Source: Deltaproteobacteria bacterium
GTDB lineage: Bacteria > Desulfobacterota > WTBG01 > CAIYCZ01 > CAIRTM01
DNA: 64,000 bases
Direction: 5' to 3'
Assembly: GCA_024276465.1 (NCBI GenBank)
Contig: JAJRXD010000068.1
Coordinates: 1 to 64,000 of the forward strand
Shown here: positions 1 through 64,000 of the stretch, one piece after another
Layout of the letters: each line of letters starts with the position of its first letter
Numbering within the stretch: position 1 is the first letter of the stretch
Notes under the pieces: generated by a model
What the model saw: only the letters and a program-made list of their open reading frames with translations
The model's database searches: none
What the model was told of the DNA's origin: nothing
Made by a program: the position numbers and the translations under genes

Positions 1-216
1 GGGGGCACACCGTCAAACTTAAGTCTTTCTTTTCTTGAAGCTGGAAAAGTAGAAGTGCTGACAGGTGTGAATCTTCCCATGATTATCAGGTTGATAACAT
101 TGAGAGAGAACGGCAGGAAGCTTTTGGAACTTGCAAAAGAGTTAAAAAGTTACGGAAAAAAAAATATTTTTATTGCCAGCGAAATTCTTAAACAACAGAA
201 ATTATCCGGTAATTAG
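1..216 (+). CDS. PTS EIIA component, mannose-family, 3' end only
   Basis: Open from the first base of the window, so the start lies outside; 71 C-terminal residues are visible. The stretch GGTPSNLSL followed by EVLTGVNLPM is the typical core of mannose-family (EIIA-Man) phosphotransferase domains, where a GGTP loop precedes a TGVNLPM strand. These domains accept phosphate from HPr and either pass it to a sugar permease or act in regulation. The phosphorylated His near the N terminus is not visible. In related bacteria a lone EIIA-Man often sits near rapZ and HPr in a regulatory, transport-free PTS, but that context cannot be checked here. The gene ends 29 bases before the start chosen for the next one. 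Confidence 0.75.
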   Translation, partial: GGTPSNLSLSFLEAGKVEVLTGVNLPMIIRLITLRENGRKLLELAKELKSYGKKNIFIASEILKQQKLSGN

Positions 217-245
217 ATTAACCCTGATTGTTTATATTTATTCAC

Positions 246-749
246 ATGAATGCTTTTATAAAAAAGATGGAACCTGAGCATCTTGAAGATGTGGTTGCGA
301 TTGAAACAAGTTCATTCCCTGCTCCATGGACAAGAAAATTTTTTTCTCAGGATATTGATGCTTATTATGGAAGGAACTTTGTTTCAGTGCTTGACAGAGG
401 AACTGGAGAAAAAGTGCTGGGATACATTACTGCATGGGTTGTCTATGACGAATGTACAATCAATAAAATTGCATGTGATTGCAGTTACAGGCGAAGAGGC
501 ATTGGAAGTGCATTGTTAAACCACTTAATTAAAGAAGTATATATACAGGGCGTGAAATATTTTTTCTTGGAAACCCGCCAGTTAAATACTGCTGCGGTGA
601 GTTTTTACCAGGAATTTGGGTTCATCCGGAAAAGTATTCGCAAGGGATACTATTCTGATACAAAGGAAGATGCAATTGTAATGGAACTGTATGTTTCAGA
701 GCCTGTAGAATGTGAAGGGGATGTAAAGGCTGCGGCACTCAATTTCTGA
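246..749 (+). CDS. rimI: RimI-like ribosomal protein / GNAT N-acetyltransferase
   Basis: GNAT-fold protein of about 167 residues that would transfer acetyl from acetyl-CoA to an N-terminal amine; RimI acts on ribosomal protein S18. The acetyl-CoA pyrophosphate loop is visible as RRRGIG, followed by the conserved LETRQLNTAAVSFYQEFGF region in which Asn and Tyr help catalysis. Starts compared: a TTG at 228 would add six residues, whereas the ATG at 246 (shown) or the ATG at 267 gives a more usual N terminus. None has a strong ribosome-binding site. The gene sits just downstream of the PTS fragment on the same strand. Family assignment is solid; the S18 substrate is inferred from similarity to RimI rather than to other GNATs. 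Confidence 0.75.
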   Translation: MNAFIKKMEPEHLEDVVAIETSSFPAPWTRKFFSQDIDAYYGRNFVSVLDRGTGEKVLGYITAWVVYDECTINKIACDCSYRRRGIGSALLNHLIKEVYIQGVKYFFLETRQLNTAAVSFYQEFGFIRKSIRKGYYSDTKEDAIVMELYVSEPVECEGDVKAAALNF

Positions 750-962
750 ATAGACATTGGCACAGTTTTTAGACCACACTGTTTTTATTGCATTCCGCAA
801 CAGAAGCTTCCCCTTAAAGCCATACCACTTTTCATGGTACCCCTCTTTTGTTATGAATGGATGAGGAAAAAGAAATTGCTTAAAGCATTATTACAGAATT
901 TCGTATAACTGGATAAAGAAAAGACGCAACTTTTTACCCGTATTTCAACAAAAGGTCTGTGT

Positions 963-2054
963 GTGAAAACAAGAAAAAAGACTTATAAGATAAATGTTGG
1001 ACATGTTGTGATCGGTGGTGGAGCACCTGTTACTGTCCAGTCAATGACAAATACAGACACAAGGGATGTTGAGACAACATGCGGCCAGATACAAAGGCTT
1101 GAAAAAGCAGGATGTGAGATAGTCCGTGTTGCTGTTCCTGATGTTTCAGCAGTTCAAGCTCTGGAAAAGATTTTGAGGCGTGTAAATATTCCGGTTATTG
1201 CTGATATACATTTCAACCATTGTCTGGCACTTCAGAGTATGGATGCAGGTGTACATGGCATTCGGATAAATCCCGGCAATATAGGTGGTAAAACCAGACT
1301 TGCGTCAGTTGTCAAAAAGGCATCTGAAAAGGGTGTTCCCATACGCATAGGTATTAATTCAGGCTCCCTTGAAAGAGATATTCTTCAAAAATATGGCCGT
1401 CCAACAGCTGAGGCACTTGTGGAAAGCGCACTCAGGAATATTAAATTAATTGAAAGTTTATCATTTAACAGGATTAAGGTCTCAATAAAATCATCAGATA
1501 TAAAAACAACCGTTGACGCTTACCGCAGTATTTCAAAAAAGACGCGCCATCCACTTCATGTGGGTATTACAGAAGCCGGTACTGCTTTTTCAGGTTCCAT
1601 ACGGTCAGCCATTGGTCTGGGCATTATACTTGAAGAAGGAATAGGAGACACAATGAGAGTTTCACTTTCTGCAGATCCTGTGGAGGAAGTGCGTGTTGGA
1701 TTTGAAATATTAAAATGTCTCGGATTGAGAAAAGCAGGGCCTGAGTTAATATCCTGCCCCACTTGCGGCAGACTGCAAATTGATGTTATCAAAATAGCTG
1801 AAGAGGTCGAAAGAAGACTTGTTGATGTTAATTCCTCAATCAGGATTGCTGTGATGGGATGCGAAGTTAACGGTCCTGGTGAGGCAAAAGAGGCTGATAT
1901 TGGTATTGCAGGAAGCAAAAATCTGGGTGTTATATTTAAAAAAGGGAAAATAATAAAAAAATGTAAAAAAACTGATCTTGTCGATAAATTTATGAAAGAG
2001 GTATTGTTGCTTGATAAAACAGCTGCTTTACTGAAAAAGGGTGATGTGGAGTAG
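963..2054 (+). CDS. ispG: 4-hydroxy-3-methylbut-2-enyl diphosphate synthase (IspG/GcpE)
   Basis: IspG catalyses the [4Fe-4S]-dependent reductive ring opening of MEcPP to HMBPP in the non-mevalonate isoprenoid pathway. The 363-residue length fits the short bacterial form without the plant insertion. The N-terminal TIM-barrel part shows VQSMTNTDTRD, and the C-terminal part shows the cluster ligands CPTCGR and CEVNGPGE. Translation starts at a GTG, with an AAAAGG ribosome-binding site just upstream. A 213-base gap separates it from the upstream acetyltransferase, so it probably has its own promoter. proS follows 85 bases downstream on the same strand. Confidence 0.97.
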   Translation: MKTRKKTYKINVGHVVIGGGAPVTVQSMTNTDTRDVETTCGQIQRLEKAGCEIVRVAVPDVSAVQALEKILRRVNIPVIADIHFNHCLALQSMDAGVHGIRINPGNIGGKTRLASVVKKASEKGVPIRIGINSGSLERDILQKYGRPTAEALVESALRNIKLIESLSFNRIKVSIKSSDIKTTVDAYRSISKKTRHPLHVGITEAGTAFSGSIRSAIGLGIILEEGIGDTMRVSLSADPVEEVRVGFEILKCLGLRKAGPELISCPTCGRLQIDVIKIAEEVERRLVDVNSSIRIAVMGCEVNGPGEAKEADIGIAGSKNLGVIFKKGKIIKKCKKTDLVDKFMKEVLLLDKTAALLKKGDVE

Positions 2055-2139
2055 GGTTTCAGATTCATAATGTCTTATAAATAATGATAATATAATATGT
2101 TAAGCATGATGTCTAAGAAAATACATTAATGGAGAATAT

Positions 2140-3855
2140 ATGCGTTATTCAAAATTTTTAATTCCAACGCTGCGTGAGGACCCGGCAGAAGCAGAAGTTG
2201 CAAGTCATCGTCTGATGCTAAGAGCAGGTATGATAAGAAAATTAGCTGCCGGTATATATTCAACTCTTCCACTGGGTGAGCGTGTAATAAAAAAAACAGC
2301 TCAAATTGTCCGAGAGGAGATGAACAGGGCAGGGGCTCTTGAGGTCACACTGCCTTTTGTTCAACCGGCTGAACTATGGCAGGAAAGCGGCCGGTGGAAT
2401 GTATATGGCAAAGAAATGCTCAGGCTGAAAGATAGAAACGACAGGGAGTTTTGTCTTGGACCAACACATGAGGAGGTTATCACAAACCTTGTAAAAGGTG
2501 TGATTTCTTCATATAAGCAGCTGCCTGTCAATCTGTACCAGATACACACAAAATTCAGAGATGAAATAAGGCCACGATTCGGTGTTATGCGTGCACGGGA
2601 ATTTATTATGAAAGACGCATACAGTTTTGATACTGATGAGGAAGGTGCGGAAAAGAGCTATAGACATATGTATGATGCATACTGCAGGATTTTTGAGCGT
2701 CTGGGATTGAAATTCAGGGCTGTTGAGGCTGACACAGGACCTATCGGCGGGAATTTCTCCCATGAGTTTATGGTGTTAGCAGACACAGGCGAGGATGTGA
2801 TTGTTGCCTGTTCAAATTGTGATTATGCTGCAAATATGGAGAAAGCAGAAATTAAACCCCCGGATGATCCTGAGAAAAACAATATTGATTTAAAAAAAAC
2901 AGAGAGGGTTGAAACTCCGAATATTAAAACAGTTGATGAAGTAACAGCTTTTTTACGTGTTTCTCCTTCAAAGCTTATAAAGACGCTTGTCTTTTCCTGT
3001 GATGACGGGCATATTGTTGCGCTTGTCAGGGGAGACCATGAAATAAATGAGGTCAAGCTGCGTAACTTTATTGGCTGTGACAATGTTTTATTAGCAGATG
3101 AAGATCTTGTTGAGGAACTGACTCATGCCCCAAGGGGCTTTGCAGGACCTGTTGGTTTGAAAGATGTCAAAATTATAGCTGACTTTGGACTTAAGGGGGG
3201 AACTAATTTTGTTTCCGGTGGAAATGAAAAGGACATTCATATCATGAATGTTAACTTTGATCGTGATTTTTCCGTAACCCGGTTTGGAGATATAAGGTGC
3301 GCTGGGGATGGAGACCCCTGCCCGCGTTGTGGGCAGGTGCTTGAAACAAAAAGGGGTATCGAGGTTGGTCATATTTTTAAACTTGGCACCAAGTACAGCA
3401 GGTCAATGAACGCAACATATCTTGACCCTGGAGGTGAACCAAACCATATGGTTATGGGGTGTTATGGAATTGGGATCGGAAGAACTGCTGCTGCTGCAAT
3501 TGAGCAATCCCATGATGAAAACGGAATTATTTTCCCTGAATCAATCGCACCTTTTTCTGTTCTTGTACTTCCGGTTGACACAACTGAAAAAATACAGATG
3601 GAGATTGCAGAGAAGATATATCGGGAGTTAACAGCAGGGGGAATTGACGTGCTTTTAGACGACCGTGACGAAAGACCAGGCATTAAATTCAAGGATGCAG
3701 ACATGATCGGCGTTCCCCTGCGTCTAACTGTTGGGAGAAATGCTGTAAAAGGGAACAATGTTGACATTAAGTCGAGAAAAACAGGTGAAATTCGTCAGGT
3801 CCCGGTAGAAGATGCTGTGTCTGCTGTTGTGGAAAGTCTTGGTGAAAGCAGTTAG
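2140..3855 (+). CDS. proS: Prolyl-tRNA synthetase (bacterial, with editing domain)
   Basis: Class II aminoacyl-tRNA synthetase charging tRNA-Pro. The 571-residue length is typical of the bacterial form that carries a YbaK-like editing insertion. Visible landmarks are the TxE loop (LGPTHEE, near residue 110), motif 2 (RPRFGVMRAREFIMKD), the insertion from roughly residue 225 to 400 that hydrolyses Ala-tRNA-Pro, motif 3 (GCYGIGIGR) and the C-terminal anticodon-binding domain. The ATG start has a GGAG 7 bases upstream. The ispG-proS-rel order on one strand with short gaps suggests cotranscription; ispG and proS are often neighbours in this phylum. Confidence 0.98.
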   Translation: MRYSKFLIPTLREDPAEAEVASHRLMLRAGMIRKLAAGIYSTLPLGERVIKKTAQIVREEMNRAGALEVTLPFVQPAELWQESGRWNVYGKEMLRLKDRNDREFCLGPTHEEVITNLVKGVISSYKQLPVNLYQIHTKFRDEIRPRFGVMRAREFIMKDAYSFDTDEEGAEKSYRHMYDAYCRIFERLGLKFRAVEADTGPIGGNFSHEFMVLADTGEDVIVACSNCDYAANMEKAEIKPPDDPEKNNIDLKKTERVETPNIKTVDEVTAFLRVSPSKLIKTLVFSCDDGHIVALVRGDHEINEVKLRNFIGCDNVLLADEDLVEELTHAPRGFAGPVGLKDVKIIADFGLKGGTNFVSGGNEKDIHIMNVNFDRDFSVTRFGDIRCAGDGDPCPRCGQVLETKRGIEVGHIFKLGTKYSRSMNATYLDPGGEPNHMVMGCYGIGIGRTAAAAIEQSHDENGIIFPESIAPFSVLVLPVDTTEKIQMEIAEKIYRELTAGGIDVLLDDRDERPGIKFKDADMIGVPLRLTVGRNAVKGNNVDIKSRKTGEIRQVPVEDAVSAVVESLGESS

Positions 3856-3884
3856 CAGGCAATTGCTTGGAAAGCATATGTAAA

Positions 3885-6047
3885 ATGAAAAAAACAGGTG
3901 TTGTCCGTATAAATGATATTATCGATCAGGTAACAAGTTATCATGCGGAAGCTGATGTTGATCTGATTAGAAAATCCTATGTCTTTTCAGCTAAAGTCCA
4001 CCAGGGACAGACCCGTTTATCAGGGGAACCCTACCTCAATCATCCTTTGTCAGTTGCAAAAATACTCAGTGATTTGAATCTGGACGAGTATGCAGTGTCA
4101 ACCGGCCTTCTGCATGATACTGTTGAGGATACTTATGCAACAATTGAAGAAATTCAAAACAATTTCGGGGAAGAAGTTTCTTTTCTTGTTGATGGAGTTA
4201 CAAATATAACCAAGATTACAAATAAAAACCGTCAAGACAGGCAGGCAGAAAATTTTCGCAAAATGATTCTTGCCATGTCAATGGACATCAGGGTTATCCT
4301 GATAAAACTTGCCGATCGCTTACATAACATGCGAACACTGGAGTATATGCCTCCGGAAAAGCAGAAAAACATTGCTCAGCAGACCCTGGACATCTATGCA
4401 CCTCTTGCAAACAGGCTGGGTATTTATTCAATAAAAAGGGAACTTGAGGATCTTTCGCTTTCTTATATCCACGAAAAAATGTACAGGGAAATTGAGGAGA
4501 AACTTGTAATTACCTCTGACCAGAGAGAAAAATATGTTAGGGAGGTTGTGTGTCTGATCCAGGAAAAACTGAATCAGTTTGGCATTAATGCGCGTATTAC
4601 CGGGCGATCCAAGCACATTTACAGTATTTACAGCAAAATGCTGCAGCAGAAATTAGATTTTAGCCAGATTTATGATCTCACAGCATTTCGTTTAATTGTT
4701 GGATCAAGGAAGGAATGCTTTGAAATATTAGGGATAATACATTCCATATGGAAGCCTATCCCCGGAAAATTTAAAGACTATATTTCGTTGCCAAAAGCCA
4801 ATATGTATCAGTCTCTTCATACTACGGCAATAGGGCCTGAAGGACAGCGTATTGAAATTCAGATCAGAACAGAAGAGATGGACAGTGTAGCAAAGAATGG
4901 AATTGCAGCGCACTGTAAATACAAGGAGGGGCGAAAGATTGACCAGGGGTATGACCAGAGATTTTCCTGGCTCCGGCAGGTTATGGAAGCTCAAACAGAG
5001 GTCAGGGATTCGCACGAATTTCTGGAAACATTCCGCGTTGATATCTTCCCCGATGAGGTATATGTGTTTACCCCTGCAGGTGAGGTGGTTGAGCTTCCAA
5101 AAGGTTCTACCCCTGTTGATTTTGCCTACCGGATACACAGTGATGTTGGACACAGATGTGTTGGCGCGAAGATTAACGGTAATATTGCACCTTTAAAGAA
5201 TCAGCTTAAAAGCGGTGATGTTGTTGAAATATTAACAAGTTCCAATCATAAGCCCAGCAGGGACTGGCTGAAATTTGTAAAGACCTCACGTGCAAAATCC
5301 AAGATCAGACAATGGATAAAGCTTCAGGAACTTAAAAGCAGTATATCATTAGGACGTGAAATTTGCGAAAAAGAATTCAGAAAGCATAATCTTAATTTTT
5401 CAAAATTGCTGAAAGGCGATAAGATTCTGGAAAGGGTTTCCAAAGAAGGAATTAAAAAAACAGACGATCTTTTAGCAGCTGTGGGACACGGGAGGTTAAG
5501 GGTCAGACATTTGATCAACATGTTTCTGGAAGAAGGATTGAATGGGAAAAAACATGCTGCGCAAAGCCTGTCATCTTCTGCTAAAAAAGTTGTATGCAGA
5601 AAATCCGGCCATGGAATAAGGATTGATGGAATAGACGGGGTAATGGTCAGACATGGAAAGTGCTGTAACCCAATCCCAGGAGACAGGATTATGGGCTATA
5701 TTACAAGGGGCAAGGGGGTGACAGTTCATGTTGCTGATTGTTCCTTTGTTGTTTCGGCCTGTCCTGACAGGCTGCTTGATGCTCAGTGGGATGAGACTTC
5801 CAGGCATGTTGCTACCGTACCCATTGAGGTAATCTGTGAAGACAAGACAGGGTTATTGGCAGAGATCACGTCTTCTATCTCATCTGAAAAAACCAATATT
5901 GTTAAAGCTAAGATAAAGACAACACCTGAGGAAACAGCAGTCAATGTTTTTGATATAGAGATCAGTAATCTCAAACAATTAGATGCGGTAATTCATGCTA
6001 TTAAAAAAATACGGGGCGTTCTTAAAGTCTCCAGGCTAAAATCATGA
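3885..6047 (+). CDS. Bifunctional (p)ppGpp synthetase/hydrolase, Rel/SpoT family
   Basis: Long RSH protein of about 720 residues governing the stringent alarmone (p)ppGpp. Domains run in the usual order. First is an HD hydrolase domain with LLHDTVEDT and ADRLHNMRTL. Next is the synthetase domain around IYSKMLQQKLDF and DLTAFRLIV. Then come a TGS domain (DEVYVFTPAGEVVELPKG), a zinc-finger/helical region with KCCNPIPGD, and a C-terminal ACT domain beginning VPIEVICEDKTGLLAEI. The intact HD residues argue for a bifunctional enzyme rather than a RelA-only synthetase. The ATG at 3885 (MKKTGVVRI) fits the family N terminus better than the TTG at 3867. It lies 29 bases after proS and converges with rpmB. 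Confidence 0.95.
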   Translation: MKKTGVVRINDIIDQVTSYHAEADVDLIRKSYVFSAKVHQGQTRLSGEPYLNHPLSVAKILSDLNLDEYAVSTGLLHDTVEDTYATIEEIQNNFGEEVSFLVDGVTNITKITNKNRQDRQAENFRKMILAMSMDIRVILIKLADRLHNMRTLEYMPPEKQKNIAQQTLDIYAPLANRLGIYSIKRELEDLSLSYIHEKMYREIEEKLVITSDQREKYVREVVCLIQEKLNQFGINARITGRSKHIYSIYSKMLQQKLDFSQIYDLTAFRLIVGSRKECFEILGIIHSIWKPIPGKFKDYISLPKANMYQSLHTTAIGPEGQRIEIQIRTEEMDSVAKNGIAAHCKYKEGRKIDQGYDQRFSWLRQVMEAQTEVRDSHEFLETFRVDIFPDEVYVFTPAGEVVELPKGSTPVDFAYRIHSDVGHRCVGAKINGNIAPLKNQLKSGDVVEILTSSNHKPSRDWLKFVKTSRAKSKIRQWIKLQELKSSISLGREICEKEFRKHNLNFSKLLKGDKILERVSKEGIKKTDDLLAAVGHGRLRVRHLINMFLEEGLNGKKHAAQSLSSSAKKVVCRKSGHGIRIDGIDGVMVRHGKCCNPIPGDRIMGYITRGKGVTVHVADCSFVVSACPDRLLDAQWDETSRHVATVPIEVICEDKTGLLAEITSSISSEKTNIVKAKIKTTPEETAVNVFDIEISNLKQLDAVIHAIKKIRGVLKVSRLKS

Positions 6048-6071
6048 CCTGTCAGGAATCTGAAATTATAT

Positions 6072-6293
6072 TTATTGGCTTGCCGTAACCTGCTTTGGGG
6101 TATGTGTTGGTTTTTGCACATGTCCGGATCTTATGCATCTGGTACAGACGTATACTTTTTTTACAGCCCCATTTTGTAATGTCCGAATTTTCTGAACATT
6201 GGGCTTCCATACTTTTTTGCTTTTATTGTGAGCATGGCTGACATTGTTGCCTACCTGTCTTCCTTTGCCGCAAATTGTGCATACTTTACCCAT
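6072..6293 (-). CDS. rpmB: 50S ribosomal protein L28
   Basis: 73-residue basic protein of the large ribosomal subunit. The opening ([10 protein letters not shown]) and the GNNVSHA.NKSKK.W.PN stretch are diagnostic of L28. It carries two CxxC pairs (C5/C8 and C50/C53), so it is the zinc-binding C+ form; the C- paralogue used under zinc limitation would lack them. The ATG has an AGGAG site upstream. It stands apart from rpsI, which ends 87 bases further on, but lies on the same strand downstream of rplM-rpsI and could be read from that promoter. It converges on rel. Confidence 0.97.
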
Positions 6294-6380
6294 ATTGATA
6301 GGTCTCCTGATGTAAACAAAACATTTGGCTTGTTTTCGAACCAGGGAGGGGCGAGAGGTTCTCCCTGATCTGTTCCACTT

Positions 6381-6776
6381 TTATCTTTTTGAGTACTGGA
6401 AGCGCTTTCTGGCACCTTTGAGGCCATACTTTTTTCTTTCCTTCTTTCGGGGGTCCCTGGTAAGAAGTGAATTTTTTTTAAGCACAGATCTCAACTCAGG
6501 ATTAATTAAGATAAGAATTTTTGAAATTCCATGTCTTATAGCCTCGGCCTGGCCGGTTAAGCCGCCACCAAAAACATTTACAAATATATCATAATCATTG
6601 CTGAAATTTGTCAAATTCAGTGGCTGTTTTACAGCTGACTTTTTTGTTTCCACGCCGCCAAAGTAGTCATCCATTGTCCTGTTGTTTATCAGTATTTTTC
6701 CATCTCCGGATTCCATCCATACTCTGGCTATGGATGTTTTCCTTTTGCCGGTTGCAAAATATTTTTTTCCTTCCAT
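6381..6776 (-). CDS. rpsI: 30S ribosomal protein S9
   Basis: 131-residue small-subunit protein whose C-terminal tail reaches the P-site tRNA. Visible S9 features are the ATGKRKTSIARV start, the GGGLTGQAEAIRHGISKILI core and the basic C terminus ending RKRFQYSKR; the final KR is the tRNA-contacting tail. It lies 7 bases after rplM, the standard L13-S9 pair, and is almost certainly cotranscribed and translationally coupled with it. Confidence 0.98.
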   Translation of the reverse strand: MEGKKYFATGKRKTSIARVWMESGDGKILINNRTMDDYFGGVETKKSAVKQPLNLTNFSNDYDIFVNVFGGGLTGQAEAIRHGISKILILINPELRSVLKKNSLLTRDPRKKERKKYGLKGARKRFQYSKR

Positions 6777-6783
6777 AGTTTTA

Positions 6784-7221
6784 TCAAATACCTTCCAATT
6801 TCAAAGTTTGTGGTTGTTGAGATTGATGGGGGTGGTTGTTGCCAGCATAAATTTTAAGTTTTTTTATAAGCTTTCGTGCAAGGCGGTTTTTGGGCAGCAT
6901 GCCCGCTACAGCATGATGTAATACTTTAGCAGGTTTTTTCTTTATCATTTCCTCTGCTGAAGTTGATTTCAAACCGCCGGGATACCCGCTATGATGATAA
7001 TAAAGCTTGTCAGTAAGCTTGTTTCCTGTCAGTTTAATTTTTTCTGCATTAACTACCACAATAAAATCACCGGTATCAACATGCGGGGTAAAGATGGGTT
7101 TGTGTTTTCCCCTGAGCCTGTGGGCTATCTGGGTTGCTAGACGTCCAAGGGTTTTTCCCTCAGCATCAATAACGTACCAATTATGCACCATGTCTTCTTT
7201 TTTTGCAGTGAATGTTTTCAC
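6784..7221 (-). CDS. rplM: 50S ribosomal protein L13
   Basis: 145-residue early-assembly protein of the large subunit. The sequence shows the L13 signatures [21 protein letters not shown]-like [21 protein letters not shown] and [11 protein letters not shown]. The start codon is GTG, preceded by a good AAAGGAG ribosome-binding site, and the mRNA leader would be only about 24 nt from the predicted promoter at 7252-7280. First gene of the rplM-rpsI operon. The region after [26 protein letters not shown] is slightly rich in Gln and Pro, but length and end are normal. Confidence 0.98.
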
Positions 7222-7251
7222 TCTAATCTCCTTTATAAAATTGAATCATAA

Positions 7252-7280
7252 AATATAATATTTCTTTTGCAGGAAGTCAA
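7252..7280 (-). promoter_or_regulatory. Predicted sigma70 promoter of rplM-rpsI
   Basis: On the minus strand, TTGACT (7275-7280) and TATATT (7252-7257) are separated by exactly 17 bases. Each box matches its consensus at five of six positions. The predicted transcription start lies near 7245, a short distance before the GTG of rplM. No experimental support; inferred from sequence only. Confidence 0.6.
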
Positions 7281-7564
7281 GAAAAAACATTCGGAAGCAT
7301 ATAACCCCCCCTTTTATTTTTATATGCTGTGACTAATGCGGAAAAACCGTTTTTTACCTGAAATTATAATTATTAATGCGGTTTCAAGCTTTTAACCTCT
7401 GGTTTTGCGTTATATATAATTGCGGCAGTTTTCCGGGTAACACATGATCAGTCTGATTAATACAGAACCATAAAATTTTACATAGACAGAAAAAAAAATT
7501 CATGTTAAAAATTTTAAATTCATGAATGCTATTGTAATTGATTAATAATACAGCACTTTCTCAG
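7281..7564. other. Divergent intergenic region, rplM / nadK
   Basis: AT-rich spacer between two divergent transcription units. Beyond the rplM promoter I see no open frame, RNA gene or clear hairpin. It must contain the promoter for nadK, but no single candidate stands out. Confidence 0.4.
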
Positions 7565-8422
7565 ATGAAAAAAACAGGTATAATTGCAAAAAAGAGTCAT
7601 CCTGAGGGCCTTGAAGTGATCTTGAATCTGGTGCCATGGCTTAATCAAAAAGGCATAGAGGTCATTCTGGAAAGGGGTATGCAAATATCAGCAGAAAAAG
7701 TAAAATTTGAACAGAGAGAGCTGATTCCTGAAATTGCTGATATGTTGATTGTTTTCGGTGGAGATGGAACCCTGCTGAGTGTTTCCAGAATCCCTCAAGT
7801 AGAAAATGTTCCAATTCTGGCAGTTAACCTGGGGGGGCTGGGTTTTCTGACGGAGATCAGGATTGAGGAAATTTACCGAATGCTGGAAAAGGTAATTGCC
7901 GGTGATTTTGCCATAGACCGGAGAATGATGCTTGAGGTAAAGTTGTTGAAAGGCTGTAATGAACTTGATAGAACATTTCAAGCACTTAATGATGTTGTTG
8001 TAAATAAAGGGGCTGTTGCCAGGATGATTGACCTGGATACATTTGTAAATGGCAACTATCTGAATACCTTTAAAGCAGACGGCCTGGTAGTATCAACTCC
8101 AACCGGTTCTACAGGTTATTCTCTGTCAGCTGGTGGCCCCATAATATATCCGTCGCTTAACTTGATTTCCATAACCCCTATTTGTCCACACACACTTACA
8201 AACCGGCCTATTATTCTTCCGGATGACAGTGTTGTAAAGGTTTCAATCAGGGCAAACAATGAGGATGTTTTTCTTACAATGGATGGACAGGTGGGAGTAA
8301 AAATTGAAGAGGGGGATTCATTGGAAATTTGTAAGGCGCAGAAGGCTGTTTCTCTTGTTAAAACACCTTTCCGAAACTATTTTGAAATTCTTAAGGAAAA
8401 ATTGAAATGGGGAGAAAGATGA
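7565..8422 (+). CDS. nadK: NAD kinase
   Basis: Phosphorylates NAD to NADP in the cytoplasm using ATP or polyphosphate. The GGDGT motif (VFGGDGTLL) with its catalytic Asp is present, as are NLGGLGFLTE and the PTGSTGYSLSAGGPI motif, all diagnostic of NadK. The ATG at 7565 (MKKTGIIAKK) is preferred over an in-frame TTG at 7538 because it opens directly with the first beta strand; it gives 285 residues, a normal length. recN begins 84 bases downstream on the same strand, a common nadK-recN pairing in bacteria. Confidence 0.96.
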   Translation: MKKTGIIAKKSHPEGLEVILNLVPWLNQKGIEVILERGMQISAEKVKFEQRELIPEIADMLIVFGGDGTLLSVSRIPQVENVPILAVNLGGLGFLTEIRIEEIYRMLEKVIAGDFAIDRRMMLEVKLLKGCNELDRTFQALNDVVVNKGAVARMIDLDTFVNGNYLNTFKADGLVVSTPTGSTGYSLSAGGPIIYPSLNLISITPICPHTLTNRPIILPDDSVVKVSIRANNEDVFLTMDGQVGVKIEEGDSLEICKAQKAVSLVKTPFRNYFEILKEKLKWGER

Positions 8423-8506
8423 AAATCGAATGTTAGCTGTAAAATACCAAACAGATGTTTTTTTAAACGAATAAATTTTAGCCGGCAAACCCCAAAACGA
8501 GCTGCC

Positions 8507-10209
8507 ATGCTACAGGAATTATATGTAAAAGATTTTGCCATAATAGACTCAATGCATCTTTCATTTAATGAAGGGCTGACAGTACTGTCGGGTGAAACAG
8601 GTGCCGGCAAATCTATTATTGCAGGAGCGCTTGGGCTCCTTATGGGTGGCAGGGCATCTGCAGAGCTCATACGCACTGCCAGGGATGAAGCTGTGGTTGA
8701 AGCAATTTTTAATTCAAAAAACAACCCCAGAATAAAGAAGCTGCTTTCATCTTGGGGGCTGGGGGCTGATGATGATCCAATAATCCTTAGAAGGACCATT
8801 TCAAGGGGGGGTAAAAATAAAATATTTATTGGCAATCGCCTTGCGACAACCCAGATGCTTTCCCAGATCGGGGGACACCTGATTGATATTTCAGGACAGT
8901 ATTCGCAGCAGCTTCTGCTTCAGACAGACCACCATATTGATATAATAGATGCTTTCGGAAATGGTTTGTCACTCAGGAAGCAGTACCAGGATATTTACGA
9001 CGGGTTTAAGGAGAAGGCCAGTGAGTTGAAATATCTTTTAACCTGTGAGGATGAAATTGCCAACAAAAATGAGCTTTTGACATTTCAATATGATGAGATA
9101 AAAAAAGGGCAGTTTTTTCCTGAAGAGGAAGATCTGCTTTTAAAAGAAAGAAAGATTCTTTCAAATTCAAAAAATTTGTATGAAAAGACATACAGGATTT
9201 ATTCAAGCATTTACGAAGATGACAGTGCATACCTCATGGCACTCAAAAAAAATCTGAGAGAGCTTGGGGAAGCATCAGAAATAGATCACAGCCTTGAACC
9301 GTTAAAAGAAAGATTTGAATCCTTTTTAATAAACCTCGAAGATACTGCATTTTCACTGAGGGATTATGCAGAGAAAGTCAATATGGATCAGGGAAGGCTT
9401 GAGGCAGTTGAAGATCGCCTGGATGAAATTCAATTGATGAAGAAAAAATACGGAAAGTCCATTGAAGATATTTTAACATACCAGAAAGAGATTGAAAGTG
9501 AACTGAAGGGGATTGCTGGCAGTTCAAAAAGAATAGAAGAGCTAAGGCAGTCATTGTTTTTATCTGCTGACAGGCTCTGGGAAGTGGCGGAACAATTGTC
9601 AGAAAAAAGGATGAAAGCAGCTGCTGAACTGAAAAGAAAGGTGGAAGCTGAGCTTGCTGCTATTGGAATGGAGAAGTCTTCCTTTACTGCTGTGATAAGA
9701 AGAGCTGAAAAAGCATCCTTTGCTGACCCTGAAATGTCCATAAAGGGACTTAACAGTTGTGGCATGGATGATGTTGAGTTTGTTATTTCACCTAACCAGG
9801 GGGAGGACTCAAAACCTTTGTCCAGAATTGCTTCAGGAGGCGAGATGTCACGGATAGTCCTTGCGATCAAAAAATTCTTGCTGGCAATTATGGTGTTTCC
9901 ACACTTCTCTTTGATGAAGTAGACGCAGGTATTGGCGGTGCGATTGCAGAATCTGTTGGTGTTAAACTCAAGAAAATTGCAAAATCACATCAGGTTTTAT
10001 GCATAACGCATCTGCCGCAAATTGCCTGTTACGCAGATTATCATTATAATGTCAGAAAGACTTTAAATAATGGAAGAACAGTTGTCTGTGTCGAACTTCT
10101 GGACGATAAAGGCAGGCTGGACGAGATATCAAGGATGTTAGGCGGAAAAAATATTTCCAAGAAGACAAGGGCACACGCTTCGGAAATGATGGGCAATGCA
10201 AATGCATGA
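8507..10209 (+). CDS. recN: DNA repair protein RecN, split by a -1 frameshift
   Basis: SMC-like ATPase acting in double-strand-break repair. The N-terminal half has the Walker A GETGAGKS near residue 30, followed by a long coiled coil and the ABC signature ASGGEMSR. The first frame then runs out at a TAG (9920-9922). The missing C terminus, with Walker B LLFDEVDAGIGG and the His-loop ITHLPQIA, continues in the -1 frame to a TGA at 10207-10209. The switch is at a run of six A (9869-9874), reading C-AAA-AAA-TTC. Joined, the product is about 567 residues, normal for RecN. Causes could be a missed A in assembly, a true mutation, or slippage on the A run. Confidence 0.9.
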
Positions 10210-10248
10210 GGGGCCATGAAGCCTGGTACAGAGGTACAGGATACCTGA

Positions 10249-10704
10249 ATGATAAAAAAGGCAACAATAAATCATGTTAGGGAAATTCATTCTATTCTTT
10301 CTTTGTATTCACAAAAGGGAATTCTCCTTGGCAGGTCGCTGAGTGAGCTTTATGACCAGTTAAGAGATTTTGTGGTTTCGCTGGATGCTGATGATAATTC
10401 TGTTGTCGGAACCTGCAGTTTACATATTTGCTGGGAGGATATTGCTGAAATCCGGTCGCTTGCTGTAAAGGAGGTATATGCAGGCAGGGGAATTGGTAAG
10501 AGGCTGGTAAGTGCCTGTATTGATGAAGCGTTACAAATAGGTATTAAAAGGCTGTTTGTTCTGACATATGTCCCTGACTTTTTCAGCAATCTTGGGTTCC
10601 ATTCAGTTGATAAATCTGTGCTGCCTCACAAGGTCTGGTCTGACTGTATAAACTGTATTAAATTTCCTGGCTGTGATGAAGAGGCAATGATGATGAAAAT
10701 CTGA
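10249..10704 (+). CDS. argA: Short-form N-acetylglutamate synthase (GNAT)
   Basis: 151-residue GNAT-fold acetyltransferase. The acetyl-CoA loop is visible as AGRGIGKRL. The C-terminal signature LPHKVWSDCINCIKFPGCDEEAM, with a DCxxCxxFPxCDE pattern, is what I associate with the stand-alone NAGS enzymes of delta-proteobacteria and actinobacteria. These make N-acetylglutamate at the first step of arginine synthesis and lack the kinase-like domain of E. coli ArgA. It lies 39 bases after the reconstructed recN end and converges with the next gene. The substrate is inferred from this family resemblance. Confidence 0.7.
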   Translation: MIKKATINHVREIHSILSLYSQKGILLGRSLSELYDQLRDFVVSLDADDNSVVGTCSLHICWEDIAEIRSLAVKEVYAGRGIGKRLVSACIDEALQIGIKRLFVLTYVPDFFSNLGFHSVDKSVLPHKVWSDCINCIKFPGCDEEAMMMKI

Positions 10705-10768
10705 TGATTGTAAAATCAGTCCATCAATCAATATATTCTTTTTTTCTGAGGAGTCGGTTTCCAGCTTA

Positions 10769-11743
10769 TTATTTATTATTGTCTGTAGAAGTATCAGTAA
10801 AAAAATAGCGGTCAAAAAGTTTATGGTAACTTGTCCATTTTGTGCCTGGCTTTTTTTCCTTTTTTATAAATTGGAGAAGACCATACATTTTTGCATCCAT
10901 GTCATCTAAATAGCTGAGCAGCAATGATTCAGGTGTTTTTGGTCGTTTTGGCGAGCCGAACTCATACTGTCCATGGTGGCTTAAAACAAGATGCTTAATG
11001 ACCAGTGCAAGACCTTCCGGAAAATCAGGGAGCAGTTTTAATTTATCGTTGATAAGCTCAACCCCGATTGTTATATGGCCAACAAGGCGTCCAGCATCCG
11101 TATAGTCAAAATTTCTGTCATATGAGAGCTCATATATTTTCCCTATATCATGCAGGATTGCTCCTGTAATCAGGATGTCTCTGTTTACATTATTGAAATG
11201 CCTGATAAGGTCATTTGCAAGGCGTGTGACGCTTAAGGTATGCTCGAGAAGTCCACCAAGATAATCGTGGTGAATGGATTTGGCTGCCGGGGCTGCCTTG
11301 AAGGATGAAACAATATCAGAATCATTAAAAACTGTTTGAAGTAATTTTTTAAGATGAATATTGCCTATTGTTTCAACAATTGACATAAGCTCGTTGTAGG
11401 ATTCGTTGAGATCATTTTCAGAGGCAGGAAGAAATTCACATAGAACACTTTCATCGCAATCGTGTTTTTCTATATCGCTTATGTTAAGCTGTAATACACC
11501 CTGGTAAAGGATAGAGTGTGACTTGATTTTTACAATATCTCCCTGGGAAAAAAAATTTCCAAATTTTTCCGCATTGTCCCATATCCGGCCTTTCACATGC
11601 CCTGTTTTGTCACTGAGATTAAGTGCTAAATATGGTTTTCCGTTTTTTGTAATCCCGTTGTTTTTATCTTTAACTAAAAAAAGGCCCTCAATTTTGGTTT
11701 GATCCTTAATGTCCTTAACGTAGATACCTTTTTTTTCACACAT
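10769..11743 (-). CDS. OB-fold / HD-domain protein, YhaM-type 3'-5' exoribonuclease
   Basis: 324 residues. An N-terminal OB fold (about 15-90: YLALNLSDKTGHVKGRIWD) is followed by an HD phosphohydrolase domain with HHDYLGGLLEHTLSV, the paired HD in LHDIGKIYEL, and VLSHHGQYEFGSPKRPKTPES. This architecture and the LSHHG...P.TPE tail are those of YhaM/CBF1, metal-dependent 3'-5' exonucleases for RNA and ssDNA. The start codon follows an AAAGGAAA site. It is the last gene on the minus strand before the convergent acetyltransferase. The nuclease role is inferred from the family. Confidence 0.85.
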   Translation of the reverse strand: MCEKKGIYVKDIKDQTKIEGLFLVKDKNNGITKNGKPYLALNLSDKTGHVKGRIWDNAEKFGNFFSQGDIVKIKSHSILYQGVLQLNISDIEKHDCDESVLCEFLPASENDLNESYNELMSIVETIGNIHLKKLLQTVFNDSDIVSSFKAAPAAKSIHHDYLGGLLEHTLSVTRLANDLIRHFNNVNRDILITGAILHDIGKIYELSYDRNFDYTDAGRLVGHITIGVELINDKLKLLPDFPEGLALVIKHLVLSHHGQYEFGSPKRPKTPESLLLSYLDDMDAKMYGLLQFIKKEKKPGTKWTSYHKLFDRYFFTDTSTDNNK

Positions 11744-11875
11744 AGATATTTCCTTTCAGGGGAATAAATTGTCCGGGGGTTAGGTGTGCAAAATCATTTT
11801 GATGCGTTTAAACTGAATTTGCTGTGGTAATCTACGGCAAATTCGGAGTTAAAAGAGTATTTCGCACAAGAAGCA

Positions 11876-13018
11876 TTAGCTTAACGAGTCCGATTTCAGG
11901 TGGAGAGAATCGGATAAATCTTCTGTTTTTTTATTGTCGCTTTCAGCAGATTTCACTTCGATGTCATCAATTTTGATTTTAAGACGCAGATCATTAGCGC
12001 TGTCAGCATAAGCAATTGCATTTTCGTAGGATATTTTTCCTGATTTGTAAATTTGATAAATCGACTGATCAAAAGTCACCATTCCCTCACGGTTGCCGGC
12101 AGACATTGCCTCTTTAAGAACGTCAATTTTTCGCTTCATAATCAGGTCCTTTACCCGTGGAGTGTCAATAAGAATTTCAATGGCTGCAACACGTTTTCCG
12201 TCAACCGAAGGAATAAGTCTTTGTGAAATTATTGCTCTGATATTTAAGCCCATCTGAAAATATACCTGTTCCTGCTTCTCATGCGGGAAAAAGTTCATTA
12301 TTCTTTCAATTGCCTGATTAGCATTATTTGCATGCAGTGTGGACAGGCAGAGGTGCCCTGTTTCAGCAAAAGCTACAGCTGCTTCCATGGTCTCCATATC
12401 CCTTATTTCACCTATCAGGATAACGTCAGGAGCCTGACGCAGGGTGTTTTTAAGTGCTTCACTGTAGCTCAGGGTGTCAAGGCCTATTTCCCTCTGTGTA
12501 ACAATACATTTTTTGTGGCGATGCATAAACTCAACAGGATCTTCAATGGTAATAATGTGACCGGTTGTATTGGAATTTCTGTAATCTGTCATGGCAGCAA
12601 GTGTAGTTGATTTACCGGTCCCGGTGCCACCAACAAGAAGTACAAGGCCGCGTTTGGACAAGCTTATCTCTTTAAGTATTTCAGGCAGCTCTAAATCATT
12701 TAATGTTTCTATTTCCAGCTTAATTCTGCGAAAAACAAGACCTGCAAATCCCATTTGCCTGAAAATGTTAACCCTGAATCGCCCAATTTCAGGATAGTAA
12801 AGGCTCAGATTCATTTCCATCTTTTCCGAGAATGCAGCTTTTTGTTTTTCACTCAAGAGGGATTGAGCTATTTCCTCAGTTTGGTGAGACGTGAGCTTCG
12901 TATCCCCGTATGGCCGGGTAACACCCTCTACCCGGAACAAAGGAGGGCTGTCAACTGTCAGGTAAAGGTCAGATGCATTTGATTGTACCACTAAATGAAG
13001 CAGCTCTTTAATGGTCAT
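11876..13018 (-). CDS. pilU: Type IV pilus ATPase PilU-like
   Basis: 380-residue hexameric secretion ATPase of the PilT/PilU group, which powers pilus retraction at the inner membrane. Walker A GGTGTGKSTT, Asp box ITIEDPVEF, Walker B VILIGEIRD and the His box LSTLHANN are all present. Compared with PilT it has an extra C-terminal tail rich in charged residues and the MVTFDQSIY stretch seen in PilU proteins. It lies 49 bases downstream of pilT in the same direction, so the two form an operon. PilU normally helps PilT and depends on it. Confidence 0.88.
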   Translation of the reverse strand: MTIKELLHLVVQSNASDLYLTVDSPPLFRVEGVTRPYGDTKLTSHQTEEIAQSLLSEKQKAAFSEKMEMNLSLYYPEIGRFRVNIFRQMGFAGLVFRRIKLEIETLNDLELPEILKEISLSKRGLVLLVGGTGTGKSTTLAAMTDYRNSNTTGHIITIEDPVEFMHRHKKCIVTQREIGLDTLSYSEALKNTLRQAPDVILIGEIRDMETMEAAVAFAETGHLCLSTLHANNANQAIERIMNFFPHEKQEQVYFQMGLNIRAIISQRLIPSVDGKRVAAIEILIDTPRVKDLIMKRKIDVLKEAMSAGNREGMVTFDQSIYQIYKSGKISYENAIAYADSANDLRLKIKIDDIEVKSAESDNKKTEDLSDSLHLKSDSLS

Positions 13019-13067
13019 TGTTTAATTTCCCTGTTTGTTTTAAAAAAATTGATGAAGCTGTTAAAAT

Positions 13068-14105
13068 TTACTCTACGATTTCAGTTAAAAGACCTTCAAC
13101 AGATTCAGCGTCAATTACCCTTCGGCTGATGAACTCTTTAATCGAAGCTTCCATGGTCTGCATTCCATATTTTTGGCCGGTCTGCATCGAAGACGGAATC
13201 TGTGATATTTTTCCTTCACGTATGAGATTCCTGATTGCTGGAGTGGCTATCATAATTTCAAGAGCTGCAACCCGTCCTGAGCCGTCACGTTTTTTTAAAA
13301 GCCTTTGAGAGATAACAGACTGAATCGTCTCTGAAAACTGGGTTCGTATCTGTGCCTGCTGTCCTGCTGGAAAAACATCGATAATACGGTCAATCGTTTT
13401 CGGAGCACTGTTGGTATGCAGGGTTGCAAAAACAAGGTGACCTGTTTCTGCTGCTGTGACAGCAAGCTGAATAGTTTCAAGATCTCTCATTTCGCCAACT
13501 AAAATTACATCAGGATCCTCACGAAGAGCGCTTCTCAGGGCATTTGCAAAACTGTACGTGTGTTCATTTAACTCACGTTGATTTACGAGACAGTTTTTTG
13601 ATGTGTGTACGAACTCAATAGGATCTTCTATTGTAAGAATATGTTCTCTCCTTTCATTGTTGATAAGGTCGATCATTGAAGCAAGGGTAGTTGATTTTCC
13701 GCTTCCGGTGGGGCCTGTGACAAGCACAAGTCCTTTTTTGTAACCAGCAATCTTCCGGCATATTTTTGGCAACCCAAGTTCATCAAAAGTCTGGATCTTT
13801 GTTGGTATGGTTCGAAAAACAGCGGACTCTCCCCGGTTCTGATAAAAACAATTTACACGGAATCTGCCGAACTCCTCACCTAATGACAGGGAAAAATCCA
13901 GCTCTTTATTTTCTTCCAGCACTTTTCTCTGTCTGTCATTCAGAACATCATAAATCATTTTATGTGTCAGGTCTTTGGTAAGAGGCTCCATTTCGATTTT
14001 TTTTATCTCACCGTGAATGCGCAGCAGAGGCGGCTCGCCTGCACTGATATGCATGTCAGAGGCCTTTTGTTTAACTGCAAACATTAAAAGTTCGGAAATA
14101 TCCAT
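13068..14105 (-). CDS. pilT: Type IV pilus retraction ATPase PilT
   Basis: 345 residues with the full PilT set: an N-terminal domain opening MDISELL...KASDMHISAGEPP, Walker A GPTGSGKSTT, ILTIEDPIEF, the Walker B strand VILVGEMRD, FATLHTNSA, and AIRNLIREGK near the C terminus, the AIRNLIRE region needed for retraction. The start has an AGGAGG site 12 bases upstream. It drives pilus depolymerisation for twitching motility and DNA uptake. First gene of a two-gene operon with pilU; no pilin or assembly genes are in the window. Confidence 0.95.
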   Translation of the reverse strand: MDISELLMFAVKQKASDMHISAGEPPLLRIHGEIKKIEMEPLTKDLTHKMIYDVLNDRQRKVLEENKELDFSLSLGEEFGRFRVNCFYQNRGESAVFRTIPTKIQTFDELGLPKICRKIAGYKKGLVLVTGPTGSGKSTTLASMIDLINNERREHILTIEDPIEFVHTSKNCLVNQRELNEHTYSFANALRSALREDPDVILVGEMRDLETIQLAVTAAETGHLVFATLHTNSAPKTIDRIIDVFPAGQQAQIRTQFSETIQSVISQRLLKKRDGSGRVAALEIMIATPAIRNLIREGKISQIPSSMQTGQKYGMQTMEASIKEFISRRVIDAESVEGLLTEIVE

Positions 14106-14394
14106 TTATTTATATAACCTCCTGAAAAAGAAGAGCTTGTCATGTATGCTGTCTGTAAATATTGATGAAGTTATTGGTGAAGTTGTCAATGTTTAGAAAC
14201 GGCTTATTACAGGCTCACAGTCTATTCAGAAAATATAAATATATCAACAAAAAAAATCAGAAGTTTGTCTGAAAATACTCAATGTTACGTTTACTGCACA
14301 GGTGGTTCAGAGTAAGTTGTGATTGTATTTTTAACGCTTTTTTGTTAAATTTACTTTGCAGAGAGAAAAATAAATTTACTGGAAAAACAATTTC

Positions 14395-15144
14395 ATGTCT
14401 ATAAAAACCCTGATTAAAAAATTTAAAAACATGTTTTTTGCTGATAAACAAATTCCCTGCAATATGGGGCTGCAGCAAAATATTGGATACTTTTTCCAGG
14501 ATATGGAGCTTTTAGAGGAGGCAGTCACACATAAGTCCTTTGCAAATGAGAAACAGCATGAAAACAGTTTCGGCAATGAACGGCTTGAATTCCTTGGAGA
14601 TGCTGTTTTGGAGCTTGTTATCAGCCATATTCTTATGGAGCGCTGTAAAAGCTGTTCTGAAGGAAAACTTTCCAATATGCGTGCTGCAATTGTAAACAAG
14701 GACGCGCTTTCTTCCATTGCTCTGCAGTTAGATATCGGCAAATATATTCTCCTCAGCCATGGTGAAGAAGAAAACATGGGAAGGGAGAAAAAGACAATTT
14801 TATCAAATGTTTATGAGGCTGTCATAGCTGCTGTATATTATGACGGAGGGTATGAAAAAGTTTTTAGTATGATAGAGTCTCATTTTACAAGTCTTTTAGA
14901 AGAAGTTGCACAAAAGGGGTTTTTCAGAGACTACAAAAGCAGATTGCAGGAATATACTCAAAGAACGCACAATACAATACCTGAATATAAAATACTGACT
15001 GTTGCAGGGCCTAATCATAGAAAAATTTTTGAGATACAGGTTGCTATCAACGATGTGTGCTATGGTAAAGGGCAGGGACCAAATAAAAAGGAAGCAGAGC
15101 AGCAGGCAGCAAGAAGAACACTTAAAGAGTTATTAAATGAGTAA
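14395..15144 (+). CDS. rnc: Ribonuclease III
   Basis: Endonuclease cutting double-stranded RNA, including rRNA precursors. The signature NERLEFLGDAVLEL is intact, as is the second acidic helix around SNVYEAVIAAVYYDGGY. The dsRNA-binding domain lies at about residues 175-248 (KSRLQEYTQ...KKEAEQQAARRTLKELL). At 249 residues it is about 25 longer than E. coli RNase III because of a basic N-terminal extension; a later start is possible. The stop overlaps the start of der by 8 bases, so the genes are translationally coupled. Confidence 0.96.
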   Translation: MSIKTLIKKFKNMFFADKQIPCNMGLQQNIGYFFQDMELLEEAVTHKSFANEKQHENSFGNERLEFLGDAVLELVISHILMERCKSCSEGKLSNMRAAIVNKDALSSIALQLDIGKYILLSHGEEENMGREKKTILSNVYEAVIAAVYYDGGYEKVFSMIESHFTSLLEEVAQKGFFRDYKSRLQEYTQRTHNTIPEYKILTVAGPNHRKIFEIQVAINDVCYGKGQGPNKKEAEQQAARRTLKELLNE

Positions 15145-16462
15145 TATAAAACCCGTAGTAGCGATTATAGGTCGTCCCAATGTTGGCAAGTCAACGCTTT
15201 TCAACGCCATAGCAAGAAGAAATATTGCAATTATTGATGATTTGCCAGGTGTCACCCGGGATCGAAATTATATTGATGTTGCCTGGCATGAAAGCTCATT
15301 CATGCTTGTTGATACTGGTGGTTTTGATCCTGAATCTAAAGATGATATTTCGAATCTTGTTAAGGAACATGCACGGATGGCAGTTGATGAAGCTGATGTG
15401 ATTATTATGCTCATGGACGGTAAGGATGGGCTGCTTTATGGTGATCTTGAAATAGCACAGATACTTCAAAAAACCAGGAAGCCTGTTTTATATGCTGTCA
15501 ATAAAGTTGAAAGTAATAAAACAAAAGCAGATACCCCGGATTTTTACAGGCTGGGAGTAGAGACAATTTTAAATATTTCTGCCAGGGAGAGAATTGGTGT
15601 CTCAGAGCTTCTGGAGGAGGTTTGCAGAAATATTCCAAAGTATCAGGAAAAGAAACTTTCTGATGATGAGACTGTTGTTGCAATAATAGGCCGGCCTAAT
15701 GTTGGAAAGTCTTCACTTGTAAACAGGCTTTTGGGCTACGAGCGAGCGCTTGTCAGTAAAAAGGCAGGAACTACCCGTGATCCGGTAGACAGCTTTATGC
15801 GCTATAATAAGAAAACAATACGATTTATAGATACTGCAGGAATAAGAAGAAAAAGCCGCATTAACTACAGTCTTGAAAGATACAGCGTATTTCAGGCGTT
15901 GAGAAGTATCAGCAGATCATCTTTAAGCATTTTTATTATTGATGCTTCACAAGGCATATCTTCTCAGGATGAAAAACTTGCAGCTCAGATTTACGACAGG
16001 CAAAGAGCCTGTATATTAGTGGTTAACAAATGGGACCTGATTGAGAAAGACACTAAAACACATGAAAAATTTATTGAGCAGATTCGCAGCAAGCTGGCTT
16101 TTATGGATTTTGCTCCCATAGTCACTGTTTCTGCATTGACAGGTTTCAGAGTGAGAAAGATACTTGATTCCATTGGTGAAATTGAAAGTACATATCTGAA
16201 ACGGGTCCAAACCTCCAGGCTTAACAGTGAAATACAGGACATATGCAGAAGAAAAACACCGCCACGCGGGCCTAATGGAAGAACAAAGATTTATTATGCA
16301 ACCCAGGTTGCCAAAGGCCCTCCAACCTTTAAGCTGTTTACTAATAATCCAGGGGCGTTTCCCCTGCATTACAGAAAGTACCTGGAAAGATCTATCAGAG
16401 AAAGGTTTAGTCTGGACGGTTCCCCCATTTGTCTGCAGTTTTCCGGCAGACATAATACCTGA
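15137..16462 (+). CDS. der: Ribosome biogenesis GTPase Der (EngA)
   Basis: Double-GTPase protein needed for 50S assembly. Two G domains are visible, each with a GRPNVGKS P-loop, DTGG or DTAG, and NK.E/NKWD specificity motifs. A C-terminal KH-like domain follows (ending KYLERSIRERFSLDGSPICLQFSGR). At 441 residues it is full length. The start overlaps rnc by 8 bases (ATGAGTAAT at the rnc end). The rnc-der pairing places an rRNA-processing nuclease with an rRNA-assembly GTPase. Confidence 0.97.
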   Translation: MSNIKPVVAIIGRPNVGKSTLFNAIARRNIAIIDDLPGVTRDRNYIDVAWHESSFMLVDTGGFDPESKDDISNLVKEHARMAVDEADVIIMLMDGKDGLLYGDLEIAQILQKTRKPVLYAVNKVESNKTKADTPDFYRLGVETILNISARERIGVSELLEEVCRNIPKYQEKKLSDDETVVAIIGRPNVGKSSLVNRLLGYERALVSKKAGTTRDPVDSFMRYNKKTIRFIDTAGIRRKSRINYSLERYSVFQALRSISRSSLSIFIIDASQGISSQDEKLAAQIYDRQRACILVVNKWDLIEKDTKTHEKFIEQIRSKLAFMDFAPIVTVSALTGFRVRKILDSIGEIESTYLKRVQTSRLNSEIQDICRRKTPPRGPNGRTKIYYATQVAKGPPTFKLFTNNPGAFPLHYRKYLERSIRERFSLDGSPICLQFSGRHNT

Positions 16463-16475
16463 ATAAACGGTTTTT

Positions 16476-16721
16476 TCATTTTTCAGCACTGCCTGCACGT
16501 AAAGCCTCCCTGGCAATGGATTTTGTCAGTGTGCTTATTCCTCTTGTTGAATCAGTCAAAATATCAATAGATTTTTTATCATTTGTCCCGGCAATTCCGA
16601 TTAATGCCAGTGTATTTCTGACTGCCCATTGTACTTGTTCACTGTTTAAGCCCGGGAACTGCTTTCTATAGTGCTCTTCAAGCCGGGTTGATTTCAGATG
16701 TTCTTCACCCGGTGTTTGCAT
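16476..16721 (-). CDS. Small hypothetical protein
   Basis: 81-residue protein I do not recognise. The ATG at 16721 is chosen over a further upstream in-frame start at 16769 because an AAAGGAGG ribosome-binding site sits at ideal spacing before it. The sequence is soluble and mildly charged, with QFPGLNSEQVQWAVRNTLALIGIAG and a predicted helical C terminus; no signal peptide or membrane segment. It converges on der with only 13 bases between them. The strong ribosome-binding site suggests it is a real, expressed gene. Confidence 0.6.
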   Translation of the reverse strand: MQTPGEEHLKSTRLEEHYRKQFPGLNSEQVQWAVRNTLALIGIAGTNDKKSIDILTDSTRGISTLTKSIAREALRAGSAEK

Positions 16722-16953
16722 GGCTGGTTCCTCCTTTAGTAATGCATTCCTTAGCTTATAATGGAACAAACTTATGAAGAATACTATGGGACAAAAACCT
16801 CATTTTTATAGGGAATTTTCCTGAATTAATGAAATAGTTTTGACAGACTCGCCAGCGACCTTCAGGAAAAGCAGTGCCCGCTTGCCAGAATTTACGTCTG
16901 TTTTATTGTTGAAGGACAACAAAAATTCTACAACTCATAACTCAAAAAAAGAC

Positions 16954-16981
16954 TTGCAATCATTTTCCCATGTGTTATTTT
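16954..16981 (+). promoter_or_regulatory. Candidate sigma70 promoter for the cold-shock gene
   Basis: TTGCAA (16954-16959) and TATTTT (16976-16981) are 16 bases apart. Transcription from about 16989 would give a leader near 196 nt, similar in length to the long leaders of cspA-type mRNAs. Match to consensus is moderate. Confidence 0.35.
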
Positions 16982-17033
16982 TAACTCTGTACCTGAAGCG
17001 CAGCACCTGATTGTAGTCACTAAGTAAAAATTC

Positions 17034-17070
17034 AAAGACCACACACTCCGCAAAAGGGTGTGAGGTCTTT
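17034..17070 (+). promoter_or_regulatory. Leader hairpin upstream of csp (attenuator-like)
   Basis: AAAGACC-A-CACAC pairs with GTGTG-A-GGTCTTT around an 11-base loop, giving a 12-bp stem with one A/A mismatch followed by a short U run (TTTT). It lies in the predicted leader of the cold-shock gene, or terminates something upstream. The structure is seen in the sequence; the regulatory role is inferred. Confidence 0.5.
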
Positions 17071-17184
17071 TCTGATTTGAGGACTAACAACAATTAGACT
17101 GCCTGTCCGGATCACATACAGCGCTGACCGGGCACAAACATTCAATGGTTCCATGCAGGGACCAGAACAAAGGAGTAAAGAGTT

Positions 17185-17385
17185 ATGAAAGAAGGAACAG
17201 TAAAATGGTTTAATGATTCAAAGGGCTTTGGTTTTATTGAGCAGGATGGTGGCTCGGACGTGTTCGTACACCAATCTGCCATTAAATCTGATGGTTTCAG
17301 AACCCTTCAGGAGGGTTCCCGGGTCCAGTTTGACGTTGTCGAGGGCGAGAAAGGCCCGGCAGCTGCCAATGTCGTTGAGCTGTAA
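17185..17385 (+). CDS. Cold-shock domain protein (CspA family)
   Basis: 66-residue single cold-shock domain, a five-strand OB fold binding single-stranded RNA and DNA. The RNP1 motif (KGFGFIEQ) and RNP2 motif (DVFVHQSAI) with their aromatic residues are intact, as is the opening [11 protein letters not shown]. An AAAGGAG site precedes the ATG. The long upstream leader with a hairpin suggests post-transcriptional control, as in cspA. A strong terminator follows at 17410-17440. Whether it is cold-induced or constitutive cannot be read from the sequence. Confidence 0.95.
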
Positions 17386-17407
17386 GAATCTGTTATAAGC
17401 TGGAAGT

Positions 17408-17680
17408 TCAAAAAGCCCCGCCCTGTGCGGGGCTTTTTTTATGGATGAGGATTTTTTTCCTGTCGCGTGGCCCCCGGTTTCTTATGATAAGCCCGTTCAG
17501 AAAGCGGCGCAGAACCTGGTCACCGCACTCCTTATAGTTCCTGTGGTCCGGATGACGAAAAAGTGCATTTAGCTCGGTTTTGCTGATCTTGAAATCAGCC
17601 AGCTTTAAAATCTCAATCATATCAGTATCTTTCAGTTCCAGGGCAATCCTTAGTTTCTTAAGGATATCATTGTTGGTCAT
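17408..17680 (-). CDS. DUF1456 (YehS-like) protein, single-repeat, probably shortened
   Basis: 90 residues. The opening MTNNDILKKLRIALELKDTDMIEILKLADF and LFRHPDHRNYKECGDQVLRRFLNGLI match the first repeat of DUF1456/YehS proteins, whose function is unknown. Usual members have two such repeats and about 150 residues. Here the second repeat is absent, and the last nine codons (KSPAQGGAF) are read out of the terminator hairpin shared with csp. This suggests a 3' truncation with a fortuitous new tail. The start is normal. Confidence 0.65.
   Translation of the reverse strand: MTNNDILKKLRIALELKDTDMIEILKLADFKISKTELNALFRHPDHRNYKECGDQVLRRFLNGLIIRNRGPRDRKKILIHKKSPAQGGAF
17410..17440 (+). terminator. 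Rho-independent terminator of csp
   Basis: AAAAGCCCCGC and GCGGGGCTTTT form a perfect GC-rich stem around a CCTGT loop, followed by a run of seven T. It lies 25 bases after the csp stop. The A run on the other side lets it work on the minus strand too, but there it overlaps the 3' end of the DUF1456-like gene. Confidence 0.9.
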
Positions 17681-18004
17681 TGTTTTCTCGATTTCTTTTT
17701 CAACAGAGTGACAGCCAGACGGGGAACGTTTTAACAGCTGTTTAATTGGATTCCATTCTTCTCAGTGGAAATAAGCCTTTTTTATAAGGGGCTCCGGGTC
17801 GTTGTTTTTTGTTTGAATAATTCGCTTTTCAGCGGAAAAGTATAGAAAATGTGTGCTTTTGGGTCAAGATAAAAATTCTCATATGTAAAATCAAAATTTG
17901 TTGCCTGATTTACCCGGATGAATTATGCTGATTTATGCTTGTTCAGGCTTTTTTTATTTTCAAACCAGTGTCCAGGAGAGGGTGTACGAAGGGAGAAAAA
18001 ACTG
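17681..18004. other. Intergenic region, no feature seen
   Basis: AT-rich spacer between the divergent DUF1456-like and DUF1232-like genes. I see no open frame with coding character, no RNA gene and no clear hairpin. Confidence 0.35.
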
Positions 18005-18220
18005 ATGATAAAAAAAATTGTGGTAGCTCTGATCGGTATCCTTTCTTTAATTTACCTGATTAATCCCGGCATGGGTATCTTTGAGCTTATTCCTGACAAT
18101 TTGCCGATCATAGGTAACCTTGATGAGGCAGGTGCTGCTGTTCTTCTGATTGCAGCACTGAAATATTTCGGGGTAGATCTGACCCGATTTTTCATGCGCG
18201 ATAGAATTAATAATAAATAA
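18005..18220 (+). CDS. Small membrane protein, DUF1232-like
   Basis: 71 residues starting at the ATG at 18005, which follows a GAAGGGAG site; an in-frame ATG at 17918 would add 29 residues that look unlike any known N terminus. A hydrophobic helix (IVVALIGILSLIYLI) leads into ELIPDNLPIIGNLDEAGAAVLLIAAL. This resembles the (L)IPDxIPxxGxxDD motif of the DUF1232/YkvA family of small membrane proteins of unknown role. Apparently monocistronic. Confidence 0.65.
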   Translation: MIKKIVVALIGILSLIYLINPGMGIFELIPDNLPIIGNLDEAGAAVLLIAALKYFGVDLTRFFMRDRINNK

Positions 18221-18702
18221 CAGAGGAATCCAAATGCCAGAAAAACTGTTTATTGCTTCGGCAAGTCTACAGGGAAGGGCTATGGTCTTGAAAAACAGGT
18301 ATGGCAGTGAAGCTGATTGAAAAAGGGATATGATATTTCACAATCCTCCCTAAACAGTGCCTGAACGGAAAGTCCATTAATTACACTTTTTCTGTCATTG
18401 CGAGGAAAGCATGACCGAAGCAATCTCCTGGAAACAAAGGGATTGCTTCCCCGATTTTATCGGGGCGCGCAATGACAACTCGGAATCAGGACTTTTCGTT
18501 CAGCCACTGTTATGCAATGGTCAATAGCATACCTGCCCCCTTTTTCTTCTATGTGCCAGGAATTAATACTTTATTCTTAAAAATACTGTTAATAAAATAC
18601 GAAAAAAATCATACTTCTGAGTTATTGTGGTTGCTTTGTGTTAGAGGGTATATTTTCTTAAGATAAGCAGGACAACTGTTACTATTCTGAAAAGGAGATC
18701 AC
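18221..18702. other. Intergenic region containing a MITE-like element
   Basis: Non-coding stretch of about 480 bases. Its centre (18353-18511) is a long imperfect palindrome listed as a repeat. The flanks are AT-rich, and the promoter of the downstream secreted-protein gene should lie between 18512 and 18690. Confidence 0.45.
18353..18511. repeat. MITE-like palindromic element with terminal inverted repeats
   Basis: The outer arms 18355-18375 and 18489-18509 are inverted copies of 21 bases with two mismatches; the inner parts read CTGAACGGAAAGTCC and GGACTTTTCGTTCAG. Nested inside is a second inverted repeat, GTCATTGCG (about 18393) against CGCAATGAC (about 18477), and inside that GAAGCAATC against GATTGCTTC. 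This last nested motif belongs to a type of dispersed palindrome seen in many delta-proteobacterial genomes. No coding capacity. A diverged relative may be present at 27916-28028. Confidence 0.75.
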
Positions 18703-20793
18703 ATGAAGACATTATTAATAATTTGCACATTTTTACTTGGTTTAATCCTACTGTTCAGTTCGGTACAAGCTGCCGGGCCGCCAAATCTTCACTTTGATTT
18801 TGATAAAGACGGAAATTACGATACGCAGTGGAATTTGAATGTCGGTGAAAGGGTGGATTTGGAAATATGGATTGATGAATGGGATGCTGCTGATTTTTCT
18901 GATGAGGGCCTTTTTGCTGTAAGGATGTTTTTTTACTATGATGACACTCAAATTAAAGTGAACAGTTCAAAGCCGAATGACACCAGTAACGGAGGTCCTT
19001 TTGACGGGTCATTTAGTGTATTTGAAGAGCTGGGAAATGGAAAAATCCAACTGGATCTTGCCAGCTTCAGTTGCGTCAGCATAACAGACAAGCTTTTGCT
19101 GTATAGCCTTGAGCTTGAAACCATAGCAGGGGGAACAAGCGAGATTAAAATTAAAATCGATCTTGGAACAGAAAATCAAGGCATGCTTATACCTGGCGGG
19201 GCTTCATGTTTATCTACTCACTTTGAGGATGCTGGTGATGGTGTTGCAGCAATCTTTACTGACTCTGATTTGGATGGCATTCCAGATGATGATGATAACT
19301 GCCCTGACATATACAACCAGAATCAGAGAGATTGTGATGGGGATGGTACAGGTGATGCCTGTGATATTGATTATATTGACACAGACAACGATACCTTTGG
19401 GGATGTCTGTGACAATTGTCCTGAAGACTATAACCCAAATCAGATAGATTCTGACAATGATTCTCTTGGCGATGCCTGCGATAACTGCCCTAATGATGAA
19501 AACATTTGTTCAGAATGCCTGTCAGATGCTGACTGTGAAGATCAAGAGCTGATATGTGACAGCAGTGATGGAACCTGTAAAGACGCTGTGAGGCTTTCAA
19601 TTGCTCAAGGCCTGGGCTGGGAAGGTGAAAACCGCTGCGGTGATGTGGCTGTCAGCTTGAAGAATTTTACGGACATACCCTTCATAGATTTTATCCTTAT
19701 TGACACACCAAATTTATTATTTTTAAACCAAGAAACGAGCTGCCAAACAGAAGGAAGGGCTGAAGGATTAGAATGTATGGCTGCTGACACAGGTTTCCTG
19801 TCAATAAAAATTACGGCGACTGAATATTATCTGCCTGGAGGTGACGGAATTATTGCGACAATTACTTATTGCGTGACAGATACAGCATCCTATGGGGATG
19901 ATATTTCGATTGCAATTACAGGAACCAGTACAGGGTTTGCAGGGGGTGTGATTACCGAAACAGCAAATTTTGTTGTAGGTTGCAGACCTGGTGACTGCCC
20001 TTCCGGACAAGAATGTACTGATGGACTATGCAGAGACACTGGCAGTGGAAGCGGTGGAAATGATAGTGGTTCAGGCAGTGGTGGCAGTGGCGGCAGTGGC
20101 AGTGGCGGCAGCGGCAGCCCGGGTGGTGGCAGTACAACTTCAACTCCTGTTCCCTTGCCGGAATGTCTATACAAATCAGATTGCCTTAATGATGATTTCT
20201 GTGATGGTGAAGAGATATGCGTAGATGGCAGATGTCAGCAGGGAACCAATCCCTGTGAAGATGATGAACTTTGCGATGAAGAAAACGATAAATGTGTTTC
20301 ACCTCCACCAGCGCCTGAATGTTCATCTGATTCAGACTGTGATGACAATATATTCTGCAATGGGGAGGAGCAATGCATAGATGGTGATTGCGTTAATGCT
20401 GTAGTGCCTTGTGCAGAAGACGAAATATGCATGGAGGATGTGGCAGCATGCTGGGACTATGAAATACTGTCAGCACTCTGCCTGCAGAAAAAGCTGTCAA
20501 GGCCTTCTGTCCGTTCCAAAAAATGTCCATGGCTGGTCATTAAATCTGAAGACAAAGATAATTTTAACGCAGCTCAGAGTGTAATAACACTTACCGGCCC
20601 GGAAGAAAACTCTCAGGGCGTGACAATAGATTCTGAACGTAGTCCATATAAAATCCTGGGTTTTATCCTGATACCAATATGCATAGAAAAATATGCAACA
20701 GCAGGATTGTGGTCAATAGAGATAGAAACCAATGTGGAAGCTGCTGATAATCCATTCAGGGAAGTTGTTAGTGCTGGTTTTGAAGTTCAATAA
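18703..20793 (+). CDS. Secreted Cys-rich protein with thrombospondin type-3-like calcium repeats
   Basis: 696 residues with a clear signal peptide (1-23, cleaved near SSVQAAG) and an AAGGAG site. A beta-rich domain, possibly cohesin-like, spans about 25-180. Next is an Asp-rich run with [16 protein letters not shown] and [15 protein letters not shown], as in calcium-binding thrombospondin type-3 repeats (about 186-270). A second beta domain follows (295-430), then a Gly/Ser linker (about 445-475). Two Cys-rich repeats of the DCxxxxFCNGEExCxxGxC kind are followed by a 100-residue C-terminal domain. No membrane anchor or sorting signal is evident. Probably an extracellular adhesin or scaffold; no enzyme motif seen. 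Confidence 0.8.
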
Positions 20794-20801
20794 TATGTTG
20801 T

Positions 20802-20818
20802 ATTGGGTCCGACCCAAT
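20802..20818. repeat. Short palindrome after the secreted-protein gene
   Basis: ATTGGGTC-C-GACCCAAT is a perfect 8-bp palindrome around one base, 9 bases after the stop codon. There is no T run, so it is a weak terminator at best. A related sequence occurs at 58010-58028 near a transposase remnant. Confidence 0.4.
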
Positions 20819-20958
20819 GCCCCCAGGTCAGCAGGGCGGATCTGTGCAGGGGCAAAAGCATGGTCCGGTGCTGTTACTGGCATTGTATTCAGTAAATAAA
20901 GAGCAATTATTAGGAAATGACAAAAACACTTAAAGGCTTGACACAACTTGACTTTTAC

Positions 20959-21036
20959 TGGCGTCCCCAACCGGATTCGAACCGGTGTTGCCGGCGTGAA
21001 AGGCCGGTGTCCTAGACCAGGCTAGACGATGGGGAC
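20959..21036 (-). tRNA. tRNA-Glu (anticodon UUC)
   Basis: On the minus strand the 78-nt sequence folds as a full tRNA. The 7-bp acceptor stem pairs GTCCCCA with TGGGGAC. The anticodon stem CCGGC/GCCGG encloses loop CTTTCAC with anticodon TTC. The T arm CACCGGTTCGAATCCGGTT carries the GTTCGAA loop. The discriminator is G and CCA is encoded at the 3' end. It stands alone on the strand, about 120 bases downstream of guaA in the same direction, so cotranscription is possible. Confidence 0.95.
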
Positions 21037-21154
21037 GTTGCAGTGCAGAAAAAAGATTGTAAAATATAACATAGCTGAAAGCAATTATCAAGCATTTATT
21101 TAACTTTTCCGATTTTATCGTTTTGACAGAAGAAAAAAAGAACCCTGGTGTAAT

Positions 21155-22705
21155 TCATTCCCATTCAATGGTGCTTGGAGGTTTTGAGGAGATGTCATAT
21201 ACAACTCTATTTATACCCTTGACCTCATTAATGATCCTGTTGGAAATTTTATCTAAAATATCAAAAGGAAGCCTTACCCAGTCGGCAGTCATGCCGTCCC
21301 TGCTTTCCACTGTGCGAAGGGCAATTACCTTTTCATAGGTGCGCTCATCACCCATAACCCCGACAGTTCTTATGGGAAGCAGTACTGCAAAGGACTGCCA
21401 TACCTTGTAATAAAGATCAAAACGCTTAAATTCATCAATTATTATGGAATCTGCATCACGCAACAGCTCAAGATTTTCTTCAGTTACCGGGCCCAGGATT
21501 CGTATGGCCAGGCCAGGACCGGGGAAGGGCTGTCGCATAAGAAGTTCTTCAGATATGCCTAACTCCCGGCCTAATTCCCTGACCTCATCCTTGAAAAGCT
21601 CCCTGAATGGTTCTATAAGGTCAAGCTTCATTTTTTCCGGAAGGCCCCCAACATTGTGATGGCTTTTTATTGTTGCAGAGGGGCCTTTAAAAGAAACACT
21701 TTCAATCACATCAGGATACAAAGTTCCCTGGGCAAGAAAGTCAACCCTGCCGAGTTTTTTTGCCTCCCTTTCAAAGACGCATATGAACTCGTTTCCAATT
21801 ATTTTCCGTTTTTTTTCAGGATCTTCCACTCCCCTCAGTTTTGAAATAAACCTTTTTGATTCATCAACAGCTTTGAGATTAATATTGAATGATTTAGCCA
21901 GAAGGTTTGAAACTTTTTCGAACTCATCTTTTCTGAGCACCCCGTTGTCCACAAAAATGCAGGTCAACTGGCTGCCTATTGCCCTGTCAATAAGAACAGC
22001 TGCAACTGTTGAGTCTACTCCGCCGCTGCAGCCGCAAAGAACCTTTTTATCCCCAACTTTTTTCCTGATATCTTCAACAGATTTTTCAATAAAAGACTTC
22101 ATGTTCCAGGAAGGTGAACAGGAACAGATATTGAAAATAAAGTTTTCAAGAATTGTTTTGCCCTGTGGTGTGTGTATTACTTCAGGATGGAACTGGACGC
22201 CGTATATCTTTCTGTTCCTGCTGCGTATGGCAGCAGAAGGCGAATTGCTGCTGTGCGCAATGACGTTAAAACCTTCAGGCAGTTTTTCTATGCGATCCCC
22301 ATGACTCATCCATACCTGAATCATGCCATGAGGTTCAAGCCCTTTGAAAAGGTCTTTATTGTCGTCAATAAACAGCTCAGCCCTGCCGTATTCCCTTTTT
22401 GTGTGAGGCTCAACACTACCTTCCAAGAGATAGCAGATAAGCTGCATCCCATAGCAAATTCCCAGAACAGGAATCCCTGCTTCAAAAATTTTTTTTGAAA
22501 TAACAGGAGCGTCCCTGTCATATACACTTGATGGCCCGCCTGAAAGGATAATTCCTTCAGGGGCTAATGACCTGAGAGCATCTATGGAAATATTATAAGG
22601 GTGAATCTCGGAATATACTTTACTGTCTCTGATTCTTCTGGCAATCAGCTGTGTATACTGGGAACCGAAATCAAGAATAATTATTTTTTCCTGGTCACGC
22701 TGCAT
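21155..22705 (-). CDS. guaA: GMP synthase (glutamine-hydrolysing)
   Basis: Converts XMP to GMP. The 516-residue protein has the class I glutamine amidotransferase domain first (IICYGMQ-type GICYGMQL with catalytic Cys, FHPEVIHT with His and Glu). The ATP pyrophosphatase domain follows (P-loop SGGVDSTV), then the C-terminal dimerisation domain ending KPPSTIEWE, the invariant PP(A/S)TIEWE tail. It lies 8 bases downstream of guaB, forming the classical guaBA operon on the minus strand. Full length, nothing unusual. Confidence 0.98.
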
Positions 22706-22713
22706 TGGGTTTT

Positions 22714-24177
<1,464 letters not shown>

Positions 24178-24291
24178 CTATTTTATCCTTTTTCATTAAG
24201 TGTGTATGAGTTGTCAGGCTGTTAAACCTACACAAAAACTTCTCTATTGTCAAGCAGTTATAACTTGTTCAGGTGGTCAATAAATCAGGAA

Positions 24292-25236
24292 TCAGGTTTC
24301 ATGGCAAAGCTTATCCAGAATTATTCCTTCAGGCAGACCAGCATCACTGACAAATATTTCACTGCAATTGATCATCTCCATAACTGAAAGCACTATTTGT
24401 GTTCCGGGAATTATTACTGTGGCTCTTGCCTCTTCAAGGCCCGGCATAAGGCTTCTTTGCCGAGCGTTTTTTGAGAGCATCTCCTTTAAAAGGCACTGAA
24501 TTTTTTTTTGTGTTAATCTGTGCCTGTTGATTTTGCACGGGTCGTATGAGGTCATTTCCTGGTCCATTGCAGCAAGTGTTGTCATTGTACCGGCAGTGCC
24601 TATAAAAACAGGAGAGAGCTTAAAATCATTTTTTATACTGCTCAGTAATCCGGATTGAGATTTTATTATGAAACGCACATTCCGGATCAGCGCTTCAACC
24701 TCTTGTGCAAGTGGCGGATCATGTTTTAAATATTTTTCAGTCAGTCCCATAACTCCAAGAGGAAGGCTTTCAACCATGGAAACAGATCTGTTTTTAATTA
24801 AAGTCAGTTCAGTGCTTCCTCCACCAATGTCCATAACAAGTGCAGTGTCAGTTGTTGAGTTGTATACTGATTGAACACCTTTAAGTGTCAGAATCGCTTC
24901 CTCATGACCAGACAGGACAGAAGGCAGGATGCCGGTTTTATCAAAAACAAGTTTAAGGAAAAGCCGGGAATTGCCAGCCTCCCTGACACATGCTGTTGCA
25001 GCAGCAAAAATTTTATCAACCCCAAGTTCTTTTGATTTATTAACAAAAGATGCAATGCACTTCACAGCACGGTTGATTGCTGCGTTTGAGAGATGTTTTT
25101 TTTTATTCATACCCTCACCAAGACGAACAATGAAACGGTCCCTGTAAAGGGCAGATAAGCTGCCAGAGGTATGAATCTCAGCTACCAGAAGGCGAATGGT
25201 TTGGGTGCCTATGTCAATTGATGCTATTTTTTTCAT
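24292..25236 (-). CDS. Ppx/GppA family phosphatase
   Basis: 314 residues of the ASKHA (actin-like) fold; the family hydrolyses polyphosphate and/or pppGpp. The phosphate-1 loop SIDIGTQTIRLLVAE, the MDIGGGSTEL phosphate-2 loop and the GTAGTMTTLAAM motif are all present. The protein is the short form without the C-terminal HD-like domain of E. coli GppA. It lies 4 bases after radC on the minus strand. A rel/spoT gene lies elsewhere in the window, so a role in alarmone turnover is possible but not shown. Confidence 0.88.
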   Translation of the reverse strand: MKKIASIDIGTQTIRLLVAEIHTSGSLSALYRDRFIVRLGEGMNKKKHLSNAAINRAVKCIASFVNKSKELGVDKIFAAATACVREAGNSRLFLKLVFDKTGILPSVLSGHEEAILTLKGVQSVYNSTTDTALVMDIGGGSTELTLIKNRSVSMVESLPLGVMGLTEKYLKHDPPLAQEVEALIRNVRFIIKSQSGLLSSIKNDFKLSPVFIGTAGTMTTLAAMDQEMTSYDPCKINRHRLTQKKIQCLLKEMLSKNARQRSLMPGLEEARATVIIPGTQIVLSVMEMINCSEIFVSDAGLPEGIILDKLCHET

Positions 25237-25240
25237 GGTA

Positions 25241-25936
25241 TTACATAAGCCCCTCCTCCTTAAAGCTGTAGTACCCCGCTTTTCCGATAATCACGTGATC
25301 ATGCACTCTGATGTCAAGAGCCTTTGCTGCTTTAACAAGTGCCTCAGTCAGTTTTCTGTCATAATCGGACGGTGCAGGATTTCCACTGGGATGATTGTGA
25401 AAAAATATCAGAGAAACAGCCTTTTGCTGTAGTGCAAGTTCAATGATTTTCCTGGGATAGACTGCTGTCTGGTCGACAGTACCTTCCTGGACGATCTGCT
25501 CATGTATCAGCTCGTTTTTAGAATTCAGGAACATTACTCTGAACTGCTCATCTCCAAGATAGGCCATTGATGACCGGCAATATTCATACAAAGCATCAGG
25601 GGAAGAAAGAACATCCTTTTTTTTAATCTTTTCTTTAAGATAATAATCAGAACATTCCCTGGTAAGTTTAAGCAGTAATGCAGAATGCTGACCAATTCCG
25701 TCAACATTCATTATCGCATCAATAGGTGCCTCTAAAACAGCTTGAAAGGTTGAAAAACTGTCAATTAACCGCTTGGCAACTGGTTTAACATCTTTTTGAT
25801 GTATTGCAAAGGTCAAAAGCAGTTCAAGAACTTCATAGTCTCTGAATGACTGAAGGCCAATGTTAAGAAAACGGTCTTTAATTCTTTTCCTGTGGTCAAT
25901 ATAATGAGGCTTGTCTTTTTTGTTTTGTGTTGTCAT
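25241..25936 (-). CDS. radC: RadC family protein (JAB/MPN domain)
   Basis: 231 residues. An N-terminal helix-hairpin-helix-like region (LELLLTFAIHQKDVKPVAKRL...NVDGIGQHSALLLK) is followed by a JAB metalloprotease-like domain. The JAMM-type motif is intact: HNHPSGNPAPSDYD with the preceding Glu in EQIVQEGTVDQ. The C-terminal HDHVIIGKAGYYSFKEEG is typical. Historically linked to DNA repair, but the biochemical role of the family is unsettled. It precedes ppx by 4 bases and is divergent from the ABC transporter genes. Confidence 0.9.
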   Translation of the reverse strand: MTTQNKKDKPHYIDHRKRIKDRFLNIGLQSFRDYEVLELLLTFAIHQKDVKPVAKRLIDSFSTFQAVLEAPIDAIMNVDGIGQHSALLLKLTRECSDYYLKEKIKKKDVLSSPDALYEYCRSSMAYLGDEQFRVMFLNSKNELIHEQIVQEGTVDQTAVYPRKIIELALQQKAVSLIFFHNHPSGNPAPSDYDRKLTEALVKAAKALDIRVHDHVIIGKAGYYSFKEEGLM

Positions 25937-26164
25937 CGCAGTTATGCATATTTTTTAAATGGGTTGTTTGAGATTTGTTTACAGGAAAATAATTTATATT
26001 CTTCCAGTTTGTGTAAAGATATTCAAGAGATTTGTGCCGTGCAATATATTTTTTTGACATTGCAGTGGTAGTAGGATAAATAAAATGGACCAACACGACA
26101 AGTTAACAGCGCTAAAGGCAGCAGTTTATCAGTAACCCCTGAAGGATTTAAAGAGATATAAGAG

Positions 26165-27088
26165 ATGAGGTATGCAATTGAAGCAGTTGACATTGTTAAA
26201 ACATTCGGAGATGTCAAAGCCTTAAACCAGGTTAGCTTAGAGGTGCAGGAGGGCGAGATATTTGGTTTTCTTGGACCAAACGGTGCCGGCAAAAGCACTT
26301 TTGTAAAGATACTTTTAAACCTTGTTCCTGCGTCTGCAGGAACCGCTGAAATTTTCGGAAGAAAGATTGAAAATATTTCTGCACGAAGAAACCTGGGGTT
26401 TCTGCCTGAAAATATAGTGGCCTATCCGTTTTTGACAGTTGAAGATTTTATAAGATTTCACGCAGAGTTATCAGGCATACCTAAGAACATGATTAAACAG
26501 GAAATCAGCAGGTGCATTGACACTTTAGGCATGGGTGAGAAAAGGAATAAAAGGATAGGAACACTTTCAAAGGGGATGCTGCAGAAAGTTGGGATTATGC
26601 AGGCAATTATCGGGAAGCCAAAAATGCTTTTTTTAGATGAACCAACATCCGGTCTTGACCCTATTGCAATCAAAGAACTTCGCAGCCTGATGCTTGATAT
26701 GAAAAACAATGGAACAACCATATTTCTGAATTCGCACCTTTTATCGGAAATTGAAAGAACTTGTGACAGAATTGCAATTCTCAATAAAGGAAAAATAATT
26801 AAAACAGGATCTCAATATGATTTGTCTGTTAAGGGGAAACATCTTGAAGTAATTGTTGAAGGTTTTACAGATTCCATGGCACTTGAAATTAACAAAATTT
26901 GCAGCAGACCAGTTGAAAGAAGCGGAACCTGTTTAATGATTTACCCGGAAAGGGAATTTGATTCAATTACTGTTCACAGGATAATAATCGAACAGGGTGG
27001 AAAGCTTTTGTCTCTTTCATGGAATACGGAATCACTTGAGGAGCTGTTTTACAGGATTATTAAAGATGAAAATATTTGCAATAGCTAA
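26165..27088 (+). CDS. ABC transporter ATP-binding protein (ABC-2 type)
   Basis: 307 residues. Walker A GPNGAGKST, Q-loop-region FLPENIVAYP, signature LSKGMLQKVG, Walker B MLFLDEPTSGLDP and the H-loop LNSHLLSE are all intact. The C-terminal extension of about 80 residues is common in exporter ATPases of the NatA/CcmA kind. The signature LSKGM and the LGFLPEN sequence place it with ABC-2 exporters. It overlaps the permease gene by 23 bases. The substrate is unknown. Confidence 0.92.
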   Translation: MRYAIEAVDIVKTFGDVKALNQVSLEVQEGEIFGFLGPNGAGKSTFVKILLNLVPASAGTAEIFGRKIENISARRNLGFLPENIVAYPFLTVEDFIRFHAELSGIPKNMIKQEISRCIDTLGMGEKRNKRIGTLSKGMLQKVGIMQAIIGKPKMLFLDEPTSGLDPIAIKELRSLMLDMKNNGTTIFLNSHLLSEIERTCDRIAILNKGKIIKTGSQYDLSVKGKHLEVIVEGFTDSMALEINKICSRPVERSGTCLMIYPEREFDSITVHRIIIEQGGKLLSLSWNTESLEELFYRIIKDENICNS

Positions 27089-27854
27089 AGTAGGATTTAA
27101 AGAGTGTCTTGGATATAAGCTTGTTTACTTCATTTTTTTAATGGCGCTGCTGTTTATTTTGCTTGGCAGGAGCTGTAGCCCGGGGGAAATAACAGGTAAT
27201 GACATTTTATTTGATGCCCAGGCAAGGCAAAACCTTGCAATGAAGGTTGCCTTTAACGGAATAGTTTTATGGAGCATAATGCTCTGCGGCCTTTTGGCTG
27301 CAAATATTCTTTCAAAGGAGCTTGAAGAGGGAACTGCTGTTATTACATTGAGCAGGCCCATAAGCAGAGCATTGTTTGCAGCAGGCAAGTTGTTGTCTGT
27401 CCTTATGGTATCAGTTCTTAACCTGTTTTTGCTTGGTTTTATTTTTTTCGTTTTGTTTTATTTTGAGGCTGGATATGTTAATTACAATATTTTCGCAGGG
27501 TTTTTTCTGATGATTTTGAACATGCTGATGTATGCATTAATGCTTCTCCTGTGTTCTTTATATGTTCCCCGGTTTATCACGCCGATGATAGGCATTTTCA
27601 TATATTTGACAAGTTGCTGGACTGCACTGCCTTTTTATTTTTCCAGGCTGAAGCTGTTGTGGATACCATCTGACACAATAACAAATATGCACACGTATCT
27701 GCCGCGTTTTGGCGATTTGCAGCTTATCAGTGCTTCTTATATTGATTCAGCGCCGCCCTTGAATGATTTGACAGGACCCCTGGCAAGTGTACTGTTTTAT
27801 TGTCTGGCTTTCTGGTTTTTAATTCTTTCTGGTTTTAAAAAAAAGCAGGTTTAA
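27066..27854 (+). CDS. ABC-2 type permease
   Basis: 262 residues starting at the ATG at 27066, inside the end of the ATPase gene; an earlier in-frame start at 26997 would overlap 92 bases and lacks a ribosome-binding site. About six hydrophobic helices are visible (VYFIFLMALLFILLG, IVLWSIMLCGLLAANIL, LLSVLMVSVLNLFLLGF, and three more to the C terminus). The ELEEGTAVITLSRPISRALFAAGK stretch after the second helix is a hallmark of ABC-2 family exporters. Substrate not predictable. Confidence 0.88.
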   Translation: MKIFAIAKVGFKECLGYKLVYFIFLMALLFILLGRSCSPGEITGNDILFDAQARQNLAMKVAFNGIVLWSIMLCGLLAANILSKELEEGTAVITLSRPISRALFAAGKLLSVLMVSVLNLFLLGFIFFVLFYFEAGYVNYNIFAGFFLMILNMLMYALMLLLCSLYVPRFITPMIGIFIYLTSCWTALPFYFSRLKLLWIPSDTITNMHTYLPRFGDLQLISASYIDSAPPLNDLTGPLASVLFYCLAFWFLILSGFKKKQV

Positions 27855-27915
27855 CAAGAACTGATTGATAGGGGACAAAATATCTGCTATATTGTCTCCG
27901 TAACAGCAGAATAAT

Positions 27916-28028
27916 GCCTGAGCGAAAACCCGTATTTTTGTCATTTCGAACCTCGGCATTTCAGTCGGGATAAACACCGGGAGAACTCCCTGACCATTTG
28001 ATTTTATTAAGATTTTCAGTCATCAGGC
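27916..28028. repeat. Diverged relative of the 18.4-kb palindromic element
   Basis: CCTGAGCGAAAACC followed by TTTTTGTCATTTCGAA has the same order of words as the left half of the element at 18353-18511. The far end GATTTTCAGTCATCAGGC resembles its inverted right arm. The middle is degraded and about 40 bases shorter. It occupies the gap between the ABC permease gene and efp. Confidence 0.4.
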
Positions 28029-28094
28029 TCTTCTAAATAACAATTTTTTCTTAGTTTTCAGTCAGGCAATAAAATAATTCCAAGGAGTGCAAAT

Positions 28095-28661
28095 ATGCTT
28101 GATACTACTGCGATCAGGAAAAACCTGAAGATTATTATTGATGGTGACCCATGGGTTGTTGTTGAACATCAGTTTGTTAAACCAGGAAAGGGCCAGGCAT
28201 TTACCCGTACCCGCCTGAAAAATCTGATTACCGGAAACTCTATGGACAAAACATACAAGTCCGGTGAAAAAATAGGTGAGGAGGCAAAAATTGACGAGTG
28301 CAAAATGTCTTTCCTTTACACTCAGGGAAATGTCTACTCTTTTATGAACAATAAGAACTATGAACAGATTGAAATGTCGGAAGAGCAGGTGGGTGATACA
28401 AGGTATTTCCTTACTGAAAACATGAATGTTGAAGTTCTTTTTTTTAATAACCTGCCTATTGACATAAATCTTCCAAATTTTGTAGAACTCCAGATTGTAA
28501 ATACAGAACCTGCTGTAAAGGGAGATACAGTAAGTGGTGCAACAAAACCAGCGGAACTTTCCACAGGTTATGTGCTCAATGTGCCGTTGTTTGTCAGCCC
28601 TGAAGAATATATTGTTGTGGATACACGCACAGGAGAGTATGTTGAAAGGGTCAAGAAATGA
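28095..28661 (+). CDS. efp: Elongation factor P
   Basis: 188-residue translation factor that relieves stalling at polyproline stretches. Three beta-barrel domains are visible. The loop tip KPGKGQAFTR carries Lys32, the equivalent of E. coli Lys34 that EpmA beta-lysylates. The NFVELQIVNTEPAVKGDT motif and the ending VDTRTGEYVERVKK are diagnostic. An AAGGAG site precedes the ATG. The stop overlaps the next gene (ATGA), which encodes the modifying enzyme. The beta-lysine-supplying aminomutase (EpmB) is not in the window. Confidence 0.98.
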   Translation: MLDTTAIRKNLKIIIDGDPWVVVEHQFVKPGKGQAFTRTRLKNLITGNSMDKTYKSGEKIGEEAKIDECKMSFLYTQGNVYSFMNNKNYEQIEMSEEQVGDTRYFLTENMNVEVLFFNNLPIDINLPNFVELQIVNTEPAVKGDTVSGATKPAELSTGYVLNVPLFVSPEEYIVVDTRTGEYVERVKK

Positions 28662-29578
28662 AGGAGTATGCTTCCCCGGAAGCTGCTTTCCCTGAAGGTT
28701 TTTCTCAAACCATCATATCCCGCCACAAGATACTACAGAAGATCAGATGTTTTTTTGATTCGAGAAGCTATATTGAAGTTGAAACACCACTGAGGGTAAG
28801 GTGCCCTGGAATTGATCCCCATATAGATGCTCTGCCTTCAGGTCCCGGCTTTTTTCTTGCCACCTCCCCTGAACTTCAGATGAAGCGTCTGCTTGGTCCT
28901 GAAACAGAACGTATCTATCAAATAACACGTGCCTTCAGGGCAGAAGAGGAGGGACCTTTGCACAGTTCGGAATTTGCTATTTTAGAGTGGTACCGGACAG
29001 GCTCAGACTACATTGGATTAATGGATGAAACAGAGGAGCTGATTAAATTTTTAGTTGAAGAACCGGGTTGCGAAACAACATCGTGGAGGTTTCCTTTTGA
29101 GCGAATATTAGTTGATGATGTTTTTAAAAAAAGGGCTGGATGGGAGCCTTCAAAACAGTGGAATGAAGACAGATTCTTTATTGACTGGGTGGAAAAAGTT
29201 GAGCCTTTTTTAAAAACACTTGGAGGTGTTTTTTTGTTTGATTTTCCTGCCCCACTTGCTTCCCTGTCTGTGATTAAAAAGGATAACCCCCTTGTTTGTG
29301 AGCGCTTTGAGCTTTTTATGCGCGGTATAGAGACGGGCAATGCTTTTACAGAACTGACAGACTATCAGGAGCATTTTGTTCGCTTTGCTGAAGCTGCCAG
29401 GAAACGGCAAGCCATGGGCAAAGAGCCATACCCAACAGATGACGGGTTCATGGAGTCGTTAAGGAAAGGTATTGCCGAATGCAGCGGCATCGCAGTTGGA
29501 GTAGATCGCCTGATAATGGCCTTAACAGGGCTCAATGATATTAAACTTGTTCAAACTTTTCCAATGAACAGACTGTAA
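28658..29578 (+). CDS. epmA: EF-P beta-lysine ligase EpmA (PoxA/GenX)
   Basis: 306-residue paralogue of the class II lysyl-tRNA synthetase catalytic core without the anticodon-binding domain. It activates (R)-beta-lysine and joins it to EF-P. Class II motifs are visible: motif 1 region YIEVETPLRVRCPG, motif 2 FRAEEEGPLHSSEFAILEWY, motif 3 GIAVGVDRLIMALTG. The lysine-pocket stretch MRGIETGNAFTELTD is also present. It overlaps efp by 4 bases, which pairs enzyme and substrate in one operon. Intact and normal length. Confidence 0.95.
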   Translation: MKEYASPEAAFPEGFSQTIISRHKILQKIRCFFDSRSYIEVETPLRVRCPGIDPHIDALPSGPGFFLATSPELQMKRLLGPETERIYQITRAFRAEEEGPLHSSEFAILEWYRTGSDYIGLMDETEELIKFLVEEPGCETTSWRFPFERILVDDVFKKRAGWEPSKQWNEDRFFIDWVEKVEPFLKTLGGVFLFDFPAPLASLSVIKKDNPLVCERFELFMRGIETGNAFTELTDYQEHFVRFAEAARKRQAMGKEPYPTDDGFMESLRKGIAECSGIAVGVDRLIMALTGLNDIKLVQTFPMNRL

Positions 29579-30457
29579 GTGTTTAATAAAAAAAAATATT
29601 TAAAAATCATTGCCGAAAAACCCGATATTTTCGGGAACATTCCTGAAAGTATTCTTTCTGCAGAAAAGATAGAAGAACTTCGACAAATACCCCGCCTTGC
29701 AATTGGGGAGATCTACGGCGTTCCGGATATTGAAGGTTTGATGCACCTGTTGTCAGCAAAACAGCCTGATGCATTTCTGCCCACAGTTTCATATACCGGT
29801 ACTGAGTATGGAAGTTTTGACGCACTTGGACAATTGCTGAAAAGCATAAAGAAAACTGTTGAAAAAGAGCTGCGTATCTATTTTCTTGAACCACTGCTTG
29901 TTGGCTCACCGGGTTTCTGGTGGGCGCTTAACGGACGTTTCATGCGTGAGTTGAGTGACCGGTTTGGTTTCATAAACCCGTGTTTCGGATGCAGGCTTTA
30001 TTCGTTTGCATTACGGGTGCCATTGTGCAAAAAGCTTAATGCAAGCATTATCATTCCGGGTGACATGAAACCGGATAATGATGACTCCATAATTTTCACT
30101 TCATTGCCTGCTGTAAAATATTACCGCACTTTGATGTTAAGCTTTGGCATTGAGCTATGGTATGTTGACAGGAACTTTCAGACAGGTAATGCAAAAAAGA
30201 ATTCCCGGAATTTTCATGAAAATCCAAAAAATAGAATTCTCCGCTGTACATTTGAAGATAATTACAGGAAAATCGATGATTCATTTGAAAATTCATCAAA
30301 GCTGAATAAATATTTTGAAGTTTTTGCCCTTCCTGCTACTGGAAGGATTTTGAGCAGAACCCTGTCCGGGGCTGATGTGGACTATGTCAAAGAAGCATCT
30401 GACACACTCCTGCCGGTAGAAAAGGCAAAGAAAAAGAAAATTACCAGGAGGGCATAA
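29579..30457 (+). CDS. Unknown protein between epmA and tupB
   Basis: 292 residues starting at a GTG directly after the epmA stop. I do not recognise a named family with certainty. Features: LPTVSYTGTEYGSFDALGQLL near residue 65-85, NPCFGCRLYSFALRVPLCKKL near 135-155 with a CxxC, and IIIPGDMKPDNDD after it. This weakly recalls PP-loop ATPases, in which a CxxC follows the nucleotide domain, but no clear SGGxDS loop is visible. No signal peptide or membrane span; Lys-rich C terminus. Its start and end abut epmA and tupB (TAATG), so it is cotranscribed, and a tungstate- or cofactor-related role is a guess from context. Confidence 0.75.
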   Translation: MFNKKKYLKIIAEKPDIFGNIPESILSAEKIEELRQIPRLAIGEIYGVPDIEGLMHLLSAKQPDAFLPTVSYTGTEYGSFDALGQLLKSIKKTVEKELRIYFLEPLLVGSPGFWWALNGRFMRELSDRFGFINPCFGCRLYSFALRVPLCKKLNASIIIPGDMKPDNDDSIIFTSLPAVKYYRTLMLSFGIELWYVDRNFQTGNAKKNSRNFHENPKNRILRCTFEDNYRKIDDSFENSSKLNKYFEVFALPATGRILSRTLSGADVDYVKEASDTLLPVEKAKKKKITRRA

Positions 30458-31146
30458 TGGAATACCTGCTGAATGGTTTTAAAAGTGCTTTTGAGTTGAT
30501 TGTAACACTTGACAGAGGAATACTGTCCACAACTTTTATTTCACTAAAGATATCTGCTGCGGCCATACTCGCTTCGACTGTTATTGCAGTCCCCTCTGGC
30601 TTGATTATTGGAATAAACAAATTCAGAGGAAGGGGCTTTATTATAACTGTTTTGAATACGCTGATGGCTTTACCTACTGTTGTCATCGGACTGTTTGTCT
30701 ATTCATTGATCTCCAACAGAGGGCCTCTTGGTCCAATGGGTCTGCTGTTTACACCCTATGCCATGATAGCAGGTCAGTTTATACTGGCAACACCCATTAT
30801 TATGGCTCTTACCGTCTCAGCAGCACAGACAGTTGATCCAAAGGTAAGAAATACATCGATTGTTTTAGGTGCGAATTCATTTCAGTCTGGACTTGCGGTT
30901 GTGATGGAAGCACGATTTGCAATTATAGCTGCGGTTGTTACCGGGTTTGGCAGGATAATAGGGGAGATTGGTGCTTCCATGATGTTAGGTGGAAATATCA
31001 GGGGCTACACAAGAAACATACCCACTGCCATTGCTCTTGAGACAAGTAAGGGGGAGTTCAGTTCAGGGCTTGCATTAGGCTTTATTCTTCTTGCTGTTGC
31101 CCTTACCATAAATTTTTTTCTAAGGTTTCTTCAGAGCAGGAGTTGA
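30457..31146 (+). CDS. tupB: Tungstate ABC transporter permease TupB
   Basis: 229-residue inner-membrane permease with five to six helices. The cytoplasmic EAA-type loop GFGRIIGEIGASMMLGGNIRGYTR followed by NIPTAIALETSKGEF is characteristic of TupB-type tungstate permeases. MALPTVVIGLFVYSLISNRGPLG is also typical. The ATG overlaps the stop of the preceding gene. The ATPase gene follows immediately. No periplasmic binding protein (TupA) gene is found next to it, which is unusual. Confidence 0.88.
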   Translation: MEYLLNGFKSAFELIVTLDRGILSTTFISLKISAAAILASTVIAVPSGLIIGINKFRGRGFIITVLNTLMALPTVVIGLFVYSLISNRGPLGPMGLLFTPYAMIAGQFILATPIIMALTVSAAQTVDPKVRNTSIVLGANSFQSGLAVVMEARFAIIAAVVTGFGRIIGEIGASMMLGGNIRGYTRNIPTAIALETSKGEFSSGLALGFILLAVALTINFFLRFLQSRS

Positions 31147-31162
31147 GGAACAGGAGGCAATT

Positions 31163-32182
31163 CTGGATAAACAATCCTGTCCTGTATATGAAATATCAGG
31201 GCTTACAAAAGAATATGATGGAAAGAAAGTGCTGTCAATTTCCAGTCTTACTTTTAACAGCAGTGAGATTTACTGTTTGTATGGATCAAATGGTTCAGGA
31301 AAATCCACTCTCTTTGAAATATTAACCTTACTGAAAAAGCCCACAAGGGGGGAAATTTTTTTTAAAGGATTAGAGGTTTTTCCTGATTGTAAGGGAGTGT
31401 CTTTTTTGAGGATGCATGTAACTCTTGTACATCAGAACCCTTTACTGTTTGACACAACTGTTGAGAAAAACGTAGAATATGGTCTGAAGATAAGAAAAGT
31501 TCCACGGAAAGAAAGAAAGTTGCGGGTAAATGAATGTTTGAAGACTGTGGGGCTTGAAGGGTTCCAGAGGAGGAATGCCCGTGAACTTTCAGGAGGTGAA
31601 GCTCAGAGGGTTGCTATCGCAAGAGCACTCGCCATTGATCCGGAAGTAATATTTCTTGATGAGTTTTCAGCTAATATAGATTATAAAAACAGGCTGATTA
31701 TTGAAAATATAATTAAATCGATAAATAAGGAGTTTGGTAAAACAATTGTATTTACAACACATTACAGGGATCAGGCCTATCGCCTTTCTGATAATGTCAT
31801 ACATTTATTTAATGGTGTCCCTGTAACTTCCCTGACAAAAAACATTTTTCGGGGTATGATAAAAAAAACTGCACAGGGAAATGTCTTTGAAAACAGCAAA
31901 ATAAGCCTGGTTGTCACTGCTGCTGAACCTGGAGAAGCAACAATTGCTGTCCCCTTGAATGTAATTACTGTTTCAAGGGGTTTGTTAGAGTCCAGCATTA
32001 GAAACTGCCTGAAGGGCAGAATTTTGCACATCACAGATAACGGTAAATCAGTTGATCTGAAGGTTTTGTCCGGGGAATTTTTTGAAGCAGTGATTACAAA
32101 AGAATCTTTTCAAAATATGAAACTTGAGCCAGGGGCAGAGGTTTATTTAAATATTAAAGCATCTTCAATAGAGGTCTTTTAA
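31163..32182 (+). CDS. tupC: Tungstate/molybdate ABC transporter ATPase, TupC-like, probable CTG start
   Basis: ABC ATPase with Walker A GSNGSGKST, signature LSGGEAQRVAIA, Walker B VIFLDEFSA and H-loop TTHYRDQA, then a C-terminal MOP-like domain (about the last 90 residues) that binds oxyanions. In-frame coding with a normal N terminus (VYEISGLTKEYDGKKVL) extends well upstream of the first standard start, a GTG at 31229. No ATG, GTG or TTG is available there. A CTG at 31163 lies 5 bases after an AGGAGG and would give 339 residues. I place the start there as an inference; starting at 31229 would remove the first strands of the fold. Confidence 0.85.
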   Translation: MDKQSCPVYEISGLTKEYDGKKVLSISSLTFNSSEIYCLYGSNGSGKSTLFEILTLLKKPTRGEIFFKGLEVFPDCKGVSFLRMHVTLVHQNPLLFDTTVEKNVEYGLKIRKVPRKERKLRVNECLKTVGLEGFQRRNARELSGGEAQRVAIARALAIDPEVIFLDEFSANIDYKNRLIIENIIKSINKEFGKTIVFTTHYRDQAYRLSDNVIHLFNGVPVTSLTKNIFRGMIKKTAQGNVFENSKISLVVTAAEPGEATIAVPLNVITVSRGLLESSIRNCLKGRILHITDNGKSVDLKVLSGEFFEAVITKESFQNMKLEPGAEVYLNIKASSIEVF

Positions 32183-32455
32183 ATGGCTGGAGATAATTAC
32201 AAGCCAAAGGTCATGGATGGCATAACTGTCCAGGACCTGGGGGATGAGGTAATGCTTTATGATTCAGGCAGGGAAAATGTCCATGTGCTTAACCATACTG
32301 CATCTGCCATATGGTACCTCTGTGATGGAAATCATACAATAGAAGAGATCCGGAAACATTTAGAGGAAAAATTTCCTGAAGTTCCAGGGTCGGATTTAAT
32401 TGATGATATTATTGCTACAATAGATAAGCTGAAGCAAAGAAATCTTGTTGTTTAA
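32183..32455 (+). CDS. PqqD-like protein (RiPP recognition element)
   Basis: 90 residues with the PqqD/RRE winged-helix pattern: MLYDSGRENVHVLNHTASAIWYLCDGNHTIEEI, then a helix pair ending in DIIATIDKLKQRNLVV. The NxTAxxIWxLCDGxxTxxEI motif is highly diagnostic. These domains bind the leader of a ribosomally made peptide and deliver it to a modifying enzyme. The ATG follows the tupC stop directly, so it is cotranscribed with the tup genes. Functionally it most likely serves the peptide gene 133 bases downstream and the kinase, protease and peptidase that follow. Confidence 0.88.
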   Translation: MAGDNYKPKVMDGITVQDLGDEVMLYDSGRENVHVLNHTASAIWYLCDGNHTIEEIRKHLEEKFPEVPGSDLIDDIIATIDKLKQRNLVV

Positions 32456-32491
32456 ACTCAAGGTATTGTTGAATTTTTCGATATATTAATC

Positions 32492-32520
32492 TTGACAATC
32501 CTTTTTTTATATTATAGAAT
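32492..32520 (+). promoter_or_regulatory. Near-consensus sigma70 promoter for the small peptide gene
   Basis: TTGACA (32492-32497) and TAGAAT (32515-32520) are exactly 17 bases apart. The -35 box is perfect and the -10 box has five of six matches. Transcription would begin near 32528, about 60 bases before the peptide ATG. It is among the best promoter matches in the window. Confidence 0.75.
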
Positions 32521-32588
32521 ATAGCTATTCATGAATTCATTACAATTGGATAAAAACGACCCAATATTATTAAATCAAGAGGTATGTC

Positions 32589-32690
32589 ATGGATAAAAAA
32601 AGAGAATACGAGAGACCGGAAATCATTACCTATACCGAAGAAGAAATAACGAATATTATCGGGCCTGCACAGACAATGACAAGTGGTTAA
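32589..32690 (+). CDS. 33-residue putative RiPP precursor peptide
   Basis: Short gene with its own promoter, an AAGAGG site 6 bases before the ATG, and a terminator after it. The acidic, polar leader contains Y7-x-x-P10-x-I12, matching the YxxPxL/I motif that PqqD-like RREs recognise in lasso-peptide leaders, followed by a TEEEI helix. The C-terminal end from G25 is GPAQTMTSG, small and rich in Ser/Thr, a plausible core. No Cys, and no Asp or Glu at core positions 7-9 as a lasso ring needs. It lies between the RRE gene and an HPr-kinase-like gene. Function is inferred from position and motif only. Confidence 0.7.
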   Translation: MDKKREYERPEIITYTEEEITNIIGPAQTMTSG

Positions 32691-32737
32691 AGAGTATCGC
32701 TGAATTTAAACAGGAAGATTAAAAAAACAATTTCAAT

Positions 32738-32776
32738 AAAAGGGGTTATACTGAAACAGTGTAACCCCTTTTTTAT
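32738..32776 (+). terminator. Rho-independent terminator after the peptide gene
   Basis: AAAAGGGGTTATACTG pairs with CAGTGTAACCCCTTTT (one T/G wobble) around an AAA loop, then a T run. It ends the peptide transcript 47 bases after its stop. Partial read-through would give low expression of the kinase, protease and peptidase genes relative to the peptide. Confidence 0.9.
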
Positions 32777-32791
32777 AATTTACGGTTTATA

Positions 32792-33937
32792 ATGTCTTTA
32801 AAACCTGAATCCAGACATTCTGATGAGATAAGAAAAATCGCAGTCCATAATTGCTGCTTTTCTTTTCTGAATATCGGCTTAATGCTGTTTTCAGACAGTA
32901 AGGCCAGGCTTGAAACATTTAAACTTCTGTACCAGAATTTTACAGTCAGGGCTCTGTCAGGAGATTATATTACATGTTACCTGTTAACCAGAACCTCTTT
33001 TTGTGATTGTCCGTGTGTAATTGTGGACACTGTTGTGTACCCGCTGACTGACGAATGTGATGTTGTTTCTTCTTCAGAGATGATAATTTTTCGTAAGATT
33101 ATTGATTGTATTGACAGTCATCTCCTTTTGCATGCAGGTGTTGTCTCAAGGGATGGCCGGGGATATATTATCTGTGCCCCGTCAGGCTTCGGTAAGACAA
33201 CAATGGTAATGGAACTTGTTTCAAGGGGTTATAAGTTTCTTTCTGATGAATACTGCCCGATAGGCATAGGTGATTGTAATATATCACCTTTTCCAAGAAG
33301 GGTCGGACTCAAGGATAACAGTCCGTTTTTGCGCCTCACGGATGTTGACAGGTCTGTTTTTATGGAACATGAAAACAAATATTTTGCAGATTGCAATGAG
33401 GTGTTTCCCGGCAGTCTTGGGAAAGAATGCATGCCAGGTTATCTTATAATGCTGAGCGCAGATTCTTTCAATCCTGTTTTGACCGATGAAAATATAATTG
33501 TTATGGGTGTGTTTAATGAAAACAAAAGCCTGATGGCTGAGCTTGAAAACATTGATGTTAAAGTTATAGATAAATCTGTAAAAGGTTTTTATCTTGCCTG
33601 CAGGCTGGATATTCCAAAACAGGGCGCGCTGACAGGAAAATTTAATAAACTGTGGAAGAAGTACAAGAGGGATATATTCTATGTTGCTGCTATTCCCGAA
33701 AAACAGCCCGGATTTACCAGGATCCCCTTTGTTGAGCCTCTGGCAAAATCCCGGGCATCACTTGAAATTCTTGCCTGCCTGATAAACAGATCACCTGCAG
33801 GGAAACTGCTGATGAGATATGATGGAAAAAGCATAAGCATGTTTCTTGAAGCAGGAAAACTTGTAAAAAATATAGAGTGTTATAAAATGACACCCGGGAA
33901 CCTGGGTGCAATGGTGGATTTAATTGACAAGCTTTAG
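32792..33937 (+). CDS. HPr-kinase-like P-loop protein
   Basis: 381 residues. The central domain reads HLLLHAGVVSRDGRGYIICAPSGFGKTTMVMELVSRGYKFLSDEYCPI: a beta strand with conserved His, a Walker A loop at about 131-137, and the SDE motif seen in HprK-type Ser kinases. The N-terminal 100 residues are not recognisable. HprK-like proteins next to PqqD-like genes occur in peptide clusters; in paeninodin-type lasso clusters they phosphorylate the C-terminal Ser of the precursor. The gene starts just after the terminator of the peptide gene and ends 1 base before the protease ATG. Substrate is inferred. Confidence 0.8.
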   Translation: MSLKPESRHSDEIRKIAVHNCCFSFLNIGLMLFSDSKARLETFKLLYQNFTVRALSGDYITCYLLTRTSFCDCPCVIVDTVVYPLTDECDVVSSSEMIIFRKIIDCIDSHLLLHAGVVSRDGRGYIICAPSGFGKTTMVMELVSRGYKFLSDEYCPIGIGDCNISPFPRRVGLKDNSPFLRLTDVDRSVFMEHENKYFADCNEVFPGSLGKECMPGYLIMLSADSFNPVLTDENIIVMGVFNENKSLMAELENIDVKVIDKSVKGFYLACRLDIPKQGALTGKFNKLWKKYKRDIFYVAAIPEKQPGFTRIPFVEPLAKSRASLEILACLINRSPAGKLLMRYDGKSISMFLEAGKLVKNIECYKMTPGNLGAMVDLIDKL

Positions 33938-33938
33938 C

Positions 33939-36900
33939 ATGAAGAATTCAGTGAAAAGATCAAATAGTCTATTAGCTGTGATAGTTGCTGTTTTTATCTG
34001 TAATGATGCAGCCTCTGCAGACAACATTACCATGGTTAGTCAAAATGATGACATGATCGTATTTGAAACGACACTTCCTTTTCCTGATATTTCTGATGTT
34101 AAGGGGGCTGACTTTAAGAAAATCAGTGTTAATGGTTTTGAAACAATAGCTGAAAATGGAGCACCGGGTGTAGTTACAAGGGGTGTAATGATTGAGATAC
34201 CACCAGGATGTGAGGTTGAACTGAAGGTCATAACACTTGAAAAAGCAGGTATTGAAAATTTTATTTTAGCGCCGTCTCCGGAGAGAGTTCTTGTCAAAAA
34301 CAGTAAAGGATTCAAGGTTGCTGACAAGCGGTTTATTGTCAACAAATCATTATACTCGATTAATGAATTTTATCCTGGAAAACTTGTTGAGGCTGAATTC
34401 ACAGGTTTTTTAAGGGGCAGAAGGGTTGCAAAGCTTAACCTGTTCCCGGTTCAATATAACCCTGTTTCCAGGCTTCTTGAAATACATGAAAAAATGAGGA
34501 TATATGTTAAATTTCGTTGCGCTGCGGACAAGGAATGTGACAGCCGTTCAAATAAATATGACCGCATTCCGGAAGAGAGCCCCTTTGAAAAAATATATGA
34601 ATCATGTCTGCTGAATTACAACCAGTTTGGAGATTCAGGGACTGCAAAGCACCTGGCACAAGAGGATTCTTCAGATGGTTTCTGGTACGCAGAACTTAAG
34701 CAGAGCCCTTTTGCAGTTAAGGCAGCAGTTATGGAAGAAGGTATTTGTAAAATAACGTATGATGACCTGGCTTTTTCAGGAATTGACCTTTCGGGTACCA
34801 CTAATGAGAATATTTCCGTGGCAAACCAGGGACAGGAAGTTGCCATTTATTGCAGCGGCACAGGCCAGTTTTTACCGGGTGACTACATCCTTTTTTATTC
34901 TGAATCCTTTAAATCCCTCTACAGCAGGAAAAATATCTACTGGATTTACCAGGGGGGGGGGAACGGAAAAAGAATGCCTGAAAAAGCAGGCAGACCTGTT
35001 TCCGGCTATCCGGTACAAAACTCATTTAAAAACATCCTCCATGCTGAGAAAGACACAGAGTACTGGGCCAACATTCTGCCCTATGATGAAGGTGTTGACC
35101 ACTGGTTCTGGGACAAACTGTCAGTTATTGAACCGCCTCTTAAAAAAAACTTTTCTGTTAATTTGAGAAATATTGACAAATCATCAGGCGGTTATTCCAT
35201 GAAGTTAAACCTGAGGGGTGAAACCAACACACCTCAAAACCCTGACCATCATACTAAACTATTTGTGAATGGGAATTTAACTGATGATTTTACCTGGGAA
35301 GGGCAGGTTGAGTTAATACAGGTTGTGGATAACATTGACCCGTCATTTTTTATCGAAGGTGACAACACAGTAACTGTTGAGGCTGTTGATGACACGGGTG
35401 CTACGGTGGATTCCTATTACATTAACTGGTTTGACATTGAATTTCGTGATCTGTTTGTTGCAGAAAACGATTTGCTGAAGTTTTACAGTGAGGGAACTGG
35501 TGGTGTAACATATGAGATTTCAGGTTTCAGCAGCAATGATGTGTGGAGCTTTAACGTTACGGATCCCGCCAATGTCAGCATTATTACAAATGCTTCAGTT
35601 GCTCAAACCGGGTCAACCTGGAAAATGAGTTTTGAGGATGAAGATTCAGACAACAGAACATATTATGCCATCAGCTCCAGTGCTTTCAAGTCTCCATCTG
35701 AAATGATAATTGATGAACCTTCTGATTTGAGAGCCGGTAGAGATAGTGTTGACTACATAATTATTTCGCACGAAAATTTCTACGATGCCATACAGGAACT
35801 TAAACAATACAGAGAGTCAAAAGGCCTGGCAGTAGAAATTGTGAAAATCCAGGACATTTATGATGAGTTTTCATACGGAATAAAGGATGCCGAAGCAATT
35901 AAACATTTTTTAACTCATGCCTATAACAGCTGGCATAAAACAGATCATCCAACCTATCTCCTGATAGTTGGCGACGCATCGCTTGACTACAGGGATGACA
36001 AGGGCAATTTTGCTTTCGGCAATGAAGACCTTGTTCCGACTTACATATTTCAGACAAATATAATTGGTGATACTCCTACAGATAACTGGTTTGTGTGTGT
36101 TGATGGCTCAGATTATCTGCCGGACATGTTTGTGGGCAGGTTCTGTGTGAAGGCAGAGGAAGATTTGCGGAAAATCATAGATAAAATTAAAAAATACGAA
36201 AAGGCAAAGTTTTCGGCATGGAATGAAAAAGTTGTTTTAGTGGCTGATGATGAAACCATGTTTGAAAGCGTTTCTGATGCTCTGGCAGCATTGCTTCCTG
36301 ACGGATTTTCTGCTGAAAAGCTCTATTTAAGCCAGTATGAAAATGTTAAACCTGCAACTGATGATTTGATTGATTACATTAATGCCGGTGCTGTTATTAC
36401 CAACTATACAGGGCACGGGCATATCGATGAATGGGCTTCAGAGAATCTTTTCCAGACACCCGATGAAAGGGTGGGAAATGACAGAAATGATGTGGACAGG
36501 TTAACAAACCAGGACAAACTTACTTTTTTAATAACATTAAACTGCCTGAATGGTTTTTTTGCACACTGGGTTGATGACTACTCCCTTGCCGAGGAGTTTT
36601 TTCGTGCTGAAAACAGGGGTTCCATTGCCTGTTTTGCACCCACAAGCACTGGCTATCCATCCGAGCACAGAGTGTTAGCAGAAAATGTTTTCAGAATGTT
36701 TTTTAAAGAAGAAAACAATCTGCTGGGTTCTCTGGTGACCGCTGCAAAGATAAGTTCCTACAGTAAAATTGCTTCCCGGGACATGATTGAAACTTTTACA
36801 CTTTTTGGCGATCCTGCAACAGAGCTGAAACTTGCAGTCGATTCTTCTGTCAGTGATTTTGAACTGACTAACCCTGAGGACCAGGCGGTTCTGCCTGAGA

Positions 36901-37181
36901 CACCCCCCGGAACCTTCTCCTGGATAGAGAGTTTATATGAACAATTTAAAGTGCAATATTCAACCGGACCTGCATTTACATCTGAAACTACCATCACTGT
37001 CCCGCTTTTTCCTTTTGTGACTGTTGCTTCAGGTGAATATACCCCCAATATTTTTGTCTGGTCTATCCTGAATATCATGTGCTCTCGTAATAAAATACTT
37101 TACTGGCGTGTAATTGCATATGATGAAGATTTTAACCCAATGAGAGAATCCGATTACAGAAGTTTTTCAATTAAAAAATGA
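33939..37181 (+). CDS. Secreted gingipain-type cysteine protease (peptidase family C25)
   Basis: About 1080 residues. The ATG at 33939 opens a signal peptide ending near NDAASAD; the TTG at 33924 is less likely. A propeptide-like region (about 30-230) and beta domains precede the catalytic part, marked by YLLIVGDASLDYRD. The catalytic His is in NYTGHGHIDEW (about H826) and the nucleophile in TLNCLNGFF (about C869), matching the GHG and C-x-NG patterns of gingipains. The C terminus is an FN3-like fold without an obvious type IX sorting domain. Directly follows the kinase gene and overlaps the signal peptidase gene by 4 bases. Confidence 0.85.
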   Translation: MKNSVKRSNSLLAVIVAVFICNDAASADNITMVSQNDDMIVFETTLPFPDISDVKGADFKKISVNGFETIAENGAPGVVTRGVMIEIPPGCEVELKVITLEKAGIENFILAPSPERVLVKNSKGFKVADKRFIVNKSLYSINEFYPGKLVEAEFTGFLRGRRVAKLNLFPVQYNPVSRLLEIHEKMRIYVKFRCAADKECDSRSNKYDRIPEESPFEKIYESCLLNYNQFGDSGTAKHLAQEDSSDGFWYAELKQSPFAVKAAVMEEGICKITYDDLAFSGIDLSGTTNENISVANQGQEVAIYCSGTGQFLPGDYILFYSESFKSLYSRKNIYWIYQGGGNGKRMPEKAGRPVSGYPVQNSFKNILHAEKDTEYWANILPYDEGVDHWFWDKLSVIEPPLKKNFSVNLRNIDKSSGGYSMKLNLRGETNTPQNPDHHTKLFVNGNLTDDFTWEGQVELIQVVDNIDPSFFIEGDNTVTVEAVDDTGATVDSYYINWFDIEFRDLFVAENDLLKFYSEGTGGVTYEISGFSSNDVWSFNVTDPANVSIITNASVAQTGSTWKMSFEDEDSDNRTYYAISSSAFKSPSEMIIDEPSDLRAGRDSVDYIIISHENFYDAIQELKQYRESKGLAVEIVKIQDIYDEFSYGIKDAEAIKHFLTHAYNSWHKTDHPTYLLIVGDASLDYRDDKGNFAFGNEDLVPTYIFQTNIIGDTPTDNWFVCVDGSDYLPDMFVGRFCVKAEEDLRKIIDKIKKYEKAKFSAWNEKVVLVADDETMFESVSDALAALLPDGFSAEKLYLSQYENVKPATDDLIDYINAGAVITNYTGHGHIDEWASENLFQTPDERVGNDRNDVDRLTNQDKLTFLITLNCLNGFFAHWVDDYSLAEEFFRAENRGSIACFAPTSTGYPSEHRVLAENVFRMFFKEENNLLGSLVTAAKISSYSKIASRDMIETFTLFGDPATELKLAVDSSVSDFELTNPEDQAVLPETPPGTFSWIESLYEQFKVQYSTGPAFTSETTITVPLFPFVTVASGEYTPNIFVWSILNIMCSRNKILYWRVIAYDEDFNPMRESDYRSFSIKK

Positions 37182-37726
37182 ATGACAAAGAGAAAATCAG
37201 AGAAAATATTCTGTCCCTGTGGGGAAAAGAAGAAAAAGAAAGGACCATAACAGTTCAGGGAACAAGCATGATTCCTCTTATTAAAGAGGGTGATTCAATT
37301 ACATTCAGACCTTTATTTAAGCTGGAAAAAATAAAAATAGGGGATATTGCTGTCTTTAATCTCAGGTCCTCTCTGGTGGTTCACAGAATAGTGGATCGAA
37401 TCTGCAGGGAGGGTAAAATCTGGTTCAGGGAAAAAGGTGATAATAACTTCCTGCCGTCAGTTGTTCCTGAAAAGGCAGTATTAGGCAAGGTTGTAAGAAT
37501 AGGTAAAAAGAGTTTTTGCATCCATCTTACAAGCTTGTTCTGGACCATTGCAAACAGTCTGATGGGATGGTACTGGAAGATCTTCTTTATGGTATTAGGA
37601 TTTACTGTTAAGACAAAGAAAAAATATTTTTATAAGAATAAAACCAATTATGCAGCTTCATTAAATAAAAAAATTCTGCATTTCCTGATCAGGCTTCCTC
37701 TAAAATTATTCCGGCCGAAGCATTGA
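37178..37726 (+). CDS. S26-family signal peptidase-like protein
   Basis: 182 residues. The catalytic pattern is that of the archaeal/ER type (S26B): GTSMIPLI with Ser30, VVHRIV with His69, and EKGDNN with Asp88; the Lys-type general base of bacterial LepB is not apparent. KIGDIAVFNL matches the usual GDIVvf strand. The only strong hydrophobic segment is C-terminal, around 131-157 (SLFWTIANSLMGWYWKIFFMVLGF). ATGA overlap with the C25 protease gene indicates translational coupling. It is probably dedicated to this cluster rather than the general signal peptidase. Confidence 0.85.
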   Translation: MNDKEKIRENILSLWGKEEKERTITVQGTSMIPLIKEGDSITFRPLFKLEKIKIGDIAVFNLRSSLVVHRIVDRICREGKIWFREKGDNNFLPSVVPEKAVLGKVVRIGKKSFCIHLTSLFWTIANSLMGWYWKIFFMVLGFTVKTKKKYFYKNKTNYAASLNKKILHFLIRLPLKLFRPKH

Positions 37727-37730
37727 CTGC

Positions 37731-39029
37731 TCAGTTTCGCCCCCTCTTTTTTCTGTTTATGTACTCTATTCGTTCTTTAATTATCTTCTCGAAACCTCTT
37801 TCTTCCGGGAAATAAAATTTGATATCATTAATTTTTTCAGGCAGAAAAGACTGATCTACAATAGCTTCAGGATATTCATGAGCATATTTATAATCTTTTC
37901 CATATCCAATGTCCCTCATAAGTGCGGTTGGCGCATTGCGGATATGAAGTGGGACAGGAAGGGATCCGGTCTTTTTTATTATTTTTTGAACTCTGGAATA
38001 TGCTTTGTAAACAGCATTGCTTTTAGGTGCTGTTGCCAGGTATATGCATGCCTGAGCAAGTGCCAGTTTGCCCTCGGGAAGACCAATAAAATGAAAGGCA
38101 TCTTTAGCGTTAAGAGTAATCTGGAGAGCCTTTGGATCGGCATTGCCAACATCTTCGCTGGCAAAACGAATCAGCCTTCTTGCTACATAGAGAGGGTCTT
38201 CACCTGCCTCAAGCATACGGCCCAGCCAGTAAAGAGAAGCATCAACATCACTTCCACGCAGGCTTTTATGCAGCGCTGATATTATGTTGTAGTGCTGCTC
38301 ACCTGTTTTGTCGTAAAGAAGCATTTTTTTCTGCAGTGCTTCTTCAACTGACTGCTGTAATATTTCCCTGAATCCGTCTTTATCTGAGGGAGCCATCATT
38401 ACAGCAAGTTCAAGCGTGTTAAGAGCTATCCTGGCGTCACCCTGCGAGTATTCTATAATGTATTTTAAAACATTATCGTGTATTTTTATTTTTAAATCCC
38501 CAAAACCTTTTTCTTTGTCTGATATTGACCTGTGAAGAATGCTTTTTATGTGATCATCACTGAGAGGTTCCAGGACCAGGACTTTTGTCCTTGACAGCAG
38601 AGGTGAGATGACTTCGAAAGAAGGGTTTTCGGTTGTAGCTCCAATAAGTACAATGTCAGCCCTTTCAACATGAGGCAGGAATGCATCCTGTTGAGCCTTG
38701 TTAAAGCGATGTATTTCATCAATAAAAAGAATGGTTCTTTCAGATGATTTTTCCCTGTGTTCTTTTGCCTCTTCAATAACTTTACGCACTTCTTTAATCC
38801 CTGTGGTAACGGCGCTTAAGGGGATAAACAGTGCATTTGAAGCTTTGGCTATAAGATAAGCAAGGGATGTTTTGCCGGTTCCCGGTGGCCCCCAGAGTAT
38901 GATTGAATAAAGCTCCTTACCGTTGATCATTTTCCTGATCAGTTTTTGGGGACCCAGCAAATGCTCCTGGCCAACAAATTCGCCAATGTCAACAGGCCGC
39001 ATGCGCTCAGATAATGGGGAGATTTTCAT
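37731..39029 (-). CDS. rarA: Replication-associated recombination protein RarA (MgsA)
   Basis: 432-residue AAA+ ATPase acting at stalled replication forks. Visible are ARMRPVDIGEFVGQEHLLG-type N terminus, Walker A WGPPGTGKTS, Walker B ILFIDEIHRFNKAQQDAFLP, sensor 1 LIGATTENPSFEV and the C-terminal clamp region SLRGSDVDASLYWLGRMLEAGEDP with VGNADP. Length is normal. It is convergent with the signal peptidase gene (4 bases apart) and divergent from the flagellar operon. Confidence 0.97.
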   Translation of the reverse strand: MKISPLSERMRPVDIGEFVGQEHLLGPQKLIRKMINGKELYSIILWGPPGTGKTSLAYLIAKASNALFIPLSAVTTGIKEVRKVIEEAKEHREKSSERTILFIDEIHRFNKAQQDAFLPHVERADIVLIGATTENPSFEVISPLLSRTKVLVLEPLSDDHIKSILHRSISDKEKGFGDLKIKIHDNVLKYIIEYSQGDARIALNTLELAVMMAPSDKDGFREILQQSVEEALQKKMLLYDKTGEQHYNIISALHKSLRGSDVDASLYWLGRMLEAGEDPLYVARRLIRFASEDVGNADPKALQITLNAKDAFHFIGLPEGKLALAQACIYLATAPKSNAVYKAYSRVQKIIKKTGSLPVPLHIRNAPTALMRDIGYGKDYKYAHEYPEAIVDQSFLPEKINDIKFYFPEERGFEKIIKERIEYINRKKRGRN

Positions 39030-39426
39030 TTGAAATTTTCCGTTTTAACCATGTAATAACAAGACACAAATTTATAATAATAGCATGTGTTAATACTGAT
39101 TTCCATGATAATATCCAGAAAACAACTAATGATGAAATTAGGTTGATATTTATTGTAATTTTGCGATAAACTTCTATGAAAAATTATTCTGTCGTCGTGT
39201 CAAAATCCTAACAATACAACGTCCTGTTTGACATCAGCTAAATTAGTGATTTAACAACTATTTATAAAATAAATTTTTTTAAATTATTGTTGTATGTCTG
39301 AAATCCGCACAACTGGTTTTGATTCAGGCTGGAACTGCTTGTGAAATGAAACATCATTAAGCTAAAACCAATTATATATCAGTATGATGGAGATCAGGAT
39401 TTTCAGCTTTACTTACAGCAATGCCT
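39030..39426. other. AT-rich divergent intergenic region
   Basis: About 400 bases between rarA and the motA operon without an open frame or clear RNA. It holds the rarA promoter on one side and, at its right end, the sigma54 promoter of the flagellar operon. The space is sufficient for upstream binding of a sigma54 enhancer protein. Confidence 0.45.
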
Positions 39427-39441
39427 TGGCATGCTAATTGC
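39427..39441 (+). promoter_or_regulatory. Sigma54 (RpoN) promoter of the flagellar operon
   Basis: TGGCATG-CTAA-TTGC matches the sigma54 -24/-12 consensus TGGCACG-N4-TTGC at all but one defined position, with the correct spacing between GG and GC. Transcription would begin near 39453. Sigma54 control of class II flagellar genes is the rule in polar flagellates; this supports the same here. Confidence 0.8.
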
Positions 39442-39479
39442 TCAAATGTAAAAGATAATGAAAGGAGTATTTGGATCTT

Positions 39480-40214
39480 ATGGATATTGCAACCATTGTT
39501 GGTATGCTGCTCGGATTTGGACTTATGTTAGCTGCAATTTTAATGGGTGGGGGATTGATGTGGTTTATAAATTATCCTTCAATAATGATTGTGTTCGGGG
39601 GAACCATCGGGGTTACGCTTATTAATTTCCCGTTAGGCTCAGTTCTTGGTGTGATGGGTGTTTTAAAGAATGCAGTATTTACGAAGGAGACTTCATCTAC
39701 TGAAATTATTAAGAAATTAGTCGAATTTTCAAGAGTAGCAAGAAGAGAGGGGATTCTTGCTCTTCAATCATTAACCAAGCAGGTTGATGATGAGTTTCTT
39801 GTGAAAGGAATTAATCTTGCTATTGACGGCCTGGAACCGCAGATCATTGGAGATATAATGGATATTGAAATTGAACAGCTTGAAAGTCGTCACAAATTAG
39901 GAGCTGAGATTTTTACTGCTATGGGTACCTATGCACCAGCCATGGGCATGATGGGAACATTAATTGGACTTGTACAGATGCTCCAGCAGATGGATGATCC
40001 AAGCAGCATTGGTCCTGCCATGGCTGTTGCCCTGTTGACGACATTTTACGGAGTTGTCCTTGCAAACCTTATTTGTAATCCTGTTGCAGGGAAGCTCAAA
40101 ACAAGAAGCACTCAGGAGATACTCGTAAAGCAGCTTATGACAGAAGGTATCAAGTCAATTCAGTCCGGTGATAACCCCCGCATAGTTGAGCAGAAGTTAA
40201 CGGCGTTTGTATAG
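39480..40214 (+). CDS. motA: Flagellar motor stator protein MotA
   Basis: 244-residue inner-membrane protein forming the proton-conducting stator with MotB. The N terminus MDIATIVGMLLGFGLMLAAILMGG and the third and fourth helices GTYAPAMGMMGTLIGLVQML and AMAVALLTTFYGVVLANLICNP are typical; the latter pair lines the ion channel. The ATG at 39480 gives the usual MotA start; a TTG at 39471 is closer to the AAAGGAG site, so the start is not fully certain. First gene of the operon, downstream of the sigma54 promoter. Two motB genes follow. Confidence 0.95.
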   Translation: MDIATIVGMLLGFGLMLAAILMGGGLMWFINYPSIMIVFGGTIGVTLINFPLGSVLGVMGVLKNAVFTKETSSTEIIKKLVEFSRVARREGILALQSLTKQVDDEFLVKGINLAIDGLEPQIIGDIMDIEIEQLESRHKLGAEIFTAMGTYAPAMGMMGTLIGLVQMLQQMDDPSSIGPAMAVALLTTFYGVVLANLICNPVAGKLKTRSTQEILVKQLMTEGIKSIQSGDNPRIVEQKLTAFV

Positions 40215-40267
40215 CCTAAAAGCAGGGGTGAGATAAGCACGGAAACCTCAGAAGGATAATTATTATT

Positions 40268-41026
40268 ATGGCAAGGGTGAAAAGGATACAGGAGGAGGCG
40301 CCTGGTGACTGGCAGACAATTTTCTGCAGCCTCTCAATAATTCTTGTTGCTTTTTTTGTCATGTTGTGCTCCATGGCCACTATGGAAGAGGGCAAAATGA
40401 TTGAGATCAGAAAAAGTTTCAGTGCTGCTGTTAATATCTTTCCCGGAGGAATATTATTTGAGAAAGGCGAGGGTATTCTTGTTCCGTCACCGGATAATTC
40501 CGGTCAAATGCAGCAGAAAATAGCTTCCCCCATATATAATCTTTTGAAAGGCAGGGGGCTTGAGGACAGGATAAGTCTTAAGAGCACTAATAAATATGTA
40601 AGTTTGATATTGCTTGATTCACTGCTTTTTAATGAGGGTTCTGCAAAGCTTACTTCCAAATCAAAAGCATTGCTGAAAAAGCTTGCCAAAGTATTGGGCG
40701 GTTTTTCTGAGCCTGTCAGGATTGAGGGTCATACATCTGACAGGCCTGTCGAAACTGCCAGGTACCGGTCAAACTGGGAACTCTCTGCCATGAGGGCTGT
40801 TAATATTATGAAATTTTTGATCAAACAGGGGAATATTGACAAAGAAAGGGTGTCAGCTGCTGGTTTTGCTCAATACAAGCCGTTTGTTCCAAACAAGTCG
40901 GATGAAGAAAGAAGAAGAAACAACAGGGTTGAAATAATTATTCCCCTGGTGAAGAGTGGTGGTGAAAATCAAGATGCGCTTATAGGAGAGGCTCCCCCAA
41001 GTTTTAAGGCCTGGGACTTAAAGTGA
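40268..41026 (+). CDS. MotB-like protein without the channel Asp
   Basis: 252 residues: one N-terminal membrane span (IFCSLSIILVAFFVMLCSM) and a C-terminal OmpA/MotB peptidoglycan-binding domain (IEGHTSDRPVETARY, NRVEIIIP). By alignment with the next gene, the proton-binding Asp of MotB (D32 in E. coli) is Ser21 here, and the hydrophobic run carries no other acidic residue. It may be a structural partner rather than a conducting stator subunit. It sits 53 bases after motA and 33 before the canonical motB. Membrane topology and domain order are otherwise normal. Confidence 0.85.
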   Translation: MARVKRIQEEAPGDWQTIFCSLSIILVAFFVMLCSMATMEEGKMIEIRKSFSAAVNIFPGGILFEKGEGILVPSPDNSGQMQQKIASPIYNLLKGRGLEDRISLKSTNKYVSLILLDSLLFNEGSAKLTSKSKALLKKLAKVLGGFSEPVRIEGHTSDRPVETARYRSNWELSAMRAVNIMKFLIKQGNIDKERVSAAGFAQYKPFVPNKSDEERRRNNRVEIIIPLVKSGGENQDALIGEAPPSFKAWDLK

Positions 41027-41059
41027 TAAAACAGGATATTAATTACACGGGCAGGCACA

Positions 41060-41899
41060 GTGGCTAAAAAAAAAGTAATTATTGAACCCTGGGAAGATAA
41101 GCAGAAATGGCTTTGTACGTTTAATGATCTCATGACACTGCTGCTGACATTTTTTGTGCTTATTCTGAGCATGAGCAGTCTGGATGCTAAAAGTGTTCGC
41201 GAACTTCAGCAGGAAATGTTAGATGCCCTTGGCCTTATGCAAGCCGGAAAAGTTTCAGAAGAAACAATTATTGAAAAAATCTTTGACTTAGATGAGATCG
41301 GGAAAAGGTTGAAAATATTCAAAAATCTGTTCCCTTCACTTAAAGACGAAATTGATGATGAAGACATGATAGAAGCAGATGATCAGCAGGTAAAAAGAAT
41401 AGAAGATTTTGTTGTTATAAAAGAGGAAGGTCAGAAAAAATCATTAGAAAAAGAGAAAGAGGATGTATTCAACCAGTTCAGAGAGATTGTTGCTGATGGT
41501 TTTAATACACCCGGCATTACTGTTTTAAAAAAGAATAGAGGGATTGTCCTTCGTTTGCAGGACAGTATTTTATTTAATCCGGGGAAAACTGAACTTAAGG
41601 ATAAACAACTTCTGATCCTGAAAAAGGTTGCCATGGTTTTGAAAAAGACAAAGTTGAAAATTTACATAGAGGGACATACTGATTCCCAGCCGGTTCACAC
41701 TGCGAAATATCCCTCCAACTGGGAACTCTCTGTTGCCAGAGCTGTAAGTGTGGCGGAGTGTCTGATTGGGAAATATCAGGTTTCTCCCGAAAAAATCAGG
41801 GTGGGCGGGTATGGAGATACTGTTCCGGTAGCACCAGATAATACTCCTGAAAACAGGAGGAAGAACAGGCGAATAGAAATCATTCTTTCCAGATCATGA
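41060..41899 (+). CDS. motB: Flagellar motor stator protein MotB
   Basis: 279 residues starting at GTG. The membrane span LCTFNDLMTLLLTFFVLILSM carries Asp23, the conserved proton-binding residue. A charged linker of about 100 residues, rich in Glu and Lys, precedes the OmpA-type peptidoglycan-binding domain (IYIEGHTDSQPVHTAKY, NRRIEIILS). This is the conducting MotB partner for the upstream MotA. Second of a tandem motB pair; the other copy lacks this Asp. Confidence 0.93.
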   Translation: MAKKKVIIEPWEDKQKWLCTFNDLMTLLLTFFVLILSMSSLDAKSVRELQQEMLDALGLMQAGKVSEETIIEKIFDLDEIGKRLKIFKNLFPSLKDEIDDEDMIEADDQQVKRIEDFVVIKEEGQKKSLEKEKEDVFNQFREIVADGFNTPGITVLKKNRGIVLRLQDSILFNPGKTELKDKQLLILKKVAMVLKKTKLKIYIEGHTDSQPVHTAKYPSNWELSVARAVSVAECLIGKYQVSPEKIRVGGYGDTVPVAPDNTPENRRKNRRIEIILSRS

Positions 41900-41937
41900 G
41901 AAATTGTTAAAAATTTATAATTCAGAGGGATTGTAAT

Positions 41938-42468
41938 ATGGCAGAAAATGAAAAAGAGGAAAAGGCTGAAAAAAAGACAGAAGAAAATGTAGAAAAAAAG
42001 AAATCACCAGTGATGCTGATAATAATACTGATTGTTACTGCGTTGATTGTTGGGGGTGGAGGGACGGTTGCTTTTTTGATGTTCAGGGGAAATGCTGAAG
42101 ATGAGATGGACAAGGACAAAGACAAGGCTGAGGAGGAGGCTGAAACAGAGGTAAAGCCTGGAACTCTTGGACCTATTGTTATGCTGGAGCCTTTTGTGGT
42201 AAACCTGTCCGGTTCAGGAGGAAGAAATTATTTAAAACTTGAAATCGGGCTGGAGCTTTCCAATGAGGAAGTCAGAGAAGAGATAAACAATAAAATTCCA
42301 CAAATAAAAGATGCTGTTTTGATGCTGCTGTCATCAAAGACTTATGATGATGTAAAAACTGCTGATGGTAAGCTGATGCTTAAAGAGTCTATTTTGATAA
42401 GACTTAACAGCTTTTTAAATTTGGGATCAATAAACAATATATATTTTACAAATTTTGTTGTCCAATAG
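41938..42468 (+). CDS. fliL: Flagellar basal body-associated protein FliL
   Basis: 176 residues: charged N terminus, one membrane span (VMLIIILIVTALIVGGGGTVAFLMF), acidic linker, and a periplasmic FliL domain (VMLEPFVVNLSGSGGRNYLKLEIGLEL..., INNIYFTNFVVQ). FliL sits around the stator and supports torque. A second FliL-like gene is at 52753. Followed by fliM 12 bases after its stop; spacing indicates one operon. Confidence 0.95.
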   Translation: MAENEKEEKAEKKTEENVEKKKSPVMLIIILIVTALIVGGGGTVAFLMFRGNAEDEMDKDKDKAEEEAETEVKPGTLGPIVMLEPFVVNLSGSGGRNYLKLEIGLELSNEEVREEINNKIPQIKDAVLMLLSSKTYDDVKTADGKLMLKESILIRLNSFLNLGSINNIYFTNFVVQ

Positions 42469-42480
42469 CGGAGAATATTG

Positions 42481-43455
42481 ATGAGTCAGATTTTAGGCCA
42501 GGATGAGGTAGATGCACTGCTTAAAGGTATTGGCGGGGGTGAAGTTGTAACTGAAAAGGGAATTGTTCCTGATGAAGATGCTGAAACTGCTGTATATGAT
42601 CTCACAAAGCCTGACAAGGCTGTAAAACTTCCCAAGCTTGTTGTAATAACAGACAAATTTGCCCGTACATTCAGGATTACCTTATCCAATGCCATTCGCA
42701 AATTAGCTGAAGTTTCATTTGAAAAAACAGATGTTGTTAGGTTTGATGAATTTCTAAAGGAAATTCCTGTTCCGGCTAATATCAATATGTTCAATATGGA
42801 TCCGTTGAGAGGTCTCAATATACTCCTGATTGATTCAAAGCTTATATTTTATTTTGTGGATATTCTTTTTGGTGGAAAAGGAACATCAGGGACGAAAATA
42901 GAAGGCAGGGAATTTACATCAATTGAGAATACGGTAATAAAAAAAATGGCGCGTACCATCCTTGAGGATTGGGGAAAAGCATGGGACCCGTTTATTGTGT
43001 TAAAGTGCGAATATACACGATCAGAGGTGAACCCGCAATTTTCCATGATTGTACCCCCGAATGATGTTGTAATCAGTATTAGCTTCAATATTGAAATAGA
43101 AAATGTGCAGGGGATGATTAAATTTTGCATTCCTTTTTCAAACCTTGAACCGATCAAAGATAAATTAATGGGTGATTCCTTTCTGGAAGAGTCAAAAAAA
43201 GATCCATTCTGGGACAAATCATTAAGGAAAGAAATTCAATCTGTACCCGTAGAGATGAAAGCTGTTCTTGGAAAAACAGAGCTGAAGGGTAAAGAGCTTT
43301 TGACTCTTTCCCTGGGTGACATTATACCTTTGAATAAGTTTGCAGCAGACGACCTGCAGATTTATGTGGAAGGAGTTCCAAAATTCAAGGGTCAGCCAGG
43401 TACATTTCACGGAAACAATTCAATTCAAATTACAGAGTTAATTGAGAGGAGGTAG
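42481..43455 (+). CDS. fliM: Flagellar motor switch protein FliM
   Basis: 324 residues. N-terminal CheY-binding peptide MSQILGQDEVDALLKGI is present, followed by the middle domain with the GG(K)G turn (DILFGGKGT) and the C-terminal SpoA domain. The ATG at 42481 is preferred over the adjacent TTG at 42478; GGAG lies just upstream. Part of the C ring, it transmits CheY-P binding to reverse rotation. The presence of the CheY-binding end indicates chemotactic control, though no che genes are in the window. Confidence 0.97.
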   Translation: MSQILGQDEVDALLKGIGGGEVVTEKGIVPDEDAETAVYDLTKPDKAVKLPKLVVITDKFARTFRITLSNAIRKLAEVSFEKTDVVRFDEFLKEIPVPANINMFNMDPLRGLNILLIDSKLIFYFVDILFGGKGTSGTKIEGREFTSIENTVIKKMARTILEDWGKAWDPFIVLKCEYTRSEVNPQFSMIVPPNDVVISISFNIEIENVQGMIKFCIPFSNLEPIKDKLMGDSFLEESKKDPFWDKSLRKEIQSVPVEMKAVLGKTELKGKELLTLSLGDIIPLNKFAADDLQIYVEGVPKFKGQPGTFHGNNSIQITELIERR

Positions 43456-43461
43456 GCTGTT

Positions 43462-43938
43462 ATGCCTGAGGAAAATTCCAGCAATGATGTTTTTGATGAA
43501 AAAAGCAGTGAGGCAAAAAGTTCTGAAGATATTTCCTGGGACGATGTTGCAGAGGGTATGGCAAAAGAGGAAACTGAGGCAAAATCCGAAACTAAGGGTT
43601 CTGTAAAAAGCAAACCGGATAAATCCAGAAAATCAGCAGAATTTTCAGAACTGAAAAAAACCAGTACTGTAACTGATTCAAAGAACATTGATTTTATTCT
43701 TGACATACCACTTGAAGTAACTGTTGAGCTTGGACGAACAAACATGCCCATATATGATCTTCTTCAATTAGGACAGGGTTCAATTGTAGAGTTGAACAAA
43801 CTTGCAGGAGAACCGCTTGAGATACTTGTAAACCAGAAGCTGATAGCCAAGGGGGAAGTAGTTGTTGTAAACGAAAAATTTGGCATTCGTTTAACTGACA
43901 TAATCAGTCCTAAAGAAAGGATCGAGAATCTGGGGTAA
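43462..43938 (+). CDS. fliN: Flagellar motor switch protein FliN
   Basis: 158 residues. The first 80 are acidic, Ser/Lys/Glu-rich and probably disordered. The rest is a SpoA/FliN domain (ILDIPLEVTVELGRTNMPI, LLQLGQGSIVELNKLAGEPLEILVNQKLIAKGEVVVV, IRLTDI). FliN forms the lower C ring and binds the FliH-FliI complex. It follows fliM by 6 bases. The longer N terminus compared with E. coli FliN is common outside enterics. Confidence 0.96.
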   Translation: MPEENSSNDVFDEKSSEAKSSEDISWDDVAEGMAKEETEAKSETKGSVKSKPDKSRKSAEFSELKKTSTVTDSKNIDFILDIPLEVTVELGRTNMPIYDLLQLGQGSIVELNKLAGEPLEILVNQKLIAKGEVVVVNEKFGIRLTDIISPKERIENLG

Positions 43939-43988
43939 AGTGTCCATTCTGTCTATTCTGAAGGAAACAATTCCATTTTTTAGAAAAA

Positions 43989-44489
43989 ATGTTTCACATT
44001 AATAAACACGAAAATATATTCTGCAAGACTTTGTTGATAAAAGCCGGTATTTTCTGCCCGTTGTTTTTTCAGCTGATACCCGCCCTTGAAGCTGTTGCTG
44101 CTGAAGATGCCCAAAATCAGAATTTATTATCAATGATAGTCAGAATGTTGTCAGTGCTGGCTTTTATTGTTGGTTTGATCCTGATTGTATTTTTTATCCT
44201 GAAAAAAATAAACTTTCGGGGCAATGTGTTTTTGAATACAAAAAAGTGTATGAAGATTGTGGAAACACTCTATGTGGGCCCAAAAAAAAACATAACACTT
44301 TTAAAAGTAGGTTGTGAGTTTCTGCTGATTGCTGTTACAAACACTCAAATTAATTTTTTATCAAAAATAAACTTTGCCGGTGAAGAAGATAAAACCGAAC
44401 CAAAGACTCAATACAAAAATGCTGGTGTAGAACTCAGCAATGAACTCAGTAATAATGTTAAAGGGGGGCAGAATGAAAAGTTTATTTAA
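43989..44489 (+). CDS. fliO: Flagellar biosynthesis protein FliO
   Basis: 166 residues with an N-terminal signal-like stretch, one membrane span (MLSVLAFIVGLILIVFFILKKI) and the cytoplasmic beta motif LYVGPKKNITLLKVGCEFLLIAVTN that marks FliO. FliO helps assemble FliP in the export gate. It overlaps fliP by 17 bases, since fliP starts at 44473. Sequence outside the motif is poorly conserved, as usual. Confidence 0.85.
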   Translation: MFHINKHENIFCKTLLIKAGIFCPLFFQLIPALEAVAAEDAQNQNLLSMIVRMLSVLAFIVGLILIVFFILKKINFRGNVFLNTKKCMKIVETLYVGPKKNITLLKVGCEFLLIAVTNTQINFLSKINFAGEEDKTEPKTQYKNAGVELSNELSNNVKGGQNEKFI

Positions 44490-45240
44490 TAAAATACTTT
44501 TCACATTTTTATTAGCCCATCTCTTCACAGTTTTTTTCCCGGATATTTTAATTGCCCAGACAATCCCTTTTCCAAACATTCAAATAGGTATGGGTGAGAC
44601 GGATGATCCGCAGAAAGTTGCAAAAGCCCTTCAAATTGTTTTTCTGTTGACCATTTTAACACTTGCGCCATCTATATTGATGATGATGACATCCTTTACA
44701 AGGATAATAATCATTTTTTCTTTTCTCCGTAATGCAATGCAGACTCAGCAGATGCCTTCAAACCAGATTCTTGTGGGGATGGCACTTTTTTTAACTTTTT
44801 ACATTATGTCGCCGGTTTGGAACAGGATTAACGATACTGCACTCCAGCCATATCTTTCCGAGGAAATATCTTCTCAGGAAGCACTGAAAAAATCTTCAAT
44901 TCCTTTAAGAGAGTTTATGCTCAGACAGACCAGGGAAAAGGATCTTGCAATGCTTGTTTCTCTTACTGAAAAAAAAAGACCGCATACTGCTGATGATGTT
45001 CCATTTACCACATTAATCCCTGCTTTTGTGATAAGTGAGGTGTCAACTGCATTTGCAGCCGGATTTATCATTTTTATTCCTTTTCTTGTTATTGACATGG
45101 TTGTGGCATGTGTTCTTCTGTCAATGGGAATGATGATGCTTCCACCGGTTATGATTTCCCTGCCATTTAAGATTCTTCTTTTTGTTCTTGTGGACGGGTG
45201 GGGATTGCTAATCGGTTCAGTGGTAAAAAGTTTCCAGTAG
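44473..45240 (+). CDS. fliP: Flagellar export gate protein FliP
   Basis: 255 residues from the ATG at 44473, which follows an AAAGGGGGG site; an earlier in-frame ATG at 44440 lies deeper in fliO. Cleavable signal sequence (to about ILIAQT), then the FliP core: MTSFTRIIIIFSFLRNAMQTQQMPSNQILVG, STAFAAGFIIFIPFLVIDMVVA, and GMMMLPPVMISLPFKILLFVLVDGW. It builds the pore of the type III export gate with FliQ and FliR. fliQ follows 83 bases downstream. Confidence 0.96.
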   Translation: MKSLFNKILFTFLLAHLFTVFFPDILIAQTIPFPNIQIGMGETDDPQKVAKALQIVFLLTILTLAPSILMMMTSFTRIIIIFSFLRNAMQTQQMPSNQILVGMALFLTFYIMSPVWNRINDTALQPYLSEEISSQEALKKSSIPLREFMLRQTREKDLAMLVSLTEKKRPHTADDVPFTTLIPAFVISEVSTAFAAGFIIFIPFLVIDMVVACVLLSMGMMMLPPVMISLPFKILLFVLVDGWGLLIGSVVKSFQ

Positions 45241-45323
45241 AATAAAACAGTAAATATAATCTGAATCAGCTGATTTTTAAATATATCTTCTTAACTGGAT
45301 AATCTGACAGGCAAGGAGCATAC

Positions 45324-45593
45324 ATGACCCCTGACTTTATTGTTGGTCTTGGCAAAGAGACTGTATGGATGGTGTTGAAAGTGGCAGCACCAATGCTGTT
45401 GTTTGGTCTGGTTGTTGGTCTTGCTGTTTCAATTCTAATGACTGCAACACAGATACAGGAAATGACTTTAACATTTGTTCCAAAAATTGTTGCTGTTTTG
45501 ATTGCTTTGATATTTTTCCTGCCCTGGATGATGAGGATACTGATTGACTTTACCGTTAAACTGTTTACCAATATTCCTTTTTATATCAAATGA
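45324..45593 (+). CDS. fliQ: Flagellar export gate protein FliQ
   Basis: 89-residue protein with two membrane helices. The pattern VMLFGLVVGLAVSILMTATQIQEMTLTFVPKI is the FliQ signature (QIQExTLxFVPK). It packs around FliP/FliR at the gate. The gap to fliR is 40 bases. Normal length. Confidence 0.96.
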   Translation: MTPDFIVGLGKETVWMVLKVAAPMLLFGLVVGLAVSILMTATQIQEMTLTFVPKIVAVLIALIFFLPWMMRILIDFTVKLFTNIPFYIK

Positions 45594-45633
45594 GAAAGAG
45601 ATAAATTTTAAGTCTTTTGGGGCAGAGCACTCA

Positions 45634-46416
45634 ATGACACTACCATTTTCAATTGTGCAGCTTGAAACATTTTTAATGGTTTTTATCAGGATCAGTGGAT
45701 TAATTTTCACTGTACCAATATTTGGGAGCAGAAATGTTCCACTTACAGTAAAAGCCGGATTATCTGTTACAATTGCATGGATTGTTTTCCCCATAGTGGA
45801 AATACCCATGGAAATCATATCAGTTAAATTAGTACAATTACCCCTGGCAATTTTTTCAGAGATTTTAATAGGTATTGTTATCGGGTTTACCGCACGATTG
45901 TTTTTTGAAGGAATACAGCTTGGTGGCCAGGTGATTGGGTTTCAAATGGGGTTTGGGATTGTGAATGTTCTGGACCCGGTGTCCGGGGCCAATTTTTCTG
46001 TTATTGCCCAGATAAAAAATCTTTTAGCCACATTGCTTTTTCTTGCTTTTGGAATGCACCATTTGTTTATAAAGGCTATAGTGCTGAGTTTTAAAAAAAT
46101 ACCGCTTTTCCATTTCTACCTGTCAAATTCTTTATTACAATGGATTTTTGATTTATCCTCAATTATATTTCTGGTTTCTGTTAAGGTTGCTGCACCGATT
46201 ATGGCCATTCTTATTTTTGTCAGTATTGCAATGGGGATAATTGCGAAAGGTGTACAGGGCATAAACATTCTTATTGTCGGTTTTCCATTAAAAATTGCAG
46301 CAGGCCTTTTTGCTATCGGTATTACCCTGCCAATGTTTGCTTTTGTTATTCGGAAGACATTTAACCTTATGGGTGACTATATTTTTACAATTTTAAAACT
46401 GGGATATCAACCCTGA
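45634..46416 (+). CDS. fliR: Flagellar export gate protein FliR
   Basis: 260 residues from the ATG at 45634; an upstream in-frame ATG at 45544 lies inside fliQ and is unlikely. Multiple membrane helices; FGSRNVPLTVKAGLSVTIAW, GFQMGFGIVNVLDPVSG and FVSIAMGIIAKGVQGINILIVGFPLKI are recognised FliR motifs. Completes the FliPQR pore. flhB follows 30 bases downstream. Confidence 0.95.
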   Translation: MTLPFSIVQLETFLMVFIRISGLIFTVPIFGSRNVPLTVKAGLSVTIAWIVFPIVEIPMEIISVKLVQLPLAIFSEILIGIVIGFTARLFFEGIQLGGQVIGFQMGFGIVNVLDPVSGANFSVIAQIKNLLATLLFLAFGMHHLFIKAIVLSFKKIPLFHFYLSNSLLQWIFDLSSIIFLVSVKVAAPIMAILIFVSIAMGIIAKGVQGINILIVGFPLKIAAGLFAIGITLPMFAFVIRKTFNLMGDYIFTILKLGYQP

Positions 46417-46446
46417 AGAGACTTGTGATTTTGCGAGGAGATTGCG

Positions 46447-47526
46447 ATGGCTAAGGAAAATCCTGATGGCCAGGAAAAGACCGAAGATCCTACTGAAAAA
46501 CGTATCAGCAAGGCCCGTTCCGAGGGGCAGGTTTCAAAAAGCATGGAAATAAATCTTGTTGCAGGCCTGCTGGCAGCAACCTGTTATTTTGCTGTGAATG
46601 GTTCGGCAATGATAAAAGACATTAGATTCATGCTGGAAAGATTACTGTCTGATTTGTCAATGGACTTGACCCAGGTTGCAGCAGTTAAAATCGGCAGGGA
46701 AGTTATCAATAATATATTAGTAATTATTACACCTTTCATACTGATCCTTGTTGCTGTATCCATACTGGCCAATGTTTTTCAAACCGGTTTTCTGTTTACT
46801 GCTACTCCATTAAAGCCCAAGTTCGACAAGTTTAATGTTATCAAAGGGATAAAGAATAAGTTATCCATGAAAAATTTTGTTAATATTATAAAGGCTGTTG
46901 TCAAGATAGCTGTTATAGGTGTTGTTCCATTTATAATTGTAAAGGCAGAGGTGGTACACCTGCCCCTGATTATGGACATGGGCGTATGGAGTATCATGTG
47001 CTATATGGGAAGCATTATAATTAAAATCGTGTTTTATATATCCATGGCACTGATAATACTTGCGATACTTGATTTTATTTATGAAAAGAGAAAGCACAAA
47101 CAGCAGATGATGATGACAAAGCAGGAAGTGAAAGACGAGCACAAGCAGTCTGAAGGCGATCCTAAAATCAAGGCCAGGATAAGACAACTGCAGTTCAAAA
47201 TGATTTTAAAGAGGATGATGGACGATGTGCCAAAGGCTGAAGTGGTTGTAACAAATCCTGTTCACGTGGCAGTTGCGCTTCGTTATGACAGGCTATCCAT
47301 GGATGCACCAAAGGTTGTTGCAAAGGGTGCGCGACTGATAGCAAAAAAAATCAAAGAAATAGCGTTGCAGAATAATGTTCCTGTTGTTGAGAATAAGCCA
47401 CTTGCACAATCATTGTTTAAAACAGTTGAAGTTGGTGATCTGATTCCCGACGCACTTTACAAAGCAGTTGCTGAAATTCTTGCCTATGTTTACAGCAGAA
47501 AGAACAAGACTGCTTCAGGATACTAA
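46447..47526 (+). CDS. flhB: Flagellar export specificity switch FlhB
   Basis: 359 residues. N terminus EKTEDPTEKRISKARSEGQVSKS is the classical FlhB opening, followed by four membrane helices and the cytoplasmic autocleavage domain. The autoproteolytic site is NPVH (N270-H273) instead of the usual NPTH; the catalytic Asn-Pro and His are retained. It switches substrates from rod/hook to filament. The following C-terminal domain VAVALRYDRLSMDAPKVVAKG is normal. Confidence 0.96.
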   Translation: MAKENPDGQEKTEDPTEKRISKARSEGQVSKSMEINLVAGLLAATCYFAVNGSAMIKDIRFMLERLLSDLSMDLTQVAAVKIGREVINNILVIITPFILILVAVSILANVFQTGFLFTATPLKPKFDKFNVIKGIKNKLSMKNFVNIIKAVVKIAVIGVVPFIIVKAEVVHLPLIMDMGVWSIMCYMGSIIIKIVFYISMALIILAILDFIYEKRKHKQQMMMTKQEVKDEHKQSEGDPKIKARIRQLQFKMILKRMMDDVPKAEVVVTNPVHVAVALRYDRLSMDAPKVVAKGARLIAKKIKEIALQNNVPVVENKPLAQSLFKTVEVGDLIPDALYKAVAEILAYVYSRKNKTASGY

Positions 47527-47547
47527 AATAAAACTTTAAGGACTCTG

Positions 47548-49632
47548 ATGGAAACTGCGAATGCAGAAAAACTGAATATCTTAACAAGAAACAGCGATAT
47601 ATTTGTGTCAGTGGGGGTAATCGGAACATTAATCATAATGATTCTTCCGATGCCGACATGGCTCCTTGATGTACTCCTTTCATTTAATATTACTTTTTCA
47701 ATAGTTGTAATACTTGTAAGCATGTATGTTGTTGAAAGTCTTGAAATATCAATTTTTCCCACACTGCTGTTAATGACAACACTTTTAAGGCTTGCACTGA
47801 ATATTTCTTCCACGCGGCTGATTCTTTTAAATGGTGATCAGGGCACAGCAGCAGCAGGTCAGGTTATTAAGGCTTTTGGAAGCTTTGTTGTTGGCGGAAA
47901 TTATGTTGTTGGGATTGTGGTTTTTGCAATTCTTGTGATAATAAATTTTGTTGTTATAACCAAGGGCTCGGGTAGAATTGCTGAGGTGGCTGCCCGTTTT
48001 ACCCTTGATGCCATGCCCGGCAAACAGATGAGTATTGATGCAGATCTGAACAATGGTATTATTGATGAGGAAGAGGCAAGGGAAAAGAGAGAGCACATTC
48101 AAAAGGAATCAGATTTCTATGGCGCAATGGACGGGGCAAGTAAATTTGTAAGGGGTGATGCCACTGCCGGAATAATTATAACATTCGTCAATATCATTGG
48201 TGGTCTGGTCATAGGTGTTTTGCAAAAGGGAATGTCACTGGCTGATGCTGCCAGAACATACACCCTTTTAACGGTTGGTGACGGACTTGTCAGCCAAATA
48301 CCCGCTCTTATTATTTCAACTGCAGCCGGCATAATTGTATCCCGTGCAGCATCTGACGGGCACATGGGGACACAAATGATCTCACAGCTCAGCATTCACC
48401 CCAGAGCTTTTGGAACTGCATCAGCAGTTTTATTGTTTTTCGGGTTAGTGCCGGGACTGCCAACCGTACCTTTTTTCGGTCTTTCAGCTCTGGCAGGTTT
48501 TATCGCTTACAGTGTTCATCAGGCAGATAAGTCATTAGCTGAAGAATCCGAAAAAAAGGAAAAAAGCCCGGCTCAGGGTCCTGAAAACGTTGAGGCTCTT
48601 CTGTCAGTGGATGATCTTGAGCTTGAAGTAGGATATGGTATCATACCAATTGTTGACAAAGATAAGGGTGGAGACCTGCTTGAAAGAATCAGGTCAATAC
48701 GAAGGCAGTTTGCTTTGGATGTTGGTGTTGTGGTGCCCCCTATTCACATCAGAGACAACCTTCAGTTGGGCCCCAACCAGTATTCTTTTATAGTAAGAGG
48801 TGTTGAGGTTGGACGGGGGGAGATAATGCTTGATCATTTCCTGGCTATGGAGTCTGGTGTGGTTGAACAAAAAATTGACGGGATTCCCACTAAGGAACCT
48901 GCGTTTGGACTTTCAGCGCAATGGATTACTGATGATAAAAGGGAAAAGGCGCAGATGCTCGGCTATACGGTTGTTGATCCTTCAACAGTGCTTGCTACAC
49001 ACATTTCCGAACTGATTAAAGCCCATATCCATGAAATTGTCGGAAGGCAGGAAGTCCAGTCCCTGCTTGATAAAGTTTCTGAAAAAAGCCCTAAATTAAT
49101 AGAAGAGCTTGTGCCGAATCTCCTGCCCCTGGGCTCTGTGCAAAAAGTTCTTCAGAACCTTTTGCATGAAAGGGTCTCCATTAGAAATCTTGTCTCGATT
49201 TTGGAAACTCTGGCAGACTACGCAACGTCCACAAAAAATACTGATCTTTTAACTGAGTATGTAAGACAGTCGTTGAGCAGGTATATTACAAAGCCGTATA
49301 TTTCAGAAGATCGGGTTTTGTATCTGCTTACTCTGGACCCGAGCCTGGAAGACATGCTGAGTAATTCAATTCAGCATACTGAAAAAGAGTCCTTCCTGTC
49401 ACTTGACCCTAACATTGCGCAGAAGCTTATCAGGAAAATAGAATCCATGATTAAATCCTTTGAACAAAGCCAGTCTATCCCGCTTCTTCTTTGCTCCCCG
49501 ACTATCAGATTGAACCTCAAAAGACTCATTGAAAGGTATATACCGCAGCTTGTTGTGCTTTCACACAGTGAGATTGATTCAAACATTAACCTGAAATCCT
49601 TAGGAATGGTAAGTATAGATAATGCAGCTTAA
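47548..49632 (+). CDS. flhA: Flagellar export gate protein FlhA
   Basis: 694 residues: eight N-terminal membrane helices and a large cytoplasmic domain. The FHIPEP-type loop is visible as RFTLDAMPGKQMSIDADLNNGIIDEEEA. The cytoplasmic part includes GVVVPPIHIRDN and LLPLGSVQKVLQNLLHERVSIRNL. FlhA docks late chaperone-substrate complexes. It overlaps flhF by 11 bases. Confidence 0.97.
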   Translation: METANAEKLNILTRNSDIFVSVGVIGTLIIMILPMPTWLLDVLLSFNITFSIVVILVSMYVVESLEISIFPTLLLMTTLLRLALNISSTRLILLNGDQGTAAAGQVIKAFGSFVVGGNYVVGIVVFAILVIINFVVITKGSGRIAEVAARFTLDAMPGKQMSIDADLNNGIIDEEEAREKREHIQKESDFYGAMDGASKFVRGDATAGIIITFVNIIGGLVIGVLQKGMSLADAARTYTLLTVGDGLVSQIPALIISTAAGIIVSRAASDGHMGTQMISQLSIHPRAFGTASAVLLFFGLVPGLPTVPFFGLSALAGFIAYSVHQADKSLAEESEKKEKSPAQGPENVEALLSVDDLELEVGYGIIPIVDKDKGGDLLERIRSIRRQFALDVGVVVPPIHIRDNLQLGPNQYSFIVRGVEVGRGEIMLDHFLAMESGVVEQKIDGIPTKEPAFGLSAQWITDDKREKAQMLGYTVVDPSTVLATHISELIKAHIHEIVGRQEVQSLLDKVSEKSPKLIEELVPNLLPLGSVQKVLQNLLHERVSIRNLVSILETLADYATSTKNTDLLTEYVRQSLSRYITKPYISEDRVLYLLTLDPSLEDMLSNSIQHTEKESFLSLDPNIAQKLIRKIESMIKSFEQSQSIPLLLCSPTIRLNLKRLIERYIPQLVVLSHSEIDSNINLKSLGMVSIDNAA

Positions 49633-50647
49633 AAGATATGAAGCACAAACTATTAATGAAGCTTTGAAAAAAATAAAAACTGAACTTGGTAAAGAAGCTG
49701 TAATTTTTTCCTCTAAAACATTTGTTCAAAAAAACAGACCAGGCAGGAAGTATGTTGAAGTTATGGCAGCAGTTGACAGAGATTGTAATGTACCTGGAGA
49801 TACTGGTTTTGAAAATGATCCTGCAAACAACAGAGCTTCATATATGCCGATTTTTCCCAAGTATCTTAAGAATTTATTGTTGTCTGGTTTTAATCGTGAT
49901 ATATCATGGTGTCTAATAGGAGAATCCAACGCTGAATTTAACAGAGAGGGAAATTCGCTGTCTTATGAAAATATTCTTTTTAGAAAAATAGCAGATCATA
50001 TGCCTGTCGAAGGACCAATTATTGTTAATTCAAAAAAGAAGAAAGTTGTTGCCATGATTGGGCCCACTGGTGTCGGCAAAACAACAACCCTTGCAAAAAT
50101 TGCTGCCCGCTACTCAATCATGCCTGGTATTAGAGTTAAAATATTAACAATGGACACATATAGAATTGCAGCAGCGGAACAGCTGAGGATTTACGGAAAA
50201 ATTATGGGCATTCCTGTCTATGTGGTAACGTGTCAAGAGGAGCTTGAAAAAGAACTCAGAACAGGGGATGATGTTAATCTTACGTTAATTGATACTGCGG
50301 GCAGGAATTACAGAGATAATGATCAAATTATGGAACTTAACAGGTGGCTTAATAAATACGATGAAATCGAATCCCATCTTTTGCTTAGTGCAACCACATC
50401 CGAAGATGTGCTCAGATCAACATTGCTATGCTTTAACAATAGCAGGGTTGACCGCGTTATTATTACAAAAGTTGACGAGAGTGTGACAATCGGGCATTTA
50501 TATAATATAATAGTATCATTAAAAAATTCGGTTTCATACATAACTACCGGCCAGAGGGTTCCTGAAGACATAAGGCCGGCTACTGCTCAGATTCTTTCAG
50601 GTCTTTTTTTAAATGGTTTCAGCAAATCAGTCTCTGCAAATTCCTGA
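49622..50647 (+). CDS. flhF: Flagellar number/placement GTPase FlhF
   Basis: 341-residue SRP-type GTPase. The opening MQLKRYEAQTINEALKKIKTELGKEAVIFSSK is the FlhF signature. The G domain shows GPTGVGKTTTLAKIAARY, ILTMDTYRIAAAEQL, LIDTAGRNYRD and ITKVDES. FlhF recruits the basal body to the pole. Overlaps flhA; flhG follows after 83-95 bases. Together FlhF and FlhG indicate polar flagellation. Confidence 0.95.
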   Translation: MQLKRYEAQTINEALKKIKTELGKEAVIFSSKTFVQKNRPGRKYVEVMAAVDRDCNVPGDTGFENDPANNRASYMPIFPKYLKNLLLSGFNRDISWCLIGESNAEFNREGNSLSYENILFRKIADHMPVEGPIIVNSKKKKVVAMIGPTGVGKTTTLAKIAARYSIMPGIRVKILTMDTYRIAAAEQLRIYGKIMGIPVYVVTCQEELEKELRTGDDVNLTLIDTAGRNYRDNDQIMELNRWLNKYDEIESHLLLSATTSEDVLRSTLLCFNNSRVDRVIITKVDESVTIGHLYNIIVSLKNSVSYITTGQRVPEDIRPATAQILSGLFLNGFSKSVSANS

Positions 50648-50742
50648 ATTCAGGTGCAGTATGCGATCAGGGGGTTTTCGTGCTGTCATATTACTTTTTA
50701 AGTTAAGATTTTCTTATGCTATATAATTAAATGGAGGTGGGT

Positions 50743-51642
50743 TTGAATTTAAATGATAAAAACGACCAGGCATCAACACTTAGAAAAATAACTTTCAACG
50801 GTAAAGAAGGCAAAATTCAAAACAGAGTTAATTCTGATCCGGCAAGGGTTATTTCTGTTACAAGTGGAAAAGGCGGAGTTGGGAAAACAAACGTTGTTTC
50901 CAATCTGGCTTATCTTTTTTCCGAATTGGGCAAGAAAGTTCTGGTGCTTGATGCAGACATGGGGCTTGCAAATTTAGATATTATGCTTGGACTGACTCCG
51001 GAATATAATTTAGAGCATGTTTTAAATGGTAATAAACACATAAGTGAAATTATTGTAGAAGGTCCGGGCGGCATGAAAATTATTCCTGCAAGTTCAGGGG
51101 TGCAGGAGCTTTCAGAATTAACGCATGATCAAAAGCTGAATCTTCTTTCTGAGTTCAATTCACTGACAGATTCAATTGACCTGCTGATTATCGATACCGG
51201 TGCCGGAATTTCGTCAAATGTAATGTATTTCAACCTCGCTGCTCAGGAAAAGTTTGTTGTTGTAACTCCTGAACCAACATCAATTACTGATGCGTATGCA
51301 ATTATGAAAGTAATGTCAAAAAAGTTTTCTGAAAAATATTTCAAATTAATTGTAAACGAAGTCAGGGATGAAACAGAAGCAAGAAGAGTGTTTGATAATT
51401 TGAGTTCTGTGGCTGAGCGCTTCCTTGATATTTCCATTGATTTTCTTGGTTTTATTGTTCATGACAAGCATGTACCAAAGGCTGTCAGAAACCAGAAACT
51501 GGTTACTGTTCTTTACCCGGAGGCTGACTGCAGTCTTTGCTTTGTAAAACTGGCCAAAAACATTCTTCAAAGCCAGGCAGCAGTTGTGCCTGGAGGTAAC
51601 ATAGGTTTTTTCTGGAACACTCTTTTCGAGACGCCTGAATAA
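50743..51642 (+). CDS. flhG: MinD-like ATPase FlhG
   Basis: About 299 residues. Deviant Walker A motif TSGKGGVGKTNV, Walker B LLIIDTGAG and PASSGVQELSEL identify FlhG/MinD2, which limits flagellar number by acting on FlhF and FleQ-type regulators. An ATG at 50731 exists, but GGAGGT at 50733-50738 would lie inside it. The TTG at 50743 then has a well-placed ribosome-binding site and opens with LNDKNDQAS, like the usual FlhG N terminus. I therefore prefer 50743, with moderate certainty. Confidence 0.93.
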   Translation: MNLNDKNDQASTLRKITFNGKEGKIQNRVNSDPARVISVTSGKGGVGKTNVVSNLAYLFSELGKKVLVLDADMGLANLDIMLGLTPEYNLEHVLNGNKHISEIIVEGPGGMKIIPASSGVQELSELTHDQKLNLLSEFNSLTDSIDLLIIDTGAGISSNVMYFNLAAQEKFVVVTPEPTSITDAYAIMKVMSKKFSEKYFKLIVNEVRDETEARRVFDNLSSVAERFLDISIDFLGFIVHDKHVPKAVRNQKLVTVLYPEADCSLCFVKLAKNILQSQAAVVPGGNIGFFWNTLFETPE

Positions 51643-51736
51643 TGAAACTTACACCTGAATAGAGTAATTATCAAGCCTGACAGCAGCGAAATTATAATTC
51701 CGATAAAATTACAGTTTTTCCAAAGATACCTTTTTT

Positions 51737-52492
51737 ATGAGAAGAAATGCGCTCAAAAAGAAAACAGCATTTAAAGGTGATATAAAAAACAGAGATGAAA
51801 TTATTCTTAAATATGCGCCCCATATCAAATATATAGCTAACCGCTTAGCCCTTCGCTTACCTCCTCACATAGATATTGATGATATAATTAATTCCGGTGT
51901 TATTGGTCTTATGGATGCAGTTGACAAATTTGATGTTGAAAAAGGCGTTCAGTTCAAAACATATGCAGAGTTTAGAATCAGAGGGGCTATCCTGGACAAT
52001 TTGAGAACAATGGACTGGGTTCCCCGGTCTGTACGCAAATCAGCAACAATACTCGAAAATGTTTATTCCGAGCTGGAAAAAAAATTAAACAGGGCAGCTA
52101 CAGACCAGGAAGTAGCCGATGTTTTAAATATAACCATTGAGAAGTTTTATGAAATGATTTCCCAGGCCAGTGGTATTACACTGCTTAGCCTTGAAATGAT
52201 TTCAAGTCATGATGATGCCAGACTTAAATTAATAGATTGTCTTACTGATGAGCAGGTAAGGAACCCTTTGTCTGTATTCAGAATTGAAGAGATCAGGGGC
52301 CTGGTTTCGGACGCTATAAACCGCCTTCCTGAAAAAGAAAAAATGGTTGTGTCTCTTTACTATTATGATGAACTTACGATGAAGGAAATAAGCAGAACAT
52401 TGAAGCTTACTGAATCCAGAGTTTCACAGATTCATGCAAAAGCTATTCTCAGGTTGCGTGGCAGGTTAAGGGACAATTTTGACAAACAATAA
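51737..52492 (+). CDS. fliA: Flagellar sigma factor sigma28 (FliA)
   Basis: 251-residue alternative sigma factor transcribing late flagellar genes (flagellin, chemotaxis). Region 2 reads YAPHIKYIANRLALRLPPHIDIDDIINSGVIGLMDAVDKFD; RTMDWVPRSVRK marks the FliA subgroup. Region 4 ends with RLPEKEKMVVSLYYYDELTMKEISRTLKLTESRVSQIHAKAILRLR. Preceded by 94 bases without a gene. After it the operon is interrupted by a repeat element at 52561-52730. Confidence 0.96.
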   Translation: MRRNALKKKTAFKGDIKNRDEIILKYAPHIKYIANRLALRLPPHIDIDDIINSGVIGLMDAVDKFDVEKGVQFKTYAEFRIRGAILDNLRTMDWVPRSVRKSATILENVYSELEKKLNRAATDQEVADVLNITIEKFYEMISQASGITLLSLEMISSHDDARLKLIDCLTDEQVRNPLSVFRIEEIRGLVSDAINRLPEKEKMVVSLYYYDELTMKEISRTLKLTESRVSQIHAKAILRLRGRLRDNFDKQ

Positions 52493-52560
52493 TTGATGTT
52501 CCTGTTAAAAACCAGGCATCAGACGACTAAGTTGCTAATAATTCAATAAAACAATAGAGT

Positions 52561-52730
52561 TCAATGAAGATGAAGCCTTAAAAAGTCAAAAAACATGCGA
52601 CAAAGTAAAATGCTCTAAATACAAGGCGTGCAAATCCAAAGGAATGAGACGTACTTGTTCGTACGCTGCAATGACTGAGGATGCAGCGCAACGCAGTAGG
52701 TGGACTTTTTACGAAGTCGTCAATGAAGAT
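52561..52730. repeat. MITE-like insertion flanked by an 11-bp direct repeat
   Basis: TCAATGAAGAT occurs exactly at 52561-52571 and at 52720-52730, bracketing a 148-base element. Its ends are imperfect inverted repeats (AAAAAGTC with its complement GACTTTTT). Inside are CAAGGCGTGC, AATGAGACGTAC and GCAGCGCAACGCAGTAGG, words of a dispersed repeat type I know from Desulfobacterales genomes. The direct repeat looks like a target-site duplication. No coding capacity; it lies in the operon between fliA and the second fliL-like gene. Confidence 0.75.
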
Positions 52731-52752
52731 TTTTTAACCGGCGGATGTATCA

Positions 52753-53520
52753 ATGGCAGATAATCAGCAAGATATTCCAGAATCAAAACCTGACAATGAT
52801 AACATTGACAGTGATTTTGAGCAGACACGTGATAAAGCTGAACTTGACTCGGATGGCATTTTATCTGACAAAACACCACCCGGTGATAAGGCATTACTGG
52901 ATAAGGACGGTATTTTTGATGGATCAGAACTTTCGTTAAATGAAGAACAGCCAGTTCAGGAACCTTCTGAAGCAGATGACGGAGAAAAACAAAAGACAGA
53001 TAACAGGGATAATAATGTCAGGAAAGGCATATCTTTATCATTAAAAATTAAAAATTTACCTTTAGTAAAGTATGCTGCTATTTTTGCTGGAATATTAGTA
53101 TTGTTTGGTTCCAGCTGGTTTGCAATGAGTTATTTTCTTTTTTCAACCTCGAATGAAGAAGAGTTGCAGTATTCTCAAAAGGAGGAGATAAAACCACCTG
53201 AGATTGAAGCAGAAAAGATTTATACAACTGTTGAGTTAAAGTATTTTATTATACCTGTTAATGATGCTGAAAAAGGCAGAGCATTTTTAAGAACAAAAAT
53301 CATATTGAATTTAAGAGAAGCTGATGAGGACAAAATCAAAAAAGAATTAAAAAGTATTAGATTAGCCATATATATGTTATTATGCGGGAAAGAGGCTGAG
53401 GATATTCTTGATAGCATAAACAGAGATATGATAAAAACAGAGTTGCAAAATGTTGTCAATAAAGTTTTGAAAAAAGATATTGTGATAGATCTGAATTTGA
53501 CTGATCTGTTGCTTGTTTAA
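52753..53520 (+). CDS. Second FliL-like protein
   Basis: 255 residues: a long acidic N-terminal region (about 1-90, Asp/Glu/Lys-rich), one membrane span (YAAIFAGILVLFGSSWFAMSYFLF, about 112-135), and a C-terminal FliL-type domain (LKYFIIPVNDAEKGRAFLRTKIILNLREADEDKI, ELQNVVNKVLKKDIVIDLNLTDLLLV). It is about 80 residues longer than the fliL product at 41938 and clearly diverged. Separated from fliA by the repeat element. Probably a stator-associated or pilus-like accessory; exact role unknown. Confidence 0.7.
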   Translation: MADNQQDIPESKPDNDNIDSDFEQTRDKAELDSDGILSDKTPPGDKALLDKDGIFDGSELSLNEEQPVQEPSEADDGEKQKTDNRDNNVRKGISLSLKIKNLPLVKYAAIFAGILVLFGSSWFAMSYFLFSTSNEEELQYSQKEEIKPPEIEAEKIYTTVELKYFIIPVNDAEKGRAFLRTKIILNLREADEDKIKKELKSIRLAIYMLLCGKEAEDILDSINRDMIKTELQNVVNKVLKKDIVIDLNLTDLLLV

Positions 53521-53576
53521 GAAAACAATAGAATCAATTAACTGCATTTATTTAATTCGCAACAGGGGAAAACATA

Positions 53577-54323
53577 ATGTTAAAAGGTTTTGATGATGAA
53601 CAGGTTTTGAATTTTGCTTTTATAGGCAATTACACAAAAGGGATGGCTCACAATGTGAACACACCTCTGTCTGCTATTATGGGACGTTCTGAGATGCTTT
53701 TAATGCGCTTCAACAGGATTAAAGACAAGGTTGCTTCACATATGGATGTGGAAGAGTTAGATAAGTGCTTAAGGGATATTTCGCTCATAATAGAAAACAG
53801 CAACAGAGTTTCGGATACTATTAAAAATACAATGCAGAAGTCCATTAATGCCGAAGGTACTCAGGCACACAGCCTTAATATTGCCAGGGTATTGAGGGAA
53901 GAACTTGAGTTCTTCAAAGCAGATATGGACTTTAAACATAATATTGAAAAAAAATATAATATTTCTAACAAAACACCTTCAATTTTAGGCGTTTATGTTC
54001 ACTTTTCAAACAGCTTTACAGAAATACTTGAAAACAGTATTCAGGCAATGATAAACACAGAAGAAAAGAGGCTTACGGTTGATGTAAAGCCAACAGACAA
54101 AAGTATCGAGGTGACATTCCATGATACCGGGTGTGGAATTGAAGAGGAAAAAACAGAGAAAATAATGCAGATTCTTCAATCTCCACCTTTGGATTTAACA
54201 GATGTTAACCCTTCTTACAGGGGTATTTCAAGGATCGGCAGGCTTCTGAAACCATATAATGTACAATTTGATATCAGAAGCAGGCCGGGTGATACTTTTT
54301 TCTCAATCAAGATTCCGGTTTGA
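53577..54323 (+). CDS. Soluble sensor histidine kinase in flagellar operon
   Basis: 248 residues without membrane spans. The H-box GMAHNVNTPLSAIMGRSEML contains the likely phosphorylated His25. HATPase motifs follow: N-box EILENSIQAMI, G1 box DTGCGIEEE, and a C-terminal VQFDIRSRPGDTFFSIKIP strand. Position at the end of a sigma54-driven flagellar operon suggests an FlrB/FleS/FlgS-like kinase that works with a sigma54 enhancer-binding regulator; no response regulator is adjacent. No PAS or other sensor domain is visible. Confidence 0.85.
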   Translation: MLKGFDDEQVLNFAFIGNYTKGMAHNVNTPLSAIMGRSEMLLMRFNRIKDKVASHMDVEELDKCLRDISLIIENSNRVSDTIKNTMQKSINAEGTQAHSLNIARVLREELEFFKADMDFKHNIEKKYNISNKTPSILGVYVHFSNSFTEILENSIQAMINTEEKRLTVDVKPTDKSIEVTFHDTGCGIEEEKTEKIMQILQSPPLDLTDVNPSYRGISRIGRLLKPYNVQFDIRSRPGDTFFSIKIPV

Positions 54324-54432
54324 TAAGGGTGGTGAAAAATAAATTGTAAAATTTTATTCTCTTGCTGACGATATATAAATATAAATCAGCAGTTATTATC
54401 CCTGTGGTTTATTTTTAAAGAAAGTTTAAGCA

Positions 54433-54735
54433 ATGCCTGCTTTAATTGAACTCCAACAAGTGTTGTCACACAGTTCTTCAGTAGACAAGATTCAACAGGC
54501 TAAAAATGACAACCAGACTGTTTACCAGCAATTAACTGTTGCTGAGTTGAAGGAAAAGGATGTTCAGAAGCAACGTGAGGTCCAGGAAACATACAAAACA
54601 GAGAATTTAAAAATTAAAGACAGGGGCAAAAAACAGAAAAAAAACAGAAAGAATAACAGACAAAAAAACAACAGGGAATCAGACACAGTAGATGCCAGTA
54701 AACATCCGGAGCACATAATTGACATAATTGTATAA
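54433..54735 (+). CDS. Small Lys/Asn-rich protein of the flagellar operon
   Basis: 100 residues, highly polar, rich in Lys, Gln and Asn, with a probable coiled coil (about 30-60) and a run of basic residues (60-80). No recognised domain. Genes of this kind frequently close flagellar operons in delta-proteobacteria. It lies 109 bases after the kinase gene and 16 bases before the next gene. Real by position and the ATG context; function unknown. Confidence 0.6.
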   Translation: MPALIELQQVLSHSSSVDKIQQAKNDNQTVYQQLTVAELKEKDVQKQREVQETYKTENLKIKDRGKKQKKNRKNNRQKNNRESDTVDASKHPEHIIDIIV

Positions 54736-54751
54736 ATTAGAAGGATTTTCA

Positions 54752-55243
54752 ATGGTCTTAAACCTTCCCATCCATTACATGCTGATTCTTGTTTTGGATG
54801 TTTTCATAGTGGTAATACTTTTAGTTGTTTTTTATCGTATTGGGCGTGATAAAAGCCAGATAAAGACAATCGATACTATGCAGCTTAACAATCTGAAAAG
54901 AGCTTTTGAAAAAATAATGTCTGATTCGAAAGAAACATCAACAGAGCTTATGAACTCATTTGATCAAAGGATAAGGGCACTTAACGAGGTTCATGAAAAA
55001 ATTTATACAAAAGAAAAAAGGCTGGAAGAAAATATTGTACATGCAGAAGAGTTAATTAAAAAAATTGATGTAAAAATTGCTCAGGAAATTCAAAAGGATT
55101 CAGACCCCTATAAAGTTGCTGTGGAGCTGATTTCACAGGGCCGTTCATCTGAAGCTGTGCAAAGGATATGTGGTCTGAGTCTTTCTGAAGTTGATCTTAT
55201 TAAACAGCTTGCCAGCCATAAATCACATAATGCAGGTGGCTGA
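54752..55243 (+). CDS. DUF2802-like membrane-anchored coiled-coil protein
   Basis: 163 residues from the ATG at 54752, which follows an AGAAGGA site. One N-terminal membrane span (LPIHYMLILVLDVFIVVILLVVFY) is followed by a long helix/coiled coil and a C-terminal SQGRSSEAVQRICGLSLSEVDLIKQLASH, an HTH-like end typical of DUF2802 proteins in motility operons. Function unknown; probably last gene of the operon. The next gene is convergent. Confidence 0.75.
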   Translation: MVLNLPIHYMLILVLDVFIVVILLVVFYRIGRDKSQIKTIDTMQLNNLKRAFEKIMSDSKETSTELMNSFDQRIRALNEVHEKIYTKEKRLEENIVHAEELIKKIDVKIAQEIQKDSDPYKVAVELISQGRSSEAVQRICGLSLSEVDLIKQLASHKSHNAGG

Positions 55244-55285
55244 GAACTCACATATTATCTTTTCTGTCTCTGACAGTATAGCCGG

Positions 55286-55993
55286 TTATTTTTTCAATAA
55301 ATCCAGGTAGCCTCTTGAGCAGTTTCTTCCAAGACCAAAAGCAATGCTGACAGTTGTAAATGCCATCTGCTCCAGGAAGTCCTTGTCCTGCTGTAATTGG
55401 TTAATAGTCTCTTGATCGGTATTGTCGGAATTTTTTTCTGCACAGATTCTGTAATCTGTCCATCTTGTTAAGCCCCAGGTGAAGGTTGTAAGAGATGCAA
55501 ATCCCCAACTCCAGAAACATTTTACCTCACCATCAAGGGACTCCAGTGCAAAAAAAGACAAAAGCGGGGTAACACCAAAAACCCAAAGAAATGCAACATA
55601 ATAATCGGACAAGCAACCGGGAGTAATTTCATCATTTCTATCTGTGCTATCTGCAATTTCCTGAGAGTATAAATCTATCAGGAACCGGTATTCTTCTATA
55701 ATGGAATCTATTGAAGTGTTTCCATAATAATTATTCAGAATGTCAGCAAGATAAGGCGCTTCGTACATATCAATGTTTTTCAATATTTCCTGCATCAGAT
55801 TAATTTCAGTTGCAAATTCACTGTTTTGTGCGTAATCCATATATTGGTCGCTGATGGGAACTGAAATTCCGTTTGTCAAGGTTGGTTTTTTATCTTCACG
55901 AACTGTTTTAGTATTAAGTGCCATAACATCTAAAGCAATTAGATTTGACACAAAACTACATACAAGAAAAACAACAAATAATTTTTTCAGCAT
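55286..55993 (-). CDS. Exported protein of unknown function
   Basis: 235 residues from the ATG at 55993, chosen because AAGGAG precedes it by 7 bases; an in-frame ATG at 56044 would add 17 residues that hide the signal peptide. Signal sequence LFVVFLVCSFVSNLIALDVMA, then a polar stretch and one or two hydrophobic segments around YYVAFLWVFGVTPLLSFFAL. No recognised family. Same strand as the next unknown exported gene, about 140 bases apart. It converges on the flagellar operon. Confidence 0.6.
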   Translation of the reverse strand: MLKKLFVVFLVCSFVSNLIALDVMALNTKTVREDKKPTLTNGISVPISDQYMDYAQNSEFATEINLMQEILKNIDMYEAPYLADILNNYYGNTSIDSIIEEYRFLIDLYSQEIADSTDRNDEITPGCLSDYYVAFLWVFGVTPLLSFFALESLDGEVKCFWSWGFASLTTFTWGLTRWTDYRICAEKNSDNTDQETINQLQQDKDFLEQMAFTTVSIAFGLGRNCSRGYLDLLKK

Positions 55994-56136
55994 TATGAAT
56001 CTCCTTCCTGTCACATCATCGAATCTCATCTCTTTATCGGGCATAACAGCCCGGATTTACCAATAGCCTCTAAATCAATATTGATTAAAAAATTAATATA
56101 GTAACATAGTTTAACCTCTGGTTGCTCTGTTTTTTA

Positions 56137-56730
56137 TCACAAAATAAAATACCAGCCAACACCAGTCATAATAACTGAAATTGCATAAAAGAATAGACCG
56201 ATTAAGGGCATAGTGTCCTGAAAAAACAGAGCAATTGCATAAGGAATCCAGGATAAAAAAGCAAGCAAGAGACCAGCAGGAATGCCAATTATTGTTAAAC
56301 CATCCATGATGGTGGCTTTTTTATCCATGCTGGTATCAGATTCATTAACCGCAAGAATTGTGTTTAATGTTTTTTTTAAAATCACAGGTGTTTTTTTAAT
56401 GTCAGAAAGGGGCTGGAGCTGCTGAAACCGATGCCTGAATTCATGCGTTTTCAAAGCATCAAAGCTTTCCTGAAGATTGCAGAGAATCTTTTTTTTCAGG
56501 AATCTTAAATCCTCTTCATGTAATTCTGCTTTATCATTGTCTGCAAGTAAGTGCATGGCTGATGAATTTATCTCAAGAAACTTATTTTTAAAAGCTGTAA
56601 TTTTTTCTGAAGTCACTTTTTTTGAGTAAGCCATATGCGTTTGATCTGTATAATAAGGCATGGCATGGATTACTGGTGTTAATAAGGTGAAGCAGAGGAG
56701 CAGATAATATATGAGCGCTTTTCTAATCAT
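56137..56730 (-). CDS. Exported membrane protein of unknown function
   Basis: 197 residues with a signal peptide (ALIYYLLLCFTLLTPVIHAM), a helical middle part, and two C-terminal membrane spans (LTIIGIPAGLLLAFLSWIPYAIALFF and LIGLFFYAISVIMTGVGWYFI). No family recognised. It lies upstream of the other unknown exported gene on the minus strand; both could be one transcription unit. AT-rich flank upstream. Confidence 0.55.
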   Translation of the reverse strand: MIRKALIYYLLLCFTLLTPVIHAMPYYTDQTHMAYSKKVTSEKITAFKNKFLEINSSAMHLLADNDKAELHEEDLRFLKKKILCNLQESFDALKTHEFRHRFQQLQPLSDIKKTPVILKKTLNTILAVNESDTSMDKKATIMDGLTIIGIPAGLLLAFLSWIPYAIALFFQDTMPLIGLFFYAISVIMTGVGWYFIL

Positions 56731-57478
56731 AATCAGATCTTGTTGTGATGATGCAGATACTGTCAGTTAATTTTGAAAGTTGTTAAGTTCATATGGCAGT
56801 CGTAAAATGAATAAAGAAAGATAACAGATAATATTTAATTTTGCAAGCAATTGATTTTATTTTTTAAATCAGATCAATACTACTTTTTTCTTAAAAAAAC
56901 AGTACTTTTAACTGATTGTTTTTGAATAACTTTAAAAGTATATCTCTTTATAGACGTTGTTAGTTAATGAATATGCTGATTGTTGGTTATATTGTCTGCG
57001 ATGTGCGAAAACCATCTTATGTAGTAAAAATCAAACACTTAAATGTAAAAGCCTTTTAAATATGAACATGCATTATAGAGGCTAAAAACTGATAAAAGAG
57101 ATTTTTTACCAGTAGATGGGTCGGCATCAGTGGATACAGCAAAACCCTCAGAGAAACTATTCTTTGAGGGTTTTGCTTTTAATTGATCACAGATTTTCAT
57201 GGCAAGGAAAGAACCCCTATTCTTCACAAGAAGTGAATGCCACAACACATATAAACCCCATAGAGAAAGTGTCTCAGAAACGGCTCTGTTCAACCACATT
57301 TTATCCATCATCTCTTATTCACTTTATCAAGTTGATTTTTTATCATTTCCTGATATCCTCTTTGTTCAGGCTTACCTTTATCGTCTTACGGGACGATGGA
57401 TAAAACTCTATTCGTTAGATCCCTTTTTTGCTTATTAAGGGATATTATGATATATTTTAATTGGGGGAGTAAAGCAAA
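56731..57478. other. Gene-poor decayed region
   Basis: About 750 AT-rich bases with no convincing gene. It contains one perfect hairpin (57139-57176) and several short open frames on both strands (for example 57039-57311 minus) that lack a ribosome-binding site and resemble no family I know with confidence. It is probably remnant sequence of past insertions. Confidence 0.4.
57138..57177. repeat. Perfect 13-bp hairpin
   Basis: AGCAAAACCCTCA and its exact inverse TGAGGGTTTTGCT enclose a loop in which AGAA can pair with TTCT. A short T run follows on the plus side. It could be a stand-alone terminator left from a lost gene or part of an unidentified repeat. Confidence 0.6.
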
Positions 57479-57718
57479 TTGAGTCCAACAGTCTTTAAAA
57501 CAGGAAAATATAGGTTTTAATTTTTTTCTAAAGAAGAAAACAGAATTCATATTCATGTTATTTCTTCTGATGGAGAGGCGAAATTTTGGATAGAGCCAAC
57601 AATTGCATTAGCAAATTATTCAGGTTATTCCAAAAGACAATTAAATTCCTTACAAAAAATTATTGGAAGACATAAAAATGAAATTATCAAGAAATGGAAA
57701 AAACATTTCAAAACCTGA
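57479..57718 (+). pseudogene. DUF4160 gene with an in-frame stop
   Basis: Begins at a TTG (57479) with a strong GGGGGAG site. The reading frame matches DUF4160 well (SPTVFKTGKYRF then FFSKEENRIHIHVISSDGEAKFWIEP, and a C-terminal helix ending WKKHF) except for a TAA at 57518-57520, where family members have Phe or Tyr in RFFFF. All remaining codons are intact, so the break is recent, or is suppressed or an error. DUF4160 proteins pair with DUF2442 proteins in toxin-antitoxin-like modules, and the next gene is a DUF2442 overlapping by 41 bases. Confidence 0.75.
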
Positions 57719-57941
57719 AATAACTAATATTTCAGAACATGGATTCTGGATTTTTTTAAAAAATAAAGAATATTTTCTTCCTTTCAAAGAATATCCATGG
57801 TTTAAAGATGCTAATATTTCATCCATTACTAACGTAAAACTGATTCATAGTCATCATTTATATTGGCCAAAATTAGATGTGGATTTGTCTACAGAAATTT
57901 TGGATAATCCTGAAAAATACCCATTAACATATAAATGCTAA
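57678..57941 (+). CDS. DUF2442 protein
   Basis: 87 residues from the ATG at 57678. ISEHGFWIFLKNKEYFLPFKEYPWFKDANISSITNVKL followed by HHLYWPKLDVDLSTEIL and PEKYPL is the DUF2442 pattern. It overlaps the end of the DUF4160 gene by 41 bases, the usual arrangement of this two-gene module, thought to be toxin-antitoxin-like. Intact while its partner carries a stop. Isolated in a decayed region, which suggests a horizontally acquired module. Confidence 0.8.
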   Translation: MKLSRNGKNISKPEITNISEHGFWIFLKNKEYFLPFKEYPWFKDANISSITNVKLIHSHHLYWPKLDVDLSTEILDNPEKYPLTYKC

Positions 57942-58276
57942 GTTGCAAATTATTCAAACAAAACAATCCAGCATAACCCGCCCCTTTTTTATTTTATAAT
58001 CATGGCAGGGCATTGGACCCGACCCCAGTGAACCAGTGATCTATCGTGAGTTTATTATAAGGCAAGCCCTAATACGGCCTAACCATTTAACTTTACAATA
58101 TATTTATCAAATATCAAGTGTATACACCAACGCCTTTGAGTTTCGGGCGATCAATGTGCAGATTCTCAATTTCCAGGGCATGCAGTATGGATTTATCCTC
58201 CCGGCTTATTTCTTCCAGCTTGTGTATAAGGTTTGGACATAGATCGATTTATTGACAGTAAGAGACAGGAGCAGTT
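57942..58276. other. Intergenic, possible mobile-element debris
   Basis: No convincing gene. Contains the sequence ATTGGACCCGACCCCAG (about 58010), related to the palindrome at 20802, just upstream of the transposase remnant, and short non-coding open frames. Nothing else recognisable. Confidence 0.35.
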
Positions 58277-58474
58277 ATGGCGCGTCCATTGCGGATTGAA
58301 TATGAAGATGCCTTTTATTGTGTAACAATAAGAGGGGAAAAGAACAAAAAAGCATCTTTAAAAGTGACAGAGGTCGAGAGAAATTATTTCTTATCTCAAC
58401 CTGTTAAGAGTGTAGCCCTGACCCCCAGTATTCCCCTGACCCCCAGTATTCAACTGACCCCCAGTATTCAATGA
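58277..58474 (+). pseudogene. REP-associated (Y1/RAYT) transposase remnant
   Basis: The first 38 residues, MARPLRIEYEDAFYCVTIRGEK..., match the start of Y1-type tyrosine transposases of the IS200/RAYT group (MARPLRIEYxGAxYHVTxRGN). Then coding breaks down and the frame runs through three 18-bp tandem repeats (58418-58471) to a stop. The HUH motif and catalytic Tyr are absent, so this is a truncated remnant. Confidence 0.75.
58418..58471 (+). repeat. Three 18-bp tandem repeats
   Basis: CTGACCCCCAGTATTC plus two bases (CC, AA, AA) is repeated three times in tandem. The unit has the CTGACCCC word typical of REP/RAYT-flanking sequences. It lies at the end of the transposase remnant. Confidence 0.85.
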
Positions 58475-58612
58475 ACTGAAAAGACCACGTTATTTCTGAA
58501 TTCAAGAGGCACAAAACAGTTGACTATCTTTTGATTGTCTGCTTTAAATTGAAACATATTAACTCGAATTATTCATCAAACCCTGCCTTCCCCTGATCAA
58601 TTTGTTTATTCA

Positions 58613-60190
58613 ATGAAATCTTTTTTTTCAAAAACTCAAAATTACTTTAGAAATAACGTGGACATTCTGTTCACATTTCTTGCAATAATGTATGCAATTC
58701 CAAGTCTTGGCTATCCTTTTGGCGGAGATCAGGGGACTTTTTTTTATATTGGTCGTGAATGGCTTGATGGACTGCTCCCCTTTAAAGATGCTTTTGATCA
58801 AAAACCCCCCGGTATTCACATGATTTATGCACTTTCTGTTTTTTTGTTCGGGGCCAGGCAGACCTCAATTCGAATTCTGGAAATTATTGCTGTTCTTGTT
58901 TTAGGCAGACTTATTACATATGCTGTTACACGTGACAGACCTAAATGCAACGGTGAAGCAGGTATTATTACACTTCTGTTGTCAGCATGGTATTTCACCT
59001 GTTTAAACTACTGGGATACTGCACAGGTAGAGATATGGGAGGCACTGGCATTAGTATGCTCCTATATAGCTGCTAAAAAAATTAAAAATTTACGACTGGC
59101 AGGATTTGTCTCAGGAGCCTTAACCGGAATTGCAGTTTTGTTCAAGTTTCCTGCTGCTGTTGTTGCACTTGTACCAGCGACAGTTGCAGGATGGAGGTGT
59201 TGGCAAAAGTTTGAAAGTGATAGAGGGAAACGTTTGTTAACAACAGTATTTGTAATCGGTCTGTATTTGACAGGTGTTTTGTTTGTTCTTGGAATTGTTA
59301 TATTGTATTTTTGGGCATATGGTGGTTTGGAGGCGCTGATTGATTCTCTGATCAGTTTTAATTATGACTATGTGACTCATATATCTACTGACTTTAATCT
59401 TGCAAAATGGTGGTGCTATTCTTTCTGGCTGAAACACAGCCGGTTATTATTCCCGTTTCTTCTTCTCTTGTGGTTTTCCGGTATCCGGTCAGCTTTAAAA
59501 AGAAAGTCGGGGGCAGTGGTTAACGGAGCGCTTACTGGTCTGGCATTAGCAGTTTTATCAGTCGCCTCTGTCTTTGTTCAGCAAAAATTTTATGCTTATC
59601 ACTGGGGGGTAGCCATACCTTTTTTTGTTTTATCTGCAGGCTATGGTATCGCTGATTTAATTCAGCGTCACAGGAAATTAATCTTTACCGGGACACTGGC
59701 TGTGGTTTTACTGTCTTTTGTAATGGCTCCGGCATGGAAATTGAACCAGCAGGGAACCTACATGTCATACACATGTTTGTTCTGGAAATACGTTTCAGGC
59801 AATTGTACCAGGGATGATTTTCTGTCACCATTTCATAATCCCTTTGGTTTATGCTATGCAGAGCAGGAAAAGATTGGAGAAGTGATTAAAATGCGGGCAA
59901 AACCAGGTGAAACGCTTATGGTTAAATCATATGATACTCCTGTTTATGCGGTCTCAGGGTTGCGATGTCCATCACGTTTTTTTTGGGACCTTCCACACCT
60001 GTGGGACCCGGCTTTAAACTGGAAGAAAAAACATTTTTCTGAACATGAAATTCAATGCCGGAAAAATCCAGCACGTTTTGCTGTTGTTCCGCTGAAAAAC
60101 GAAAGAGACTTCAGGGAGCTTTTGGAAAATGGTTACAGGATTACAGATTATTTTGGCAACTCAGTTCTCTTGGAGCACAGCCTGCCCTGA
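58613..60190 (+). CDS. Membrane glycosyltransferase, ArnT/PMT-like (GT39/GT83 clan)
   Basis: 525 residues with about ten membrane helices. GYPFGGDQGTFFYIGREWLDGLLPFKDAFDQKPPGIHMIYAL contains the GDQ/Asp motif after the first helix and the K-PP-G turn common to polyprenyl-phosphate-sugar-dependent transferases (PF13231 type). The C-terminal soluble part has no recognised domain. Likely transfers a sugar from undecaprenyl phosphate to lipid A, a glycan or a protein on the periplasmic face. No neighbouring sugar-nucleotide genes. Confidence 0.75.
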   Translation: MKSFFSKTQNYFRNNVDILFTFLAIMYAIPSLGYPFGGDQGTFFYIGREWLDGLLPFKDAFDQKPPGIHMIYALSVFLFGARQTSIRILEIIAVLVLGRLITYAVTRDRPKCNGEAGIITLLLSAWYFTCLNYWDTAQVEIWEALALVCSYIAAKKIKNLRLAGFVSGALTGIAVLFKFPAAVVALVPATVAGWRCWQKFESDRGKRLLTTVFVIGLYLTGVLFVLGIVILYFWAYGGLEALIDSLISFNYDYVTHISTDFNLAKWWCYSFWLKHSRLLFPFLLLLWFSGIRSALKRKSGAVVNGALTGLALAVLSVASVFVQQKFYAYHWGVAIPFFVLSAGYGIADLIQRHRKLIFTGTLAVVLLSFVMAPAWKLNQQGTYMSYTCLFWKYVSGNCTRDDFLSPFHNPFGLCYAEQEKIGEVIKMRAKPGETLMVKSYDTPVYAVSGLRCPSRFFWDLPHLWDPALNWKKKHFSEHEIQCRKNPARFAVVPLKNERDFRELLENGYRITDYFGNSVLLEHSLP

Positions 60191-60229
60191 TAAAAGCAGA
60201 CGTTCAGTCCGCGCAGCTATTATTGTCTG

Positions 60230-61870
60230 TTACTGTTTTTTGTTTGCGTTTCCGAAAGAATTTCCGTTCAATTTTGCACCAGGTGGTTTAAAGAAGCTTT
60301 TATTGTTTAAAATGGTTTTTGCCTTCATCTGTTTTAATCCACTGTCCAGGCACTCGTTTATAAATGTCCCCAGCATGGAAGTTGAAAATTTTGAATCTAT
60401 TTCAACCTGATTTTCCTGAAAAGGAAATTTAACAAATAGCGGAACGTGACATTTTTCCAGATACCCGTTTTTATCAACATTTAATGGATCTTTTCTCCAG
60501 CTGTGATCAGACATGAAAATCACAAGAGACTTATCAAACTTATTGTTGTTTTTAAGCATTGTCATTATCCAGCCGATTTTTTGATCTAAATATGCCAGGT
60601 TTTCTATATAGTTATCAGGTGTTTCACGATATATTGCAAAAAGTGGTTTAGCCCCCCCTGTTTTAAAAATATATGGAAAGTGTGGAAGCATGTAGTGATA
60701 AACAGCAAATACAGGGTTATTGTTTTTTTTAACCACAGCCCTGAAAAATTCATCCTCAATGGAAATCCTTTTTAACTGAAATTTGTTAAAATAATATTCT
60801 TTAATTCTTTTTGTCAGGCCTGACATTAACTGCGGGAAAACAATAGTCGCAGCTGAAAACATGTGATAGCCAGCAACATTGTAAAAACTGCTGCCGAATC
60901 TTTTTGCAACACTGATTGAACTTGAAAAATCCACGCTGTTACCCAGCAGTGTTCCATAGGGAATATACGCTCCTGTAATGCATGTGGAATATCCAAGCAA
61001 GCGGGGATAATAAAATATGGTTTTAAATTTGTTTAAAGGTGTATGATTGTTGCCGTTAAATCCCGGAATTCCATTGTTTACTGAAAAAAGCAAATTTGTC
61101 TGGAAAAGAAATCCGGGAATGGATGAGAATGTGTTCGGCCCTGGCGAATATGCGTTATGAAATACCAGCGCCTGTTTTTTGAAAATATTTAAATTAGTAA
61201 AACTGTCAATAAGTTGTTTGTCAACAAATGTCCTGCGATATGACCACTCATCAAAAATAAAAATGTAGACATCTGCCAGTTGCCTGTTACAGGGTTTTTG
61301 CTCGTTCAGGAATGATTTCAAGCTGCCCCTTCCGGATTGCCAGTTTGTATAGTGCAGGGCATTCAGAAAAAAAACAGGAATAACAGGAGAAATAACAAGG
61401 CAAAATACAATGCAGGCTCTTTTTAATTTCTGCCATCTTTTAAAGAAAACAAAGAAACTGAAAATTACCCAGAAAATTGAGAGTATATGTCCATGATGAA
61501 TTATAAAAAATATATTTATTAATGGAGTTTCTGACGTAATTGTGACATTTGATTTTTTTAAAATATGAAATATGGTTTGAGTGATGCCTGAAACTGCTGT
61601 GAGGCCAAGTGCTGAAACAAATAAAAACTCAACAAGTTTTCTGGTATAAGCTGTACCTTTAACATACAGCAGTAGAAATAAAATAAAGAATATTATTCCT
61701 GCTGTGAAAATGCAGACTGCCAGCGCCATTAAATCCAGATCGCTCCAGTGGAAAACGAAACGGTTAAACCTGTCTGCATAGCGGCTGAGGTATGGGCTGA
61801 ACATTAGAAAGGAAACAGAAATGGCAAGCCATAACCGTAAAGTAAAGTACTTAATTATCCTTCTGGTCAT
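60230..61870 (-). CDS. Inner-membrane sulfatase-fold protein (phosphoethanolamine transferase/LTA-synthase-like)
   Basis: 546 residues. Five membrane helices occupy about 1-175, followed by an alkaline-phosphatase-superfamily domain. Metal and nucleophile motifs: DVYIFIFDEWSY (metal Asp and Glu), SPGPNTFSSIPGFLF with a candidate Thr/Ser nucleophile, YHYMLPHFPYIF, and VIFMSDHSW (metal Asp-His). The architecture is like EptA or LtaS, which move phospho-head groups on the outer leaf of the membrane. Actual substrate unknown. It overlaps the small membrane-protein gene by 20 bases and converges with the glycosyltransferase. Confidence 0.75.
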   Translation of the reverse strand: MTRRIIKYFTLRLWLAISVSFLMFSPYLSRYADRFNRFVFHWSDLDLMALAVCIFTAGIIFFILFLLLYVKGTAYTRKLVEFLFVSALGLTAVSGITQTIFHILKKSNVTITSETPLINIFFIIHHGHILSIFWVIFSFFVFFKRWQKLKRACIVFCLVISPVIPVFFLNALHYTNWQSGRGSLKSFLNEQKPCNRQLADVYIFIFDEWSYRRTFVDKQLIDSFTNLNIFKKQALVFHNAYSPGPNTFSSIPGFLFQTNLLFSVNNGIPGFNGNNHTPLNKFKTIFYYPRLLGYSTCITGAYIPYGTLLGNSVDFSSSISVAKRFGSSFYNVAGYHMFSAATIVFPQLMSGLTKRIKEYYFNKFQLKRISIEDEFFRAVVKKNNNPVFAVYHYMLPHFPYIFKTGGAKPLFAIYRETPDNYIENLAYLDQKIGWIMTMLKNNNKFDKSLVIFMSDHSWRKDPLNVDKNGYLEKCHVPLFVKFPFQENQVEIDSKFSTSMLGTFINECLDSGLKQMKAKTILNNKSFFKPPGAKLNGNSFGNANKKQ

Positions 61871-62069
61871 TTGGTTTTAAACCAAGCAGTTTTTTTGATG
61901 ACTTGATTATCTTTAAAATGAACTTTCTGAAATATATGGCACCGCCTATCAGGGCTGCTATTGCATATTGCAGAAGGATGCTCCCGCTTCCGGGATCTAT
62001 ATAAGCAAATACAAAGTATCCGGCTTTAAGATTTGATCCATCAATTAGGTTTGGTAATTCTATCATCAT
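61851..62069 (-). CDS. Small membrane protein with YIDPGSGS motif
   Basis: 72 residues. AYIDPGSGSILLQYAIAALIGGAIYFRKFI comprises a conserved YIDPGSGS(L/I)LLQ motif and one membrane helix, followed by a basic tail. I know this motif from small membrane proteins of unknown role next to sulfatase-like and polysaccharide genes. It overlaps the sulfatase-fold gene by 20 bases, so the two are coupled and probably work together. Confidence 0.7.
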   Translation of the reverse strand: MMIELPNLIDGSNLKAGYFVFAYIDPGSGSILLQYAIAALIGGAIYFRKFILKIIKSSKKLLGLKPNDQKDN

Positions 62070-62175
62070 AATTATTGTCTCCCTTTACGCGGTAAAATTT
62101 TCTGTTGTATTTATTATGAATCGCATAGTGTATCACTTAGCCTGAAAACTGCCTGCAACGGGGCTTGTCAAAATG

Positions 62176-62979
62176 TTAATGCATTTTTAAAAAATCTTCA
62201 AATGGAAAAAACTTTGTCTGTGGAGATGGTGTTATTCTGAAAATGCCATCAGGCACGGAATTCATGTCAAGGGAATCAGGATCATATCCAATCACTATTT
62301 TTGTTTTATAAGGATAAAAATCAAGTTCTGTCTTTGAAGGATACAGGAAACCTTGCCTGTATTTGAAATCACTGAATGAACAAGTTAACTCAGGCACGCC
62401 GGATACAAAACGTTTGTATCTGGTAATTCTTTTCAGGACAGGGTCAATCCATAAAAATTGCATTGTACTTCCGCTAATAATTTCAAAAAAATAATAATTT
62501 TTGTCCTGATCCCATTTCAATTCAGCACCCTCTATGTTAATCACCGGTGGAAAGCCAAAAAGGTATTGTACAACATGCCGTGCATTGAGCTGCAAACCAG
62601 TAATTGCCGCGATGTTTTCTTCAGTTGCTTTCCCGGTATAGATACTGTTTTCAGAAGGAATAAAAACGATTATATTCTGACCATCAATTATAAAAAGGAG
62701 TGATAACTGGTTGATGAAATTCAGCATTTCCAATCTGAGATAATAAGGCCTTTTCAAAAAAAAAATATTTTTTGTGCTGAAATTTCCATTACCGGTTGAA
62801 CCTTTGATTTTTACAAATCCAGAGAGATTTTTGAATGAATCTGCAGCATCGATAACCTCCTTCAGGTAACTCCTGGGATCAGTCAATGAGGGCAGGGCAG
62901 GATGGGTAATCTTTTTTAATGTACCGCTGCATGCAAATAGTGTGGAGATGAGAAAAACAAAAACAAAACGTAAAAACAT
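62176..62979 (-). CDS. DUF4292-like outer-membrane lipoprotein (LolA/LolB fold)
   Basis: 267 residues with a lipoprotein signal peptide and lipobox STLFAC (Cys17). The following LKEVIDAADSFKNLSGFVKIKG and FLKRPYYLRLEMLNFINQLSLLFIIDGQNIIVFIP, with LWIDPVLKRITRYKRF, have the beta-strand pattern of LolB-like DUF4292 proteins thought to bind lipid-like ligands. Its start overlaps the stop of the TPR gene by one base (TAATG). A role in outer-membrane maintenance is inferred from the fold. Confidence 0.75.
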   Translation of the reverse strand: MFLRFVFVFLISTLFACSGTLKKITHPALPSLTDPRSYLKEVIDAADSFKNLSGFVKIKGSTGNGNFSTKNIFFLKRPYYLRLEMLNFINQLSLLFIIDGQNIIVFIPSENSIYTGKATEENIAAITGLQLNARHVVQYLFGFPPVINIEGAELKWDQDKNYYFFEIISGSTMQFLWIDPVLKRITRYKRFVSGVPELTCSFSDFKYRQGFLYPSKTELDFYPYKTKIVIGYDPDSLDMNSVPDGIFRITPSPQTKFFPFEDFLKMH

Positions 62980-64000
62980 TATTTGCTACCAAAATTGATT
63001 TCATCGATTTTTCTTTTAATTTTCTCAATAGACTTTTCGGGTGGGTCAAGCTCAAGGGCTTTTTTGTAAATAACTTTTGCCTTAAGAGGCATATTGTTCT
63101 TCAAATACACGTCACCTAAATGTTCGGTTATTATTGGGTCATCAGGTGAAAGGCTAACAGCTTTTTTTAAAACTTTCAGTGCTTTTTTATAGTTTCCCAT
63201 TTTGAAGTAGACCCAGCCAAGGCTGTCAGTAATGTATCCATCACCGGGTTTTATGTTGAGAGCTTTTATAATTAATTCTTCTGCTTTTTCAAGGTTCAAC
63301 CCTTTTTCAGCATATATATAGCCAATATAGTTTAAGGCATCGGCATTATGGGCGTTTATTTTCAAAACCGATTCCATGGTTTTTACACACTCATTGAACA
63401 TGGAAGCTTTATCATACAGAACACCAAGATAAAACAGTAAATCCTCGTCATCATGTTTTATAGTAAGAGCAGTTCTAAGAACATTTATACCCCCTATGAA
63501 ATTATTTTCTTTTTCATGGAGTGAAGCCAGAAAACGATAAAGGGTGATTTCATCATGGTTTATTTTTATAGCATCCCTTATTATTTTTTTTGATTTCTCA
63601 GGGTCGCCCATTTCATCATAGATATAAGAAAGATGTATCTGTGCCTGAGAGAAAAAATTTGATGTTTCAGGGATGCTTGAGAAGGCTTTCTTTGCCCCCT
63701 CAAATTTTTCTGTGCTTTCCAATACATTGCCAAGATAGTATAAGGCACGATAATTTTCCGGATTCTTGTTTAAAACATCCCGGAATTCCATCTCTGACAT
63801 GGCCCAGTTTTCCTGCTCAAAATAGATAAGACCTGTTTTTATTGAAACTATTTCCGACATCTCAGGGTTTGTGTTTTTAATATACCTGTAATGTTTAATG
63901 GCTTCATCAAATTTGTTTTCTTTGATGCACAGATAAGCAATTCTGTCTCTTACAGGATAATTGCCGGGGGTCGAATCTATGATTTTTTCATAAACTGTAA
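62979..64000 (-). CDS. TPR-repeat protein, 5' end beyond the window
   Basis: Open to the right edge of the window; 339 C-terminal residues are visible, all tetratricopeptide repeats of about 34 residues (for example ALNYIGYIYAEKGLNLEKAEELIIKAL and ITDSLGWVYFKMGNYKKALKVLKKAV). At least nine repeats can be counted. TPR arrays are protein-interaction scaffolds. Coupled to the DUF4292-like lipoprotein gene by a TAATG overlap, a frequent neighbourhood in this phylum. A shorter start at 63860 exists but coding continues upstream of it. Confidence 0.9.
   Translation of the reverse strand, partial: TVYEKIIDSTPGNYPVRDRIAYLCIKENKFDEAIKHYRYIKNTNPEMSEIVSIKTGLIYFEQENWAMSEMEFRDVLNKNPENYRALYYLGNVLESTEKFEGAKKAFSSIPETSNFFSQAQIHLSYIYDEMGDPEKSKKIIRDAIKINHDEITLYRFLASLHEKENNFIGGINVLRTALTIKHDDEDLLFYLGVLYDKASMFNECVKTMESVLKINAHNADALNYIGYIYAEKGLNLEKAEELIIKALNIKPGDGYITDSLGWVYFKMGNYKKALKVLKKAVSLSPDDPIITEHLGDVYLKNNMPLKAKVIYKKALELDPPEKSIEKIKRKIDEINFGSK

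Follow-up and report, generated by a model that had tools for sequence, protein, structure and literature searches.

A conserved peptide cassette with an HprK-like kinase and a PorU-like protease co-occurs with a family of secreted proteins in Thermodesulfobacteriota

Genes of the cassette

The window analysed here, a stretch of 64,000 nucleotides, contains five adjacent genes, all on the forward strand. The first (32183..32455) encodes a PqqD-like RiPP recognition element (RRE) of 90 residues, matching Pfam PF05402 at 53.7 bits (cut-off 23.4). The second (32589..32690) encodes a precursor peptide of 33 residues, MDKKREYERPEIITYTEEEITNIIGPAQTMTSG, with a YxxPxI leader, an invariant GPA and a short Cys-free tail. 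A sigma-70-like promoter (TTGACA-17-TAGAAT, 32492..32520, forward) with an 11/12 consensus match lies upstream of the peptide gene, and an intrinsic terminator (32738..32772, forward; a 16-pair hairpin and then a T run) lies between the peptide and kinase genes, both calls being consensus matches only. The remaining three genes, which run end-to-end or overlap, encode an HprK/PEPCK-fold kinase-like protein of 381 residues (32792..33937), a secreted PorU-like C25 cysteine protease of 1080 residues (33939..37181) and an S26/S24-like serine peptidase of 182 residues (37178..37726). An earlier sequence-only reading of this DNA had described the five genes, the close packing of the last three and the peptide's own promoter and terminator, and in these respects the description holds. 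It had also called the set an export system; this label is unproven, and the cassette contains no exporter. An Rfam search gave no match.

The Pfam match of the HprK-like protein is below cut-off. Its AlphaFold model (pLDDT 82) matches the PEPCK and HPr kinase folds, and His114, Lys135 of the P-loop APSGFGKTT (129-137) and Asp152 are invariant in the alignment of relatives. With the fold and the catalytic His, P-loop Lys and Asp all present in the model, it can be placed among the HprK/PEPCK-fold kinases, its activity being predicted. Its motif is consistent with the one given for BsfK (PMC10368454).

The C25 protease matches PF01364 at 313.9 bits (cut-off 23). Its likely start is the ATG at 33939 rather than the TTG at 33924, which yields a Sec-type signal peptide as read by eye; an N-terminal propeptide domain is present, and His826 and Cys869 are invariant in an alignment of six sequences. 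The nearest solved structure is PorU (6za2, E 1.6e-18), with the gingipains next, and the protein matches the type IX secretion (T9SS) PorU model with E 2e-85 and 287 bits, below the curated cut-off of 420. Its earlier description as gingipain-type is thus right as to the peptidase C25 family, but the protein is nearer to PorU than to gingipain. The S26-like protein exceeds the cut-off for TIGR02228 (56.9 against 51.85 bits) and has the Ser/His/Asp set previously proposed for it, at Ser30, His69 and Asp88; hydropathy gives no N-terminal transmembrane helix. In the S26-like protein of G013 (L035 14117-14620) the catalytic Ser is replaced by Cys (GRCMIPL), with the His and Asp kept.

Upstream, at 29579-30457, the window encodes a CxxC-containing protein of 292 residues with no family match, which is syntenic in G002, G003 and G010, between EpmA-like and tungstate transporter/PqqD genes. 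This gene and the tungstate transporter genes were considered as cassette parts and dropped, being syntenic only in part of the class.

Distribution of the cassette

Here G000 is the window genome, and other G-numbers are sampled genomes of the phylum (395 in total); nearly all genomes compared are fragmented draft MAGs. Full-length kinase homologues are found in six other genomes of the window's class (17 class genomes) and in the distant G091 and G337. Around them the order PqqD, peptide, kinase, C25, S26 is kept, subject to contig ends, so that the cassette is present in seven genomes of this small class. In the two distant Thermodesulfobacteriota lineages it is reordered, as in G337, or incomplete. 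The PqqD gene adjoins the peptide gene in G002, G003, G006 and G010, and also in the G337 locus; G013 and G091 showed no PqqD gene next to that of the peptide. The proposal that a short YxxPxI peptide, recognised through an RRE, belongs with the HprK-like kinase, C25 and S26 genes is therefore borne out by the neighbourhoods of related genomes.

Weaker candidates were set aside. The kinase matches in G034, G049, G061, G102, G136, G173 and G330 have only the kinase core in common with the window protein. A locus in G054 of exopolysaccharide type contains PqqD, HprK-like, radical SAM and nucleotidyltransferase-like genes and lacks a peptide of this kind; a twin-arginine-like small ORF lies beside it (L024 4209-7832). 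A first scan of public contigs with the kinase alone gave no match. An alignment-based scan returned, among the matches listed, only the lineages already known and a Thiomargarita protein sharing the P-loop region, and the public records with kinase homologues are, again among the matches listed, metagenome bins labelled Thermodesulfobacteriota, Deltaproteobacteria or Proteobacteria. The peptide cassette is rare among bacteria.

The peptide family

A profile search with the peptide family recovers the window genome's own peptide with E 3e-19 and the cassette peptides of eight other genomes with E 5e-19 to 5e-22, and finds homologues in 10 further sampled genomes of the phylum and in G430. The alignment gives the consensus YxxPx[IVLT]..Y...[ED][ED]I...[IVL]GPA. 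Values of pN/pS range from 0.08 to 0.25, indicating strong purifying selection. Among eight peptide copies of G010 the ratio is 0.08; the copies outside its cassette, referred to here as satellites, have pS 0.63 and pN 0.05, and are therefore not recent copies. Since synonymous sites are near saturation while amino-acid changes are few, the clear conclusion is that the peptide gene is translated and selected; conservation and pN/pS together rule out a chance ORF. The sequence-only reading had named as fatal to itself a peptide gene not kept beside the RRE and kinase in relatives, and what is found is the opposite, with the peptide conserved in the cassettes of eight other genomes.

By the profile search G010 and G004 have nine peptide copies apiece, G013 has four, G006 two and G009 one. 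One G004 satellite (L114 4129-4236) has a TAG stop directly after GPA, and is for this reason probably a broken copy. In G013 a second PqqD gene and a divergent Cys-bearing peptide lie at a contig end (L127 5732-6187), perhaps a paralogous cassette.

A radical SAM maturase in most relatives

In G003, G010, G013, G091 and G337 a radical SAM/SPASM protein of about 460-490 residues is encoded between the peptide and the kinase. In G002 one contig ends with the peptide gene followed by that of the radical SAM protein, and the kinase ends another contig. These proteins have an N-terminal PqqD-like region, a CxxxCxxC motif and a SPASM end, and match radical SAM peptide maturases. No close homologue was found in the genomes G000, G006 and G008. 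The presence of the enzyme goes with a feature of the peptide: a Cys directly follows GPA[QH][TA] in 6/6 cassette peptides with the enzyme and in 0/3 without it, these three having Met, Tyr or Val. The maturase is thus seen beside a Cys-bearing precursor in six related loci and not in the window genome. The correlation may reflect only one or two losses, on which the tree gives no resolution. Given that both maturase and Cys are absent in the window and present in most relatives, the window holds a reduced radical SAM RiPP system. The view that the kinase is the sole modifying enzyme consequently stands for this reduced form, but most relatives add a PqqD-radical SAM-SPASM maturase.

Among the peptides of the three cassettes without radical SAM, pN/pS is 0.16. 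These lineages form a natural experiment, with the enzyme and the cassette-peptide Cys both lost and the peptide still under selection. It is worth adding that the second peptide of G006 has the Cys and no Tyr, though no maturase was found in that genome. In G008 the peptide and a secreted protein encoded in the radical SAM slot have identical ends (GVEFD), owing to a 29-nt direct repeat (L020 855-883 and 2092-2120). The repeat extends beyond both stop codons, which makes a duplication at the DNA level more likely than a shared C-terminal signal.

Pairing of peptide genes with CTD proteins

Of the extra peptide copies, 19/22 adjoin a gene for a secreted protein with a common C-terminal domain (CTD). 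This is true of all satellites in G004 (9/9), G010 (8/8) and G009 (1/1) and of 1/3 in G013, the neighbour of the G006 satellite being masked. The product of the neighbouring gene has a predicted signal sequence, and usually this gene shares the satellite's strand and lies 17-90 nt upstream of it. CTD genes make up about 1-3% of all genes, and by this rough estimate the adjacency is far from chance. The pairing was missed by the sequence-only reading because it lies outside the window.

The CTD comprises about 100 residues at the extreme C-terminus, and ends in ...HGPVSATPR[LW]I[YF]Gx(n)K. Of 65 tails read from the seven class genomes that have the cassette or peptides and PR-type cargo, 58 contain P[RK]. 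The paired proteins are otherwise diverse, and include a multihaem cytochrome, FG-GAP, MopE-like, lamin-tail and other proteins. No good match to the CTD was found in Pfam or the PDB; weak matches to Ig/Fn3-type domains suggest that it may be a beta-sandwich. A near-invariant Gly-Pro-[Ala/Val] close to the C-terminus is found both in the peptide (GPA[QH][TA]) and in the cargo tail (HGP[VA]xAxPR), which from the sequences may be chance or a common recognition site.

The CTD (E<=1e-15) is present in 9/9 genomes with a kinase cassette and in 8/386 others (Fisher p 4e-14, 395 phylum genomes); of these eight, G009 has C25 fragments and G004 has peptides. The numbers of CTD proteins are 48 in G002, 34 in G013, 31 in G004, 27 in G010, 10 each in G000 and G003, and 9 in G009, with few or none in the remaining class genomes. 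Nine of the approximately ten in the window genome were read, and 9/9 have the P-[RK] tail. The cassette of G337 itself includes a CTD gene, and G091 and the distant G430 each have one upstream of the peptide gene.

The association is not uniform. The only peptide gene of the window genome does not adjoin a CTD gene; G004 and G010 have 58 CTD genes together against 17 satellite peptides, so that most CTD genes have no peptide neighbour; G004, in an assembly 93% complete, has 31 CTD genes and nine peptides with no kinase or C25 match; and in G006 and G008, which keep the cassette, the CTD is represented by a single divergent protein per genome that lacks the PR tail. The window genome has a second C25 gene, on contig C135, with a CTD cargo gene immediately downstream (L220 6009-8633 and 4259-5704), and further C25 genes are also present in G002 and G010.

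Proposed function

What is established, at the gene level, is that the cassette and the CTD cargo exist, that they co-occur and that peptide and cargo genes are physically paired. Because peptide genes in related genomes lie beside genes for CTD secreted proteins, the probable role of the cassette is to process or decorate a whole class of exported proteins, and not to produce an antibiotic. Our preferred reading, to which we give slightly better than even odds (roughly 0.55), is that the window cassette is a reduced form of a conserved peptide-coupled system which processes or anchors CTD cargo.

Beyond this we infer phosphorylation, leader cleavage, cargo cleavage and any joining of peptide to cargo, in the following order. 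The PqqD-like RRE would bind the YxxPxI leader of the 33-residue precursor, as in lasso RRE systems. The core beyond the invariant Gly-Pro-Ala would then be modified: in most relatives the radical SAM/SPASM enzyme would act on the Cys after GPA[QH][TA], and the HprK-like enzyme would probably phosphorylate a Ser/Thr near the same motif, as BsfK and PadeK suggest. Precedents for the RRE and kinase steps are the lasso-kinase systems (PMC10368454, PMC8498205). The S26-like peptidase would cut off the leader, leaving a peptide with an N-terminal Gly. Finally, the secreted PorU-like C25 protease would act on the cargo CTD, probably near the conserved ...A-x-P-R-[hydrophobic] end, for which PorU offers precedents (PMC8545088, PMC4560394), and the peptide product would join in this step or become attached to the cargo. 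Arg-specific cleavage at ATPR was considered and put aside as only a guess, because the S1 Asp of RgpB and the gingipains is not kept in the C25 protease when aligned by eye.

The first alternative is an ordinary RiPP pathway. It would secrete the peptide as a natural product or signal, matured by the C25 and S26 proteases, and the CTD proteins would be bystanders whose surroundings duplicated together with the peptide. The RRE, the leader motif, the terminator after the precursor and the radical SAM maturase of relatives are all usual RiPP layout. However, the satellites adjoin unrelated cargo with only the CTD in common, and do so in several lineages; within a genome their tails hardly differ, with synonymous changes close to saturation, unlike those of diversifying products; and the cassettes always co-occur with the CTD family. 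We therefore regard this alternative as unlikely.

A bolder version of the preferred reading is that a PorU-like transpeptidase trims the C-terminal tails of the cargo and joins it to the N-terminal Gly of the modified peptide, so that the RiPP is an anchor or tag for surface proteins. The peptide would on this hypothesis be ribosomally made, and radical-SAM-modified and/or phosphorylated. In this specific form the proposal is speculative, and we consider it unlikely.

Secreted natural products and cofactors are regarded as the main output of RiPP pathways. In the present family the precursor genes are scattered and paired with those of CTD exported proteins, and the cassette encodes a protease akin to the T9SS sortase. 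Should the peptide modify, anchor or escort the cargo, RiPP chemistry would gain a new use, and Thermodesulfobacteriota would have a new route of protein sorting. The gene set and the cargo list, which includes a multihaem cytochrome, are testable. No description of such a system was found in the open-access literature, and novelty was set against NCBIfam, Pfam and the PDB too.

Comparison with known systems

The type IX system of Porphyromonas gingivalis also combines a PorU-related C25 protease with a secreted protein family sharing a C-terminal domain, and the C25 protease could be a true PorU and the CTD a secretion signal, with the peptide modules added for regulation or unrelated to it. 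The sub-cut-off match to the PorU model and the match to the PorU structure would fit this, as would a C-terminal domain that marks a large exported cargo set. Against it, T9SS CTD models do not match the CTD, and peptide-handling genes are always part of the cassette, peptide-modifying ones among them. A type IX-like system is thus quite improbable. SprA was matched in 0/10 genomes, and the control set was equally empty. The T9SS acceptor is A-LPS (PMC8545088).

Lasso clusters with an HprK-like kinase (paeninodin PadeK, Bradymonas bsf) share with the cassette a PqqD-type RRE, predicted here to bind the leader, a YxxPx[LI] leader, with Gly 18 residues after the Tyr (17 in lasso peptides, PMC10368454), and the kinase; G013 also has a nucleotidyltransferase-like neighbour. 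However, a kinase-tailored lasso pathway or its degenerate remnant, in which kinase and RRE phosphorylate the precursor as in BsfK/BsfB1, is highly improbable and largely refuted: the Asn-synthetase-like macrolactam cyclase (C) and the transglutaminase-like B2 protease occur neither in the window nor in any related locus read, the window core GPAQTMTSG has no Asp/Glu at positions 7-9 as ring acceptor, and the family has instead a radical SAM maturase (in relatives), C25 and S26 genes, and multi-copy precursors linked to cargo.

SynChlorMet (Scm) and HPr-rel-A cassettes (NCBIfam) likewise combine an HprK-like protein with a PqqD-like chaperone, and Scm also has radical SAM/SPASM proteins. Here the equivalog cut-offs are missed by far: the kinase scores 64.7 against 200 for HprK_rel_A, and the PqqD protein 19.9 against 35 bits (TIGR04352/TIGR04353); ScmD reaches 38.9 against 100 and ScmC 17.7 against 125, and none of ScmC, ScmD, ScmE and ScmF is above its cut-off.

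Finally, PEP-CTERM/exosortase and other C-terminal sorting systems resemble the present one in that many diverse exported proteins bear a common C-terminal tag, and in G091 and G337 a transmembrane helix and a basic tail come after the CTD, as there. In the window's class, by contrast, the tail is PR, a few hydrophobic residues and a basic end with no transmembrane helix, and the candidate enzyme is the C25 protease.
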